DNA of 55,261 bases from Ardenticatenales bacterium (GTDB taxonomy: Bacteria; Chloroflexota; Anaerolineae; Epilineales; Epilineaceae). Below the pieces are notes generated by a model, which made no database searches, was not told the DNA's origin, and was given only the letters and a program-made list of their open reading frames with translations. Within the stretch, counting starts at the first letter, position 1. Each line of letters opens with the position of its first letter. Positions 1-55,261 of the stretch are shown piece after piece. Location: NCBI GenBank assembly GCA_020853525.1, contig JADYYS010000005.1:1-55261 (forward strand). Reading direction: 5' to 3'. A program made the translations under genes and the position numbers.

Positions 1-84
1 AAACGCTGGACCGGAGCCATCCAAGGCTGGCCCCTCGTCCTCAATCAGCTCGCCATCCGCTTCGATGACCGCCTCCCCCTCTGA
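1..84 (+). CDS. C-terminal fragment, possible SRPBCC/AHSA1-like protein
   Basis: The window opens inside a gene; frame 1 reads 27 codons to a TGA at 82-84. The visible tail contains GWPLVLNQLAIRFDD, which resembles the C-terminal helix of Hsp90-activator-like SRPBCC proteins (GWxxxLxxLxxxL). This is pattern recognition on a very short piece, so the family is tentative. About 170 bases without a recognisable gene follow before the next start. Confidence 0.4.
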   Translation, partial: KRWTGAIQGWPLVLNQLAIRFDDRLPL

Positions 85-252
85 CCTGCGGCCGGCTGGT
101 TACACAAGATTCCCAACGCACCCCGGCACGGCCACGGTGCGCGGCAGCGGCCCGATGTCGCCGCACGACGTCCCATGTTGTCCTTCTTGCCGACGACGCT
201 GCGTCGCCGCCCGTGCGATCGTTCGCACCCCATACGACTACAGGATCCCTCC

Positions 253-1821
253 ATGCGCACCGCATCCCTCGCCGATTGCCGAACCCTCATCCGCCGCCGC
301 ACCCGCCGACGGTTCGCCGTGGCCGCCGCATCGCTGGCTGCCGGGCTGGCCCTCGCCGCGACCGCCACCACGCTGCCGCCGGCCCGGTCGGCGCCGGCGA
401 CGCGGATCGACGGCGACGGCGGGACGGGCATCGTCTTCGTCAACCTCGATCGCGAACAGAGCGCCACGACGATGGGCGCGTACTACGACTGCCACCGCCC
501 GCCCGCGACGCCGCCGGTCACCCTCCCGCGGATGAACATTCCGCCCTTGACCGGCGTGAACCTGTTCCTGCCCGTGGACACCCGTCCGCGTCCCGGCTGC
601 GGCGCCCAGATCACGGGCGACCGGCCCATGGCGGCGCTCGTCCGCTCGGACTGGGCGGTGTCGGGGGCAACGTCGTTCTACCACGCCGTCCGCCCGGCCA
701 CCGAGATCGTCGTGCCGTACTTCGTCAAGCGCGGCACCGGCGACAACGTCGGCCTGGCGGTGATGATCGACGGCGACGCCGGCGCCGACGTCGAGCTGAC
801 GCTGTACGACGCGACCGGCACGGTGGCGCTGCAGACGCGCTACGCGTTCACGGCTCACGAGGCGCGGCTCTTGCCGCTCCACGAGACGCCGTCCGTCCCG
901 CTGGGCTTCGTCGGCTGGGCGCGGCTGCGTTCCACGGCGCCGCTCGGTGCGGTCGGCATCATCGACGGGTTGGCCGGTCACTTCGCGGCGGCCGCGTTCG
1001 AGGGCGTGGCGAGCGCCAGCCTCGCAACGACCCTCTACGCACCGCTCGTGCGCTGGAGCAATCATCCGCAGCGGACGTCGCTCACCACCACGTGGCTCGT
1101 GAATCCGTCCGACCGCGCCGTACGCGTGACGGCCCGCTACAGCGGACTCGCCGCACCGTGCGCCGGCCGAACGTTCACCGACGCCCCCAGGACGATCGCG
1201 CCGCATGCGATGGGCCGCTTCGACCCGCGCGCCAGCGGACTGCCCGTGAACTGCGCGGCGGCCCTCACGCTGGAGGCGGACGGGCCCGTGGCGGCGGCGG
1301 TCGTCGACTCGATCGACGGCGGCACGTTCGAGGCGGCGTACACGGCGCTCGCGCCGGCGGACGCGGCCCGGCTCGTGCTCCTGCCGCTCATGCGCTTCCA
1401 GCACACGGCGATGAAGTACACCACGGCGATCGCGGTCCACAACCCGTCGACCGTCGCCGCCAGCGTGGTGCTCACGATGTTCGACGACAAGCACCAGCCG
1501 CTGCCGCCGTGTGAGGGCTGCCGGGTAACCCTGCCGCCGGGCGGCGCCCATCTCTTCGCATCGTCCTACGCGCGTCCGCTCCTGCCTTCGAACACCTTCG
1601 GGTCCGCACGCATCGAGAGCGATGCGCCGGTCGTCGCGGTCGTCATCGAGAACAGCGAGAGCCAGGCGGCGGACGCCTCGCTCCACGCCGGCATCCCGGT
1701 CCCGGACGTGCCCGCAAGCGGCCCGCTGCTCGCACCGTATACACCGCGCGGCGTGAACGAGACGTGGCGGCCGCCGGTCGGCAAGCGCTACTTTCCGTGG
1801 GGGGATGCGACGCGGCCCTGA
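253..1821 (+). CDS. Secreted protein of unknown function, tandem paralogue 1
   Basis: 522-residue protein, function not recognised. The ATG at 253 is chosen because it begins a signal peptide with an Arg-rich n-region (RRRTRRRF), an Ala/Leu core and a probable cleavage site near ARSAPA. The frame is open upstream to 175 but that adds a non-signal-like extension. The mature part looks like repeated beta-sandwich units of about 110 residues, recurring as APLVRWS..TTTWLVNPSD, an ordered PHAMxxFDPR stretch and xxPVAAAVVDS. Paired Cys residues (PPCEGC) suggest disulfides. It ends KRYFPWGDATRP. The next gene is a close copy with the same ending, so this is a tandem duplication. Probably a cell-surface or extracellular structural protein; nothing indicates an enzyme. 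Confidence 0.85.
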   Translation: MRTASLADCRTLIRRRTRRRFAVAAASLAAGLALAATATTLPPARSAPATRIDGDGGTGIVFVNLDREQSATTMGAYYDCHRPPATPPVTLPRMNIPPLTGVNLFLPVDTRPRPGCGAQITGDRPMAALVRSDWAVSGATSFYHAVRPATEIVVPYFVKRGTGDNVGLAVMIDGDAGADVELTLYDATGTVALQTRYAFTAHEARLLPLHETPSVPLGFVGWARLRSTAPLGAVGIIDGLAGHFAAAAFEGVASASLATTLYAPLVRWSNHPQRTSLTTTWLVNPSDRAVRVTARYSGLAAPCAGRTFTDAPRTIAPHAMGRFDPRASGLPVNCAAALTLEADGPVAAAVVDSIDGGTFEAAYTALAPADAARLVLLPLMRFQHTAMKYTTAIAVHNPSTVAASVVLTMFDDKHQPLPPCEGCRVTLPPGGAHLFASSYARPLLPSNTFGSARIESDAPVVAVVIENSESQAADASLHAGIPVPDVPASGPLLAPYTPRGVNETWRPPVGKRYFPWGDATRP

Positions 1822-1961
1822 ACGGGGCGACGATCGTCCGGACGCACTGCGAGCCGCGACCCACGTTTCTCGACCCACGACCCACCACCCTCCACACAGT
1901 TCCGACCCCCCGCTTTCCACCAGTAGCTACACACCACCCGCCACACGATCAGGACCCACGA

Positions 1962-3563
1962 ATGCACGCTTCATCGACCTCGACCTCGACCTCGACCGCA
2001 GTAAAGACCATCCGATCCGACCCGCGCCGACGGCTAGCCACCGCCGCTGCGATGCTGGCCGCCGTGCTCGCCCTCGCAGGCACCGCCACGTCGCCGCCGC
2101 GCGCCCGGTCCGCGCCGCTGGAACGGATCGAAGGCGGCGCTTCGACGAGCATTCAGGTCGCGAATCTCGACCGCGAGCGGAGCGCCGCGGCGCTCATTAC
2201 CTTCAACAACTGCAGTCGTCCTCCAAGCCAAATCACTTCAAGTTGGGTCCCGATCACACCTCTGGGCGCATTGAGCCGCAACCTGTGGAACCCGAGCGGG
2301 GGGTACATCCCCCGCCCTGCCTGTGGCGCGTCGATCGCAAGCCCCGTTTCGGTCGAGCAAACCTTCGCCGCGCTCGTGCACACGGAGTGGCCGTCGTCGG
2401 CGCGCCCGGCCGCGTCCGTCTATCGGGCCGTCCGACCGGCCACCGACGTGATCGTGCCGTACTACATCAAGCGCGGGACGGGCGACAACGTCGGACTGGC
2501 CGTGATGATCGACGGGGACGAAGCGGCCGACATCGACCTCACGCTGTACGACCGGAACGGCGCCGTGGCCCTTCAGACCCGTTACGTTTTCACGGCCCGT
2601 GAAGCGCGGATCCTCCCGCTCCACCAGACGGCCGCCGTTCCGCTCGGCTTCGTCGGCTGGGCGCGGCTGCGCTCGAGCACCGCGCTCGGCGCCGTCGGCA
2701 TCATCGACGGGCTGGGCGGGCATTCGGCGGCCGCTTTCGAAGGCGTGGCGAGTGCCGGCCTCTCGTCGACGCTCTACGCGCCGCTCGTCCGATGGAGTGA
2801 CGACCGCGGGCAGACATCGCTGACCACCATCTGGGTGGCGAACCCGTCGGACACCGCCGTGCGGGTGACCGCCCGTTACGACGGCTTGGCCGCGCCGTGC
2901 GGCGGGCGCACATGGACGAACGCCCAACGGACGATCGCGCCGCACGCGATGGCCACCTTCGACCCGCGCGCCGACGGGTTGATGGTCGGTTGCGCCGCAG
3001 CCCTGACGCTTACGGCCGACGGTCCTGTGGCGGCGGCGGTCGTCGACGCGTTCCGCTCCCTTGGGAACCGGTTCGAAGGGGCGTACACCACGCTCACCGC
3101 GGCAGACGCCGAACGGCTCGTGCTCCTGCCGGTCATGCGCAACCGGTACCAGAACGGCCAGTTCACGACGGCAGCCGTCGTGCACAATACGGCAGCCGTC
3201 GCTGCTGACGTGACGCTGACCGTTGCCGACGACATGGGCACGCCGCTACCGCTGTGTCAGGGTTGCCGAACGACAATACCGCCGGGCGGCGCGCACCTCT
3301 TCGCTGCGACGCTCGCGCCGTTCATGCCGGGCCGCAGCGCCGGATCGGCGCGCATCGACAGCGACCAGCCGGTCGTGGTGGTCGTCAGCGAGCACAGCGA
3401 GGTCGGGCTCCGGGACAGCTCGATCTACCCGGGGATCGGCGTGCCGGACGAGCCCGTGTACGGCACGTTGCTTGCACCGTACACCCCGAACGGCGCGAAC
3501 GACACGTGGCAGCCGCCGGTCGACAAGCGCTACTTTCCGTGGGGGGACGCGACGCGGCCCTGA
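1962..3563 (+). CDS. Secreted protein of unknown function, tandem paralogue 2
   Basis: 533 residues, colinear with the preceding protein from the signal peptide to the identical last ten residues (YFPWGDATRP). Long stretches are near-identical, for example KRGTGDNVGLAVMIDGD. The N-terminal third (about residues 50-140) has diverged most. The ATG at 1962 is chosen because it aligns with the start of paralogue 1 and gives a signal peptide; the open frame reaches further upstream without support. The n-region contains a Ser-Thr repeat encoded by a hexanucleotide repeat. Conserved PLCQGC and PCGGRTW cysteines match paralogue 1. The 140-base spacer from paralogue 1 shows no clear promoter, so co-transcription is likely. 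Function unknown. Confidence 0.85.
   Translation: MHASSTSTSTSTAVKTIRSDPRRRLATAAAMLAAVLALAGTATSPPRARSAPLERIEGGASTSIQVANLDRERSAAALITFNNCSRPPSQITSSWVPITPLGALSRNLWNPSGGYIPRPACGASIASPVSVEQTFAALVHTEWPSSARPAASVYRAVRPATDVIVPYYIKRGTGDNVGLAVMIDGDEAADIDLTLYDRNGAVALQTRYVFTAREARILPLHQTAAVPLGFVGWARLRSSTALGAVGIIDGLGGHSAAAFEGVASAGLSSTLYAPLVRWSDDRGQTSLTTIWVANPSDTAVRVTARYDGLAAPCGGRTWTNAQRTIAPHAMATFDPRADGLMVGCAAALTLTADGPVAAAVVDAFRSLGNRFEGAYTTLTAADAERLVLLPVMRNRYQNGQFTTAAVVHNTAAVAADVTLTVADDMGTPLPLCQGCRTTIPPGGAHLFAATLAPFMPGRSAGSARIDSDQPVVVVVSEHSEVGLRDSSIYPGIGVPDEPVYGTLLAPYTPNGANDTWQPPVDKRYFPWGDATRP
1974..1997 (+). repeat. Hexanucleotide repeat TCGACC x4
   Basis: Four perfect tandem copies of TCGACC lie inside the signal-peptide n-region of the second paralogue and encode alternating Ser-Thr. 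The unit is a multiple of three, so copy-number change would lengthen the n-region without shifting frame. Confidence 0.85.
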
Positions 3564-3619
3564 ACGCGGGGGGCGGGCAACGTCGTGCCCGGCCGTCAGG
3601 CGAGGGTGAACCGGGGGCG

Positions 3620-4834
3620 TCAGCTCTCGCCCTTGCTCTCCCGGTAGTCCGCCAGCATCTTGGCGTAGACGTCGGACATCTCGCGCGCCGCAGCCTTCTT
3701 GCCCTTGTCGCCCTTGCCCTTGCCGCGCTCGCCGCCGTCGCCGTCCACGTCCTCGCCCATCGCGCGGCGCAGCGCCAGCTCGACGACGGTGGGCATGCGC
3801 TCCGCCGGCTCCTCGGGGACGTAGACCTCTGGCTCGCGGTCGCGGTCGCGACTGCGGCCTCGATCGCGGCCACCGCCGCCACCGCCACCACCGTAACCGC
3901 CGCCGCCACCGAAGTCGCCGCCGCCCGAGGCGCGCTGCTCAGCTTCGGCCGCGGCTGCCGCGTCGCCGGCCAAGCCGACCATGGAGAGGCTGATCCGCTT
4001 GCGCTCGACGTCGAGTTCCTTGATCCGGACCTCGACCTCGCCGCCCGCCTGCACGATGTCCTCCGGGCGACTCACGAAGCCGCTCGACATCTCGGAGATG
4101 TGAACGAGACCCTCGGTGTCGCTGCCGATGTCGATGAACGCGCCGTACTTCGTGATCGTCGTCACGTGGCCGGTCACGACGTCGCCGACCGCCAAGCCGT
4201 TCATCGGACGGCCGACCGGGGGCCGCATGGAGAGCGAGATCCGGCCCTTGTCGAGATCGACGTCCTTGACGAAGACCTCGACGCTGTCGCCGGACGACAC
4301 GGCCTCTTCGGCGGTGCGGACGCGCTTGCCCGGCAGTTCGGTCAGGTGCACGAGCCCGTCCGTCGTGGCGCCGATGTCCACGAACGCGCCGAACTTGGAG
4401 AGCCCGACGACCTTGCCCTTGAGCTTCTCGCCCACGACGAGTTCGGCCAGCTGACGCCGCGGCCGCCCGCGCCCGGCGGCGGACGCGTCGGCGGGCTTGT
4501 CGGCGCCTTTGGCCTTGGCCTTGGCGGGGGCAGGGGCGGGCGCGTCGCCGGCCGTTTCGGTCGCCGCGGCGCTCCCAGGCGCGGGTTCGCCGGCAGAAGC
4601 AGCGGCGACGTCGGCAACGTCAACGACGGCCGCAACGGCCTCAACCGCGCCAACGGACTCAGCGTCCGCAACGGCCTCAGCGGCGCCATTCTCTCCGGCT
4701 GCAGCCTCGACCGCGTCCGCAACGACCGCATCCGCGGCGGCCGCCTCGGATTCGACGACGGCCTCGATCCCTTCGCTCACGGCCTCGACGGCCGGTTCAT
4801 CCGTCGGCGGCGTGTCTGTCTCGTGTTCGCTCAT
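3620..4834 (-). CDS. S1 RNA-binding domain protein with two S1 domains
   Basis: 404 residues. Residues 1-125 are low-complexity Ala/Glu/Val sequence. Two S1 (OB-fold) domains follow at about 134-205 and 215-290, each with the diagnostic KFGAFVDIG / KYGAFIDIG core and GLVH(L/I)(T/S)E. Then come a Gly-rich stretch, an RDRGRSRDRDRE charged segment and a Lys-rich tail. Canonical ribosomal protein S1 has four to six S1 domains, so this is a short S1-like protein that may bind mRNA or ribosomes. The start is the ATG at 4834 (MSEHETDTPP); the frame continues upstream as antisense to the helicase gene and was rejected. A promoter at 4981-5010 predicts a 5' leader of about 140 nt. Divergent from the helicase. 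Confidence 0.88.
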   Translation of the reverse strand: MSEHETDTPPTDEPAVEAVSEGIEAVVESEAAAADAVVADAVEAAAGENGAAEAVADAESVGAVEAVAAVVDVADVAAASAGEPAPGSAAATETAGDAPAPAPAKAKAKGADKPADASAAGRGRPRRQLAELVVGEKLKGKVVGLSKFGAFVDIGATTDGLVHLTELPGKRVRTAEEAVSSGDSVEVFVKDVDLDKGRISLSMRPPVGRPMNGLAVGDVVTGHVTTITKYGAFIDIGSDTEGLVHISEMSSGFVSRPEDIVQAGGEVEVRIKELDVERKRISLSMVGLAGDAAAAAEAEQRASGGGDFGGGGGYGGGGGGGGRDRGRSRDRDREPEVYVPEEPAERMPTVVELALRRAMGEDVDGDGGERGKGKGDKGKKAAAREMSDVYAKMLADYRESKGES

Positions 4835-4980
4835 CGTGGTTCCGATCCTTCGACCTCCGCCGGCGCCACACGAGTCTGGGGCGGACACCGACGGCCGTAT
4901 TGCCCCCGGCGGACCTCCCGCCGATCGGCGCTCCACCGGCCGGCCGCGATGCGGCCCGACCCAGACCGGGGAACCTGCGA

Positions 4981-5010
4981 AGGATATCATCCGCCCTCTG
5001 ATGGGGTCAA
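4981..5010 (-). promoter_or_regulatory. Predicted sigma70-type promoter for the S1 gene
   Basis: On the minus strand TTGACC (5010-5005), an 18-base spacer and TATCCT (4986-4981). The predicted start is near 4974, leaving about 140 nt of leader before the S1 ATG. Confidence 0.65.
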
Positions 5011-5052
5011 GGATGGGGGTCGGGCCGCACACACGCAGCGACCGGGCAGCGG

Positions 5053-5081
5053 CCCGACGGCGATGGACCTGGTGATACAAT
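5053..5081 (+). promoter_or_regulatory. Predicted promoter for the UvrD-like helicase
   Basis: CCCGAC, a 17-base spacer and TACAAT at 5076-5081. The -35 is weak but the -10 is strong. Initiation about 7 bases after the -10 would be at 5088, two bases before the chosen ATG at 5090, which suggests a leaderless or nearly leaderless mRNA. Confidence 0.5.
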
Positions 5082-5089
5082 GCCAGCCC

Positions 5090-7507
5090 ATGTCCGACCC
5101 CACCCACCCCCCGGCCGACGCCTTCGACGACCCGTTCTTCGCCGCCGCCGCCGCCGACGCGGGTGCCGGCGCGGAGCGATCGCGCGCGGCCGAGCGGCTG
5201 CTCGAGGGCCTGAACACGGCGCAGATGGACGCCGTTTCCGCCGACGAGGGGCCGGTGCTCGTCCTGGCGGGACCGGGCTCGGGGAAGACCCGCGTCCTGA
5301 CCCATCGGGTGGCCTGGCTGATCGAGGTGTTCGGCGTGCCGCCGTGGCAGATCATGGCCGTCACGTTCACGAACAAGGCGGCCCGCGAGATGCGCCTGCG
5401 CCTCGAGCGGCTGGTGGGCCCGGCGGCGCTCGGACAGGTGACGATCGGCACGTTCCACGCGATCTGCGCCCGGATCCTGCGGATCGAGGCCGAGACGCTC
5501 TCCTTCGACGGCAACTTCGTCATCTACGACTCGGACGACCAGGAGCGGCTCGTCAAGCGAGCCCTGGACGAGATGAACCTGGACCCCAAGCAGTTCCGCC
5601 CGAGCGCGATCCTCGGGGCCATCTCGAACGCCAAGAACGAACTCGTCCGACCGGAGGCGTACACGCCGGCCACGTACTGGCACGAGATCGCCGGCCGGGT
5701 GTACACGCGTTACCAGCAGCTCCTGCGGAACAGCAACGCCGTCGACTTCGACGACCTCCTCCTCGAGACCGCCGAGCTCCTGCGCCAGAACGCCGCCGTG
5801 CGCGACAAGTACCGCGCCCGCTACCGCCATGTCCTCGTCGACGAGTTCCAGGATACGAACACGGCGCAGTACGCGCTCGTGAAGGCGCTCGCCGCGGCCG
5901 AGGTGCCCGACGCGCCGCACAACCTGTTCGTCGTCGGTGACGAGGATCAGAGCATCTACCGCTGGCGGGGCGCCGACTACCGGAACATCGAGCGTTTCCG
6001 GCGCGACTTCCCGTCGCCGACGACCGTCATCCTGGAACAGAACTACCGCTCGACGCAGACCATCCTGGATGCCGCGCGGGCGATCATCGACCGCAACGCC
6101 CACCGGACGCCGAAGGCGCTCTGGACGGAGCGCGGCCACGGCCAGGGCATCCAACTCTTCGAGGCGTACGACGAGAGCGAGGAGGCGGCGTTCGTCGTCC
6201 ACCAGATCGAGAAGCACGTCCGCTCGGGCGGCAAGTTCGGCGAGATGGCGGTCATGTATCGGACGAACGCCCAGTCACGGACGATCGAGGACGCGCTCGT
6301 GCGCAAGCGGATCCCGTACCAGCTCGTCGGCGGCACGCGCTTCTACGACCGGCGCGAGATCCGCGACGTGCTGGCCTACCTGCGTCTCGTCCACAACCCG
6401 CTCGACGAGGTCGCGCTCCAGCGCGTGATCAACGTGCCCACCCGCGGCATCGGCGACAAGGCGATGGCGACGCTGCACGCGGCGGCGGGCGCGTGCGGCG
6501 TGCCGCTCTGGCCCGCGCTCCAGCTGATCGCCGCCGATGAGCTGGCCGAGGTCTCGCCCGCCGCGGCCGCCGTGACGGTCGACGCCCGAACCCTCAAGGC
6601 GCTCGGCAGCTTCCACGATCTTCTCGCCCGCCTGATCGCCGCCCGCGAGCAGCTGGACGTGACGGCGCTGCTCGGGGCGATCCTGGACAACACCGGCTAC
6701 GCCAAGCACGTGCGCGACGGCACGGACGAGGGCGAGGAGCGCTGGGAGAACGTCGTCGAGCTGCGCAACGTGGCCGTCGACTTCGAGGCCATGCCGCCGC
6801 GCGAGGGACTGGCGGCGCTCCTCGAGAGCGTCGCCCTCGTGGCGGACGTCGATGCGCTCGATGCCAAGGCATCGGCCGATCGCGTGACGCTCCTCACGCT
6901 CCACGCCGCCAAGGGACTCGAGTACCCGACGGTCATCATCACCGGCCTGGAGGAGGGCTCGATCCCGCACAGCCGCTCGGCCGACGACCCGGACGGCCTG
7001 GCGGAGGAGCGCCGCCTGTTCTACGTGGGCGTGACGCGCGCCGAGCGGACGCTCATCCTGGTCCGCGCCCACCGCCGCACGGTATACGGCACGACGGATC
7101 TCCGCGAGCCCTCCCGCTTCCTGCTCGACCTGCCGGTCGAGGTGATGGCCGAGCCGCCGGCGCCCGCCACGGGGATCCGCGGCACGCCGGTGCACAGCCG
7201 TGGGACGCAGTGGGGGGACCGGGGGCGGGGGGGCGGGAGCGACGTCGGACGAACGAGCGGTGCGTCGCGCGGCGCCGACCCGCGCAACGTCGGCCGCGGC
7301 GCATCGTCGGCGGGCGGACCGGGCAGCGCACCCGGCGGCGCGTCGACGTTCCGGCCGGGCGACAAAGTGACGCACCCGACGTTCGGCGAGGGCGTCGTCG
7401 TCACGGCGTCGCAGCGGGACGGGGACGAAGAGGTGACGGTGGCGTTCGTGGGGGCGGGGGTGAAGAAGCTCATGCAGAGCTTCGCGCGGTTGGAGCGGGT
7501 GCGGTGA
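5090..7507 (+). CDS. pcrA: ATP-dependent DNA helicase, UvrD/PcrA family
   Basis: 805 residues, superfamily 1A 3'-5' helicase for DNA repair and fork maintenance. Visible motifs in order: Q/motif I with LNTAQMDAV then GPGSGKT (61-67); motif II VDEFQDTN near 250; motif III GDEDQSIYRWRGADY near 283; motif IV QNYRSTQTIL near 317; motif V TLHAAKGLEYPTVIITGLEEG near 600; motif VI RRLFYVGVTRA near 640. A Gly/Arg-rich linker leads to the C-terminal DKVTHPTFGEGVV module that in PcrA contacts RNA polymerase. The ATG at 5090 follows a strong -10 box; an in-frame ATG at 5063 overlaps that promoter and is less likely. Whether it is PcrA or UvrD cannot be settled from sequence alone. Confidence 0.95.
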   Translation: MSDPTHPPADAFDDPFFAAAAADAGAGAERSRAAERLLEGLNTAQMDAVSADEGPVLVLAGPGSGKTRVLTHRVAWLIEVFGVPPWQIMAVTFTNKAAREMRLRLERLVGPAALGQVTIGTFHAICARILRIEAETLSFDGNFVIYDSDDQERLVKRALDEMNLDPKQFRPSAILGAISNAKNELVRPEAYTPATYWHEIAGRVYTRYQQLLRNSNAVDFDDLLLETAELLRQNAAVRDKYRARYRHVLVDEFQDTNTAQYALVKALAAAEVPDAPHNLFVVGDEDQSIYRWRGADYRNIERFRRDFPSPTTVILEQNYRSTQTILDAARAIIDRNAHRTPKALWTERGHGQGIQLFEAYDESEEAAFVVHQIEKHVRSGGKFGEMAVMYRTNAQSRTIEDALVRKRIPYQLVGGTRFYDRREIRDVLAYLRLVHNPLDEVALQRVINVPTRGIGDKAMATLHAAAGACGVPLWPALQLIAADELAEVSPAAAAVTVDARTLKALGSFHDLLARLIAAREQLDVTALLGAILDNTGYAKHVRDGTDEGEERWENVVELRNVAVDFEAMPPREGLAALLESVALVADVDALDAKASADRVTLLTLHAAKGLEYPTVIITGLEEGSIPHSRSADDPDGLAEERRLFYVGVTRAERTLILVRAHRRTVYGTTDLREPSRFLLDLPVEVMAEPPAPATGIRGTPVHSRGTQWGDRGRGGGSDVGRTSGASRGADPRNVGRGASSAGGPGSAPGGASTFRPGDKVTHPTFGEGVVVTASQRDGDEEVTVAFVGAGVKKLMQSFARLERVR

Positions 7508-7559
7508 CGCCCGGCCGCGGGCGCACCCGACGGCACGGCGCGCGGCGGGAGCGGATGCG

Positions 7560-7871
7560 GTGAGCGACGACGACGCCCGTCGACCGCACCGGCCCGGTTT
7601 GCTCTCCCGCCGGAAACGGAGCAGACGGTGGCTCCTCGTCATCGAGGCAGTCGTCGGCGTCGGCTACGTCTTCACCCAAGTGGAATTCTCGCGTGGCGCC
7701 GGCGCGGATTCGGAGTCGTTGCGATGGTTCGTCGGCATCCTGTTGCTGATCGGCGTGCTCCACTACGTGCTCGGCCGCCCACGCTGTCCCCGATGCAACC
7801 GACGCTACTTCCAGTCCCGGCTGCACGAGGGCATCGAGTCCTGTCCGCACTGCGCGGCGATGCTGGGTTGA
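7560..7871 (+). CDS. Small zinc-ribbon membrane protein
   Basis: 103 residues from a GTG at 7560, with GGGAG eight bases upstream. A basic N-terminus (RRKRSRRW) precedes a hydrophobic segment at about 24-41 and a second at about 54-70. A C-terminal zinc-ribbon-like knuckle pair follows: CPRCNRRYF then CPHCAAML. It sits 52 bases after the helicase and is probably co-transcribed with it. No named family is recognised. The cysteine pairs and clean membrane segments make a real gene likely. Confidence 0.7.
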   Translation: MSDDDARRPHRPGLLSRRKRSRRWLLVIEAVVGVGYVFTQVEFSRGAGADSESLRWFVGILLLIGVLHYVLGRPRCPRCNRRYFQSRLHEGIESCPHCAAMLG

Positions 7872-7958
7872 GGCTGCGGCGTCGGCGCAGCGCGGTGCGG
7901 GGTGGGGCGCAACCGTGCGGTGCGGACAGCGTAGGTGCATCCAGACGGAGGCCCATCC

Positions 7959-8540
7959 ATGAACTTCACCAGCATCGCCACACTCCTCAGCGCGTTCGGC
8001 CTGTCGGCATCGGCCGGGCTGAACGCCTACATCCCGCTGCTCATCGTCGGCGTCGTCGGGCGGTTCGCGCCCGGCATCGTGCGTCTCTCCGCGCCGTTCG
8101 ACGGGCTGACGAACTGGTGGGCGATCGGGACGCTGTCCGTTCTCGTCGTGATCGAGATCCTGGCCGACAAGATCCCGGTCGTCGACCATGCCAACGACGT
8201 GCTCGGCACGGTCATCCGTCCGGCGGCCGGCGCGATTCTGTTCGCGGCGACGACGGGCACGGTCACCTACCTCAACCCGACCGTCGCCCTCGTCCTCGGC
8301 CTCGTCGTCGCCGGCGCCGCGCACGGGGCCAAGGCGACGGCGCGCCCGGTCGTCACCGCGACGACGGGCGGCATCGGCAACCCGATCGTCAGCACCATCG
8401 AGGACATCGCCGCGCTCTTCACCAGCTTGATCGCCGTGTTCGTGCCGATCGTCATCGGGATCGGAGCGGTGATGTTCGGGATCATCGTCCTGGTGTGGCG
8501 GAGTCGGCGCCGGTCAAGGTCCGTGCAATCCGGAGCGTAG
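7959..8540 (+). CDS. DUF4126 family membrane protein
   Basis: 193 residues, about five hydrophobic segments. The N-terminal SASAGLNAYIPLLIVG with the Asn-Ala-Tyr signature and the later AKATARPVVTATTGGIGNPIVS stretch match the DUF4126 family, whose function is unknown. The ATG at 7959 is preceded by GGAGG with a 7-base spacing; the longer upstream reading was rejected. It ends 18 bases from the convergent beta-helix gene. Likely an inner-membrane protein. Confidence 0.85.
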   Translation: MNFTSIATLLSAFGLSASAGLNAYIPLLIVGVVGRFAPGIVRLSAPFDGLTNWWAIGTLSVLVVIEILADKIPVVDHANDVLGTVIRPAAGAILFAATTGTVTYLNPTVALVLGLVVAGAAHGAKATARPVVTATTGGIGNPIVSTIEDIAALFTSLIAVFVPIVIGIGAVMFGIIVLVWRSRRRSRSVQSGA

Positions 8541-8558
8541 CGTCCCGTAGGCGCCGCG

Positions 8559-11153
8559 TCACCGCACGCCGCGGACGCCGTACGGCAGGTAAGCGGTCTT
8601 CTTGCCGCTCACGCCGCCGAACGGCGTCAGGTCCGTGTCGATCGCGAAGCCTTCCCAGTCGACGTCGTCCGTGACCTTGGTGCCGGCGGATTCGTTGGCG
8701 GCGTTCATGCAGCCGTCCTCGGCCTCCGAGGCGTCGAGCGGGCCGGCTTCGTCACCCCACCAGATGAGGGCGGCCGTCGTGCACCGGGCGCTGTCCTCGT
8801 TCCGGACGCCCCACTGACTGCACTCCGTGATCCAGCCCCTCTGGAGGACGAGGCGCCCGCCCTCGACCACCCGGGCGCCGACGGCCAGCTTGGAGAGCCT
8901 CGGGCCGGAGACGGCCGCCTCGCCGCCGTCACGGACCAGCAGGCCGGTCGCGCCCGTCGACTGCGCGTCGCCGGTGAGGACCAGGCCGGTGACCTCGAGC
9001 GCCCCGTCGACGGCGAGGAATGCATCGCCTGCGCCCGCGCCGGAGATGTCGACGGCCACGGTGGAGTCCTCGGCCTCGCGCAGGCTCGACCCCGCGCCGA
9101 TCTGGACGCCGCCGTGCGGCTTGCCCGGCTCGGCCGGCAGGAAAGCGACGCGGTTGTTCGCACGTGCGTCGTTCAGGCGGACGTTCGCCCGGATCGCACC
9201 GTCACCCAGTTTGAAGACCTTGCCGGGGCGCAGGTACAGGTCCAGTCCGGCCTCCACGTCCACCAACGGCGTGACGCCGCCGGCGAACAGGACGTCACCG
9301 TCGAACTCGATGCCGGTGCCGGGGCTGGCCAGCGTGATCTGGCGCTGCGTGAGCTCGCCCGCAGAGCGCACGAGCACGCGGTTGACGGCGTTGCCCTCGA
9401 AGCGGCTGCGGTTCGCGGCCACCTTCTGGTCCTCGCCCGCGATGACGTCGATGTGCGTGAGCGGCAGCGAGATCGGGTAGCCGGCGGAGCCGGCGAACGT
9501 CGACTTGATGATCGAGCCGCGGACCGTGCCCCACTGGACCATCGGTCCGTCCTGGCCGCCGTTCTCGATCCGCACGCTCTCCAGCTGCGCTTCGACGGTC
9601 GTGTCGGCGAAGACGATGCCCTTCCATGCCCCGGGCGTGCCGCTCAGCGCCCCGAGGATCGTCTCGCCGCCCTGCGCGGCGGCGTCCTCGGGCGCCAGGA
9701 CGGCGTCCGTCACGGAGGCGGCCAGCGCGGCGCGCGAGGCGCTCGGCGGCACGGGCACCGGTCCGGCGGCGAAGCGAGCGCGCGGGCCAGAGGGATCGCC
9801 GATCCGGAGCGCAGCGCCGTCGGCGAAGAGGAGGTGGGCGCCCGGGAGGATGCGGAGGGAAGCCGGCGTGCCGTCCTTGCCGTCGACGGACGCCACCATC
9901 ACGTCGCCGTCGATCTCGTACGGCGCCTCGATGTCCCCCCAGATGGCGCTGCGCGGGACGTCGAGCGGGATGTCCTTGGCCAGGACGAGCGCCCGGTCGA
10001 TGCCGTTGTCCTTGATCGGCGGCTGAACGTTCTTGGGCGCGACCATGCTGCCGAGAAAGCTGTCGACGGCCGTCGACGGCAGCTCGAGGGGGTAGGCCTT
10101 GGCGTGGCGCATCGTGAGGTCGAGCGCGTAGGCGTGGATGTCGCGGACGCGGATCATCGGCACGCCGTCGCGGCCGCCGTACTTCACGTCCGTGTTGATC
10201 AGGCTGTTGTCGATCGTGCTGAACTCCGACAGATGGATGCCGCCCCAGCTGCCCGGCTCCTCGACCTGACCGGTGATGAGGACATGCTCGAGGACATCCA
10301 CCTGTCCCGACGTCACGAGATGGCCGGGCAGGTCGGCGCTGAGCCCGGTGACGATGCCGCCGGCCGCGTCGAACTTCAGCTGCGTGCCCTGGCTCAGCGT
10401 GAGCGTCGGGGCGATATCCGTCGGACCGGCGATGGTCACCGTTCCCTCCACGAGGTACGGCGTGCAGAAGTTGGCCCACGTGGCATCGACGGCGACGTCG
10501 ACGTCGGCCGTCGCATCCACGCGGATCGCATTCTTCCCGACGTCGCTGAACGCGATGAGCGGGCACCGCTGGGTGCGCACGGTGTTCGATCCGGCGCGGA
10601 ACGTGCTCGGGCCGAGCGCTTCGGCCGAGAACAGGAGCGGGACGTCGGCCGACTGGATGAAGGTGACGTTGAAGATCTCGGCGGCCGGTGATCGAACCTC
10701 GACCATCGGCTTGCCGTCCCGCCCGCCGTAGGAGACGAACGCCGCTTCGATCGTGCTCGTGATCGCGCCGCTGTCGAAGCGGATCTGCCCCCAGTAGCCG
10801 CGGGTGGGCGTGCGCGGGAGCGCCAGGAACCGGATCGGGGCGTTCTGCGCATCGCCGACGGCCACCATCCCTGCGCCGGACTCGATGACGAGGTTCGCGC
10901 CCTCGTGGAAGCGCACGAGCGCTCCGGGCAGGACACGGAGCGTGCTGTTGCGGATGGAAACGCCCTCGGCGCAGATGTCGTGCGGGTTGTCGGCGCTGCT
11001 CCACGTCTGGTTCGTCGTCACCTGACCGCAATGGTCGAGGGCCAGCGCGGGTCGGGGCGCGAGCGCGGCGATCGTCGCCAGCGCGGCGGACGCGACGACG
11101 AGAAGCGGACGGCGGGGCAGGCGGTGCATGACGTGGCGGGGCAGGCTGGCCAT
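8559..11153 (-). CDS. Large secreted beta-helix-like protein with YLP tail
   Basis: 864 residues with a clear signal peptide (basic MASLPRHVMHRLPRRP, then a Leu/Val/Ala core, cleavage near ALALDHC). The body repeats a pattern typical of right-handed parallel beta-helices: short beta strands with G-rich turns, recurring as 'pGalvrF.eGA', 'GYWGQIRFDSG', 'GSWGGIHLSEFS', 'GAWKGIVFADT' and 'VSYGGRDGKPMV / VKYGGRDGVPMI / IENGGQDGPMV'. This gives roughly four long internal repeats. It ends KKTAYLPYGVRGVR. The ATG at 11153 has GGAG eight bases upstream. Probably an extracellular adhesin or carbohydrate-associated protein; no catalytic residues are recognised. Confidence 0.85.
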   Translation of the reverse strand: MASLPRHVMHRLPRRPLLVVASAALATIAALAPRPALALDHCGQVTTNQTWSSADNPHDICAEGVSIRNSTLRVLPGALVRFHEGANLVIESGAGMVAVGDAQNAPIRFLALPRTPTRGYWGQIRFDSGAITSTIEAAFVSYGGRDGKPMVEVRSPAAEIFNVTFIQSADVPLLFSAEALGPSTFRAGSNTVRTQRCPLIAFSDVGKNAIRVDATADVDVAVDATWANFCTPYLVEGTVTIAGPTDIAPTLTLSQGTQLKFDAAGGIVTGLSADLPGHLVTSGQVDVLEHVLITGQVEEPGSWGGIHLSEFSTIDNSLINTDVKYGGRDGVPMIRVRDIHAYALDLTMRHAKAYPLELPSTAVDSFLGSMVAPKNVQPPIKDNGIDRALVLAKDIPLDVPRSAIWGDIEAPYEIDGDVMVASVDGKDGTPASLRILPGAHLLFADGAALRIGDPSGPRARFAAGPVPVPPSASRAALAASVTDAVLAPEDAAAQGGETILGALSGTPGAWKGIVFADTTVEAQLESVRIENGGQDGPMVQWGTVRGSIIKSTFAGSAGYPISLPLTHIDVIAGEDQKVAANRSRFEGNAVNRVLVRSAGELTQRQITLASPGTGIEFDGDVLFAGGVTPLVDVEAGLDLYLRPGKVFKLGDGAIRANVRLNDARANNRVAFLPAEPGKPHGGVQIGAGSSLREAEDSTVAVDISGAGAGDAFLAVDGALEVTGLVLTGDAQSTGATGLLVRDGGEAAVSGPRLSKLAVGARVVEGGRLVLQRGWITECSQWGVRNEDSARCTTAALIWWGDEAGPLDASEAEDGCMNAANESAGTKVTDDVDWEGFAIDTDLTPFGGVSGKKTAYLPYGVRGVR

Positions 11154-11226
11154 CGGGTGACTCCGTGAAGGCGTACGGGGGACGTGGGCGTGCGGCTTGG
11201 ACGCGGCGCGCCGGCGCACAGCTCCA

Positions 11227-11255
11227 AGGATAGCGGATCGGGGGCGGGCGGTCGA
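11227..11255 (-). promoter_or_regulatory. Predicted promoter for the beta-helix gene
   Basis: Minus strand TCGACC (11255-11250), 17-base spacer, TATCCT (11232-11227). Predicted leader of about 67 nt before the ATG at 11153. Confidence 0.6.
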
Positions 11256-11368
11256 CGGGGGGATGGGTGCATTGCGGCACGTCGGGACGGATCCGATGGG
11301 TCGGATCGGCGGCGGCGGATCCACGGCTGAAGCCGTTGGATCCCCTGCCGACCCGCATATCCCCTGCC

Positions 11369-11397
11369 TTGCCCCTGCCCCCGCGCCCCGCTACCCT
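11369..11397 (+). promoter_or_regulatory. Predicted promoter for the UPF0182 gene
   Basis: TTGCCC (11369-11374), 17-base spacer, TACCCT (11392-11397). Predicted start near 11404, about 75 nt before the ATG. Confidence 0.55.
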
Positions 11398-11478
11398 CGT
11401 CCTGCGGCGCGCAGGGTGGCCGGATGGCGCGTCGGGGCGGTCCGTTGGACCGGGCCGCATGGGGCCGCCGCGGCAAAG

Positions 11479-14400
11479 ATGTCCCAGTCACCGATCGACT
11501 TCGAAGAACTGTTCCGTCAGCTGACCGCCAACGGCGGCCGCAGGCGCGCGGGCAAGGGCCAGGGAGGCGGCGCCACGCCGTCCGCCCCCCCGCCGGCACG
11601 CGCGCCGCGCGGACTGCCGTGGCGCGCGGTGGCCCTCGTCTTCCTGCTGGCCACGCTGTTCGGGCTCGTGAACGGCGGCGCCGCGTTCATCACGGATGCG
11701 TGGTGGTTTGCCTCGCTCGGGCAGGCGGCGGTCTTCCGGACGCGCATCGTCCTGCCGCTCACCGTGTTCGGCGTCGCCGCCCTCGTCGGCGTGCTCTGGC
11801 TCGTGGGCAACCTGCGCCTCGCCGCCCGATCCGTCGCAGCCGAGCCGCGGTTCGCAGGACAGCCCGGCGGCTGGGCGACGCGCCGGCCCGTCATCTGGAC
11901 GCTTACGGCCGTCGCCCTCCTGGCGGCGGTGTCCATCGCCTCCGGCACCGCATCGCTCTGGCCGCAGATCGCGGCGTGGCAGCACCGGCAGCCGTTCGGC
12001 ACGCCGGACCCGATCTTCGGCCTGGACGCGGGCTTCTACGTCTTCACGCTGCCGCTCCTGCGCGCCGCTCTGGCCGTCGCCTGGAGCTGGCTCGTGGCGG
12101 CGGCGCTCGGCTGCGGCGCGCTGTACGCGGTCGGCGGCGTGCTGGATCTGCGCCGCGGGCAGCTCAAGGTGGCCCGCCGGGCGCGGGCGCACCTGTCCGC
12201 ATTGGCGGCCATCGGGGCGCTGCTGTGGTCCTTCGGCCAGTGGCTGGCGCGCTTCGACCTCCTCGTCGCCGATCGCAACGGCGGCGATGCGTTCTACGGG
12301 GCCGGCTTTGCCGATGCCACCGCGCGGCTGTTCGGCTACCGCGTGCTCGTCGTCGTCGGCGTGCTCGTGGCGCTCGGCTTCGTGGCGAGCATCGCCGCCA
12401 ACCGGCTCGTCTGGCCGCTCGGGCTCGCGGCGCTGGCGGCGGGGCTGCAGATCGTCCTCGTCTCGCTCGTGCCGTCGCTCGTCCAGCAATACCGCGTCCG
12501 GCCCAACGAGCTGGCCCTCGAGCGCGCGTACATCACCCACAACATCGCCTTGACCCGCAAAGCGTGGGGGATCGAGGCCGTCACCGAGCGCCCGTTCGCG
12601 CCGCGGCCGCGGGTGGATCGGGCGGCGCTCGACAGCGAGGCCGACACCCTGCGGTCCGTCCGGCTCTGGGACTGGCGGATCATGCAGGCCACGATCGTCC
12701 AACTGCAGGCGCTGCGCAAGTACTACGACTTCCTCGACGTCGACGTCGACCGCTACGCGCTCGGCGGCACGGGCGGTGCCGTTGGTGAGACGCGCGAGAC
12801 GCTCGTCGCGGGGCGCGAGCTGATCAGCGAGGACCTGCCGAATCGGACATGGGTGAACGTCCACCTGAAGTACACCCACGGCTACGGCGCCGTGCTGAAC
12901 CCGGTGGACGAGGTCGGCCAGCAGGGTCGGCCGGTGCTCTGGCTGCGGGATATCCCGGTGACCGCGCGGGCGCCGTTCGATCGCCCCCTCACCGAGCCGC
13001 GGATCTACTTCGGCGAAGCGACCGGCGCGCCGTACGTGATCGTCGGCACGCGCAGCGGCGAGTTCGACGCGACGGCGCCCGAAAACGAGAGCGAGGCGCG
13101 CACGACGCGCTACGACGGTGCGGACGGCGTGACGCTCGGCAGCCGCCTGCGCCGCCTACTGTTCGCGATCCGCTTCGGGGACACCGAGCCGCTTCTCTCG
13201 CCCGAGGTGACGGCCGACACCAAGGTCCTGTTCCGGCGCAACATCCGCGAGCGCGTGACCGAGCTCGCGCCGTTCCTGGCGTACGACGACGACCCGTACC
13301 TCGTCGTGACGACCGAGGGCCGCCTCGTCTGGCTCCTCGACGCCTACACCGTGTCCGACAGCTATCCGTACAGCCGCCCGGTGGCCACCCGCCTCTCGCC
13401 GACCGGGCGCGCGAACTACGTCCGCAACAGCGTCAAGGTGGCGATCGACGCCTACGACGGGCAGCCGACGTTCTACGTCGTGGACGACGTCGATCCGCTC
13501 ATCGCGGCGTGGCAGGGCGTGTTCCCGACGCTCTTCAGGCCGGCCGCCGAGATGCCGGCCGATCTGCGCGCGCACTGGCGCTACCCCGAGGGCTTGTTCC
13601 GGATGCAGGCCGAGATCTACACCCGCTACCACATCACCCACCCGGGCGAGTTCTACAACGCGAACGACGTCTGGGTGATCCCCGAGGAGAACAACGAGCA
13701 GGGCGGCAGTCGGCAGGCGACGCAGCCGTATTACGTCACGCTCAAGCTGCAGGGCGAGGACGCCGCCGAGTTCGTCCTGATGCTCCCGTTCACGCCGCGC
13801 GCGCGGCAGAACATGGTCGGCTGGATGGCGGCACGCTCCGACGGCGACGGCTACGGCGAGCTCGTCGTCTATCGCTTCAACGAGGGCGAGCAGTTCTACG
13901 GGCCGTCCCAGATGGAGAGCGTCATCGACCAGGACACGGAGATCAGCCAGCAGCTGACGCTGTGGGACCAGTCCGGCAGCCAGGTGATCCGCGGCAACCT
14001 GCTGATCGTTCCGATCGGCGACACGCTCCTCTACGTCGAGCCGGTCTATCTGGCGTCGAGCTCGGGCGACGCGCTGCCGGAGCTGAAGCGCGTGATCGTG
14101 GCGGACAACGAGCACGTCGTCATGCGGCCGACGCTGGACGAGGCGCTGGCGGCGCTGGTGGGCGACGCCGGGACGGTTGCGGGCGCGGAGGCAGCGCCCG
14201 CCGCCCCCGACGACGGCGACGACGGCGACGGCGGCCGCGACGGCGACGACGAAACGGCCGCCGGTGCCGGTCCGGTGGCCACCGCGGCATCCGATGCGGA
14301 CTTCGCGGCCGAGCTTGCGCGCATTCCGACGATCCAACTGGGGTCTCTCGCCGCCACGGGCGAAGCGGCGGCGCGCGCCGCGCTGGCTGCCGGTGACTGG

Positions 14401-14544
14401 CAGACGTTCGGCCGCGAGATGGCGCGGTTGAAGACGATCATCGACGAGCTCGCGGCGCGGAACGACGCGGACGCGGTCGCGACCGGCACGGCCGCTGCCG
14501 AGGCGGGCCCTCCGCCGGCCCGGACACCGGAGCCGGCGCCGTGA
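11479..14544 (+). CDS. UPF0182 family integral membrane protein
   Basis: 1021 residues. The N-terminal third carries about seven transmembrane segments, beginning with LPWRAVALVFLLATLFGLVNG and followed by DAWWFASLGQAAVFRTRI, a UPF0182 signature. The large C-terminal portion is extracytoplasmic and includes THGYGAVLNPVDEV, PRIYFGEATGAPYVIVGT, GRLVWLLDAYTVSDSYPYS and PFTPRARQNMVGWMAA, all characteristic of the family. Near residue 910 an Asp/Gly-rich linker precedes an Ala-rich coiled tail (LAAGDWQTFGREMARLKTIIDEL). Function is unknown in the family. The ATG at 11479 lacks a strong SD but is the first start after the promoter that keeps the family N-terminus. The stop overlaps the next start by four bases. 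Confidence 0.93.
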   Translation: MSQSPIDFEELFRQLTANGGRRRAGKGQGGGATPSAPPPARAPRGLPWRAVALVFLLATLFGLVNGGAAFITDAWWFASLGQAAVFRTRIVLPLTVFGVAALVGVLWLVGNLRLAARSVAAEPRFAGQPGGWATRRPVIWTLTAVALLAAVSIASGTASLWPQIAAWQHRQPFGTPDPIFGLDAGFYVFTLPLLRAALAVAWSWLVAAALGCGALYAVGGVLDLRRGQLKVARRARAHLSALAAIGALLWSFGQWLARFDLLVADRNGGDAFYGAGFADATARLFGYRVLVVVGVLVALGFVASIAANRLVWPLGLAALAAGLQIVLVSLVPSLVQQYRVRPNELALERAYITHNIALTRKAWGIEAVTERPFAPRPRVDRAALDSEADTLRSVRLWDWRIMQATIVQLQALRKYYDFLDVDVDRYALGGTGGAVGETRETLVAGRELISEDLPNRTWVNVHLKYTHGYGAVLNPVDEVGQQGRPVLWLRDIPVTARAPFDRPLTEPRIYFGEATGAPYVIVGTRSGEFDATAPENESEARTTRYDGADGVTLGSRLRRLLFAIRFGDTEPLLSPEVTADTKVLFRRNIRERVTELAPFLAYDDDPYLVVTTEGRLVWLLDAYTVSDSYPYSRPVATRLSPTGRANYVRNSVKVAIDAYDGQPTFYVVDDVDPLIAAWQGVFPTLFRPAAEMPADLRAHWRYPEGLFRMQAEIYTRYHITHPGEFYNANDVWVIPEENNEQGGSRQATQPYYVTLKLQGEDAAEFVLMLPFTPRARQNMVGWMAARSDGDGYGELVVYRFNEGEQFYGPSQMESVIDQDTEISQQLTLWDQSGSQVIRGNLLIVPIGDTLLYVEPVYLASSSGDALPELKRVIVADNEHVVMRPTLDEALAALVGDAGTVAGAEAAPAAPDDGDDGDGGRDGDDETAAGAGPVATAASDADFAAELARIPTIQLGSLAATGEAAARAALAAGDWQTFGREMARLKTIIDELAARNDADAVATGTAAAEAGPPPARTPEPAP

Positions 14545-14918
14545 CGGTGCTGCTCGGCGACGCCGACCAACGGGCGCCAGGTCACGCGCCCGGTCACGCG
14601 CCCGGTCGCGTGATCAAAGGCGTCGTCCGCCGGCTCAAGGGGTTTGTCGGCGCCCTCGCCCGCTTCGGCGGCGGCGACGGGCCGGGCGAGATCGTGACGG
14701 TCTACGTGGCGCGAACGATCGAGGAGGCCTGGGTCGTCCGCGGCCGCTTGGCGGCGCACGACGTGCCGTCCGTCCTCGTCGACAACATGCTCAGCTCGGT
14801 GTACGGGTCGGCGCTGCTGGGGGGCGTCGACGTGCGCGTGCCGGTGGCGCTGGCGGAGCGGGCAGAGGCGATCCTGCGTTCGGATCCCGGTGATTCTGCA
14901 GCGGCGGGGGACCAGTAG
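14541..14918 (+). CDS. DUF2007 family putative signal-transducing protein
   Basis: 125 residues from a GTG that overlaps the UPF0182 stop (GTGA), so it is translationally coupled to it. Residues 1-45 are a His/Pro/Gly and basic N-terminus with a small APGH repeat. Residues 50-115 carry the DUF2007 core: VTVYVARTIEEAWVVRGRLA, then VPSVLVDNMLSSVYGSALLGGVDVRVPV and a final alpha-helix. The family is thought to be a small binding domain of unknown ligand. The TAG stop lies inside the left arm of a 232-bp palindromic element, so the C-terminus may have been altered by that insertion. Confidence 0.85.
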   Translation: MTVLLGDADQRAPGHAPGHAPGRVIKGVVRRLKGFVGALARFGGGDGPGEIVTVYVARTIEEAWVVRGRLAAHDVPSVLVDNMLSSVYGSALLGGVDVRVPVALAERAEAILRSDPGDSAAAGDQ

Positions 14919-15145
14919 ACCGTCACGTGACGATCTGCGGATGACGGTGCGTGCGTCGCAATCCACCGGCAGCTGAAGCTGGCCGGCTGCAGGCGTCCCT
15001 GGTGGGCCGCCATGGTGCCCGCCTTCGCGGGCACCCAGAAGTCCGAAGCGCCCGCGAAGGCGGGCGCAATGGCCGAAGGCCACCAGCCGGCCAGCTTCAG
15101 CTGCCGGTGGTTCGTCGTCCGCCAATCGAAATGTGACGGGCTACT
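14914..15145. repeat. 232-bp imperfect palindromic repeat element (MITE/REP-like)
   Basis: A perfect 27-bp inverted repeat (14963-14989 versus 15084-15110, core GGCAGCTGAAGCTGGCC) is nested in longer imperfect arms. The outer ends match as AGTAG.CCGTCAC on the left (14914-14926) and on the reverse of the right (15145-15133), with further GAT..GCGGA.GACG agreement. The centre holds two strong hairpins: GGTGCCCGC-CTTC-GCGGGCACC (15014-15035) and GCGCCCGC-GAAG-GCGGGCGC (15048-15067). No ORF of transposase type is present, so this looks like a non-autonomous mobile repeat. It covers the stop codon of the DUF2007 gene. Together with the next two features it fills most of the 466-base gap between genes. 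Confidence 0.8.
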
Positions 15146-15242
15146 AGTACGCTGTCACTGCAGGGTCCACGGATGCCTACCTCTGTCGGATACCCGAAGC
15201 GTGTCCGGTGACAGAGGGCTGGCACACCGCCACCGGACACGC
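15144..15242 (+). repeat. Post-gene hairpin repeat, copy A, with competing stems
   Basis: The first 69 bases (15144-15212) match copy B at 18393-18461 at about 45 of 69 positions, including CTAGNACGCNGTCACTGCAG. Two mutually exclusive stems overlap here. Stem 1 pairs CCTCTGTC (15180-15187) with GACAGAGG (15210-15217). Stem 2 pairs GCGTGTCCGGTG (15199-15210) with CACCGGACACGC (15231-15242). It lies upstream of the predicted promoter of the NTF2-like gene, so it more likely ends transcription of the UPF0182-DUF2007 operon than controls the gene downstream. Confidence 0.65.
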
Positions 15243-15281
15243 CCGGGGTGGCCACTCGGCCTTCGCACGGCCATCGCTCGC

Positions 15282-15310
15282 TTGGGCGGGCGACGGGGCA
15301 CGCCTATACT
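15282..15310 (+). promoter_or_regulatory. Predicted promoter for the NTF2-like gene
   Basis: TTGGGC (15282-15287), 17-base spacer, TATACT (15305-15310). The predicted start is near 15317, about 70 nt before the GTG. Confidence 0.65.
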
Positions 15311-15384
15311 GCCCCGCCGGGGCCGGCGACGGACGCTGACGCGCGTGCGCTGTCCCATCGCAGACGTCGTGACGAGGCACAGAG

Positions 15385-15771
15385 GTGGTGAACGTGGCCG
15401 GGGACGTGGACGGAATCGTGACATCGTACTTCGAGCGGGTAACCGCACCCGACGCCGAGGCGTTCGCGGCCCTGTTCGCCGCAACGTCCGAGGTGCGCGA
15501 TCCGGTCGGCGCGCCGGCGCTTGCCGGGCCGGCGGGAATGACGAAATTTCATGCACGGCTGCATCGCGCATGGCAGTCGCTCGAGATGAAGCCGGTCGAG
15601 TCGTATGTCCGGGGCCGCGAGGCGGCGGTTCGTTGGCAGGCGAACGGTACGAGCGTTGCGGGCAATGCGATTTCGTTCGACGGGATCAACACGTTTGTCG
15701 TCGATGACGACGGCCTGATCGCACGTCTGGACGCATACTGGAACTTCGAGGACGTGATCGCGCGCTTCTGA
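15385..15771 (+). CDS. NTF2-like (SnoaL/ketosteroid-isomerase fold) protein
   Basis: 128 residues. The pattern VTSYFERVTAPDAEAFAALFA, then EVRDPVGAPALAGPAGMTKF, a long helix, and C-terminal strands with RWQANGTSVAGNAISFDGINTFVVDDDGLIARLDAYWN is that of an NTF2-like alpha+beta cone, the fold of SnoaL-type polyketide cyclases and ketosteroid isomerases. The Asp-Pro (RDPVG) and the final AYWN are typical family positions. The substrate is unknown. Several GTG codons cluster at the start (15385, 15388, 15397); GAGG just upstream supports one of the first two. Monocistronic with its own promoter. Confidence 0.85.
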   Translation: MVNVAGDVDGIVTSYFERVTAPDAEAFAALFAATSEVRDPVGAPALAGPAGMTKFHARLHRAWQSLEMKPVESYVRGREAAVRWQANGTSVAGNAISFDGINTFVVDDDGLIARLDAYWNFEDVIARF

Positions 15772-15819
15772 GGGCGCGCGTGCGGCACGGGCGAGCGGGC
15801 CTCCCTGTCCGGCAGGTCG

Positions 15820-15848
15820 TTGACCCCGTTAAGGGGCGCCGCTAGAAT
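15820..15848 (+). promoter_or_regulatory. Predicted promoter for miaB
   Basis: TTGACC (15820-15825), exactly 17 bases, TAGAAT (15843-15848). Predicted start about 15855, with a roughly 20-nt leader carrying a G-rich SD before the ATG at 15876. Confidence 0.8.
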
Positions 15849-15875
15849 GCCGCGAGATTCGGGGGAACTTCTGGG

Positions 15876-17279
15876 ATGAAATACCACATTTGGACGATTG
15901 GGTGCCAGATGAATACGGCCGATAGCCAGCGCATGGCCAGCGAGCTCGAGCGCGTGGGCTATCGCTGGACCGATCAGGCGGAAGAGGCCGACGTCGTCGT
16001 GTTGAACACGTGCGTCGTGCGGCAGCAGGCCGAAGACAAGATCGACGGCCGGCTCGGCTCCCTCAAGCCCGTGAAGGCCGCGCGGCCCGAGATGGTCGTC
16101 GGCCTGATGGGCTGCGTCGTCGGCGCAAAGCCGTCGCCGGCGCTTCGGAAGCGGTTTCCGCATGTGGACGTCTTCCTCGCCCCCAGCGAGACGCAGCCGC
16201 TCATCGATCACTTGGCCGCGCGCGCCCTCGACGAGGCGGCTCGCGTGTCCGAGTCCGAACAGCTCGGCTCGCGCTGGGCGGTTCAGGACGCGCCGGAGGA
16301 CGAGACCTGGCTCACCCGCGGCCCGATCGCCTTGCCGGAGCGCGAGCGCGCGACGCTGGTAAGCGCCCACGTCCCGATCATCTTCGGCTGCAACTGGGTC
16401 TGCACGTTCTGCATCATCCCGTCCCGGCGGGGACGCGAGCGCAGCCGTCCGCCCGAGGAGATCGAGGCGCACGTGCGCAGCCTCGTGGCGCAGGGCGTGC
16501 GCGAGGTCACGCTGCTCGGTCAGATCGTCGACCGTTACGGGCATGACTGGGGGGCCGCCGACGGCTTGGCGCGGTTGCTCGAGCGCCTGAACGATGTCGA
16601 CGGCCTCGAGCGGATCCGATTCCTGACGAGCCATCCCGTGTTCATGACGGACGCGCTGCTGGACGCGGTGGCCGACCTGCCGAAGGTCATGGAACATATC
16701 GAGGTGCCGATCCAGGCGGGCGATGACGAGGTGCTCCAACGGATGAAGCGCGGCTACACCGCCGACGACTACCGACTGCTCGTCGAGCGGATTCGGTCGC
16801 GGATCCCGGGCGTCGCCGTCCACACCGACATCATCGTCGGCTTCCCGGGCGAGACCGAAGCGCAGTTCATGGCCACGCACGACATCCTGGCCGAACTGAA
16901 GCTCGACAAGGCACACCTGGCCAAGTTCTCGGCGCGGCCGGGCACGGTGGCCGCCAAGATGATGCTCGACGACGTCCCGGCCGCGGAGAAGGAACGGCGC
17001 CGCGCGGCGCTCGATACGCTCCAGCAGGGCATCGTCGGCACGATCAATGCGGCGCACGTCGGGCAGACCGTGCAGATCCTCGTCGAAGGACGGGACCGCG
17101 ACCGGTGGCGTGGCCGGACGCGGACAAACAAGCTCGTCTACCTTGCCGACCCGCGCCCGCTCCTCGGGCAGGTCGTCGATGTGCGGATCGAGTGGGCCGG
17201 ACCGTGGTCGATGATCGGCCGCGCCGTCGATGCGCCGGCCGTTCCGGCGCGCGAGATCATCGCCTTGGAGCTGGCATGA
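15876..17279 (+). CDS. miaB: tRNA-2-methylthio-N6-isopentenyladenosine synthase (MiaB-type)
   Basis: 467 residues. A radical-SAM methylthiotransferase that adds a methylthio group to i6A37 of tRNAs reading UNN codons. The N-terminal UPF0004 domain holds the auxiliary-cluster cysteines Cys10 (TIGCQMN), Cys46 (LNTCVVR) and Cys80 (MGCVVG). The radical-SAM CxxxCxxC is Cys172/176/179 (GCNWVCTFCIIPSRRG). The GGE-type and barrel motifs follow (TLLGQIVDRYG, IPIQAGDDEVLQRMKRGY, DIIVGFPGETE). A C-terminal TRAM domain begins around 385 (GQTVQILVEG). The length is normal for the family. The ATG at 15876 lies just after a consensus promoter. MiaB is preferred over MtaB or RimO from the N-terminal QMNTADS signature. 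Confidence 0.93.
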   Translation: MKYHIWTIGCQMNTADSQRMASELERVGYRWTDQAEEADVVVLNTCVVRQQAEDKIDGRLGSLKPVKAARPEMVVGLMGCVVGAKPSPALRKRFPHVDVFLAPSETQPLIDHLAARALDEAARVSESEQLGSRWAVQDAPEDETWLTRGPIALPERERATLVSAHVPIIFGCNWVCTFCIIPSRRGRERSRPPEEIEAHVRSLVAQGVREVTLLGQIVDRYGHDWGAADGLARLLERLNDVDGLERIRFLTSHPVFMTDALLDAVADLPKVMEHIEVPIQAGDDEVLQRMKRGYTADDYRLLVERIRSRIPGVAVHTDIIVGFPGETEAQFMATHDILAELKLDKAHLAKFSARPGTVAAKMMLDDVPAAEKERRRAALDTLQQGIVGTINAAHVGQTVQILVEGRDRDRWRGRTRTNKLVYLADPRPLLGQVVDVRIEWAGPWSMIGRAVDAPAVPAREIIALELA

Positions 17280-17361
17280 GCGGCCTGCGGTCGGCCGGCG
17301 CGGGTCCGGCGTCGGAGCCGGCCGCGGCGCCGCCCGCACGCATCGCCGGGAGCGGCGCCTG

Positions 17362-18396
17362 ATGGCGGCGCAGCACGAGGTCGGGTTGTTCATCGACTTC
17401 GAGAACATTCGCTACGGCATGATCAACAACTTCGGCGTCGAACCCGACCCGCAGGCGCTGATGGAGAAGGCCCGGAAGTACGGCCCCGTTGCCGTGGCGT
17501 ATGCGTACGCCGACTTCACGCAGCACCCGGCGCTCTATCGACGCAAGCTCGAAGTGGCCGGCATCACGCCGCGCGACGTGCCCCGCCGCAGCCCCGACGT
17601 CGCCCACAAGTCGAGCGCCGACATGGCGATGCTGATGGACATCATCGACTGCCTGCTCGATCGGCCTTACGTCCAGACGCTCGTTCTCATGACCGGTGAC
17701 TCCGACTTCATCCGCGTCACGGCCCGCGCCCGGCACCGGTTCGGGAAGCACGTCGTGATCTCGGGCGTCCCGGGCAGCGTCTCGAGCGACCTCATCGAGA
17801 GCGCGGACGCATACGACCCCGTCGGCGAGCAGTTGGCCCCGGTCGCAGCGGCAGCGCCGCAGCCGGACGACGACGTGCGGCTCATCCAGCTCGTCGTCTG
17901 GTTGGCCAGCCATCGGCCGTACATGACGTTCGGGTTCATTCGCTCGCACGCCCTTTCGCCCCACCACGGCCTCGGGCTGACCGAGGATCAGGTCACCGAC
18001 CGGCTCACCGAGTTCAAGGACCGCGGGGTGCTGATCGAGAGCTATCGACCGACGGACGACGGACGAACGCTGCGGACGCTCGAGCTGAACGCCGACCACC
18101 CGGCCATCATGGCCTGCGCCGTGCTGCCGATGCCGAACTTCGAGGAGGGGCGCCTGACGCGCGGACTGGGCAGTGCCCCGGCCGACGAGGGCGGCGGCGT
18201 ACCCGCACCCGACGACGACGCGGACGGGCATCTCCCCGGCAACGGCGTGTGGACGGCATCCGACGGCACGACGGACAACGGGTCCGTCCGTGCGCCGCGC
18301 GTGGATGACCGGACGGGCGAGACCGCCGAGGCGGCGAGTGACGTGCATGTCCCCATCTCCGACGAAGCGACCGCCGGCGGAGCCGAGCCGGGCTAG
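17362..18396 (+). CDS. NYN-domain (PIN-like) ribonuclease, LabA/DUF88 type
   Basis: 344 residues. An N-terminal NYN domain (about 5-155) has the acidic residues expected of the PIN-like fold: VGLFIDFENIRYG, KSSADMAMLMDIIDCL and LVLMTGDSDFIRVT. A helical winged-helix-like region follows (about 170-240, RLIQLVVWLASHRPYMTFGFIRS...TDRLTEFKDRGVLIE), then a disordered acidic tail. NYN proteins are predicted metal-dependent RNases acting on structured RNA. It starts 82 bases after miaB with no clear promoter, so it may share the tRNA-modification transcript. The ATG at 17362 begins immediately before the first beta strand. The TAG stop falls inside copy B of the hairpin repeat. Confidence 0.9.
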   Translation: MAAQHEVGLFIDFENIRYGMINNFGVEPDPQALMEKARKYGPVAVAYAYADFTQHPALYRRKLEVAGITPRDVPRRSPDVAHKSSADMAMLMDIIDCLLDRPYVQTLVLMTGDSDFIRVTARARHRFGKHVVISGVPGSVSSDLIESADAYDPVGEQLAPVAAAAPQPDDDVRLIQLVVWLASHRPYMTFGFIRSHALSPHHGLGLTEDQVTDRLTEFKDRGVLIESYRPTDDGRTLRTLELNADHPAIMACAVLPMPNFEEGRLTRGLGSAPADEGGGVPAPDDDADGHLPGNGVWTASDGTTDNGSVRAPRVDDRTGETAEAASDVHVPISDEATAGGAEPG

Positions 18397-18461
18397 CACG
18401 CCGTCACTGCAGAATCTGGGGGCACCCCACTCTGGTGGCCACCACGAACGTGTTCAGTGGC
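18393..18461 (+). repeat. Post-gene hairpin repeat, copy B
   Basis: Begins at the stop codon of the NYN gene (gCTAGCACGC) and aligns without gaps to 15144-15212 at about 45 of 69 positions. The first 20 bases differ at only two sites. CCCCACT near 18425 can pair imperfectly with AGTGGCGGGG downstream, in the place where copy A pairs CCTCTGTC with GACAGAGG. Primary sequence differs in the arms while folding potential is kept. Confidence 0.6.
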
Positions 18462-18505
18462 GGGGTACCGGGCCGGCGGGTCGAATCGAGCTTAGCGAAG
18501 GCGCG

Positions 18506-18787
18506 CTACGGACGCCGAACGAGCGACGCAACGCCTGCGCGAACGCCCGCCCATGCCGACAGCGCGTCCACCTGAGGCGCGACGGCGGCACGCGTCTTGG
18601 TCTGCAGGATTTCGCGCAGTTGGTCGAGCTGGTCCGTGGCTCGGCCCATCGCCGGGGAGAGCGAGCGCTCGGCCATGCGCAGTACGCGCCACAGGCCGAA
18701 CAACACGGCGGCGATCACCGCATGGATGACGAACAGGCCGAGCAACAAGAACGTGGCAGCGACGTCGGCTGCGGTCGACAAGCTCAT
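18506..18787 (-). CDS. Small single-pass membrane protein with coiled-coil
   Basis: 93 residues. A hydrophobic segment at about 8-32 (VAATFLLLGLFVIHAVIAAVLFGLW) is followed by a predicted amphipathic helix (MGRATDQLDQLREILQTKTR) and a short basic end. The ATG at 18787 has GGAAGG eight bases upstream, which supports translation. No named family is recognised; it resembles short DUF948-like membrane-anchored helices only loosely. Divergent from the FG-GAP gene across a 14-bp tandem repeat array. Confidence 0.7.
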   Translation of the reverse strand: MSLSTAADVAATFLLLGLFVIHAVIAAVLFGLWRVLRMAERSLSPAMGRATDQLDQLREILQTKTRAAVAPQVDALSAWAGVRAGVASLVRRP

Positions 18788-18850
18788 CCCCGATCCTTCC
18801 GAAGACTCGGGCGACCGGCGAACGACAGCCGTCGACCGATGGACAGTAGT

Positions 18851-18943
18851 GGCGCTCCAGCTGAGGCGCGCCAGCTGAGGCGCGCCAGCTGAGGCGCTCC
18901 AGCTGAGGCGCTCCAGCTGAGGCGCTCCAGCCGAGGCGCCTCC
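18851..18943. repeat. 14-bp tandem repeat array, six copies plus a partial
   Basis: Unit GGCGCTCCAGCTGA at 18851-18864, 18865-18878, 18879-18892, 18893-18906, 18907-18920 and 18921-18934, then a partial GGCGCCTCC. Copies 2 and 3 read GGCGCG, and copy 6 ends CCGA. Each unit has a CAGCTG palindrome. The array sits between the divergent starts at 18787 and 19022, the right place for a multi-site operator, but no binding protein is known. Confidence 0.9.
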
Positions 18944-19009
18944 TAGTGTAGGGGACGCCGCCCCCGCGGGCCAACGGTCGCCGCGCGATGCTCCGGCCGA
19001 TGACGCTGC

Positions 19010-19015
19010 TATCCT
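19010..19015 (+). promoter_or_regulatory. Predicted -10 element for a leaderless FG-GAP gene
   Basis: TATCCT at 19010-19015 places initiation at about 19022, which is the A of the ATG itself. The -35 region is weak. No SD precedes the ATG, which fits a leaderless mRNA. Confidence 0.5.
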
Positions 19016-19021
19016 TGCCGG

Positions 19022-20941
19022 ATGCACACACGCTGCCACACGGTCGCATGGCTCGCCGGCAGCCTCGTCGCTGCGGTCGTCGCGCTGGCCGGCGCCCCGG
19101 CCGGCGCGACGACCGCGCGCGGTGTCGCCGACCTCGCGACCGCGGAACCGCGGACGGTCGATCTGGCCGCGGCCGACGCGTCGCTGACGGTCATTTCCGG
19201 CGCGCCGGACAAGGAGCAGCTCGGCAACGCCCTCGCGTTCGGCGATCTGAACGCCGACGGGCGCCGCGACCTCGTGCTCGGCGCGCACTGGGGCAGCACC
19301 GGCGGGCGCAACATCGTCGGTCGGGCATACGCCCTGTTCGGGCGCGAGGCGTGGCAACCGAATTACGACTTGGCACAGCAGATCCCCGGACTGTGGTCGT
19401 TCATGGGTGTCGGGCGGGAGGCGCGGATGGGGGTCAGCGTCGCGGCGGGCGACGTGTCGGGCGACGGACGGGATGATCTGATCATCGGCTCGCTGCTGGC
19501 CGACCCGTTCGATCAGGCGAACGCCGGCGCGGTGTACGCGATGTTCGGCGGCCCTTCGGCCGGCGGGCGGGTGGACTTCCTGAACCGTTCGCCCGATCTT
19601 TTGATCGCCGGCAACAGCACCGCGATGGGCTCCGATCAGCTCGGCACCGACGTCGTCGTCGGCGACTTCAACGGCGACGGCCGCGGCGACATCGCGGCCG
19701 CGGCCGTGTTGCGGACCGACTTCGAGGGTGCCGTGTTCATCTGGTTCGGCCCGTTCGGCAAGGGGCGGGTCATCAACATGCGCAGCGTGCGCCCCGATCG
19801 GTCGATCCTGGGCGCGGTCCCGCGCGGCTTCTTCGGCACGGCGCTCCTGGCCGACGATGTCGATGCCGACGGGCGAACCGACCTGATCGTCGCCGCCTGG
19901 AGTCCGCCGCCCGACCTCGAAGGGCCCACGGATGGCGGGGCGGTCCATGTCTTTCGCGGCCAGACGATCAGCGGCGCGACGGCCGACCTCCGCGCCACGG
20001 ACGCCGATGTGGACATCGTCGGTCCGGCGAAGGCGACGATCGGCGGATCGCTCAGCCTCGGCCAGTGCAGCTGTCATGGTCAGCCGATCGTGCTCGCCGA
20101 CCTCGACGGCGACGGCGTGCGCGACCTGGCCATCGGCGCGGCCCTGGACGACGGCCGACGCGGCCGGGTCTACGTCGTGCCGGGTCCGGTGCGCGGTCCG
20201 CGCATCGACTTGGCCCGTGCGCCCCACCTGACGCTGACGAGCACGCTGCCGGAAGGCAAGCTGGGCTGGTCCCTCGCGAGCGGCGAGCTCGACGGCGACG
20301 GACAGGTCGATCTCGTCGTCGCGCTGCCGTCCGCGTCGGTGAGCATCGACGGCGCCACGCGCGGCGAGGGCGGCATGATCCTCGGCCTGCGCGGGCCGCT
20401 GCCGATGACCGGCACGCTGGACGTGAACGCCGTCGCCGCGCTTCGCGTCCTCGGCGCGGATGTGAACGCCGGCGGGACCGGCGTCACCCTGGGCTTGGCC
20501 GACACGGACGGCGACGGCGAGGACGATCTGCACGCCGGCTTCTCGAATGCACCCGGCATGGGACGGCGCAGCGTCGGCGAAGCCTACATCGTGCTCGGTC
20601 CGGTCCTGACGCCGCCGCCGCGCCCGACGCCCCCATCGTCACCAACGGCTCCGACGGCTCCGACGGCTCCGACGGCTCCGACGGCAACCCCGACGGAGAC
20701 GCCGCCGTCGACGGCGGGCGCCACGGCGACGCCGACCGCCACCGAGGTTGACTTGACGCCCACCTCATCGGCTTCGGCCACATTGGCCGGCACCGCCGTG
20801 CCGTCGGCGACGACGGATGGTCCGGGCGCGTCTCGGACGCCGACCGATCCGGCGACCGCCGACGCGACAGCCACGCAGCGCCTCGATCGACGGATCGCAC
20901 TGCCGTTCGCGCTCCTCTATCGGCCGCGACGGCGCCCATAG
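19022..20941 (+). CDS. Secreted FG-GAP/integrin-alpha-like beta-propeller protein
   Basis: 639 residues. A signal peptide ([20 protein letters not shown], cleavage near AGAT) precedes seven FG-GAP blades, each with a calcium-binding DxDxDG-type loop: [77 protein letters not shown]. Seven blades match a complete propeller. A Pro/Thr-rich linker follows, part of it coded by four 9-bp repeats at 20645-20680 (Thr-Ala-Pro). The protein ends [17 protein letters not shown]. Probably an extracellular adhesion or binding protein. The start ATG coincides with the predicted transcription start. Confidence 0.88.
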
Positions 20942-20978
20942 CCGCGCGCCGCGCGTTCGACGCATCGGGAGGTTCTCC

Positions 20979-22994
20979 ATGGCCGAGTTCAGGGTCGTCA
21001 GCCCGTTCGAACCCGCCGGTGACCAGCCGACGGCGATCCGGCAGCTCGTGCGCGGCCTGCACGACGGCGTGCCGGCACAGACGCTGCTCGGCGCGACGGG
21101 CACGGGCAAGACCTACGTCATGAGCAAGATCATCGAGGCCGTCAATCGGCCCACGCTGGTGATGGTCCACAACAAGACGCTGGCGGCCCAGCTGTACGCG
21201 GAGTTCAAGGCGTTCTTCCCTGACAACGCCGTCTCGTACTTCGTCTCGTACTACGACTACTACCAGCCAGAGGCCTATGTACCCCGCACGGACACGTACG
21301 TCGAGAAGGACTCGACGATCAACGACGAGATCGACCGGCTGCGACTGGCGGCGACGAGCACGCTGTTCGAACGGCGCGACGTGATCATCGTCGCCTCCGT
21401 GTCGTGCATCTACGGTCTCGGCAGCCCCGAGGACTACGGGCAGGTCGTCGTGAAGATCCAGCGGGGCGAGGTGCGCGACAGGACGAAGATGCTGCGGCAC
21501 CTCGTCGAGATCCAGTACAACCGCAACGACTTCGACTTGCGGCGCGGCACGTTCCGCGTCCGGGGCGATACGCTCGAGATCCAGCCGGCGTACGAGGAGA
21601 CCGCGTACCGCGTGGAGATGTTCGGCGACGAGATCGAGCGAATCAGCCGGATCGACACGCTGACCGGCGAGGTGATGGCCGAGCTCGACACACTGGACAT
21701 CTACCCGGCTCGCCACTTCATCACGCCGAAAGAGAAGATGGCCCGGGCGATCGGCGATATCGAAGCCGAGCTGGCCGAGCGGCTGCCGGCACTCGAGGGC
21801 GAGGGCAAGCTCCTCGAGGCCCAGCGACTGAAGATGCGCACGCACTACGACCTCGAGATGCTGCGCGAGGTCGGTATGTGCAACGGCGTCGAGAACTACA
21901 GCCGCCACCTGTCCGGCCGCGCTGCCGGCGAGGCGCCGTGGACGCTGCTTGACTACTTCCCGGACGACTACCTGATCTTCGTCGACGAGAGCCACATCAT
22001 GCTGCCCCAGATCCAGGGCATGTTCCACGGCGACCGCTCGCGCAAGACGACGCTCGTCGACTACGGCTTTCGCCTGCCGTCCGCGCTCGACAACCGCCCG
22101 CTGACGTTCGACGAGTGGCAGGCGCGCGTACGCCAGATCATCTTCACCTCGGCCACGCCAAGCGCGTATGAGCTCACGCGATCCGGGACCCACGTGGCCG
22201 AGCTCCTCATCCGCCCGACCGGGTTGATCGACCCCGAGATCATCATCCAGCCGACCCGCGGCCAGATCGACGACCTCGTGGCGCGTGTGCGCGGCCGCGT
22301 CGACCGCGGGCAGCGGGCGCTCATCACCACGCTCACGAAGAAGATGTCCGAGAACCTGACGGAGTACTTGGCCGAAGTCGGCATCAAGGTGCAATACCTG
22401 CACAGCGAGGTCGAGACGCTGGAGCGGATCGAGATCCTGCGCGACCTGCGCAACGGCGTGTTCGACGTCGTCGTCGGCATCAACTTGTTGCGCGAGGGTC
22501 TCGACCTGCCCGAGGTCAGCCTGGTGGCCATCCTCGATGCCGACAAGCAGGGCTTCCTGCGGAGCGCAACGGCCCTCATCCAGACGATCGGCCGCGCCGC
22601 ACGCCACGTCGAAGGCACGGTCGTCATGTATGCCGACACGATGACGGACGCGATGCGGCGCGCGATCGACGAGACGGATCGACGAAGGGCGAAGCAGGCG
22701 GCGCACAATGCCGCCCACGGCATCACGCCCCGGTCGATCTCGACCTCCGTCCACGCGCTGACCGACGACATCGTGCGTGCGGCCGAGCCGGAGGGCGCGT
22801 ACGTCGTGCCCGAGAAGCTCGAGCGGGCGCAGCTCGTGTCCCTCGCGCGCGCGCTCGAAGCGGACATGCGCGACGCGGCCGAGCGCCTCGAGTTCGAGCG
22901 CGCGGCCGCGCTCCGCGACCAGGTGCGCGAGGTGCGCGAGGCCCTGGCGGCGCGCGGCGAAGCGCCGAGCAGGCGGCACGAACGACGGACGTAG
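20979..22994 (+). CDS. uvrB: Excinuclease ABC subunit B
   Basis: 671 residues, normal length for UvrB, the damage-verification helicase-like subunit of nucleotide excision repair. Walker A GATGTGKT is near residue 38. The beta-hairpin region is [21 protein letters not shown] in outline, with NDEIDRLR after it. Motif II is [10 protein letters not shown]. Motifs V and VI are [14 protein letters not shown] and [11 protein letters not shown]-terminal UVR motif ([20 protein letters not shown]) contacts UvrC/UvrA. The start ATG has GGGAGG six bases upstream. No uvrA or uvrC is present in the window. It follows the FG-GAP gene by 37 bases and could be read through from it. Confidence 0.98.
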
Positions 22995-23018
22995 GACGCA
23001 ACTCGGACCGCCAAACGT

Positions 23019-23047
23019 TTGACGGCCCACCGGGCGCCCCTTAGAAT
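23019..23047 (+). promoter_or_regulatory. Predicted promoter for the cytochrome c gene
   Basis: TTGACG (23019-23024), 17-base spacer, TAGAAT (23042-23047), nearly identical in design to the miaB promoter. The leader is about 33 nt and contains GAGGAGAGG before the ATG. Confidence 0.8.
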
Positions 23048-23086
23048 CCCGGCGCGTAATCAGCCGCGCGAGGAGAGGCACACCGC

Positions 23087-23659
23087 ATGTCCATGCAAGA
23101 CGACGACGCACCGTTCGAGGTGTTTCGCCTTGGGTACAAGCTGTTCGCATGGGCGAGCCTGTTCGCCACGCTCATCCTCACGGTTGCGATCATGCGAACG
23201 CTGTTCGTGACCACGCCGGACGGCACGGCGACGACGAAGGCGATGGCGCGCGTCGCCCCGACGCTGACGGCGCTCGTCTCGGGCCGCCCCACGCGCGATC
23301 CGAACGCGCCGGCGCCCATCGACCCGGCGGTGGTGGCCGCGAAGATGGCGCAGTGCGGCGCTTGCCACACGCTCGCCGCCCTCGGCTACTCCAGCTCGAC
23401 GTGCCCTGACCTGTCGAATGCGAGCACCAAAGCGGCCGAGCATCTCGCGTCCGCCGGGTACACCGGCAAGGCGGCGGCGGGCGACGTCGAGGCGTACCTG
23501 CGCGAGTCCATCCTGGACCCGAACGCTTACCTCGTGCCCGGCAACACGCCGAACCAGTACGGGCAACCGGGCAAGAGCATTATGCCCGCCAAGGGCGGCG
23601 CGAATCTGAGCGACGCCGACGTGGATTTGATCGTCGGCTACCTGATGACGCTCCGGTAG
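23087..23659 (+). CDS. Membrane-anchored monoheme c-type cytochrome
   Basis: 190 residues. An uncleaved N-terminal membrane anchor at about 18-40 (LFAWASLFATLILTVAIM) is followed by a linker and a cytochrome c domain. The heme-binding motif is CGACH (about residues 90-94), and the distal Met ligand is probably in KSIMPAKGG. The domain ends DADVDLIVGYLMTLR, the usual C-terminal helix of class I cytochromes. It probably carries electrons on the outer face of the membrane to an oxidase or similar complex. No other respiratory gene adjoins it, so the partner is unknown. It has its own consensus promoter. The second in-frame ATG at 23093 is also possible. Confidence 0.9.
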   Translation: MSMQDDDAPFEVFRLGYKLFAWASLFATLILTVAIMRTLFVTTPDGTATTKAMARVAPTLTALVSGRPTRDPNAPAPIDPAVVAAKMAQCGACHTLAALGYSSSTCPDLSNASTKAAEHLASAGYTGKAAAGDVEAYLRESILDPNAYLVPGNTPNQYGQPGKSIMPAKGGANLSDADVDLIVGYLMTLR

Positions 23660-23761
23660 CTCCGCGCACCGATCAGGCGGCCGCATCCGGCCTCCTTGTC
23701 CAAAGCCGAGTCGCGGCAGGGCGAAGCCGAATCCCCGCAGACCGCACGGCTAGCATGTGAA

Positions 23762-23811
23762 ACACAAGAGGAGGGCCGGCCGAATTGCATCGGCCGGCCC
23801 TCCTCTTGTGT
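23762..23811. terminator. Perfect 22-bp stem, bidirectional terminator
   Basis: Left arm 23762-23783 pairs perfectly with 23790-23811 around a 6-base loop (ATTGCA). The core is GAGGAGGGCCGGCCGA. It lies between the convergent cytochrome c gene and the secreted protein at 23908, about 100 bases from each. No long T-run follows, so it is either a high-GC intrinsic terminator or a transcript-protecting hairpin. Confidence 0.75.
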
Positions 23812-23907
23812 ACGATGCGGACAGGTCCGTTCGGATCTCACGCCCGACCGTGACGCTCGGGCCGTCGGGCCGGACGAGAGGCCGTCGGCCGCCGGTACCG
23901 GTCCGGC

Positions 23908-25182
23908 CTATCTGTACCCAATCGGCAGGTAGACGGCCAGCGGCGGGGGCGGCGGGGCCGTCGTCGACGTCGCGGTCGGCGCCCGCGTGTCCGTCGGTTC
24001 CGGCGTGGCGGTGTCCGTCACCTCACCTGCCGTCGGCGACGCGGACGGCTCGGGCGTGTCCGTTGGCGGGTCACCCGGCGTGGCAGGCCCCTCCGGCGTT
24101 TCCGTAGGCTCGGGCGTCTCGGACGGGCCGGGCGTGTCGGTTTCGAGATCGAGCGTCGGCGATGCCGTCGGCTCGCCCGGCGTCGGCACGGTGACGGTAC
24201 GGCCCGGGACGGGCGTCCACGTCGGCAGCGGGGGATCGAGCACCGCGCCGGGCTCGTTGCTGGACACGAGGACGATGTTGTCGATGAACACACCATTCGG
24301 GAACGTCTCCGGCAACGCCATTCCGGACACCGGACGCTCCGTCTTGAACACGAACTTGATGATCACCTCACGTCCGGCCAGCTGGTAGCACTTGGACGGG
24401 TCGTAGTGATCGCAAGCGTTGGTCAGGTCGATCACCGTCGGGTGATCGAACCAGTTTTCGGACTGACCGAACTGGGCTTCGAGGACGACCTGGCGGCGAC
24501 ACGGCTCGACGCCCTCGGGGATGCACAGCACGGCGAAGAGGCCGTCCTCCACCACGGCCGTCACCGGGTCGGGCAGGATCCGCGTGTTCAGCCAGATGTC
24601 ATAGTTCAGCTCGAGCTGCGAAGTCGTCTCCGGATTCCAGAACCGCAGGTCGAGGAGGAGTGCCGCTTCGCTCGACGCACCGTTCGGATAGCGGTCGCCG
24701 CACGCCTTCTTGCTGCCGTCGCGGCCGCCACCGATCGCCCAGAAGCTCTGGATGTCGCCCGCCTTGCGCGGCTTGGACGTGCACTGGCTCAGCGCCCACA
24801 TGTACTCGCCGAAGCGCGTCGGCGGGAGGTCGCTGTCGATGATCCAGAACCACTTCTGGTTGTCGATGACCTGGCCCTCGAAGTCGTCGATCAGCTGTTC
24901 GTACGCCCCGCCCTGCTGTCGGCCCAGCGGCCGCATGCCGTACGGCCGACCGGACGCGGCCTGCGATGCGGACTGGGCCGCCACCGCCCGGCGCGCCTGC
25001 TCAGCGAACGCCGCACCATGCTTGGCCTGTTGCTCGGCGAGCCATGGCCGGATATCGGCCGTCTCCGCCTCGTCGCGCTCCGTGATCGGCAGCGCCCGCG
25101 CCTCTCCGTTCGCGGTCGCCGCCGCTAGGGCGCCGAGCGCGCCGACGGCGACACACACCATGAACCAGCGAATGATCTTCAC
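23908..25182 (-). CDS. Secreted protein with Pro/Thr-rich tail and YLP end
   Basis: 424 residues. The GTG at 25182 is chosen because it starts a signal peptide (VKIIRWFMVCVAVGALGALAA) and is preceded by GGGAAGGGAA. The mature protein has a domain of about 240 residues (DDFEGQVIDNQKWFWIIDSD ... GVFIDNIVLVSS) whose opening DDFEG and closing FIDNI strands resemble jelly-roll, carbohydrate-binding-like or MAM-like modules. No catalytic signature is seen. A long Pro/Thr/Glu linker of about 110 residues follows, ending PPLAVYLPIGYR. Probably surface-exposed. It ends facing the cytochrome gene across a strong terminator. Confidence 0.85.
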   Translation of the reverse strand: MKIIRWFMVCVAVGALGALAAATANGEARALPITERDEAETADIRPWLAEQQAKHGAAFAEQARRAVAAQSASQAASGRPYGMRPLGRQQGGAYEQLIDDFEGQVIDNQKWFWIIDSDLPPTRFGEYMWALSQCTSKPRKAGDIQSFWAIGGGRDGSKKACGDRYPNGASSEAALLLDLRFWNPETTSQLELNYDIWLNTRILPDPVTAVVEDGLFAVLCIPEGVEPCRRQVVLEAQFGQSENWFDHPTVIDLTNACDHYDPSKCYQLAGREVIIKFVFKTERPVSGMALPETFPNGVFIDNIVLVSSNEPGAVLDPPLPTWTPVPGRTVTVPTPGEPTASPTLDLETDTPGPSETPEPTETPEGPATPGDPPTDTPEPSASPTAGEVTDTATPEPTDTRAPTATSTTAPPPPPLAVYLPIGYR

Positions 25183-25558
25183 AGTTCCCTTCCCTTCGGA
25201 TACGACCGGCGACATCCCAACCTGCGTCAAGCGTTCCCACCGAGCGCTGGCCCTGCCCGATCCCGCTTGCGCCAAGCCGCCCCAGGAGTGTGTCACGCGC
25301 GCGGCCCCGGGCGCATCCAGCGGGGACAAGGCGCACGCCAACCTCCGGGGGTCGGCAAACGCGGCGATTGTGCCACAGCGGCCGACGGCGGTACAGCGTT
25401 CGACCCCCTTCGGGTGAGCGGACGGTGAGCGCACGCGGACGATGCTGACAATTCTGCCATGCACCGCTGCATCCTCGAAACGGCCTGCGCGCATGGCGGG
25501 GGAGGGGCAATGCCGCGCCGCCGGCCGCGTGGCACCGCGACGTCGCTGTCGCGGCCGC
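25183..25558. other. 376-base gap without a recognised gene
   Basis: Lies upstream of the secreted-protein gene (minus) and downstream of the YchF-like gene (minus). On the minus strand a CACAAT-like -10 near 25375 has a weak TGTACC -35 at 17 bases. If used it would give a leader of about 190 nt for the secreted-protein gene. No riboswitch, tRNA or small ORF could be supported. Confidence 0.4.
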
Positions 25559-26653
25559 TCAGACGTTGAATCGCACGTGGAGGATGTCCCCGTCGGCCAC
25601 CACGTAGTTGCGGCCCTCCATGCGGTGCTTGCCGGCCTGGCGGGCGGCGTTCATTCCGCCGAGCGCCACGAGGTCGTCGTAGCTGACGACTTCGGCCCGG
25701 ATGAAGCCTCGCGCCAAGTCGGTATGGATCGTGCCCGCCGCTTCGAGAGCCGTGGCACCGATCGGGATCGTCCAGGCGCGCACCTCATCCTCGCCGACCG
25801 TGAAGAACGAGTGCAGCCCGAGGAGGCGGTAGCACGTTGCCAGGATCCGGGCTGCGCTCGTCTCGCCCACGCCGTATTCCGCCATGAACAGCGCCCGGTC
25901 GTCCGGATCGAGCTGGGCAATCTCCATCTCGATCCGGCCGCGGATGCCGACGACCGCGCTCTTGCGGTGGTCATAGGCCGGCAGCGCCGCGCCGGTGCCC
26001 GGCGGGGTGTCGCCGGTGTTCACGACGATGACGACCGGCTTGAGGGTCAGCAGCTGGAAGCCGCGGATGGGCAACAGCGTGGCCTCGTCGAGGTCGAGGT
26101 CGCGCGCCGGGATCGCGTCCTGCAAGCCGGCGTGCACGGTCTCCAACACGGCCTGCTCCGCCTCGTGCGCCTCGCGCTCGACCGGGCGGATCGGTCGGCG
26201 GAGCGTGTCGCGGATCTTCTCCAGCCGCTTCTCGACGATGACGAGGTCGCTCAGCAGCAGCTCGTTGTCCAGCATGGCGATGTCGCGCGCCGGGTCGACG
26301 CTGCCCTCGAGGTGCGGCACATCGGGGTCGTCGAACGCCCGCACGACGTGCAGCAGGGCATCGTTCAATGCTACGGTGTTCAGCAGTTCGCCGCTGAGCC
26401 CGCCCTCGCCCATGCCCTTCTGCAGGCCGCCGATATCGGCAAACGCCACGCGCGCCCGCGTCACCTTGCGCGGCTTGAACATCGCCGCGAGCACGTCGAC
26501 CCGCGGGTCGGGGACGTCGACGATGGCCCGCTGGATCGTGAAGCGCGTGCCGCCGCCGGCGGCATCGGGCACGGCGCCGGTCAGCGCGCCGAACAACGTC
26601 GTCTTCGAGCTCATCGGCAAGCCGATCACGCCGAACTGCATCACCTCAGCCAT
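25559..26653 (-). CDS. YchF/Obg-family P-loop protein with divergent G motifs
   Basis: 364 residues, usual length for YchF. The P-loop is GLPMSSKTTLFGAL where canonical YchF has GLPNVGKSTLFNAL, so Gly of GKS is Ser and the rest is shifted. The G3-like motif is FADIGGLQKGMGEGGLSG (canonical DIAGLVKGASxGEGLGN). The G4 position reads VVNTGD. The C-terminal half keeps the TGS-like end: AWTIPIGATALEAAGTIHTDLARGFIRAEVVSYDDL ... GRNYVVADGDILHVRFNV, the DUF933 signature of YchF. It is thus a YchF relative that may bind nucleotide differently. ATG at 26653; the second Met (residue 5) is an alternative. A promoter lies 90 bases upstream. Confidence 0.88.
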   Translation of the reverse strand: MAEVMQFGVIGLPMSSKTTLFGALTGAVPDAAGGGTRFTIQRAIVDVPDPRVDVLAAMFKPRKVTRARVAFADIGGLQKGMGEGGLSGELLNTVALNDALLHVVRAFDDPDVPHLEGSVDPARDIAMLDNELLLSDLVIVEKRLEKIRDTLRRPIRPVEREAHEAEQAVLETVHAGLQDAIPARDLDLDEATLLPIRGFQLLTLKPVVIVVNTGDTPPGTGAALPAYDHRKSAVVGIRGRIEMEIAQLDPDDRALFMAEYGVGETSAARILATCYRLLGLHSFFTVGEDEVRAWTIPIGATALEAAGTIHTDLARGFIRAEVVSYDDLVALGGMNAARQAGKHRMEGRNYVVADGDILHVRFNV

Positions 26654-26742
26654 GGCGGGAGTCTCCGGTGCGGTGCGTCGAGCAGGCGGCCGGCGGATGG
26701 ATCGTTCCGCGGCACGTCGACGCCTTCGCTCGTGGGAGGGCG

Positions 26743-26771
26743 ATGGTACGGTGCGCGCCCGGTGACGCCAA
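26743..26771 (-). promoter_or_regulatory. Predicted promoter for the YchF-like gene
   Basis: Minus strand TTGGCG (26771-26766), 17-base spacer, TACCAT (26748-26743). The predicted leader is about 83 nt. Confidence 0.65.
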
Positions 26772-26806
26772 CTTTGGGCGGGTTGCGCCCAAGGACGGGA
26801 TGCCGG

Positions 26807-26835
26807 TCTGCAGGGGTGCCGGTCTTTGGTATACT
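26807..26835 (+). promoter_or_regulatory. Predicted promoter for the kynureninase gene
   Basis: TCTGCA (26807-26812), 17-base spacer, TATACT (26830-26835). The -10 is excellent, the -35 partial. Predicted start about 26842, 67 nt before the TTG start codon. Confidence 0.55.
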
Positions 26836-26908
26836 GCCGCCCGATCAACGGCAACGGGTCGAACGATGGATCGAAGCGCACGACCGGTGCAGACGCTGGG
26901 GGCGGATC

Positions 26909-28150
26909 TTGGGGACGGAGTCAGCGGGCGCGAACGGCGAGGCCGCGAAAGGGAACGATCCGTCGACGGACGACCCGCTGCTCGCGTGGCGCGGCCGCTT
27001 CCCGATCCTCGGCACCTCGAACTACATGATCAGCAACTCGCTCGGTGCCGTGCCGGCGGCGGCCGGCGATGCGCTGGGCGCGTACTACGCGCTCTGGGCG
27101 ACCCGCGGCGTGCAGTCGTGGCAGGACGCCTGGTGGACGCTCAGTGCGGACTTGGGCAATGTCGTCGCACCGCTGATCGGCGCCGCGCCGGGCGACGTCG
27201 TGTTCCAGCCGTGCGTTACGCTGGCCCATGCGATCGTCCTGTCCGCTCTCGACCTCCGGCGCCGCCCGCGAATCGTCACGGATGCGATGCACTTCCCGTC
27301 CATCCTCTACCTTCTCGACGGCCTGCAGGCGGACGGCGTGGAGATCGTCCGCGTGGACAGCGACGACGGCGTCTCCGTTGACGCCGAGCGGATCGCCGCC
27401 GCGATGGATGACCGTACGGCGGCCGTTTGCCTGTCGCACGTCCTCTTTCGCAGCGCCTATATCCATGACCTTACGCCGGTAACCACGGCGGCGCGGGCGT
27501 GCGGGGCGCTCACGATCATCGACGGGTATCAGGCCGTCGGCGTGATTCCGGTCGACGTCGGCCCGCTGGACGTCGACGTCTACATCGGCGGCGTCCTGAA
27601 GTGGCTGTGCGGCGGTCCGGGCGGCGCGTTTCTCTGGGTCCGGCCGGAGCTGCAATCCGAGCTGCGCCCGCGCATCACCGGCTGGATGGCGCACCGCCAG
27701 CCGTTCGACTTCGCGCCGACGCTCGACCGCCGCGACGACATCTGGCGCTTCCTGACCGGCACGCCGAACATCTCGGCGCTGTATGCCGCCCGGCCGGGGC
27801 TCGAGATCATCGGCGCGATCGGCAGTGGACCGATCCGCGCCAAGTCCATGCGCCAGACCGCCCGCCTGCTCGACCTCGCCGATGCCGCCGGCCTCCGGTG
27901 CACGACCCCGCGCGACCCGGCGCGCCGCGGCGGCACCGTGGCGTTCGACGTGCCGAACGGCTACGCCGTCTCGCAGGCGCTGAAGGCACGCGGCATCCTG
28001 TGCGATTTCCGGCCCCAGGCGGGGATCCGCCTCTCGCCGCACTTCTACACCCGGGATGACGAACTCGATGCGGCCGTCCAGGCGATCGTCGACATCCAGG
28101 CCACCGCGGAGTGGCGACCGTTCGCCCGGTCGCGCGACACCGTCACGTGA
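26909..28150 (+). CDS. kynU: Kynureninase
   Basis: 413 residues, a PLP fold-type I enzyme that splits L-kynurenine to anthranilate and alanine. Kynureninase landmarks appear in order: NYMISNSLGAVP (family GNSLGxxP), SWQDAWWTLSADLG, CLSHVLFRSAYIHDL, the PLP lysine K231 in GGVLKWLCGGPGGAFLWV, GWMAHRQPFDF, GTPNISALYA, and the C-terminal RRGGTVAFDVPNGYAVSQAL with DFRPQAGIRLSPHFY. No ATG exists between the promoter and residue 40. The only in-frame start is TTG at 26909, with a G-rich SD-like stretch before it. The formamidase-like gene follows after 67 bases, supporting a role in tryptophan breakdown. Confidence 0.92.
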   Translation: MGTESAGANGEAAKGNDPSTDDPLLAWRGRFPILGTSNYMISNSLGAVPAAAGDALGAYYALWATRGVQSWQDAWWTLSADLGNVVAPLIGAAPGDVVFQPCVTLAHAIVLSALDLRRRPRIVTDAMHFPSILYLLDGLQADGVEIVRVDSDDGVSVDAERIAAAMDDRTAAVCLSHVLFRSAYIHDLTPVTTAARACGALTIIDGYQAVGVIPVDVGPLDVDVYIGGVLKWLCGGPGGAFLWVRPELQSELRPRITGWMAHRQPFDFAPTLDRRDDIWRFLTGTPNISALYAARPGLEIIGAIGSGPIRAKSMRQTARLLDLADAAGLRCTTPRDPARRGGTVAFDVPNGYAVSQALKARGILCDFRPQAGIRLSPHFYTRDDELDAAVQAIVDIQATAEWRPFARSRDTVT

Positions 28151-28217
28151 ACGCCGTGCGGCCCGTGACCGCCACAGCGCTCCGGTGCGATCCGCAGCCG
28201 CCGAAGCGCGCAGCCCG

Positions 28218-28865
28218 ATGAGCGACTGGATCGACATCAGCCTGCCGATGGGTCCCGACAGCATCGCCTGGGCGGGTATTTCGCCGCCCCGGCTGATCCG
28301 ACTGGCCGACATCGAACACGGCGACAGCGTGAACGTCGGCGTCTGGACCGCCTGCCTCCACACGGCCACCCACGCCGACGCGCCGAGCCACGTTCGGGCG
28401 GAGGGCGCGACGATCGAGAACGTCCCGCTCGACGCGTACCTCGGTCCGGCTCGCCTCGTCCGCCTCCGCCGGGCAGCGTCGATCGACCTGACGGGGCTCG
28501 TCGCGGCCGGACTGGATCCAGACGGCCCGTGGCCCGAACGGCTGCTCGTGTCCACCGGCCACGCCTACGACGGCGTCCACTGGCCGACCCGCGTGCCGCA
28601 CGTCGCCGCCGACGCAGCCGCCGCGTGTGTCGCGCACGGCGTCCGGCTGCTCGGCGTCGACGTCCCGTCCGTCGATCCGCTGGACAGCCGGGCGCTGCCG
28701 GCCCACCACGCCCTGTTCGGTGCCGGCATCGCCATCCTGGAGAACCTGCGGCTGGCCGAGCTTGCGCCCGGCGCGTACTGGCTGGCCGCCGTGCCGCTTG
28801 CGATCGTCGGCGGCGACGCATCGCCGGTGCGGGCCGTCGTCCGTCGGCTGGCCGATGGGACTTGA
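28218..28865 (+). CDS. kynB: Cyclase-family hydrolase, probable kynurenine formamidase
   Basis: 215 residues. It carries the metal-binding HxxxHxDxxxH of the cyclase/KynB family as His48, His52, Asp54 and His58 (CLHTATHADAPSHV). ISLPMGPD at the start and GVDVPSVDPLDSRALPAHHALF later also match KynB. It would hydrolyse N-formylkynurenine to kynurenine and formate, the step between the dioxygenase and kynureninase genes on either side of it. ATG at 28218. It lies downstream of kynU in the same direction and ends 9 bases from the convergent dioxygenase gene. Family assignment is firm; substrate rests on context. Confidence 0.9.
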   Translation: MSDWIDISLPMGPDSIAWAGISPPRLIRLADIEHGDSVNVGVWTACLHTATHADAPSHVRAEGATIENVPLDAYLGPARLVRLRRAASIDLTGLVAAGLDPDGPWPERLLVSTGHAYDGVHWPTRVPHVAADAAAACVAHGVRLLGVDVPSVDPLDSRALPAHHALFGAGIAILENLRLAELAPGAYWLAAVPLAIVGGDASPVRAVVRRLADGT

Positions 28866-28874
28866 GGACAACGC

Positions 28875-30200
28875 TCAGCCGATCGTGTTCTCCACGCCGG
28901 CGCGTGCCGCTGCGCCGCCGAGGCCGCTCGTCCACAGGGCCGGGAACGCCCGCCGGTAGAGCGCGATCACGAGGAAGTCCACGCCGGACGTGCCGCCCGT
29001 GCCGGGCACGCGACCGATCTGCGCGGCCGCCGTTGCGACGTGCGCCACGTGGAATCCGAAGAGCATCGCCTCGAGTCCGGCGAACCGGGACAGCGTGCCG
29101 CGATCGGCGGACGGCAGCGTTGCGAAGGCAGCGTCGGCCACCGCGGTCGGCGGAGGATGCGGGACGTCGGTGGACGGCGGCTCCGGCGCGTCGGGCGGCC
29201 AGACGTCGATCCGCACGCCGGCGGCGGCGAGCAGTGCCGTCGAAGCTTGATCGACCCAGCCCCCACGGTACGCCATTGCCAGCAGGTCGGGCAGGGATGC
29301 CGCGTGTCCGGGGTGCAGTCGGGGCAGGGTTTGCCCGCCGAAGCGCGCCGCGAAGCGGTCGGCCATGCTGTGTCCGGCGTCGCGATCGGCGCGGCGCCGA
29401 TTCAGATCGTCGCGGACCGCAGTCTCGTGGTAGCCGGCCAGGTGGGTCGTCCAATGGTCGAGGCCGTGATCCGCATAGCCGAGCTGCATCGCGACGGCGC
29501 GGAATGTGGGCGACTGGAGGCCACTCGGCCCCTCGCGGAGAACACGCCCGGTCGCCGGGTCGTACTCCGAGGCGTAGTACGGCCGAAAGCCTGCGGTGAA
29601 GGCGTCGACCGGCATCCGTTGGGGATCCTGGAAGGCGGCCATCAGGGCGTTGACGGCGCGAAAGCCGTCGGCCAGCGTCGGGTAGGCCGCCGCGAAGGCC
29701 GCGTCGAACGCGTCGTCCGAGTGGCCGTCGAGCACCGTGTCGAGCACCGGGATGAGCGCATCGAGGCGCTCCTCGACGGCGCGGTGCATCCGGATGAAGC
29801 GTGCTTCGGACGCGAGCGGGGTGAACGTGCGGAGGGGCGCCGGGGGCAGCGGGTTGTGCCGGATGTAGAGCGGATAGTTCAGAATCGGCTGGATGCCGAG
29901 CGCCGCCGCCACCGCTGCGCAGGCCGCATGAAGCGCCCGGGCGGCTTGCGCATCCGGCAGCGAACCGTGACGGCGGGCGAACGCCTCGACCATGAGGACG
30001 TCGAGCGCGAGCGCGCGCCGGTGCTCGATCGGGCGGTCGGCAGCGGAGACGGCGTCGAGCGAGGGTACGGCGAGGATGTCGGCGGCCAGTTGCGCCAGCA
30101 CGGCCTCCGCTCCGCGCGCGGCCGCCTCGTGGCGCGCGGGCAGCGAGAGGCTGAGGGCGGCCCAGGCGGCCCGTACGTCCGGCGAAGCGTGCGCAATCAC
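28875..30200 (-). CDS. Heme dioxygenase of the TDO/IDO/PrnB superfamily (DUF1864-like)
   Basis: 441 residues from the GTG at 30200 (458 if a TTG at 30251 is used). The C-terminal region contains HVATAAAQIGRVPGTGGTSG followed by VDFLVIALYRRAFPALW. In tryptophan 2,3-dioxygenase the proximal heme His lies 13 residues before a GTGGSSG motif, which is followed by FL..AL...FFPELW. Here His387 is exactly 13 residues before GTGGTSG and the FPALW ending is kept. The remaining 380 residues do not look like canonical KynA (about 280-300 aa) and resemble the longer PrnB/DUF1864 group. Next to kynB and kynU, the likely reaction is tryptophan to N-formylkynurenine. A different indole substrate is possible. 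Confidence 0.8.
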   Translation of the reverse strand: MIAHASPDVRAAWAALSLSLPARHEAAARGAEAVLAQLAADILAVPSLDAVSAADRPIEHRRALALDVLMVEAFARRHGSLPDAQAARALHAACAAVAAALGIQPILNYPLYIRHNPLPPAPLRTFTPLASEARFIRMHRAVEERLDALIPVLDTVLDGHSDDAFDAAFAAAYPTLADGFRAVNALMAAFQDPQRMPVDAFTAGFRPYYASEYDPATGRVLREGPSGLQSPTFRAVAMQLGYADHGLDHWTTHLAGYHETAVRDDLNRRRADRDAGHSMADRFAARFGGQTLPRLHPGHAASLPDLLAMAYRGGWVDQASTALLAAAGVRIDVWPPDAPEPPSTDVPHPPPTAVADAAFATLPSADRGTLSRFAGLEAMLFGFHVAHVATAAAQIGRVPGTGGTSGVDFLVIALYRRAFPALWTSGLGGAAARAGVENTIG

Positions 30201-30207
30201 GGCGGCG

Positions 30208-30261
30208 ATGGTATCACATCGGCCGAAACGTCGGGCGGGTGCATAGCTCAATGACTATACG
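30208..30261. promoter_or_regulatory. Divergent promoter region, dioxygenase and NHL genes
   Basis: On the minus strand TACCAT (30213-30208) puts initiation at about 30201, at the GTG start of the dioxygenase; CCCGAC lies 16 bases upstream. A second minus-strand -10, TATAGT (30259-30254), shares its TATA with a plus-strand TATACG (30256-30261) that would serve the NHL-repeat gene. The -35 elements are poor for the last two. Confidence 0.4.
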
Positions 30262-30301
30262 AAGTCGACGTCGGGCCGGGACCGAGCCGGCGGAGGGGCG
30301 C

Positions 30302-32593
30302 ATGTGCGGTGGAAGGGCGATGGTGCGACGCAGCGGTGCCGCGGGACCGCGAAGCGGAGACGCGGCGCAGAGCGGCGGCCGCCGTGCGTCCGTGTGGTCG
30401 GTGCGCGCGGCCGTCGTCAGCATGCTCTTCCTCGCCGCGACGATGTGGGTACCGGCCCGGTCGGTCCGGGCGCAGGCTGCGGACGTCGGACTGCCGCTCC
30501 ACCCCGCCTGGCCGATCGACCCGAGCGACCCGCCGCCGGGCCTGCACGAGCCGATCGGCGTCGCCGTCGATGCGGGCGGTCGGACGTTCGTGGCGGACAC
30601 GGGCAACGCACGCTTGCTGGCGTTCGACGACGACGGACGGCTCGTGACGACGTGGGGACGGCACGGCGAGGGCAACGGGCGTTTCGGTCGGCTGAGGGAC
30701 ATCGCATGGTCGACGACCGGGCTGTGGGTCGTCGACGACGGTCTGGAGAAGATCGAGCGGTTCGATTCTGACGGGCGGTTCCAGATGGCGGTCCGGTGCG
30801 CCGACATCGGCGTCCTCGCTCCCGCGGGGATCGGGGCCGGTGCCGACGGCTCGGTGTGGGTGGCCGACGGGCTCGGCGATCGCGTGGTCGAGGTGACGCG
30901 CAGCGGCGCGGTGCGCCGGCGTTGGGGGCGAAGCGGCGACGCGGCCGGCGCGCTGTCCGGCCCGGTCGACGTGGCGTTGGCCGCGGACGGCAGCGTCGTC
31001 GTGCTCGAGGCGTACCGCTGGCAGCGGTTTACGGCGGACGGCGCATGGCTTCAGAGCCGCGGCATGGCGGGCCGTCAACTCGGCCAGTTCCAGCACGCAT
31101 GGTCCGTGGCGATCGAGCCGGGCGGCGGGTGGGTGATCAGCGACCGGGCGGTTCACCGGCTGACGCGCGTGGATGCCCGCGGCGTGGCGCAGGCGTTCGT
31201 CGGCGGTCCGGGCGACGATCTCGGTCGCTTACTCGACCCGCGCGGGGTGGCGGTGGATGGAGCGGGCACGGTCGTCGTCGCCGATCTCGGCAACGGGCGC
31301 GTGCAGCGGCTTGTCGACGGCCTGCCGGGCGACGTCCTCGGGCACAGCGCCTTCGACGGGCCGCACTTGGCCTATCCGCTCGGCGTGGCGGCCGACGGCG
31401 CGAATCTCCTCGTGGCGGACACCGGTCGATCGCGGGTCGTGCGTCTCGACGCCGCGGGTCGCTGGCTGGGCGTGCTGGCCGCCGGCGGGCGACTGCCCGG
31501 CCTGCTGAGCGCCCCCGACGGCATCGCCCGCGCGGACGACGGCAGCGTGTTCGTGGCCGACACGCTGCGCCGCCGGCTGCTTCACTTCGCCTCCGACGGG
31601 CGATACCTGAGCGGGATCGACATCTGGGGCCCGAGCGCCCGACCCGTCCGCGTCGGCCTCTTGCCGTTGGCGGACGGGCTGCTGCTGGCGGACAAGAAGG
31701 CGCACGCGCTGATTCGGTACGATGCCGCCGGGGACGCCACCTCCTCTTGGCCGACGGACAACACAGCCGGCCTGCTCGGTCATCCCTCCGGCCTGACGCG
31801 GCTGGTCGACGGTCGGCTGGCGATCGCCGACTGGTTCCAGCGAGTCGTCCATGTGCTCGGCGCGGACGGAACGTACGACGCACGCTGGCCTGCCGCCGAT
31901 GCACCGGAGGAGGCGCAGCTGTCCGACCCGACGGACGTGGCGGCGTGGTCGGACGGCTCGCTGCTCGTGGCCGATGCCGGTCACCGGCGGCTGGCGGCGT
32001 TCGCGGCCGACGGGACGCTTCGGGCTTCGTTCGGGCGCGGCGGCGCCGGGTGGGACGGCTTCGGTCCGAGCGGGCCGAGCGCGGTGGCGGTCGTCGGCGA
32101 CGCGCTCGTGGCCGTCGATCGCGACGGGCACCGGCTGCTCGTGTTCCGCGAATCGCCGACGACGGGCTGGCGGGTGAGCGACTTCCCGGACGGCTGGCTG
32201 GGCGGTGCGCCCCTCCGGGTCCGCACGTTGTCCGACACCCTCGCGCTGACGCTGACGCTGCCTTCGACGGCGCTACGGGGTGACGACGGGTCGGCGAGTA
32301 CCCGCGCCGAGGGACGGGTGGCGCTTCCGAGAGGGACGGCGGTGCGCTTGACGGTGCGTGTGCCGGGCGGTGTCCGCATGTGGCATGATGGGTCGGTCGT
32401 CGTCGACGCGTGGACAAGCGAGGCGGCAGAGCACACCGTCGTGCGAACCGCCGTGGGCGGCACGGCGACGATCGAGTGGGAGGTCCGGTGGCCCCGCGCT
32501 GCGCCGGGCGAAACGGCCCGGGCGGCAGTCCTCACGATCCGTCCGATCGATCTGCCGTCGGCGGTCTACCTTCCGACGGCCCTTCAACCGTAG
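30302..32593 (+). CDS. Secreted NHL-repeat beta-propeller protein with YLP tail
   Basis: 763 residues. A signal-like hydrophobic segment occurs near residue 35-55 (VVSMLFLAATMWVPARSVRA, cleavage near AQA). The body is repeated NHL blades of about 45-50 residues with 'P.GvAvda.g..fVADtgn.Rl..fd.dGr' signatures, for example PIGVAVDAGGRTFVADTGNARLLAFDDDG in outline, LLVADTGRSRVVRLDAAG and SVFVADTLRRRLLHFASDG. There are around ten to twelve blades, enough for two propellers. A beta-rich C-terminal domain of about 150 residues ends LPSAVYLPTALQP. ATG at 30302 follows GGAGGGG; a second ATG at 30320 is possible. Likely an extracellular binding or scaffold protein, not an obvious part of tryptophan metabolism. 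Confidence 0.87.
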   Translation: MCGGRAMVRRSGAAGPRSGDAAQSGGRRASVWSVRAAVVSMLFLAATMWVPARSVRAQAADVGLPLHPAWPIDPSDPPPGLHEPIGVAVDAGGRTFVADTGNARLLAFDDDGRLVTTWGRHGEGNGRFGRLRDIAWSTTGLWVVDDGLEKIERFDSDGRFQMAVRCADIGVLAPAGIGAGADGSVWVADGLGDRVVEVTRSGAVRRRWGRSGDAAGALSGPVDVALAADGSVVVLEAYRWQRFTADGAWLQSRGMAGRQLGQFQHAWSVAIEPGGGWVISDRAVHRLTRVDARGVAQAFVGGPGDDLGRLLDPRGVAVDGAGTVVVADLGNGRVQRLVDGLPGDVLGHSAFDGPHLAYPLGVAADGANLLVADTGRSRVVRLDAAGRWLGVLAAGGRLPGLLSAPDGIARADDGSVFVADTLRRRLLHFASDGRYLSGIDIWGPSARPVRVGLLPLADGLLLADKKAHALIRYDAAGDATSSWPTDNTAGLLGHPSGLTRLVDGRLAIADWFQRVVHVLGADGTYDARWPAADAPEEAQLSDPTDVAAWSDGSLLVADAGHRRLAAFAADGTLRASFGRGGAGWDGFGPSGPSAVAVVGDALVAVDRDGHRLLVFRESPTTGWRVSDFPDGWLGGAPLRVRTLSDTLALTLTLPSTALRGDDGSASTRAEGRVALPRGTAVRLTVRVPGGVRMWHDGSVVVDAWTSEAAEHTVVRTAVGGTATIEWEVRWPRAAPGETARAAVLTIRPIDLPSAVYLPTALQP

Positions 32594-32673
32594 CGCAACC
32601 ACGGCACTCCTATCGCCGTACCCGTCGGCAGACGGGCGTGCGGCATCCGATCGCGAGCCTTGCGAGGTGGACC

Positions 32674-33519
32674 TTGGCACACGACAGACCTTCCGGCACG
32701 TCCTTCGGCTTCGGCCCGGCGGAAGGCGACCTCGACTTCGCCTTTCACGTGGCGGACAACGGCGTCGCCACGCTCCGACTCGACCGGCCGGCCGTACTGA
32801 ACGCGATCACGCTGCGCATCTATGCGCAGTTGCGGGACCTGTTCGCCGCGCTGCGCTTCGACGATCGCGTCAAAGCCGTGGTCCTGACCGGCAGCGGCGA
32901 TGCGTTCTGCTCCGGCGGCGACGTGCATGAGATCATCGGCGCGCTGCTGGACGCCGACGTGAAGACGCATCTCGAGTTCTGCCGGATGACCGGCGACACC
33001 GTGCGGAACATGTGCCTGCTCGACAAGCCGATCGTCGCCGCCGTGAACGGCATGGCCGCGGGCGCCGGCGCCGTGCTGGCGCTGGCGTCCGACCTGCGCG
33101 TCGTCTCGACGACGGCACGGTTCGCCTTCCTGTTCAGCAAAGTCGGGTTGACGGGCGCGGACATGGGCGCGGCATTCCTCCTGCCGCGGATCGTCGGCAC
33201 CGGACGGGCGGCCGAGCTGCTCCTCTTCGGCGACACGATCGACGCCGCCACCGCCGAGCGGTACGGCCTCGCCAACCGCATCGTCGCCCCCGACGACGTG
33301 TTGCCGACGGCCACCGCATGGGCCGAGCGCCTCGCCGCCGGTCCGACGATGGCCCTCGGCATGACGAAGCGGATGCTTCTCAACGAGGCGAACATGGACA
33401 TCGGGAGCGCGCTCGAAGCCGAGGCACAGGCGCAGGCGCTCCTCATGATGGCCGACGACCACCGCGCGTTCTACGAAGCGTTCAAGGCGAAGCATCGCCC
33501 GACCTTCACCGGGCGCTAG
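32674..33519 (+). CDS. Enoyl-CoA hydratase/isomerase family protein
   Basis: 281 residues from a TTG at 32674, with GAGGTGG just upstream. Crotonase fold: LRLDRPAVLNAITLRIYAQL, VLTGSGDAFCSGGDVHEI (oxyanion-hole strand), KPIVAAVNGMAAGAGAVLALASDLRV (second oxyanion loop), then GLTGADMGAAFLLPRIVGTGRAAELLLFGDTI. The usual first catalytic Glu position is occupied in the SKVGLTGADMGA segment by a pattern typical of one enoyl-CoA-hydratase subgroup, so hydratase versus isomerase or lyase activity is uncertain. It begins 80 bases after the NHL gene and 99 bases before the RidA gene. Context (acyl-CoA dehydrogenase, aryl-CoA ligase) points to CoA-thioester degradation. Confidence 0.88.
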   Translation: MAHDRPSGTSFGFGPAEGDLDFAFHVADNGVATLRLDRPAVLNAITLRIYAQLRDLFAALRFDDRVKAVVLTGSGDAFCSGGDVHEIIGALLDADVKTHLEFCRMTGDTVRNMCLLDKPIVAAVNGMAAGAGAVLALASDLRVVSTTARFAFLFSKVGLTGADMGAAFLLPRIVGTGRAAELLLFGDTIDAATAERYGLANRIVAPDDVLPTATAWAERLAAGPTMALGMTKRMLLNEANMDIGSALEAEAQAQALLMMADDHRAFYEAFKAKHRPTFTGR

Positions 33520-33525
33520 CGCCGC

Positions 33526-33553
33526 TGGACCGGCGCCGCGGCGGGGATATACT
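33526..33553 (+). promoter_or_regulatory. Predicted promoter for the RidA-ACAD-ligase operon
   Basis: TGGACC (33526-33531), 16-base spacer, TATACT (33548-33553). It begins just past the hydratase stop and predicts a leader of about 59 nt. Confidence 0.6.
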
Positions 33554-33618
33554 GGCCGCGATCGGAACCTCCGAAGCCGGGTTCCGTCGCCCCGCAACGC
33601 CATCCCAGGACGTCGCCC

Positions 33619-34155
33619 GTGCCGCCAAGCGAACCGATCGAGCGCATCAACCCCGCCGGGCTGGCCCCGCCGATCGGCTTCAGCCACGGCGTGGCGACAC
33701 GCGGCGGCCGGATCGTCTGGCTGGCCGGGCAGAACGGGACGGACGCGGAGGGCCGGATCGCGGCGGTCGGCGACTTGGTCGCGCAGGTCGATCGCGCGCT
33801 GGCGAACATCGTGGCGGTCGTCGTGGCGGCCGGCGGCTCGGCAGCCGACATCGTCAAGCTCCACTTCTACGTCCACGACCTGCCGGCGTACCGCGCCGCG
33901 CGCGCCGCGCTCGGCGACGTCTGGCGCCGGCACTTCGGACGGCGGTACCCGGCGATGATGCTTCTCGGGGTGACCGGGTTCTTCGACGAAGAGGCCCTCG
34001 TCGAGATCGACGGGTTCGCCGTCGTCGCCGATGCGGGGTACGGCTCGGCGGCAGACGGGTCCGAGGACGTGGTCGGGGACACGGACGGGACTGCGGCCGA
34101 CGAAGGTGGCACGGCGTCGTCGCGCGGGCATACGGGGGGGCCGGCGGCGCCATGA
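33619..34155 (+). CDS. RidA (YjgF/YER057c/UK114) family protein
   Basis: 178 residues from a GTG with AGGA eight bases upstream. Residues 1-140 form the trimeric RidA fold: SHGVATRGGRIVWLAGQNGTDAEG, VDRALANIVAVVVAAGGSAADIVKLHFYVHD, RRYPAMMLLGVTGFFDEEALVEIDGFAV. In archetypal RidA the imine-binding Arg sits in a P-A-R-S/T motif; here the same place reads P-A-M-M, so this is not a standard 2-aminoacrylate deaminase. Other Rid subfamilies act in aromatic-amine catabolism (2-aminomuconate deaminase), which would suit the context. A disordered acidic tail of about 38 residues is unusual. The stop overlaps the next ATG (ATGA). Confidence 0.88.
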   Translation: MPPSEPIERINPAGLAPPIGFSHGVATRGGRIVWLAGQNGTDAEGRIAAVGDLVAQVDRALANIVAVVVAAGGSAADIVKLHFYVHDLPAYRAARAALGDVWRRHFGRRYPAMMLLGVTGFFDEEALVEIDGFAVVADAGYGSAADGSEDVVGDTDGTAADEGGTASSRGHTGGPAAP

Positions 34156-35354
34156 ACTTCTCCCCCACCGCCGAACAGCTCCGCTGGCGCGACGTTGCCG
34201 CGGCGTTCGCCCGCGACCGCGTCGCGCCGATCGCGCGGCAGGCGGACCGCGATGCGCGCTTTCCGATCGAGCTCGTCCGTGAGATGGGGCGGCTCGGCCT
34301 GCTGGCCGGGCCGGTCGATCCCTCGCTCGGCGGCTCGGCGATGGACTACGTGGCGTTCGCGCTCGTCTACGAAGAGCTAGGTTATGTCGACTCGTCGCTG
34401 CGCGGCTTCCTGGCGGTGCACGGCGGTCTCGTCACGCTCTGTCTGCGGGATCACGGCAGCTTCGAACAGCAGCGCCGATGGATCCCGCAGCTCGCCCGGG
34501 GCGAGGCGATCGGGTGCTACTGCCTGACCGAAGAGGAAGCCGGTTCGGATGCCGGCGCGCTGCGGGCGACGGCACGTCGAACGGACGACGGGTTCGTGTT
34601 GGACGGTCGCAAGATCTGGATCACGAACGGCCGGATCGCGGACGTCGGCATCGTCTTCGCGCGCGATCCCGAGCTGCCGGCGGCCAAACCGCATCACCAG
34701 ATCTGCGCCTTCGTCGTGCCGATGGACACGCCCGGAATTCGACGCAGCGCGCTGCCGTGGCACGAGCTCGGCCACCGTTCCGCCGACCATGCCATCGTCG
34801 AGTTCGATGGCTGCCTCGTACCGGCGTCCGCGCTCCTCGGCGAGCCGGGCCGCGGCTTCCGGGTGGCGATGGGGGCGCTGGACCACGGCCGGCTGGGCGT
34901 GGCGGCCGGCGCGGTCGGCGCCGGTCGGGCATGCCTCGACGCGTGCATCGACTTCGCGCGCCGTCGGCGCGCGTTCGGGCAACGGATCGGCGACTTCGGA
35001 ATGATCCAGAGCGTGCTGGCCGACATGCACGCCGACATCTCGGCCGCGGCGCTGCTCGTCTACCGGGCCGCCGCGCTGAAGGACGAGGGCGCGCCCTCCA
35101 CGCGGGCCACGGCCACCGCCAAGCTCTTCGCCACCGAGGCCGCGTTGCGCGCCGCCGACCAGGCGGTCCTCGTGCACGGCGGCCGCGGCTACGGTGACGA
35201 CTACGCCGTCGAACGGCACTGGCGCGACGTCAAGGGCCTGCAGATCTACGAGGGCACGAGCCACATCCAGCGGCTGATCATCGCCCGCGATCTTCTCGGC
35301 ACGGACGACGGCGCGCCCGCCGTTCGCCCCCCCACGACTGCGGAGGCCCCATGA
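34152..35354 (+). CDS. Acyl-CoA dehydrogenase
   Basis: 400 residues, a FAD-dependent alpha,beta-dehydrogenase of acyl-CoA esters. N-terminal helices (SPTAEQLRWRDVAAAFARDRV), the FAD/substrate-contact stretch CYCLTEEEAGSDAGALRATA, WITNGRIADV, the helix RRRAFGQRIGDFGMIQ and the C-terminal GRGYGDDYAVERHWRDVK are all present. The catalytic base is the Glu of IYEGTSHIQRL, as in short/medium-chain and glutaryl-CoA dehydrogenases. Coupled on both sides by four-base ATGA overlaps with the RidA and ligase genes, so the three proteins are made together. Confidence 0.93.
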   Translation: MNFSPTAEQLRWRDVAAAFARDRVAPIARQADRDARFPIELVREMGRLGLLAGPVDPSLGGSAMDYVAFALVYEELGYVDSSLRGFLAVHGGLVTLCLRDHGSFEQQRRWIPQLARGEAIGCYCLTEEEAGSDAGALRATARRTDDGFVLDGRKIWITNGRIADVGIVFARDPELPAAKPHHQICAFVVPMDTPGIRRSALPWHELGHRSADHAIVEFDGCLVPASALLGEPGRGFRVAMGALDHGRLGVAAGAVGAGRACLDACIDFARRRRAFGQRIGDFGMIQSVLADMHADISAAALLVYRAAALKDEGAPSTRATATAKLFATEAALRAADQAVLVHGGRGYGDDYAVERHWRDVKGLQIYEGTSHIQRLIIARDLLGTDDGAPAVRPPTTAEAP

Positions 35355-36964
35355 ACGCGCTGCGCGCCGACGACCTGCCCCTCGCCTACAATGCCGTCGA
35401 CATCCTGGAGCGCAACCTCCCGCTTCGGGCGGACAAGACGGCGCTCCACAGCGACACGCGCAGCATGTCGTTCGGCGAGGTGTCCGCCGAGGTGAACCAG
35501 GTGACGAACGGCCTGCGTGCGCTTGGCGTGCGCTTCGGTGAGACGGTGGCGATCCTGTGCCTCGACACGCCCGAATTCGTCAGCGCCTTCTTTGGGACGA
35601 TGAAGACCGGGGCCGTCGCCGCCAGCTTCAACACCCTGCTCAAGCCCGCGGACTACCGCTACGCCCTGGACGACTGCCGGGCGCGCGTGCTGTTCGTCGA
35701 CGCGCGACTGCTCGGGTCGATTGCGCCCATCCGGAACGAGGTGCGCTGGCTGGAGCACGTGATCGTCGTGGGCGGGGACGGCGCGGGCGACGGGGTGAGC
35801 GACGGGGTGGGCAGCGGGGTGGCCGGCGGGCTCGACTACGGCGCGTTCGTCGCCCAGCAGCCGGCCGAGGCGGACGTCACCCCGACGCACCGTGACGACT
35901 TCTGCTGCCTGAACTACTCCAGCGGCACGACCGGCGAGGCCAAGGGCATCCTGCACGCCCACAAGGACCTGCCGCTGACGGCCCACAACTGGGGGTTGAT
36001 GACGCTCGGGCTGCGCGAGGACGACCGGACGTTCGCCGCGGCCAAGCTCTTCTTCACGTTCGGCACGGGCGGCAACCTCGTGTTCCCATGGTACGTCGGC
36101 GCGAGCGTGACCCTGTTCGCCGGCCCGCCACGGGATCCGCGCGCGCTGCTCGGCGTCATCGCGCGCCATCGCCCGACGGTCTTCTACAATGCGCCGACCG
36201 GCTACGGCATGCTCCTCAGCCTCGAGGACCTCACGACGGCGAACGACCTGTCCAGCCTGCGGCTGTGCGTCTCCGCCGGCGAGGCGCTGCCGGCGCCGAT
36301 CTGGCATGCCTGGAAGGCCCGCACCGGCCTTGGCATCGTCGACGGCATCGGCTCGACGGAGAACTACCACATCTTCGTCTCGAACCGGCCCGACGACATC
36401 CGGCCCGGCTCGAGCGGCAAGCCGGTGCCGGGCTACGAGGTGCGAATCGTCGACGAGGTCGGCGACGGCGTCCCGGACGGGGAGATCGGCAACCTGCTGG
36501 TGCGTGGAGAGACGGCGGCCCTGTTCTATCTGCACCAGAGCGCGAAGAGCCGGACGACGTTCTTGGGCGAGTGGCTCTTCACCGGGGACAAGTACCGCCG
36601 TGACGGCGACGGCTACTACTGGCACGAGGGCCGCAGCGACGACATGCTGAAGGTCGGCGGGATCTGGGTTTCGCCCGTCGAGGTCGAGAGCGCGCTGCTG
36701 TCGCACGATGCCGTGCTCGAGGTCGCGGTGGTCGGCGTCCCGGACGCGAACGACCTCGTGAAGCCGAAGGCCTACGTCGTCGTGCACGCGCACGCGGCGG
36801 CGGACGACGACCTCGCGGCCGCGCTGATCGCGTATTGCCGCGACGTGATCGCCGAGTACAAGCGGCCGCGCTGGATCGTGTTCGTCGACGAACTGCCGAA
36901 GACGGCCACGGGCAAGATCCAGCGGTTCCGGCTGCGGGATCGCGAGCCGGAGATCGACGCCTGA
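35351..36964 (+). CDS. Benzoate-CoA ligase family (aryl-CoA) ligase
   Basis: 537 residues, an ANL-superfamily AMP-forming ligase. The P-loop-like A3 motif is YSSGTTGEAKGILHAHKDL, A5 is GIGSTENYHIFVSN, A7/A8 are FTGDKYRRDGDGYYWHEGRSDDMLKVGGIWVSP, and the A10 lysine is in PKTATGKIQRF. The N-terminus (YNAVDILERNL, LRALGVRFGETVAILC) and A5 context are those of the benzoate-CoA ligase group, which includes 2-aminobenzoate, 3- and 4-hydroxybenzoate ligases. With kynureninase nearby making anthranilate, 2-aminobenzoate is an attractive substrate, but this is inference. A Gly/Asp/Val low-complexity insert (about 140-155) is unusual. Coupled to the dehydrogenase by ATGA. Confidence 0.9.
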   Translation: MNALRADDLPLAYNAVDILERNLPLRADKTALHSDTRSMSFGEVSAEVNQVTNGLRALGVRFGETVAILCLDTPEFVSAFFGTMKTGAVAASFNTLLKPADYRYALDDCRARVLFVDARLLGSIAPIRNEVRWLEHVIVVGGDGAGDGVSDGVGSGVAGGLDYGAFVAQQPAEADVTPTHRDDFCCLNYSSGTTGEAKGILHAHKDLPLTAHNWGLMTLGLREDDRTFAAAKLFFTFGTGGNLVFPWYVGASVTLFAGPPRDPRALLGVIARHRPTVFYNAPTGYGMLLSLEDLTTANDLSSLRLCVSAGEALPAPIWHAWKARTGLGIVDGIGSTENYHIFVSNRPDDIRPGSSGKPVPGYEVRIVDEVGDGVPDGEIGNLLVRGETAALFYLHQSAKSRTTFLGEWLFTGDKYRRDGDGYYWHEGRSDDMLKVGGIWVSPVEVESALLSHDAVLEVAVVGVPDANDLVKPKAYVVVHAHAAADDDLAAALIAYCRDVIAEYKRPRWIVFVDELPKTATGKIQRFRLRDREPEIDA

Positions 36965-37063
36965 TCCGGCAGGCACGCAACGCTGTGCGCCGTTCCACCG
37001 TACGCCAAGCCGGTGCGCGCGACGATCGCGCGCCGACCACCGACCCGACTGGAGTTCGCCCAT

Positions 37064-37648
37064 ATGAGCCGCACGACCAAGATCCTGCTCATCGTCGGCG
37101 CCGTCTGCGCCATCGGCTGCTGCGGGGCGTTCGCCCTGTTCAGCTACGCCGGCATGCGGATCGCCCGCAACGTCGACCTTGACCCGGCGGACGCCAAGCT
37201 GACGGCCGCCGAGATCGCCGATTACACGCTGCCGGCGGGATACACCGAGCAGATGGGCATGGACATGCTCGGGATGAAGATGGCGCTGTTCGGCGAGGGC
37301 GACCTCAAGTCGAACCAGGGCGAGACGATGACGATCGCCCTGATCGAGCTGCCGGTCGAAGGCGACAGTGCCGAGGCGGCGTCCGAGGCGATCAAGAACA
37401 GCGCCAGCCAGCAGATGGGCGGCCGGATCAACGACGCGAAGACGCTCGAGGAGCGGAAGGTCACGATCCGGGGCGCGGAGACGACGCTGACGATCACCGA
37501 GGGTACGCGCTCCGGCGGCGTCGCCGTTCGCCAAGCCACCGCCGTGTTCACGTCCAAGAGCGACCGGCCGGCGATGTTCATGGCCATGGGTCCGGCGGAC
37601 GCATGGGACGACGAGGCGCTGGATGCCTTCATCGCCTCGCTGAAGTAG
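37064..37648 (+). CDS. Membrane-anchored protein of unknown function
   Basis: 194 residues. One N-terminal hydrophobic segment (KILLIVGAVCAIGCCGAFALFSYAG) is followed by a soluble domain of about 160 residues. That domain has LPAGYTEQMGMDMLGMKMALFG, a conserved-looking ETMTIALIELPVEGD and a final FMAMGPADAWDDEALDAFIASLK. No family is recognised; the form resembles small exported domains that bind a partner at the membrane surface. ATG at 37064 with GGAG nine bases upstream. It does not end in the YLP tail seen on the fully secreted proteins. Confidence 0.75.
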   Translation: MSRTTKILLIVGAVCAIGCCGAFALFSYAGMRIARNVDLDPADAKLTAAEIADYTLPAGYTEQMGMDMLGMKMALFGEGDLKSNQGETMTIALIELPVEGDSAEAASEAIKNSASQQMGGRINDAKTLEERKVTIRGAETTLTITEGTRSGGVAVRQATAVFTSKSDRPAMFMAMGPADAWDDEALDAFIASLK

Positions 37649-37651
37649 CCG

Positions 37652-38614
37652 TCAGCGCCGGACGATCGCGTCCGTCATGCGCGCCACCCGCACCATCGCC
37701 GCCACATCGTGCACCCGCACGATGTCGGCGCCGCGGGCAACGGCGACGGCGACGGCGGCCGCCGTGCCCTCGAGGCGGTCGCCCGGCGGCAGGCCGAGCG
37801 CGGCGCCGACGAAGCTCTTGCGCGACGGCCCGACGAGGATCGGCCAGCCAAGGGAGCGAAGCTCGCCGACCCGGTCGAGGAGTTCAAGGTTCTGGGCCGG
37901 CGTCTTGCCGAAGCCGAGGCCGGGATCCAGGATGATCCGTTCCGGCCCGATGCCGGCACTGCACGCCGCGTCCGCGAGCGCGAGCAAGGCGTTGCGCACG
38001 TCGGCCACCACGTCGTCGTACCGCACGTCGGCGTAGTGGCCGCCGACCGGTCCGCCCGTCGCGGCGGCGGCGAGGCGGTTGTGCATCAGGACAACGGGCA
38101 CCCCGGCGCGGGCAACGACGTCCACCATGCGGGGGTCGGCGCCCATCGCCCAGACGTCGTTCACGAGGTCGGCGCCCGCGTCGAGCGCCGCCTCCGCCAC
38201 CGCCGCCTTCGAGGTGTCGATCGAGATCGGCACGTCGAGGGCGCGGCGGATCGCCGCGATCACCGGTAGGACGCGCGCGATCTCCTCGGCCTCGTCGACG
38301 GCGTCGCTTCCCGGTCGGGTGCTCTCCCCTCCGACATCGAGGATGTCGGCGCCGGCTTCGACCATCACGGTGGCCTGGGCAACGGCGGCCGCGATCGGAT
38401 CATGCCGCTCGAGCAGGCCGTCGCCCGAGAAGGAATCGGGCGTTACGTTCACGACACCCATGACGAACGTGCGCTCACCCCAGCGCCACGCTCGGTCGCG
38501 AACGACGGTCGGCGCAGGTTGCCGCCCGGCGGGGATGCCGGTCGTGCTCGGGCGCCCGTCATGCGGGTGGGATGCCACTTCAGTACGCGTCCAGTTCGCG
38601 GAGCCGGTCGTCAT
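37652..38614 (-). CDS. folP: Dihydropteroate synthase
   Basis: 320 residues; joins p-aminobenzoate to dihydropterin pyrophosphate in folate synthesis. TIM-barrel motifs: MGVVNVTPDSFSGDG (strand 1), ADILDVGGESTRPGSD, ISIDTSKAAVAEAAL, LVNDVWAM, VLMHNR, IILDPGLGFGKTPAQNLELL, GPSRKSFVGAALG and the final RVHDVAA. The chosen ATG at 38614 gives an N-terminal extension of about 50 residues and overlaps the end of the zincin gene by 35 bases. An in-frame GTG at 38578 would avoid the overlap. Neither has a good SD. It is probably read from the zincin promoter. Confidence 0.95.
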   Translation of the reverse strand: MTTGSANWTRTEVASHPHDGRPSTTGIPAGRQPAPTVVRDRAWRWGERTFVMGVVNVTPDSFSGDGLLERHDPIAAAVAQATVMVEAGADILDVGGESTRPGSDAVDEAEEIARVLPVIAAIRRALDVPISIDTSKAAVAEAALDAGADLVNDVWAMGADPRMVDVVARAGVPVVLMHNRLAAAATGGPVGGHYADVRYDDVVADVRNALLALADAACSAGIGPERIILDPGLGFGKTPAQNLELLDRVGELRSLGWPILVGPSRKSFVGAALGLPPGDRLEGTAAAVAVAVARGADIVRVHDVAAMVRVARMTDAIVRR

Positions 38615-38954
38615 CGATGCCGAAGACGTGAGCGATTTCGTGCAGAACCGTTCGCCGGACCTCGGCGCGCAGATCGGCGTCCGAACGGCTCCGCGCCAGC
38701 AGCGGCAGCCGGAACAGCGTCACGCGGTCGGGCACGCTGCCGCCGAAGTCCGACGTGCGTGCGGTGCGCGGCGTGCCCTCGTACAGCCCGAGCAGGGCAT
38801 CGGCATGCCGCACCCCGTTCTCCGAGCGCTGCCGCGGCGACGGCCGATCCTCGACGATGAACTCGACGTTGTCGAGCGCGCGCCGGAACCGATCCGGCAG
38901 GCCGTCGATAACCTCGGCCACGAGCGTGGCGAACCGTTGCTGATCAAGTCGCAT
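38580..38954 (-). CDS. Small zincin-like metallopeptidase family protein
   Basis: 124 residues. The C-terminal VLHEIAHVFGIDDDRLRELDAY carries HExxH with the downstream GxxxxRL typical of the short zincin family (DUF1025-type). The N-terminal MRLDQQRFATLVAEVIDGLPDRFRRALDNVEFIVED and GLYEGTPRT also match. Activity is unproven in the family. The ATG at 38954 has GGAAGG immediately upstream and lies about three bases from the predicted transcription start given by a TAGAAT -10. An upstream in-frame ATG at 38981 falls before that promoter and was rejected. Confidence 0.85.
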   Translation of the reverse strand: MRLDQQRFATLVAEVIDGLPDRFRRALDNVEFIVEDRPSPRQRSENGVRHADALLGLYEGTPRTARTSDFGGSVPDRVTLFRLPLLARSRSDADLRAEVRRTVLHEIAHVFGIDDDRLRELDAY

Positions 38955-38962
38955 CGCCTTCC

Positions 38963-38990
38963 ATTCTAGCCGCATCCGCATCCGTTCCAG
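38963..38990 (-). promoter_or_regulatory. Predicted promoter for the zincin-folP unit
   Basis: Minus strand CTGGAA (38990-38985), 16-base spacer, TAGAAT (38968-38963). Initiation about seven bases on, near 38956, almost abuts the ATG at 38954. Confidence 0.55.
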
Positions 38991-39202
38991 CGAAGCCGTG
39001 ATCGACGGAACCTCTGGGGCACCGTTCCGGCCGACATCGCGCCACGTTGACGCCCGCCGGAGCGGGTGGCACCGTATCGCGACGGAACGCCACAGCGTCC
39101 TATCGGTCGATCAGCCCGATCGCGCGTCCATCGCAAATCCACCCCCTGGAAGTTCGATCCCGACCTGCGCCATGAGCGGCTCGCGCGAGGAGTCCCGCCA
39201 CC

Positions 39203-42200
39203 GTGTTCGCCCCCCAGAACTCCGTGAACGAACCGGCGCGCGACGGCGCAGCCGACCGAACCGCCGGCAGCGCATGCGTGCGGCCGGTCGGACGCGCACC
39301 GCGCATGGCCGCCGGTGCCGTGCTGTTGGCCCTCGGCTTGGCGTCGCTTGCAGGGATTGCGATCACGCTCACGCGCACCGCGATCCCGTCGGCTGACGCC
39401 TCCGCGCGACGCCCAGTGCGGAGCGCCGGATTGCAGCAGGTAGCCGGGACGACCTGCATCACCCCCGATCGGGACGCCACCGTCGACTCCGAGCGACCGA
39501 CCGAAACGCTCGGGGCCGAGCCCTTTCTCCGGGTGGCGCGCGGCCGCGCCGTCCCGCCGACGCAGCGCATCAGCTACCTTCACTTTCCCACTTCGACGCT
39601 GCCGAGCCCGATCGAGTTCGTCAGCGCATCGCTGCGGCTGATCCTCGAGGACAGCGTGGGCATTCCACCGTTCAGTCAGTCCGTCCACGCCGTCGCCGGC
39701 GGCTGGGACGAATACACGATCACGTGGAGCAACCGGCCGCGCGTGACGGGCGCGCTCGTCAACACGGCCTTCGGCGGACAGACGATCACGGTCACGGCCG
39801 ATGTGTCGCTCCTCGTCCGGAACTGGCTCGACGGTACGTGGCCCAACCACGGCCTGACATTGGAGCCGGACAGCGACTTCGACGAGGTCTGGTTCTTCGC
39901 CCGCGAGTACGAGGACCCGCCGCACCCGCCCGTTCTGTGCGTCGAGTGGCGGCTGCCCACGGCGACGCCCGAGCCGACGGCCACGCCCGACCTCCGATCG
40001 ACCGCGACGCCGACGCCCCGCCCGAGCGACACCCAGCGCACGCCGACCGGCACGGCCACAGCCTTGCCGACGGACACCCCGCGCGGATCCACCGCGACCG
40101 CAACGGCCAAGCCGCTCGACACGCCGACGAACGGCGCCACGGTCACCTCGACACCGGCGCCTTCGCGCACGACGGCGCCGAGCGCCACGTCCACCGCGCC
40201 GCCGACGGCCACCTCCAGCGGCCCGCCGACCGCCACGCCGACCGAGGGCGCCTCGGCCCTCGATCTCACGGTGACGGACCCCGGCGACGAACCGGACAGT
40301 GCGCCCGGCGACGGGCTCTGCCGGACGTCGTCCGGCCGGTGCACGTTGCGCGCCGCGCTCGGCGAGGCCGGGCGCAACGGCGCGACCGACGTGCGGATCT
40401 CGTTCGACGCCCGGGTGACCAGCGTACGGGTCTCGGCCGCTCTGCCGCTGCCGTCCATCCAGCGCGCCAACGTCAGCATCGACGGGGCGCTCCGCACGAG
40501 CGCGCTCGGGCGTGAAGATCAACCGGGCGGCGGCACGGCCGGCATCGCCGGCGGCGCCGAGACGGAGCCGCTCACCGTCGCCCAGTCCACGTCGATGGTT
40601 CGGATCATCGGCAGCGCGAGCGGGCCGCCGTCGTCGGTCGCCGGCCTCGTGCTCGACGGCGCGCGCGGCATCGTGATCGACGGCCTCGTGATCGAGGGCT
40701 TCCACGTGGGCATCGCGATCGTCAACCGGACGGCAGCCGTTGCGATCGGTGCGACGGGCGGCGGTGCCCAGGGGAATCACCTCGAGCGCAACACGTTCGG
40801 CGTTGCCGTCGACGCATCGTCGACCGACATCCTGGTGAACGGCAACGCGTTCGCCCGGAACCTCGAAGTTGGCGCACTCCTGGCACGGACCGCCGGGGGC
40901 CGCGTTCGGCTGACGGGAAACCGCTTTGCGAACAACCGCAGCGCCGCGATCGGCGTCGGTCCGGGCGGCGCCGAGACCGCGCCGCCCGTCGTGACGAGCG
41001 TCGACGGCCGCATCGGGATCGTCACGGGAACGGCCTGCCCCGCCTGCCGCGTCGAGCTGTTCGCCGATCCGGGGGTACAGGCCGCAAGGGTGCTCCACGC
41101 GGCGGCAACGGCCGACAGCACCGGGCGCTGGGCGATCCGCGGCCTCGTCTTCCTGCCGGCGGACACGAACGTCACCGCCACTGCCACCCGAGGCGAGGAC
41201 ACAAGCCGCCTTTCAGCCGCGTTCCCGACGGCCGCCGGGGTCGCTTGGACGCTGAGCGAGCGCCCCGGCGCCTCGCCCGGCGCGCTGCGCAATCGCCAGC
41301 TCGTCCGCCGCTACGTGCTGCGCGACGAGCGGCGGGTGCCCGTGCCGAGCGCGTTCCTGCGGTTCGTCGACGACGACCTCGGCATGTCGTTCCCGGTGCG
41401 CAACGGGATCGTCGATGTCAGCGTGCCCGTCGAGCTGGCAGCCGCTCTGTTCAGCCGCAAGCTGCACACAAGCCTCGAGGCCGTCGAGCTGCCGAACGGT
41501 CCGAACGGGGCGATCGAGCGCCACAGCGTGCGGTGGTCCCCGAACCTGGCGGTGGCGGTGGCCCAGCCGGATGCCCGCCCGGGCGACGTCCTGTTCGATA
41601 TCCTCGGCCTCGGCCCGCTCGGCCTCGGCGCCCGTCATCGGCTGGCGACGGCGCTTGCGGCCGCGTCGAGTCATACGGCGGTCCATCCTGCGCAGGCCAA
41701 GGTCGCCGACGGCGTCGGCGGCCGGGCCGCGTGGCCGGGCGCAGCTCCGTTTGCGGCGCTGCAGGGCAATGCGGACGCATACGCGGCGGCATACATCGGG
41801 GCGCCGGCCGAGCTGCGCGAGGGGCCGTATGCCTGGACGCAGAACATCGCCGCCGGGGGCGGGATCTACCAGCTCGAGGCCGGGTCGACTGCGGTCGCCG
41901 GGCCGCTCGAGATCGTGGCTCCGGTGGCGGCCTACAACGCGGCCGGGGCGGCTAGCGGCTGTCCGGGCAGCTCCGGCGGAGCGGTGATCTGCGGTTGGAA
42001 GGAGATGGGACGCTGCTGGGTGCCGGTGCCCGGCTCGTCCGCCGCCGCCCCCGCTCCGGGCGCCAGCACCTTCATCGCGTCGGCGGAGGTGTCGCTGCCG
42101 CCGGGCAGCGGCGCTCTGAGCGGAACGGGGGCGAACGGCCTGGCGCAAACCGTCGAGCCGCTGACGATCTACACCGTCGGCTTCGACGTGACGGCGCCGG

Positions 42201-42541
42201 CGTACACCGCGACGCTGACGAACGGGCTGCACGTGATCGGCCTGCTGCCGCCCGACCTCGGCGCCGCGACGGACGACCGCTCCGGAGTCGATGCGGACGG
42301 CGGGGTGGTGGTCACGTTGGCCAATGCCAAGATCCCGGTGCGCTACGACGCCGACCGGCGGCGGATCCAGGTCACGGATCGAACGATTCCGGACGAGGTT
42401 CCGGACGGACCGGCCGAGCTGTCCGTCCGGATCAACGACGGCTTCTGCAACGCGACGTCTGCGACGTTCGCCGTCGTGGTCGTCCGCGGCTCGCGGATCC
42501 ACCTGCCCTACAGCTGCAAACGGTGCACGACTCGGCCGTAA
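39203..42541 (+). CDS. Very large secreted DNRLRE/CSLREA-like surface protein
   Basis: 1112 residues. From the GTG at 39203 an N-terminal hydrophobic signal (MAAGAVLLALGLASLAGIAITL) starts at about residue 35; an internal ATG at 39305 is an alternative start. Residues about 85-250 form a DNRLRE-type domain (TQRISYLHFPTSTL, WDEYTITWSNRP, LLVRNWLDGTWPNHGL, EDPPHPPVLCVEW). A Pro/Thr-rich linker of about 95 residues follows. A CSLREA-like segment (GDGLCRTSSGRCTLRAALGEA) leads into parallel beta-helix repeats. Further beta domains run to the end, GSRIHLPYSCKRCTTRP. Most likely a cell-surface or secreted structural protein. The frame is intact over 3.3 kb. Confidence 0.85.
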   Translation: MFAPQNSVNEPARDGAADRTAGSACVRPVGRAPRMAAGAVLLALGLASLAGIAITLTRTAIPSADASARRPVRSAGLQQVAGTTCITPDRDATVDSERPTETLGAEPFLRVARGRAVPPTQRISYLHFPTSTLPSPIEFVSASLRLILEDSVGIPPFSQSVHAVAGGWDEYTITWSNRPRVTGALVNTAFGGQTITVTADVSLLVRNWLDGTWPNHGLTLEPDSDFDEVWFFAREYEDPPHPPVLCVEWRLPTATPEPTATPDLRSTATPTPRPSDTQRTPTGTATALPTDTPRGSTATATAKPLDTPTNGATVTSTPAPSRTTAPSATSTAPPTATSSGPPTATPTEGASALDLTVTDPGDEPDSAPGDGLCRTSSGRCTLRAALGEAGRNGATDVRISFDARVTSVRVSAALPLPSIQRANVSIDGALRTSALGREDQPGGGTAGIAGGAETEPLTVAQSTSMVRIIGSASGPPSSVAGLVLDGARGIVIDGLVIEGFHVGIAIVNRTAAVAIGATGGGAQGNHLERNTFGVAVDASSTDILVNGNAFARNLEVGALLARTAGGRVRLTGNRFANNRSAAIGVGPGGAETAPPVVTSVDGRIGIVTGTACPACRVELFADPGVQAARVLHAAATADSTGRWAIRGLVFLPADTNVTATATRGEDTSRLSAAFPTAAGVAWTLSERPGASPGALRNRQLVRRYVLRDERRVPVPSAFLRFVDDDLGMSFPVRNGIVDVSVPVELAAALFSRKLHTSLEAVELPNGPNGAIERHSVRWSPNLAVAVAQPDARPGDVLFDILGLGPLGLGARHRLATALAAASSHTAVHPAQAKVADGVGGRAAWPGAAPFAALQGNADAYAAAYIGAPAELREGPYAWTQNIAAGGGIYQLEAGSTAVAGPLEIVAPVAAYNAAGAASGCPGSSGGAVICGWKEMGRCWVPVPGSSAAAPAPGASTFIASAEVSLPPGSGALSGTGANGLAQTVEPLTIYTVGFDVTAPAYTATLTNGLHVIGLLPPDLGAATDDRSGVDADGGVVVTLANAKIPVRYDADRRRIQVTDRTIPDEVPDGPAELSVRINDGFCNATSATFAVVVVRGSRIHLPYSCKRCTTRP

Positions 42542-42617
42542 TCGCTCTGCGTGCGTTTCGGTTTCCCCGACGCCCGGGCACCCCGCGCCCGCGTTGTCGC
42601 CGGCGCGCCCGGCAGCC

Positions 42618-45600
42618 CTACGTCCGGCTCGCCGCCCGTGTCTTCGCCGCGTCTGTTCGGGCACGGGCGGCGGACTTCTCGTCGCCGATCGCCGCCCAGG
42701 CGCCAGCGAGCTCGTCCAGCACGTCGGCCGCGTCGGACGTGTTCTTGGTGGCCTTGAATACGGCAAGCGCTTCGCTGAAACGCGTTGTCGCCGCCGCGAT
42801 GTCGCCCCGCTCCTTGGCAAGGTAGCCGAGGTTGTGCAGCGTCATCCCCTCTCCGTCCCGTTCGCCCGCCGCGCGGTAGAGCCGAAGCGCCTCCGTCAGA
42901 AGCGGCTCGACGGCGTCCAGTTCGCCGTGCACGCCGCGCATGACCGCCTGCGAGGTCAACGTCGCCGCCTGTCCGATGAGGTCACCGGCGTCCCGGTACA
43001 ACGACAGCGCGTTCTCGAAGCTGCGATGCGCGTCGGCGGGGCGATCGGCCAAGCGGCAGGCACGCGCGACACCGAGCCAGGCGTTGGCGGCCGCCGCCCG
43101 GTCGCCCAGGGCGTCCAAGAGGCGGACCGCCTCGCGGAACGGCTGCTCGGCGTCCGCCCCGGACTTGGCCATGACGAGCGCATTGCCCAGATTCACGAGC
43201 GCGTCGGCGCGCGCGTGGCGGTCGTCACCGGCCGTGGCCAGCGCTGCGCGCGCTTCGCTCTCGGCCGCCGCCGCGTCGCCGACGCGCTGCGCCAGCCACG
43301 AGCGGCGAAAGTGGACGTAGCTGATCGCCGCATCGTCCAGTCGCGCCGCCAGCCGGGCCATGGCTTCGAGGTCGGCCCGTTGCAGATCGCGCCGGGCCGC
43401 CGTGTCGAGCGCCAGCTCGCGGCCACGGAGGAGCCGAAACGCAGCCCGCGTCGCCGTCACGCCGTCCGGGATGCCGGCGGCGCCCGCGCGTTCGGCCGCC
43501 GGAATGTCGACTTCGGCGCCGGCGCCACCCCAGAGGTCGATCGCCCGGTTATAGAACGCCACCGCCGTGGCGTTGGCGTACACCTCGCGCTCGCGGTCGC
43601 CGGCGGCGCCGAAGTGCAGCGCCGCGGACAGCGGCCGTGCGGCAGCCAGACAGTGGTCGCCGATCTGGGCGGCGTACTCCGGATAACGGTCGCCGGACGT
43701 CGCGAACAGCCAGTCGGCGGCCTTGGCGTGCAGCGCCGGGCGCTGACGCTTGAGCAACGAGGCGTACGCCGCGTCGCGCAGCAGCGCGTGCTTGAAGAGG
43801 AACTCCCGCTCGCCGATGAAGCTCGATCGCCCGCGGGCGAACAGGAGGCCGTTGTGCCGCAGGGCGTCCAGATCCCCCTCGGCCACAGCGTCCGTGGCGC
43901 CGAGGGCTTCCACAGCGCCGGACCAAAACGCGCGGCCGAACACGGATGCCAGCTGGAGAAGCCGCTTCTGCGCGGCGGTCAGCGCGTCGAGGTGCGCCTG
44001 CAGCATGCCCGCCAGCGTCGTCGGCACTTCGCCGCCGGCAAGGGCCGTCGCATCGACGACCCACTCGCCCGACGCCGCGCGTGTCAGGATCTGACGCATG
44101 AGGAGCATGTGGACAAGCTCCTCGACGTAGTACGGGTTCCCTTCCCCGCGCTCGAGAACGAAGGCCCGGATCTCGGCGGGCACGGGCGCGTCGGCGTCGA
44201 GCAGCGTCCGGAGCAGCCCCTCCAGCGCGCCGGCGGACAGCTGCGCCAGGTCGAGACGGCTGTGGGCTGCTTCACCCTCGCCCCAATGCGGCCGACGGGT
44301 ATACAGGCCGGTGCGCGCGTTGCCGAGGACGATGACCGGTCGATCCGCCAGGTCGTCGACGAGCCGCGGCAGCGCGTCGAGGGAGGCATCATCCGCCCAG
44401 TGCAGGTCTTCGAGCACGAGGACGAGCGGCGCGCGAGCCGCCAGCATGCCGAGCAGCGTGGCCAGCGCCGTCAACGCGCGCTCGGCGAGGCCGCGCGGAT
44501 CGGGCGCTGCGGCATCGCTCAGGACGAGGGCGCTGAGGTCGCGCCCGGAACGCTCCCGGTCGATCGCCGGCGCGCCGGAGAGATCGGCGGCGATGGCATC
44601 GGCCAGGCGATGCCGGCGCTCGGCGCGCGTGCCGCCCCGGGCGTCGACGTCGCCGTAGCGCTGCAGGAGCAGGTCCCTCAGCAGGCTGTACGCATCGGCA
44701 GCCTGCTCGAGGGCGCGCGCGCGAAGCACGGTCGGCGTCGGCGATGTCGCCTCGACGCCCTCGACGAACGCCTGCGTGAGGCGTGACTTGCCGATGCCCG
44801 CCTCGCCGACGACCGTCACCCATGCCAGCCGATTCGACGCGACCGCCTCGCCATGGCGCGACACGAGCTGCGCCAGCTCTGCGTCCCGTCCGACCATGGG
44901 CGTCACCCGCCCTGCCAGGCCGCGGGTGGACGCGCCGAGGGCCGGTGCCGCGCCCGCAACCCGGTACGCGGCGACGGGTTGCGCCTTGCCCTTGAGCTCG
45001 AGCTCGCCGACGAACTCGAGCGCGACGGCGTGCCGCAGAAGCTCCGCCGTCGCCGCGCTGACGAACACCTCGTCCGCTCCGGCCGCACCCTGGATCCGGG
45101 CCGCCGTGTTCGCGGCGTCGCCCATCGTGGTGTACTCGCTGAACACGTCGCCGCCGATCTGGCCGACGACGACGAGGCCGCTGTTCAGTCCGACGCGAAC
45201 CTGCAGACGCGGTCCCCCGTCGGCGGCGAGCGCATCGGACAACGCGCCCACGTGGTCGCGGATCGCAAGCGCGGCGCGAATCGCCCGCAGCGGATCGTCC
45301 TCGTGGCTGATCGGCGCACCGAAGAAGGCGAGCATGCCGTCGCCCATCAACCGGCCGACCGTCCCCCCCGCACCCTCGACCGCGCGCGTCATCTCCGCCA
45401 GGGCGCGGCTCATCAGCTCCGCCAGGTCTTCGGGATCGAACCGCTCCCCCAGGACGGTCGAGCCGACGATGTCGGCGAACAGGATCGTGACCATGCGCCG
45501 CTCGGCCGCAGTGCCCATCGCTTCCGTCGGCGCGGTCTCGTTCGTCGGGGCTGCCGCGTCTTCCGCCGTCTCGTCCGCCGCAACGGGCGCGCCGCAGCTG

Positions 45601-45728
45601 AAGCAGAAGCGAGCGCCGCCGACGAGCTCGGTGCCGCACGTGCCGCAGAGCAGCAGCAGAGCCCGGCCGCAGCCGGCACAGAACTTGGCGTTGGGCGGGT
45701 TGGCGAAACCGCAAGTTGTGCAGTTCAA
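42618..45728 (-). CDS. Class III nucleotidyl cyclase with AAA ATPase and TPR region
   Basis: 1036 residues from a TTG at 45728 (a second TTG is at 45731). Two N-terminal zinc ribbons (CTTCGFANPPNAKFCAGCG and CGTCG...FCFSCG) come first. The cyclase domain (about 77-255) has both metal aspartates (LFADIVGST; GDGMLAFFG) and the transition-state pair in MGDAANTAARI. The residue that is usually Lys in xKxxGDG is Arg here (GRLMGDG). A P-loop ATPase of the AAA_16/STAND type follows: Walker A GEAGIGKS near 305, Walker B LVLEDLHWADD near 440. TPR-like helices fill about 770-1030. It would make cAMP or cGMP under control of the sensor regions. It is divergent from a channel with a cNMP-binding domain. 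Confidence 0.9.
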   Translation of the reverse strand: MNCTTCGFANPPNAKFCAGCGRALLLLCGTCGTELVGGARFCFSCGAPVAADETAEDAAAPTNETAPTEAMGTAAERRMVTILFADIVGSTVLGERFDPEDLAELMSRALAEMTRAVEGAGGTVGRLMGDGMLAFFGAPISHEDDPLRAIRAALAIRDHVGALSDALAADGGPRLQVRVGLNSGLVVVGQIGGDVFSEYTTMGDAANTAARIQGAAGADEVFVSAATAELLRHAVALEFVGELELKGKAQPVAAYRVAGAAPALGASTRGLAGRVTPMVGRDAELAQLVSRHGEAVASNRLAWVTVVGEAGIGKSRLTQAFVEGVEATSPTPTVLRARALEQAADAYSLLRDLLLQRYGDVDARGGTRAERRHRLADAIAADLSGAPAIDRERSGRDLSALVLSDAAAPDPRGLAERALTALATLLGMLAARAPLVLVLEDLHWADDASLDALPRLVDDLADRPVIVLGNARTGLYTRRPHWGEGEAAHSRLDLAQLSAGALEGLLRTLLDADAPVPAEIRAFVLERGEGNPYYVEELVHMLLMRQILTRAASGEWVVDATALAGGEVPTTLAGMLQAHLDALTAAQKRLLQLASVFGRAFWSGAVEALGATDAVAEGDLDALRHNGLLFARGRSSFIGEREFLFKHALLRDAAYASLLKRQRPALHAKAADWLFATSGDRYPEYAAQIGDHCLAAARPLSAALHFGAAGDREREVYANATAVAFYNRAIDLWGGAGAEVDIPAAERAGAAGIPDGVTATRAAFRLLRGRELALDTAARRDLQRADLEAMARLAARLDDAAISYVHFRRSWLAQRVGDAAAAESEARAALATAGDDRHARADALVNLGNALVMAKSGADAEQPFREAVRLLDALGDRAAAANAWLGVARACRLADRPADAHRSFENALSLYRDAGDLIGQAATLTSQAVMRGVHGELDAVEPLLTEALRLYRAAGERDGEGMTLHNLGYLAKERGDIAAATTRFSEALAVFKATKNTSDAADVLDELAGAWAAIGDEKSAARARTDAAKTRAASRT

Positions 45729-45740
45729 CAAGGGCGTCCA

Positions 45741-45792
45741 GTGACCGGCGGCGCGAGGGCGGAGTATACTCCCGCGCCGCGCCGGGTGTCCC
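45741..45792. promoter_or_regulatory. Bidirectional promoter with a symmetric -10
   Basis: The perfect 12-bp palindrome GGAGTATACTCC at 45761-45772 supplies TATACT on both strands (plus 45765-45770, minus 45768-45763). Plus: GTGACC at 45741-45746, 18-base spacer. Minus: GGGACA at 45792-45787, 18-base spacer. Predicted leaders are about 60 nt for the channel gene and 25-28 nt for the cyclase gene. Confidence 0.75.
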
Positions 45793-45836
45793 CCGACTCC
45801 CGCCTGTGTCCGCCGCGACCCGACCGAGGACGATGG

Positions 45837-47336
45837 ATGTTCGATTTGGAGTGGGTGGCCATCGCCGCCGCTGTGTCGATCGGGCTGTTGATCGGTGCGC
45901 TGCTCGGACCGCTGCGACGCCGTCCGCTGGCGCAGAAGGCGCTCGGCAGTGTCTGGCTGGCGCTCGCCTGGCTGGCCGTCGTGCTGATCGTCCGCGGCGA
46001 CGTGCGCCTGACCGCGCCCGAGCAATCGTTCAGCAAGGCCATCCTGATCTTCCTCGCGTGCAATGCCGCGTTCCAGGTCATCGACCTTGTCGTCTGGGAC
46101 GTGGTGCTGAACCGGCGCATGGTGCGCGGGCGGCAGGTGTCGCGGCTCGTCATGCACGTGCTGGGCGGGTTGGCGTTGCTCGGGGCGGCGATGCTGGCGC
46201 TCTACAACCAGTTCCCCGACCAGGCGCGCGGCATCCTCGTTACGTCGACCGTCGTCTCCGCCGTCCTCGGCTTGGCGCTTCAGGACGTCCTCGGCAACGT
46301 GATCGGCGGCCTGGCGCTCGAGTTCGAGGCGCCGTTCCACATCGGCGACTGGGTGCGCATCGGCGATGTGGACGGTGAGGTCACCGGTATGAACTGGCGC
46401 ACGACTGCGATTCGGACGCGCGACAACCACATCGTCTACCTGACGAACGGCAGCGTCGCCAAGACGGATGTAATCAACCTGTATCGGCCCGACCGCTCTG
46501 AGGCATGCGACCTGTTCATCGGCGTCGCCTATGATCACGCGCCGGGTGAAGTGCGGGAGGTCCTGCTGTCGGCCGTCCGATCGACGCCGGGCGTCCTGGC
46601 CGAGCCGGCGCCCTACGTCTTCGTTCACGAGTACGGCGATTTCGCGATCGTCTATCGACTGCGGCTGTGGTTCGACGATCACTGGGCGCTGCCCCGCACG
46701 CGCGACGGCGTGATGACGCGTGCCTGGTACCACCTTCAGCGCAACGGCATGGGTATCCCGTTCCCGATCCGCGACGTCCGACTCACGACGGTGCCCGCCG
46801 ACGCGGCCGACACGCGGGCCGCACGGGCACGACAGGCCGTGACCGCCGCACTCACGCCGATCGATCTGTTCGCCGAACTCGACGCCCAGCAGGTGGCCCA
46901 GCTGGCCGCGGCGAGCCGACGCGTGACGTTTGCGCGCGGCGAGCGATTGTTCCGCCAGGGCGATGTCGGCGGGCCGCTCTACGTCATCGAGCGCGGACGC
47001 GTGCGCGTTGACGTCGCCGGAGAGGACGGCGGCGTCGTCACGGTGGCGCAACGATCGGCCGGCGAGCACTTCGGCGAGCTGGGCGTATTGACGGGCGCGC
47101 CCCGCTCGGCGACGATCGTCGCCGAGGACGAAACCGTGCTCGTCGAGGTGGATCACGCCGCGTTTGCCGGCCTGCTGCGGACCGATCCGCTCGTCGCCGA
47201 GCGCTTGGCGCGGGTGGTTTCACAGCGGGCGGAAGAGACGACGGCCCAGCTTGCCGCGGCCCGTCCGGCGGCGGACGAGCCGCGGGCCGTCGCGTCACTC
47301 CTGGCGCGGATCCGACACGTGTTCGGCCTCGGCTGA
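45837..47336 (+). CDS. MscS-family channel with C-terminal cNMP-binding domain
   Basis: 499 residues. About four to five transmembrane segments occupy residues 1-155 (DLEWVAIAAAVSIGLLIGALL first). The MscS pore helix and beta domain follow (VVSAVLGLALQDVLGNVIGGLALEFEAPFHIGDWVRI ..., NWRTTAIRTRDNHIVYLTNGSV). A cyclic-nucleotide-binding domain lies at about 340-480: FARGERLFRQGDVGGPLYVIERGRVRV, then the phosphate-binding cassette GEHFGELGVLTGAPRSATIVA with its Glu and Arg. This is the layout of bacterial CNG-type MscS channels, gated by ligand rather than tension. ATG at 45837 with GAGGA seven bases upstream. It shares its promoter palindrome with the divergent nucleotidyl cyclase. Confidence 0.92.
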   Translation: MFDLEWVAIAAAVSIGLLIGALLGPLRRRPLAQKALGSVWLALAWLAVVLIVRGDVRLTAPEQSFSKAILIFLACNAAFQVIDLVVWDVVLNRRMVRGRQVSRLVMHVLGGLALLGAAMLALYNQFPDQARGILVTSTVVSAVLGLALQDVLGNVIGGLALEFEAPFHIGDWVRIGDVDGEVTGMNWRTTAIRTRDNHIVYLTNGSVAKTDVINLYRPDRSEACDLFIGVAYDHAPGEVREVLLSAVRSTPGVLAEPAPYVFVHEYGDFAIVYRLRLWFDDHWALPRTRDGVMTRAWYHLQRNGMGIPFPIRDVRLTTVPADAADTRAARARQAVTAALTPIDLFAELDAQQVAQLAAASRRVTFARGERLFRQGDVGGPLYVIERGRVRVDVAGEDGGVVTVAQRSAGEHFGELGVLTGAPRSATIVAEDETVLVEVDHAAFAGLLRTDPLVAERLARVVSQRAEETTAQLAAARPAADEPRAVASLLARIRHVFGLG

Positions 47337-47347
47337 GCGGATGCGGG

Positions 47348-47391
47348 CGGCAACGGAGCGGCAACGAAGCGGAAACGGAGCGACAGGGGAG
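47348..47391 (+). repeat. Degenerate 11-bp tandem repeat, four copies
   Basis: CGGCAACGGAG, CGGCAACGAAG, CGGAAACGGAG and CGACAGGGGAG follow directly after the channel gene stop. Role unknown; it may simply be slippage-derived sequence. Confidence 0.7.
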
Positions 47392-47411
47392 CGGCCCGCC
47401 GTCGGCGGCGT

Positions 47412-47493
47412 TTCTGTCCGACGCCGGGAGAAGTGCTTGTCTTTCCGACGCCAGGTGAAGTGTTTAACGGACGGGGCGCCATGCGTCGCCCCG
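47412..47493 (+). promoter_or_regulatory. 27-bp direct repeat and hairpin before the PPC gene
   Basis: CCGACGCCNGGNGAAGTGNTT occurs at 47418-47438 and 47445-47465, a spacing of 27 bases that puts the copies on roughly opposite phases of 2.5 helical turns. A hairpin follows: CGGGGCG (47472-47478) pairs with CGCCCCG (47487-47493) around an 8-base loop, ending five bases before a full AAGGAGGT. A weak TTGTCT (47437-47442) and TGTTTA (47461-47466), 18 bases apart, may be the promoter. The pair of repeats looks like an operator. Confidence 0.5.
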
Positions 47494-47509
47494 ACCCAAG
47501 GAGGTTAGG

Positions 47510-50269
47510 ATGACTCACGGACGAAGAATTCGATGCGCGCTCGTGGCGGTGTGCGGTCTGGCGTTGACCGCGCCGAACGGCTTGGCGGCGCCCGGTGCGC
47601 CCGGGACCCCGCCCGACCAGCCGTCCGGGATCGGCGACCGGGCCGGCTTCGAGGTCCGCGGCGCGGCTGAGCTCGGCACACGGTCCGCCGTCCCCGACGC
47701 GCATCACGCCGCGCTCGCCACGGGCGTTCCGCGACCGGTCGTCTACGCGCGGGGCCGTGACGGCGGGCTGGCGCCGCACACGCTGCCGTCCGGCCTCGAG
47801 CTGGCCACCGCGGCGCAGCGTGCGACCGCCGGCAGCAAGGGCGCCCAGCCGATGTCGGGCGCCCACCTGGCGCAAGCTTCCGGCGACTGCAGCCCGGCGG
47901 ACCTGGCCGACGGGACGACGAACGGCCAACTGGCGGACGGAGACTGCCGCTGGGGCCAGCTCACCGGCCTGCCCGACGTCTCCCTCGTGGACGTCTTCCG
48001 GCTGCGTCTCGCGACCCGGCAGCGCGTGCGCCTGAGCGGTCAGAGCGCCGCGTTCGCGGCCCTGCTCAGCCTGCGCGACGCGCGCTACGCGCCGATCGCC
48101 GACCGGGCAGCCGCAGCCGAAGGGCAGGCCGCCGCACTCGACCACGTGCTGCCGGCCGGCACGTACCTCCTGTTCGTCACGAACGCGGGCAGCGGGCCGG
48201 TGGCCACGGGCGCTTACAGCCTGTCGGTGACGCTGTCGGCCGAGGACGCGCCGACCGGGTGCGCGCCGGTGGTGATGACCGTCGGCGGAACGGTGACCGG
48301 CAACCTCGGTGCGTCCGGTTGCCTTGGCTACGACTACTTTCCGCGCCGCTGGTTCACCGGGGACGCTGCCCTGTACGCCGTCCAGCTGCCAACCGCCGGC
48401 GTCCTCACGTTGGACGTTGCCGCCACCGGCCACGTGCCGCCGCGCCTGGCCGTGCTGACCCGCACCGGCCTGACGACGATCGACGCGACGTTCACCGAGA
48501 CGAATCCGGCGGCGTTGACCGAGCTCGACGTGCACCTGCCGGCCGGCCACTTCCTGATCCTGGTGTATGCCGATGCGCCGGATCAGGCGGGCGCGTTCCG
48601 CCTGACTTCGTCATTCGCGCCGCAGGCGGCGGCCTGCCTGCCGCAGCCCGCCGAGCTGAACACGGACATCGTGGCGACGTTGGACAACGACTGCCGTCTG
48701 GCCTACCTGAACAACGGCAGCTACTTCAATAACGCCGCCGACGTTCATGCACTGACGGTCCCCCAGGACGGCACGATCACGATCGGACTCGAGACGCGCG
48801 GCTTCAACGGCCACATGTACATCCTCGACGAGCTGAACCAGCAGATCGTCGACGGCTGGGTCGATGACGGCTTCAGCGCCCAGCTGCCGCCGGGACGGTT
48901 CCTCGTCGCCGTGTTCGCGGAGTCGACCGCCGTCGGCGGCTACACGCTGCGCGCCGACTTCGAGCCGCTCGGCAAGGCGTGCCACGTGCAGCCGCTGGGC
49001 TGGAACACACCGGTCGACGGCACGATCGATGCGACGGACTGCGCGGTGTTCGAGTTCAACGAGATCCTGCCCTATGACCGCGGGCTGGACGTGTACGTCC
49101 TCGACGTTCCGGCGCGCGGCGAGATCGACATCACGCTGTCCTCGACGGCGATCGACCCCTACCTCATGCTCTTCGGCGGACCGACCGCCACCGGAGGTGG
49201 GCTGGGCTACTTCCTGCCCTCGAACGACGACATCGACTCCATCCGCGACACGAACGCGCGCCTCCGGTTCCCGATCTGGCCGGGTCGCTACCTCGTCGCG
49301 GCGCTGGACTCACCGTTCGCAGACGTCAAGTCGACGGGCGCGTACCGCCTCGCGGCGACCTTCACGCCGCTTGCGGCGCCCGTCTGCGAGACCGCGGTCC
49401 TCGGGCTGAACGCGGAGCTGTCCGCCGAGCTGTCGGGCACGGAGTGCCGTGCGTTCGACCGCGATCCGCGTCACTACTCCGTCTCACACCAGGATCGATA
49501 CCGCATCGAGGTTCCAACCGCCGGCGTGCTGACCGTCCTCATGACCGCGCCGTCGTTCTCCCCCCGCATCCAGCTGGCGATCGGCCCGTACGGCGATCCC
49601 ATCGGTGCGGACGCCGACCCGGAGCAGGTGGGTCACCAGGCGCTGCTGCAGTTCGAGGCCGAGCCCGGCACGTACTGGCTCGACGCCGAGGCCGTCATCC
49701 GGACGCGGGCGATCACGGGCGCGTACACGCTGCAGACGACGTTCCAACCGCGTCCGACATGCGCGGCCGTCACCGACCTGGATCCGCTGCCGGCCGATCG
49801 CGCCGGCCAGATCACCGTCGACGATTGCGTGCTCGGCGACCCGCCGCTGCTCGCGCAGCTCATGTCGGCCGTCGATTACTACCGGATCACGCTCAAGGAG
49901 GTCGGCGCGCTGACGATCGACATGTCCTCGACCACGATCGACCCGGCCCTCTACCTGATCGACGCTCGCTGGGAGATCATCGACGCGAATGCCAACATCG
50001 ACGAGCTCGACGCGAACAGCCAACTGCACTACGACCAGATCCGACCGGGCACGTACTACATCGGCGCGATCTCGACGGACCCGGGCCAGTTCGGCCCGTA
50101 CCTGTTACGCGTGAACTTCGAGCCGTCGCCGCTCGACGTGCCGACGGCCGGCCCCGGGCCGAGCGCGACGCCGATCACGCCCGAGCCGACGCCGCCGTCG
50201 CCGACGCCGACCGATGAACCGGGCCCGGACCACACGATCTACCTGCCGTTCAGCGCCCGGCTGAAGTAG
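47510..50269 (+). CDS. Secreted protein of six PPC-like repeats with YLP tail
   Basis: 919 residues. A signal peptide (RRIRCALVAVCGLALTAPNGLAA) precedes a region of about 110 residues and then six repeats of about 120-130 residues. Each repeat starts at a Cys (CSPAD, CAPVV, CLPQP, CHVQP, CETAV, CAAVT), has a second Cys about 15-22 residues on, a 'D.Y.l.vp..g.ltl.m' strand pair and a 'l.pGtYli.v....' edge before 'GaY.L...F.P'. This is the pattern of bacterial pre-peptidase C-terminal (PPC) domains, normally appended to proteases. No catalytic domain is present. A Pro/Thr linker precedes the end HTIYLPFSARLK. The ATG at 47510 has a full AAGGAGGT SD with a short 4-base spacing. Confidence 0.87.
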   Translation: MTHGRRIRCALVAVCGLALTAPNGLAAPGAPGTPPDQPSGIGDRAGFEVRGAAELGTRSAVPDAHHAALATGVPRPVVYARGRDGGLAPHTLPSGLELATAAQRATAGSKGAQPMSGAHLAQASGDCSPADLADGTTNGQLADGDCRWGQLTGLPDVSLVDVFRLRLATRQRVRLSGQSAAFAALLSLRDARYAPIADRAAAAEGQAAALDHVLPAGTYLLFVTNAGSGPVATGAYSLSVTLSAEDAPTGCAPVVMTVGGTVTGNLGASGCLGYDYFPRRWFTGDAALYAVQLPTAGVLTLDVAATGHVPPRLAVLTRTGLTTIDATFTETNPAALTELDVHLPAGHFLILVYADAPDQAGAFRLTSSFAPQAAACLPQPAELNTDIVATLDNDCRLAYLNNGSYFNNAADVHALTVPQDGTITIGLETRGFNGHMYILDELNQQIVDGWVDDGFSAQLPPGRFLVAVFAESTAVGGYTLRADFEPLGKACHVQPLGWNTPVDGTIDATDCAVFEFNEILPYDRGLDVYVLDVPARGEIDITLSSTAIDPYLMLFGGPTATGGGLGYFLPSNDDIDSIRDTNARLRFPIWPGRYLVAALDSPFADVKSTGAYRLAATFTPLAAPVCETAVLGLNAELSAELSGTECRAFDRDPRHYSVSHQDRYRIEVPTAGVLTVLMTAPSFSPRIQLAIGPYGDPIGADADPEQVGHQALLQFEAEPGTYWLDAEAVIRTRAITGAYTLQTTFQPRPTCAAVTDLDPLPADRAGQITVDDCVLGDPPLLAQLMSAVDYYRITLKEVGALTIDMSSTTIDPALYLIDARWEIIDANANIDELDANSQLHYDQIRPGTYYIGAISTDPGQFGPYLLRVNFEPSPLDVPTAGPGPSATPITPEPTPPSPTPTDEPGPDHTIYLPFSARLK

Positions 50270-50336
50270 GCCGTCCGACAGCGGACGGCCGCCGTCGGAT
50301 CGCGGCAGGGGCGCAGTGACGCTGCGCCCCTGCCGC
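50269..50336. terminator. Double hairpin between convergent genes
   Basis: Stem 1 starts at the last base of the PPC gene stop: GGCCGTCCG (50269-50277) pairs with CGGACGGCC (50282-50290). Stem 2 is a 15-bp perfect stem, 50302-50316 with 50322-50336, loop TGACG. They probably terminate the PPC gene and, from the other side, mdh. Confidence 0.75.
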
Positions 50337-50383
50337 CGCCGGGCCGATAGGCCCCGGCCCGGGATCGACGGCTGTTCGACGGA

Positions 50384-51373
50384 TCAGCGCGCTCCGAGCA
50401 TCGCCTGCACCGCGGCGCGCTCCTCGAGCAGTTCCGCACCGGTCGCGGCCAGCTTGGTCCGGTCGAAATCGGTGAGGGCGAGGTCGCCGACGACCTCGTA
50501 GCGGCCGCCGGTGACGCGGACGGGATAGCTGAAGATGACGCCCGTCGGCGTGCCGTAGGCGCCCGTCGACGGCACCGCCATGCTCGTCCAGTCGCCGTCC
50601 GCCGTGCCGCCGTGCCACGTCCGGACGTGGTGTATGCACGCGTTCGCGGCGCTCGCCGCGCTCGACTGGCCGCGGGCCTCGATGACGGCCGCGCCGCGCT
50701 GCTGGACGGTCGGGATGAAGGCGTCCTTCAGCCAGGCGTCGTCGTCGATCACGGCCGGCGCGGGGCGGCCCTGGATCGTGGCATGGAACGCGTCGGGGTA
50801 CTGCGTCGAGCTGTGGTTGCCCCAGATCGTGACCTGCCGCACGTCCGCCACTTGAACGCCCGCCTTGGCGGCCAGCTGGCTCGCGGCGCGGTTGTGGTCC
50901 AGGCGGGTCATCGCCGTGAAGCGCTCCGCCGGCACGTCCGGCGCCGCGTGCATGGCGATGAGCGCGTTCGTGTTCGCCGGGTTGCCGACGGTGACGACGC
51001 GCACGTCCGACGCGGCCACCGCGTTCAGCGCCGCGCCCTGGCCGACGAAGATCTTGCCGTTCGCCTCGAGCAAGTCCTTGCGCTCCATCCCGGCCGACCG
51101 CGGCCGCGCGCCGACCAGCAGCGCCCAGTTCACGCGATCGAACGCCGTCCGCGCGTCGTCCGTCAGCACGATGCCGTGCAGCAGCGGAAAGGCGCAATCG
51201 TCCAGCTCCATCGCAACGCCCTCGAGCGCGCGCAGCGCCGGGGTGATTTCGAGCAGATGGACGATCACGGGCTGGTCCGGCCCGAACAGGTCGCCGTTGG
51301 CGATCCGATAGACCAGCGCATAGCCGATGTTGCCGGCGGCGCCGGTAACGGCGACGCGAACGGGCGTGTTCAT
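50384..51373 (-). CDS. mdh: Malate dehydrogenase
   Basis: 329 residues, NAD-dependent oxidation of malate to oxaloacetate in the TCA cycle. The Rossmann start [78 protein letters not shown] and the catalytic His in [13 protein letters not shown] identify the cytosolic-type (MDH type 2) subgroup. The length matches the family. ATG at 51373 with AGGAGG six bases upstream. A consensus promoter gives a 50-nt leader. Monocistronic. Confidence 0.97.
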
Positions 51374-51429
51374 GCAGTCCTCCTGACAGCAATCGACCCG
51401 GCCGACAAGGGGGGCCGGGCGCGCGGCGC

Positions 51430-51458
51430 AGGATAGGACCGTTGGACGAGCCGGTCAA
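51430..51458 (-). promoter_or_regulatory. Predicted promoter for mdh
   Basis: Minus strand TTGACC (51458-51453), exactly 17 bases, TATCCT (51435-51430). Confidence 0.8.
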
Positions 51459-51521
51459 CGATCGGACGCGCCGCGCCCGCGCGCTTCGCGGGTGGCGGCG
51501 CCGACCGAGCGGCGACGTCCG

Positions 51522-51549
51522 TTGTCCGCACGGGCGGCTGTGTTATCGT
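51522..51549 (+). promoter_or_regulatory. Predicted promoter for the MFS transporter
   Basis: TTGTCC (51522-51527), 16-base spacer, TATCGT (51544-51549). Leader of about 57 nt. Confidence 0.6.
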
Positions 51550-51612
51550 TCGCCGCGCGCCGGCCGCGCACCGGACGGGCCGAGGCCGAACCACTGCAAC
51601 GGAGAGCTCGCC

Positions 51613-52974
51613 ATGCACGCCGACTCCACGGGCCGGGTTGGACGCATGCTCGATGCGATCGGGCTCGACACCCCGGCCGCGCGTGCGTGGGCGATGTACG
51701 ATTGGGCGAACTCGGCGTATGCGACGACCGTCGCCGCGGCCGTGTTCCCGATCTACTTCGTGCGCGTGGCCGGCGCCGGTTTGCCGGAGGGGCGCGCCTA
51801 CACGATCTGGACGCTGACGAACGGTTTGGCCTTGGCTGTCAGCGCCCTCATGGGACCGCTGCTGGGCGCGGTGGCGGACCGGCTCGGCATGACGCGGCGC
51901 TTCCTGTTCGGCTTCGCGGCGCTCGGCATCGGCACGAGCGCCCTGCTGGCCCTGGTCGGTCAGGGCGAGTGGCGGCTCGGCGCCTTCCTGTTCTCGCTCA
52001 GCCTGATCGGATTCTCGAGCGCCAACGTCTTCTACGACGCATTGCTCACGAGCGTCACGACGCCCGACAAGTCGGACCGCCTCTCCGCCGCCGGGTACGC
52101 GATGGGCTATCTGGGCGGCGGGCTTCTCCTCGTTCTGAACGTCCTCATGCTTCGATTCCCGCAGGCGTTCGGTCTGGCGGCCGGCACCGCCGCCGGAGCG
52201 CTCGACGCGCCGGCCACGCGCTGGGGCTTCGTGGCGGCGGCCGTCTGGTGGTTCATCTTCACGCTGCCGATGTGGCGCACCGTCCGCTCGCCGGAGGACG
52301 ATGCCGTGCGCGCCACCGGGGCGCAGCCGGGATCGATCGGCGGCGTCGTGGGCGGCGGGCTGCGACAGCTTGCGGCGACGCTGCGCACCGCGCCGCGCCA
52401 CCGCGACCTCTTTCTCTTCCTCGTCGCGTTCTGGCTGTTCTCGGACGGCATCGGCACGTTCCAGAAGCAGGCGGCCGCCTACGGGTCCGAGATCGGGCTG
52501 AGCGCGATCGGCATCATCGGCGCGCTCGTCATGACGCAGTTCGCCGGCGTGCCGTTCAGCTTCGCCTTCGGGCTGTTGGCTCGGCGCATCGGCGCGCGCC
52601 GCTCCCTGTTCATCGGGCTGTGGGCGTTCACGCTGATCAGCCTCCTCGCCCGCTTCGTCACCTTGTCCTGGCACTTCTACGCCCTGGCGTTCGGCGTGGC
52701 GATGGTTCAGGGCGGCACGCAGGCGCTCAGTCGCTCCCTGTTCGCCAGCCTCGTGCCCCACGGCAAGAGCGCCGAGTTCTTTGCGTTCTTCAGCGTCAGC
52801 TCGAAGTTCGCCGGCGTCCTCGGACCGCTGCTCATCGGCCTCATCAGCCTGACCGGCGTCGCCGCCCGCGAGTCGATCGTCGTGCTCGTCGTCCTGTTCC
52901 TCGCCGGCATCGCCGTCCTGACGCGCGTGGACTTCGCGCGCGGGCGTCAAGCGGCGCTCGACGCCGCGTCGTGA
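51613..52974 (+). CDS. MFS transporter, UMF1 (Atg22-like) family
   Basis: 453 residues with about twelve hydrophobic segments. AWAMYDWANSAYATTVAAAVFPIYF at the N-terminus is the hallmark of the UMF1/Atg22 group; LGAVADRLGMTRRFL is the MFS loop 2-3 motif. Later MVQGGTQALSRSLFASLVPHGKSAEFFAFFSVSSKFAGVLGP is also diagnostic. Fungal Atg22 exports amino acids from the vacuole; bacterial substrates are unknown. ATG at 51613 with GGAGAG upstream. Located between mdh (divergent) and the histidine-degradation fusion gene, so an amino-acid-related substrate is possible but unproven. Confidence 0.92.
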   Translation: MHADSTGRVGRMLDAIGLDTPAARAWAMYDWANSAYATTVAAAVFPIYFVRVAGAGLPEGRAYTIWTLTNGLALAVSALMGPLLGAVADRLGMTRRFLFGFAALGIGTSALLALVGQGEWRLGAFLFSLSLIGFSSANVFYDALLTSVTTPDKSDRLSAAGYAMGYLGGGLLLVLNVLMLRFPQAFGLAAGTAAGALDAPATRWGFVAAAVWWFIFTLPMWRTVRSPEDDAVRATGAQPGSIGGVVGGGLRQLAATLRTAPRHRDLFLFLVAFWLFSDGIGTFQKQAAAYGSEIGLSAIGIIGALVMTQFAGVPFSFAFGLLARRIGARRSLFIGLWAFTLISLLARFVTLSWHFYALAFGVAMVQGGTQALSRSLFASLVPHGKSAEFFAFFSVSSKFAGVLGPLLIGLISLTGVAARESIVVLVVLFLAGIAVLTRVDFARGRQAALDAAS

Positions 52975-53034
52975 CGCCGACGTCCGACCCCCAGGCGGAT
53001 CGCCTGCCGACCCCCGACATCTTCCGTGCAACGC

Positions 53035-53063
53035 TTGCCCGCCACCCACCCGGCGCGTAGCAT
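53035..53063 (+). promoter_or_regulatory. Predicted promoter for the FTCD fusion gene
   Basis: TTGCCC (53035-53040), 17-base spacer, TAGCAT (53058-53063). A short hairpin CAGGCG-GAT-CGCCTG (52992-53006) just upstream may end the transporter transcript. Confidence 0.65.
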
Positions 53064-53122
53064 CCACCGTCGGTCGGGGTCACCCGGCCGGGTCTTGCCG
53101 GGAATCGTGGAGGGTGCAGGCC

Positions 53123-54826
53123 GTGGCCAAGCCGAGAGCGCTGATCGAGTGTGTCCCGAACTTCAGCGAGGGTCGCGACCCGGCCAGGATCGAGCGGATC
53201 GCCGACACGATTCGCAGTGTCGAGGGCGTCCGGCTGCTGGACACCGACCCCGGCAAGGCGACGAACCGAACGGTGATGACGTTCGTCGGTGCGCCCGAGG
53301 ATGTCGTCGAGGCGGCGTACCGCGCGATCCGGGCGGCGGCCGAGGCCATCGACCTGCGGCGGCACACCGGCGAGCACCCGCGCATGGGCGCGACGGACGT
53401 CTGCCCGCTCGTGCCGATCAGCGGCATCGAAATGGCCGAGACGGCCGAGTGGGCACGGCGACTCGGCCGACGCGTCGGCGACGAGCTCGGCATTCCGGTG
53501 TACCTCTACGAAGCGGCGGCGTCCCGGCCCGATCGCCGCAATCTGGCCACGATCCGCGCCGGCGAGTTCGAGGGTCTGGCCGAGAAGATGGCCGACCCGG
53601 ACTGGGCGCCCGATTTCGGCCCTTCCACGCCGCACCCGACCGCCGGCGCCACGGTCATCGGCGCGCGGGACTTCCTGGTGGCCTACAACATCAATCTGAA
53701 CACGACCTCGACGCGCAGGGCGAACGCCGTGGCGTTCGACCTGCGCGAGCAAGGTCGCGTCGTCCAAGACCCGACGACGGGCAAGCCGGCCGTTGACGCC
53801 TCGGGCGAACCGCTCCGCGAGCCGGGTCGGCTGAAGGGCGTCAAGGGCATCGGCTGGTTCATCCCGGAGTACGGCATCGCTCAAGTCTCGTTGAACCTGA
53901 CGGACCTGGCCGCGACACCGCTCCACGTCGCGTTCGACGCCGCCTGCGACGCCGCCGCCGCGCGCGGCCTCCGCGTGACCGGATCCGAGCTCATCGGCCT
54001 CATCCCGCTCGATGCGCTGCTGGCGGCAGGGCGCCACTACCTCGCCAAGCAGTCGCGCAGCCTCGGCGTGGACGACCGGACGCTCGTGCACATCGCCGTG
54101 AAGTCCCTTGGGCTCGACGACCTCGCGCCGTTCGATCCGCAGGCCAAGATCATCGAGCACGCCCTGGCGCGGCCGGACGACGAGCGGCTCGTGCGCATGG
54201 CCGTTCGCGATCTCGTGGCCGAGGCGGCGTCGGAGTCGCCGGCGCCCGGCGGTGGGTCGGTGGCCGGCGTCGTCGGCGCGCTCGGGGCCGCGATGGGGGC
54301 GATGGTCGCGAACCTCTCCGCCGGCAAGCGCGGCTGGGACGACCGCTGGGCGATGTTCTCCGACTGGGCGGAGCGCGGCCAGGCGGCGGCCAAGGAGCTG
54401 CTCTGGCTCGTCGACGAGGACACGCGCGCGTTCGACGACCTGCTGGCGGCCATGCGCCTGCCCAAAGACGACACCGCGGCTCTGGCTGTCCGCGCGGCCG
54501 CCATAGAAGCGGCCACGCAGCGGGCCATCGACGTGCCGCTGTCCGTCATCCGCACCGCGCTCGGGTCGATGGACCTGATGCTCGAGATGGCCGCGATCGG
54601 GCTGCCGAGCTCGATCTCGGACGCCGGCGTCGGCGCGCTGTGCGCCCGGACGGCCGTACGGGCCGCGGCCTTGAACGTTCGGATCAACGTGCCGGGATTG
54701 ACGGACGCCGCGTTCGCCGCCGCCGCGTTGGCCGAGGCCGCGGCGGCCGAGGCGGCAGCGGCCGAGCGGGAGATCGAGACGCTGCGGCGCGTCGAAGCAT
54801 CGATCCAGGGCACGACGGGTGGCTGA
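53123..54826 (+). CDS. ftcD: Glutamate formimidoyltransferase / formimidoyl-THF cyclodeaminase fusion
   Basis: 567 residues. The N-terminal half (about 1-300) is the formiminotransferase: LIECVPNFSEGRDP, the catalytic-loop RHTGEHPRMGATDVCPLVPI with His81, and AYNINLNTTS. The C-terminal part (about 355-567) is the all-helical cyclodeaminase: SPAPGGGSVAGVVGALGAAMGAMVANLSAGK. Together they move the formimino group from formiminoglutamate to folate and release ammonia, as in mammalian FTCD. GTG at 53123 is chosen because GGAGGG lies eight bases upstream; the GTG at 53114 overlaps that SD. No other hut genes are in view. Overlaps the HD gene by eight bases. Confidence 0.95.
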   Translation: MAKPRALIECVPNFSEGRDPARIERIADTIRSVEGVRLLDTDPGKATNRTVMTFVGAPEDVVEAAYRAIRAAAEAIDLRRHTGEHPRMGATDVCPLVPISGIEMAETAEWARRLGRRVGDELGIPVYLYEAAASRPDRRNLATIRAGEFEGLAEKMADPDWAPDFGPSTPHPTAGATVIGARDFLVAYNINLNTTSTRRANAVAFDLREQGRVVQDPTTGKPAVDASGEPLREPGRLKGVKGIGWFIPEYGIAQVSLNLTDLAATPLHVAFDAACDAAAARGLRVTGSELIGLIPLDALLAAGRHYLAKQSRSLGVDDRTLVHIAVKSLGLDDLAPFDPQAKIIEHALARPDDERLVRMAVRDLVAEAASESPAPGGGSVAGVVGALGAAMGAMVANLSAGKRGWDDRWAMFSDWAERGQAAAKELLWLVDEDTRAFDDLLAAMRLPKDDTAALAVRAAAIEAATQRAIDVPLSVIRTALGSMDLMLEMAAIGLPSSISDAGVGALCARTAVRAAALNVRINVPGLTDAAFAAAALAEAAAAEAAAAEREIETLRRVEASIQGTTGG

Positions 54827-55261
54827 CGCTGCCGCGGCCTCGCCGAACGTGTCCGACCTCAACCTCGACGCGCGATTGGAGGCCCAGCTCCGCTTCCTGG
54901 TGACCGTCGACGCGCTGAAGCACGTCGAACGTCGCACGTTGACCGCGGATGGCCGGCGCCTGGAGAACAGTGCCGAACACTCGTGGCACATCGCTCTTTA
55001 CGTCCGCGTGCTGGCCGAGCACAGCCCCGAGCCGATCGACGTCGACCGGGTGATCTTGATGGCGCTCCTGCACGACATCGTCGAGATCGACGCCGGCGAC
55101 ACGTTCCTGTACGACGTGGCCGGCCGCGCCGCGCAGGTCGAGCGCGAGCGGGCGGCAGCCGATCGACTGTTCGCCCTGCTGCCCCTTGACCAGTCGACGC
55201 TGCTGCGGACGATCTGGGACGAGTTCTGCGCGGCGGAGTCGCCCGAAGCGCGCCTGGCCAA
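54819..55261 (+). CDS. HD-domain phosphohydrolase, partial at window end
   Basis: 147 codons are visible before the window ends. The GTG at 54819 overlaps the FTCD stop; AGGG lies eight bases upstream. RFLVTVDALKHVERRT, then NSAEHSWHIALYVRVLAEH and LMALLHDIVEIDAGDTFLYDV, are the metal-binding His and HD motifs of the YfbR/HDDC2 group, which hydrolyses deoxynucleoside 5'-monophosphates. Translational coupling to the folate enzyme may reflect a shared one-carbon/nucleotide role. The C-terminus is not seen. Confidence 0.85.
   Translation, partial: MADAAAASPNVSDLNLDARLEAQLRFLVTVDALKHVERRTLTADGRRLENSAEHSWHIALYVRVLAEHSPEPIDVDRVILMALLHDIVEIDAGDTFLYDVAGRAAQVERERAAADRLFALLPLDQSTLLRTIWDEFCAAESPEARLA

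Follow-up and report, generated by a model that had tools for sequence, protein, structure and literature searches.

A separate branch of the tryptophan dioxygenase superfamily, IDO-like in front and TDO-like at its heme-binding end, probably opens tryptophan in a Chloroflexota bacterium

The first step of the kynurenine route of tryptophan breakdown is catalyzed by TDO or IDO. Which enzyme takes this step in an Ardenticatenales bacterium (Chloroflexota) is the question raised by a 55,261-nucleotide stretch of its genome (the window; assembly GCA_020853525.1, contig JADYYS010000005.1), in which genes for a kynureninase (kynU) and a kynurenine formamidase (kynB) face a gene for a 441-residue protein, here called X. 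X scores under all the curated family cut-offs tried (TDO, IDO and PrnB), so annotation pipelines would probably miss it. We propose, with a probability of about 0.8, that this bacterium uses X as its tryptophan 2,3-dioxygenase and that X is a His-ligated heme enzyme, which forms a separate deep lineage of the TDO/IDO/PrnB superfamily and combines an IDO-like N-terminal part with a TDO-like C-terminal element. The bacterium would then probably open tryptophan with neither TDO nor IDO, and X would supply a step otherwise missing from the kynurenine route in some genomes of the Chloroflexota. A literature search found no publication on kynurenine routes in bacteria of the Chloroflexota or on a third tryptophan dioxygenase.

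The locus, its genome and its relatives

The kynU-like gene (26,909–28,150, forward strand; start codon uncertain) encodes a divergent kynureninase with a match to PF22580 (KYNU_C, E 2.2e-18), the pyridoxal phosphate (PLP) lysine motif KWLCGGPG and a TIGR01814 score of 125 bits against a cut-off of 246; it is the sole TIGR01814 match in the genome. The kynB-like gene follows head-to-tail after a 67 bp gap (28,218–28,865, forward strand) and encodes a cyclase-family protein with the metal motif HTATHAD that matches the TIGR03035 arylformamidase model at 181 bits (E 2.8e-53; cut-off 223). Since both lie under their curated equivalog cut-offs, we regard them as divergent members of their families. 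X is encoded on the reverse strand (28,875–30,200), starting at a GTG at 30,200 or at an in-frame TTG at 30,251, and lies tail-to-tail with the pair across a gap of about 10 bp, a convergent arrangement that gives no support for co-transcription. All three open reading frames are intact, and the layout described in the first-pass annotation, a head-to-tail pair facing a 441-residue protein, holds.

That annotation had also seen here a complete tryptophan-to-anthranilate set. Its three members are present, and the set extends further, to 2-aminobenzoyl-CoA degradation: the forward strand carries genes for an enoyl-CoA hydratase (ECH) of the PRK08258 family (32,650–33,519; NF006107, 363.8 bits, above the cut-off of 330), a RidA-family protein (33,619–34,155; PF01042, 1.8e-17), an acyl-CoA dehydrogenase (ACAD; 34,155–35,354; PF00441, 1.5e-50) and a benzoate-CoA-ligase-family protein, probably a 2-aminobenzoate-CoA ligase (35,351–36,964; TIGR02262, 553 bits, above the cut-off of 375). 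A protein of the PRK08255 type, which is the type of 2-aminobenzoyl-CoA monooxygenase, scores above the NF006101 cut-off both in the source genome (contig 39) and in the genome G452 discussed below; we take the NF006101 family to include the 2-aminobenzoyl-CoA monooxygenase enzyme. The aerobic 2-aminobenzoyl-CoA route proceeds by a ligase, a monooxygenase/reductase and then beta-oxidation (PMC4539516). With a monooxygenase-type protein encoded, the tryptophan route plausibly continues into CoA-linked degradation.

The source genome is 96.85% complete, and a search of it for canonical TDO (PF03301), a second IDO and PrnB found none of them, so that no normal kynA is seen elsewhere; the same PrnB search exceeded its cut-off in four other genomes. 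Since no other protein of the TDO, IDO or PrnB type was found in the genome and X sits with kynB and kynU, X most likely catalyzes the first kynurenine step, as the first-pass annotation had supposed. Four other genomes of the order, 78–90% complete, have kynB-like genes (three also have kynU-like genes), with no TDO found with X as query and no IDO found by family search. These genomes indicate that kynU and kynB alone do not prove a tryptophan dioxygenase, and we treat the gene context as supportive rather than as proof.

Two orthologs of X, both from the same taxonomic family and 43–51% identical to it, keep the association in differing arrangements. In one (G426, an Anaerolineae MAG, contig JAJCYU010000016.1; 43% identity) X lies tail-to-tail with a kynB whose product is 52% identical to that of the window. 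In the other (G452, MAG UCB3, QEVT01000056.1; 49–51% identity) X adjoins the anthraniloyl-CoA genes in the order of the window, with identities of 72% for ECH, 70% for RidA, 70% for ACAD and 67% for the benzoate-CoA-ligase-family protein. All three X genomes, which are draft assemblies (two of them 81–84% complete), contain both kynU and kynB. Searches of 400 genomes of the phylum and 298 of the class recovered no further X relatives, and within the limits of its pattern-based seeding a single-protein scan of 84,980 species, each represented by one genome, found none outside the family; a scan with the three-sequence X alignment returned the same two genomes and nothing more. Apart from these, the phylum and class searches yielded canonical TDOs, one IDO and one PrnB, along with matches that were weak or false. 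Two matches (L029 and L035) were rejected, as an open reading frame antisense to SAM synthetase and a Kelch-like protein.

As a control we inspected 19 canonical TDO loci of the same phylum with flanks of up to about 10 kb each, and found kynU nearby in seven. At one same-phylum locus (L099) a canonical TDO occurs together with kynU, ECH and RidA, which indicates that X occupies the slot of a canonical TDO. IDO-kynU clusters also occur on haloarchaeal plasmids, one of them with an AMP-dependent ligase.

Family profiles, fold and phylogeny of X

Searched as a single sequence, X matches the PF01231 IDO family over residues 36–211 (E 0.0014; 17.9 bits against a cut-off of 26) and two TDO models near its C-terminus, PF03301 over 384–424 (E 0.004; 17.0 against 34.9 bits) and TIGR03036 over 377–424 (E 9.3e-7; 28.5 against 390.7 bits). 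Profile comparison (hhalign) with a profile of the three orthologous X sequences, a small number, sharpens this division. Over its whole length the X profile matches TDO at E 5e-17, IDO at 4e-15 and PrnB at 6.6e-7. Divided at residue 241, the profile matches in its front part IDO at 6.8e-16 (residues 1–241 against IDO columns 36–271, probability 98.6), PrnB at 2.4e-7 and TDO at 4.6e-6, and in its back part TDO at 1e-12, IDO at 0.03 and PrnB at 0.4. From these split values we conclude that X is IDO-like in front, with an IDO-type N-terminal domain, and TDO-like at its heme-ligand end. The IDO and TDO profiles match each other directly at 8e-13 and X scores better against either, a comparison of few sequences that does not prove descent.

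An AlphaFold2 model of X built from the three sequences is of moderate confidence (pLDDT 69.5, pTM 0.71), with pLDDT below 50 at residues 103–128, 199–215, 218–228 and 402–405, segments that cover some of the expected pocket lining. Foldseek placed TDO and IDO at the top with probability 1.00 at an E-value of only 1.6e-3. By VIA the model aligned with SO4414 (Z 15.9, 310 residues, rmsd 6.6), TDO 2nox (Z 15.8, 234 residues, rmsd 4.1) and human IDO1 (Z 14.7, 278 residues, rmsd 6.0); PrnB was absent among the 50 VIA entries listed, an absence that is uninformative by itself. Structure prediction and superposition hence support the heme-dioxygenase fold (Foldseek 1.00 to TDO and IDO; VIA Z 14–16), and the sequence profiles agree. 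Because SO4414 and TDO are tied and unrelated helical bundles can reach Z of about 13, the fold supports the sequence evidence and does not stand alone.

In a tree of 219 core columns, with TDO placed as outgroup by choice and nine IDOs sampled, TDO (100/99), IDO (99/96), PrnB (100/100) and X (99/99) each form a clade on a long stem, so that long branches meet. X lies outside both the TDO and the IDO clades, with no firm branching order for X, IDO and PrnB. Mean identity of X is 24% to TDO, 21% to IDO and 18% to PrnB.

These data bear most directly on a reading that we consider possible but doubtful, namely that X is a fast-evolving IDO that still uses tryptophan and whose TDO-like C-terminus is an ancestral retention, a convergence or chance. 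The strong match of the N-terminal part to the IDO profile fits this reading, as do the kynU neighbors of haloarchaeal IDOs and the grouping of IDO and PrnB with X apart from TDO in the tree, though there the outgroup was chosen. Against it stand the C-terminal part, which matches TDO far better than IDO, residue R234, which is of the TDO type (Arg in 24 of 26 TDOs) where eight of nine IDOs have Pro, and the exclusion of X from a well-supported IDO clade in favor of one of its own.

The reading of X as a separate lineage touches a wider matter. Separate origins, without a common ancestor, have been described for IDO and TDO (PMC4191572), and X bears on this open question: a protein with an IDO-like front, a TDO-like end and the whole catalytic set makes the claim of separate evolution testable. 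Tentatively, and at somewhat less than even odds, X may be a fourth lineage of the superfamily that unites IDO-type and TDO-type parts and so documents the common descent of IDO and TDO.

Catalytic residues and the predicted reaction

The C-terminal motif of X consists of H387, 12 intervening residues, G400-TGGTSG and then F419-PALW423. The His-GTGGTSG-FPALW geometry noted at first pass is thus present, with a spacing of 12 residues and not the 13 then given. The motif occurs once, no second H-x12-GTGGT being found when the window is translated in all six frames, and because both orthologs retain all its residues we consider it beyond chance.

We aligned three X, nine prokaryotic IDO, 26 TDO and five PrnB sequences. 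H387 (29,040–29,042, reverse strand), the predicted proximal heme ligand, aligns with the heme His of all 26 TDOs, nine IDOs and five PrnB relatives. H139 (29,784–29,786, reverse strand), the predicted distal His at the position of XcTDO His55, is found in X (3/3), IDO (9/9) and TDO (26/26) and in none of the five PrnB relatives, all of which have Leu or Val there and lack GTGGT. R206 (29,583–29,585, reverse strand), the predicted substrate-carboxylate Arg at the position of XcTDO Arg117 (numbered from chain positions of 2nw7/3e08), is invariant in all four groups. In the G400-T-G-G-T404 loop (28,989–29,003, reverse strand), T401 is the predicted binder of the substrate amino group, by alignment and by comparison with Thr342 of human TDO, which lies in GTGGS and has this role (PMC11904535). 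Every tryptophan-dioxygenase pocket residue tested (F135, H139, R206, S226, H387 and T401) is kept in X; together with G227 and the rest of GTGGT they do not vary among the X sequences and hardly vary in TDO and the prokaryotic IDOs. X carries the TDO catalytic set of distal His, FR Arg, proximal His and GTGG[ST], from which the 26 TDOs depart only in one Gly-to-Ala change and, in 17 of them, a Ser in place of the final Thr.

Homology to these enzymes suggests that H387 would ligate ferrous heme, that H139 would hydrogen-bond the indole nitrogen and that O2 on the distal side would be inserted across C2–C3 to give N-formylkynurenine. KynB would take formate off this product, KynU would split kynurenine into anthranilate and alanine, and flux would pass on via 2-aminobenzoyl-CoA through the CoA ligase, the distant PRK08255-type monooxygenase/reductase, ACAD, the hydratase and RidA.

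MarE, a TDO-like monooxygenase, binds the indole nitrogen through its distal His and the carboxylate through a lid-helix Arg, as TDO does, and has SLGGR in place of GTGGS (PMC11904535). We consider it unlikely that X is a heme oxygenase acting on another indole (indole-3-acetate, a substituted tryptophan, or a MarE-like formation of 2-oxindole), with anthranilate reached by a side route. Some enzymes of the superfamily do act on other substrates or as monooxygenases (PMC11904535, PMC11791213), and IadI, annotated as a kynurenine formamidase, works in auxin degradation and not in the kynurenine pathway (PMC12633357). X has TDO-type GTGGT and P-S-G loops, however, and not the SLGGR/DATG of MarE; its carboxylate Arg and amino-binding Thr positions suit an alpha-amino acid; and kynU, clustered with X in the window, requires the amino-acid side chain of kynurenine. 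With TDO-type residues in place of SLGGR, X is expected from its sequence to act as a dioxygenase on an indole that is an alpha-amino acid.

That X belongs to the PrnB/DUF1864 group, as the first-pass annotation had it, and was recruited from secondary metabolism into catabolism is very improbable, since the likeness behind that impression, although real (the shared Y..RNP....R.FT loop and RPyf.P motif, a weak PF08933 match in two of the three X sequences with best E 4.2e-4 and none in the X of the window, an E of 0.0096 to PrnB 2v7i over residues 85–210, and the hhalign match over the N-terminal part), is local and far weaker than that to IDO and TDO, does not reach the C-terminal part, and goes with a different pocket and a separate clade.

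Comparison with known systems

We compare X, read as a separate lineage, with four known systems. SO4414 of Shewanella oneidensis (1zee/2nwb), a putative 2,3-dioxygenase, gives the longest good structural match; at 12% identity to X it was missed by the sequence searches here. PrnB/DUF1864 (PF08933) shares with X the superfamily fold, the heme His, the short Y..RNP loop and the RPf/y motif, and differs in mean identity, in clade and in the absence of the distal His and GTGGT. Prokaryotic IDOs (PF01231), such as the Halomicrococcus IDO beside kynU, share the N-terminal domain, the P-[IV]-L-[SN]-Y motif, the distal His (in these prokaryotic IDOs), RPY and the kynU neighborhood, whereas X has a TDO-type C-terminus, lacks the longer loop that follows the NW motif in IDO and lies, at its low mean identity, outside the IDO clade. 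TDO (KynA; PF03301/TIGR03036) shares the H-x12-GTGGTSGVxFL...FPxLW C-terminus, the distal His, the FR carboxylate Arg, the S-G-x-Q-S...R helix and a place in the genome next to kynU and genes of CoA-linked anthranilate metabolism; X differs in its length of 441 residues against roughly 240–300, in about 100 additional N-terminal residues and an added stretch at about 256–360, in its mean identity and in scores below the curated cut-offs. A non-TDO tryptophan dioxygenase next to kynU is already known from the haloarchaeal IDO-kynU clusters; what is new here is the separate lineage of X and its make-up of an IDO-type front and a TDO-type end.

The window kynureninase and its neighbourhood

The kynU gene of the window (26909-28150, plus strand) scores 125 bits against a kynureninase cut-off of 246 and shares 35-38% identity with kynureninase-like genes from its own order; judged by sequence, its product is a divergent kynureninase. 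A standard kynU exceeding the cut-off lies elsewhere in both same-family genomes that carry orthologs of the proposed tryptophan 2,3-dioxygenase (G426 and G452).

At the G426 locus (L037), a YchF ATPase gene adjoins the kynurenine genes with no kynU in between, unlike the arrangement in the window. A minus-strand ORF at the same place in the window (25559-26881) looks like the counterpart of this YchF gene. On the other side, a secreted-looking NHL-repeat protein (30239-32593) is encoded divergently from the dioxygenase candidate (28875-30200, minus strand), across a gap of <40 bp.

Kynurenine genes in other genomes of the order

Genes resembling kynB occur in four other genomes of the order (G477, G495, G512 and G528) and kynU-like genes in the last three of these. 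No TDO was seen in these four genomes in a search with the candidate as query, and a family search likewise showed no IDO; this pattern may reflect gaps in the assemblies, salvage of kynurenine or the use of a further dioxygenase.

PrnB and IDO loci elsewhere

Within the phylum of the window, PrnB proteins (PF08933) above the cut-off are found at five loci (L076-L080) in four genomes of one family (f30). One of these genomes, G272, encodes two, and an AMP-dependent ligase-like gene (24% identity) lies near one of them.

At haloarchaeal plasmid loci (L031, L066, L067, L081 and L082), IDO genes adjoin kynU, including one from Halomicrococcus whose annotation reads hypothetical; further neighbours encode an alpha/beta hydrolase, possibly a formamidase, an AMP-binding ligase or trpB.
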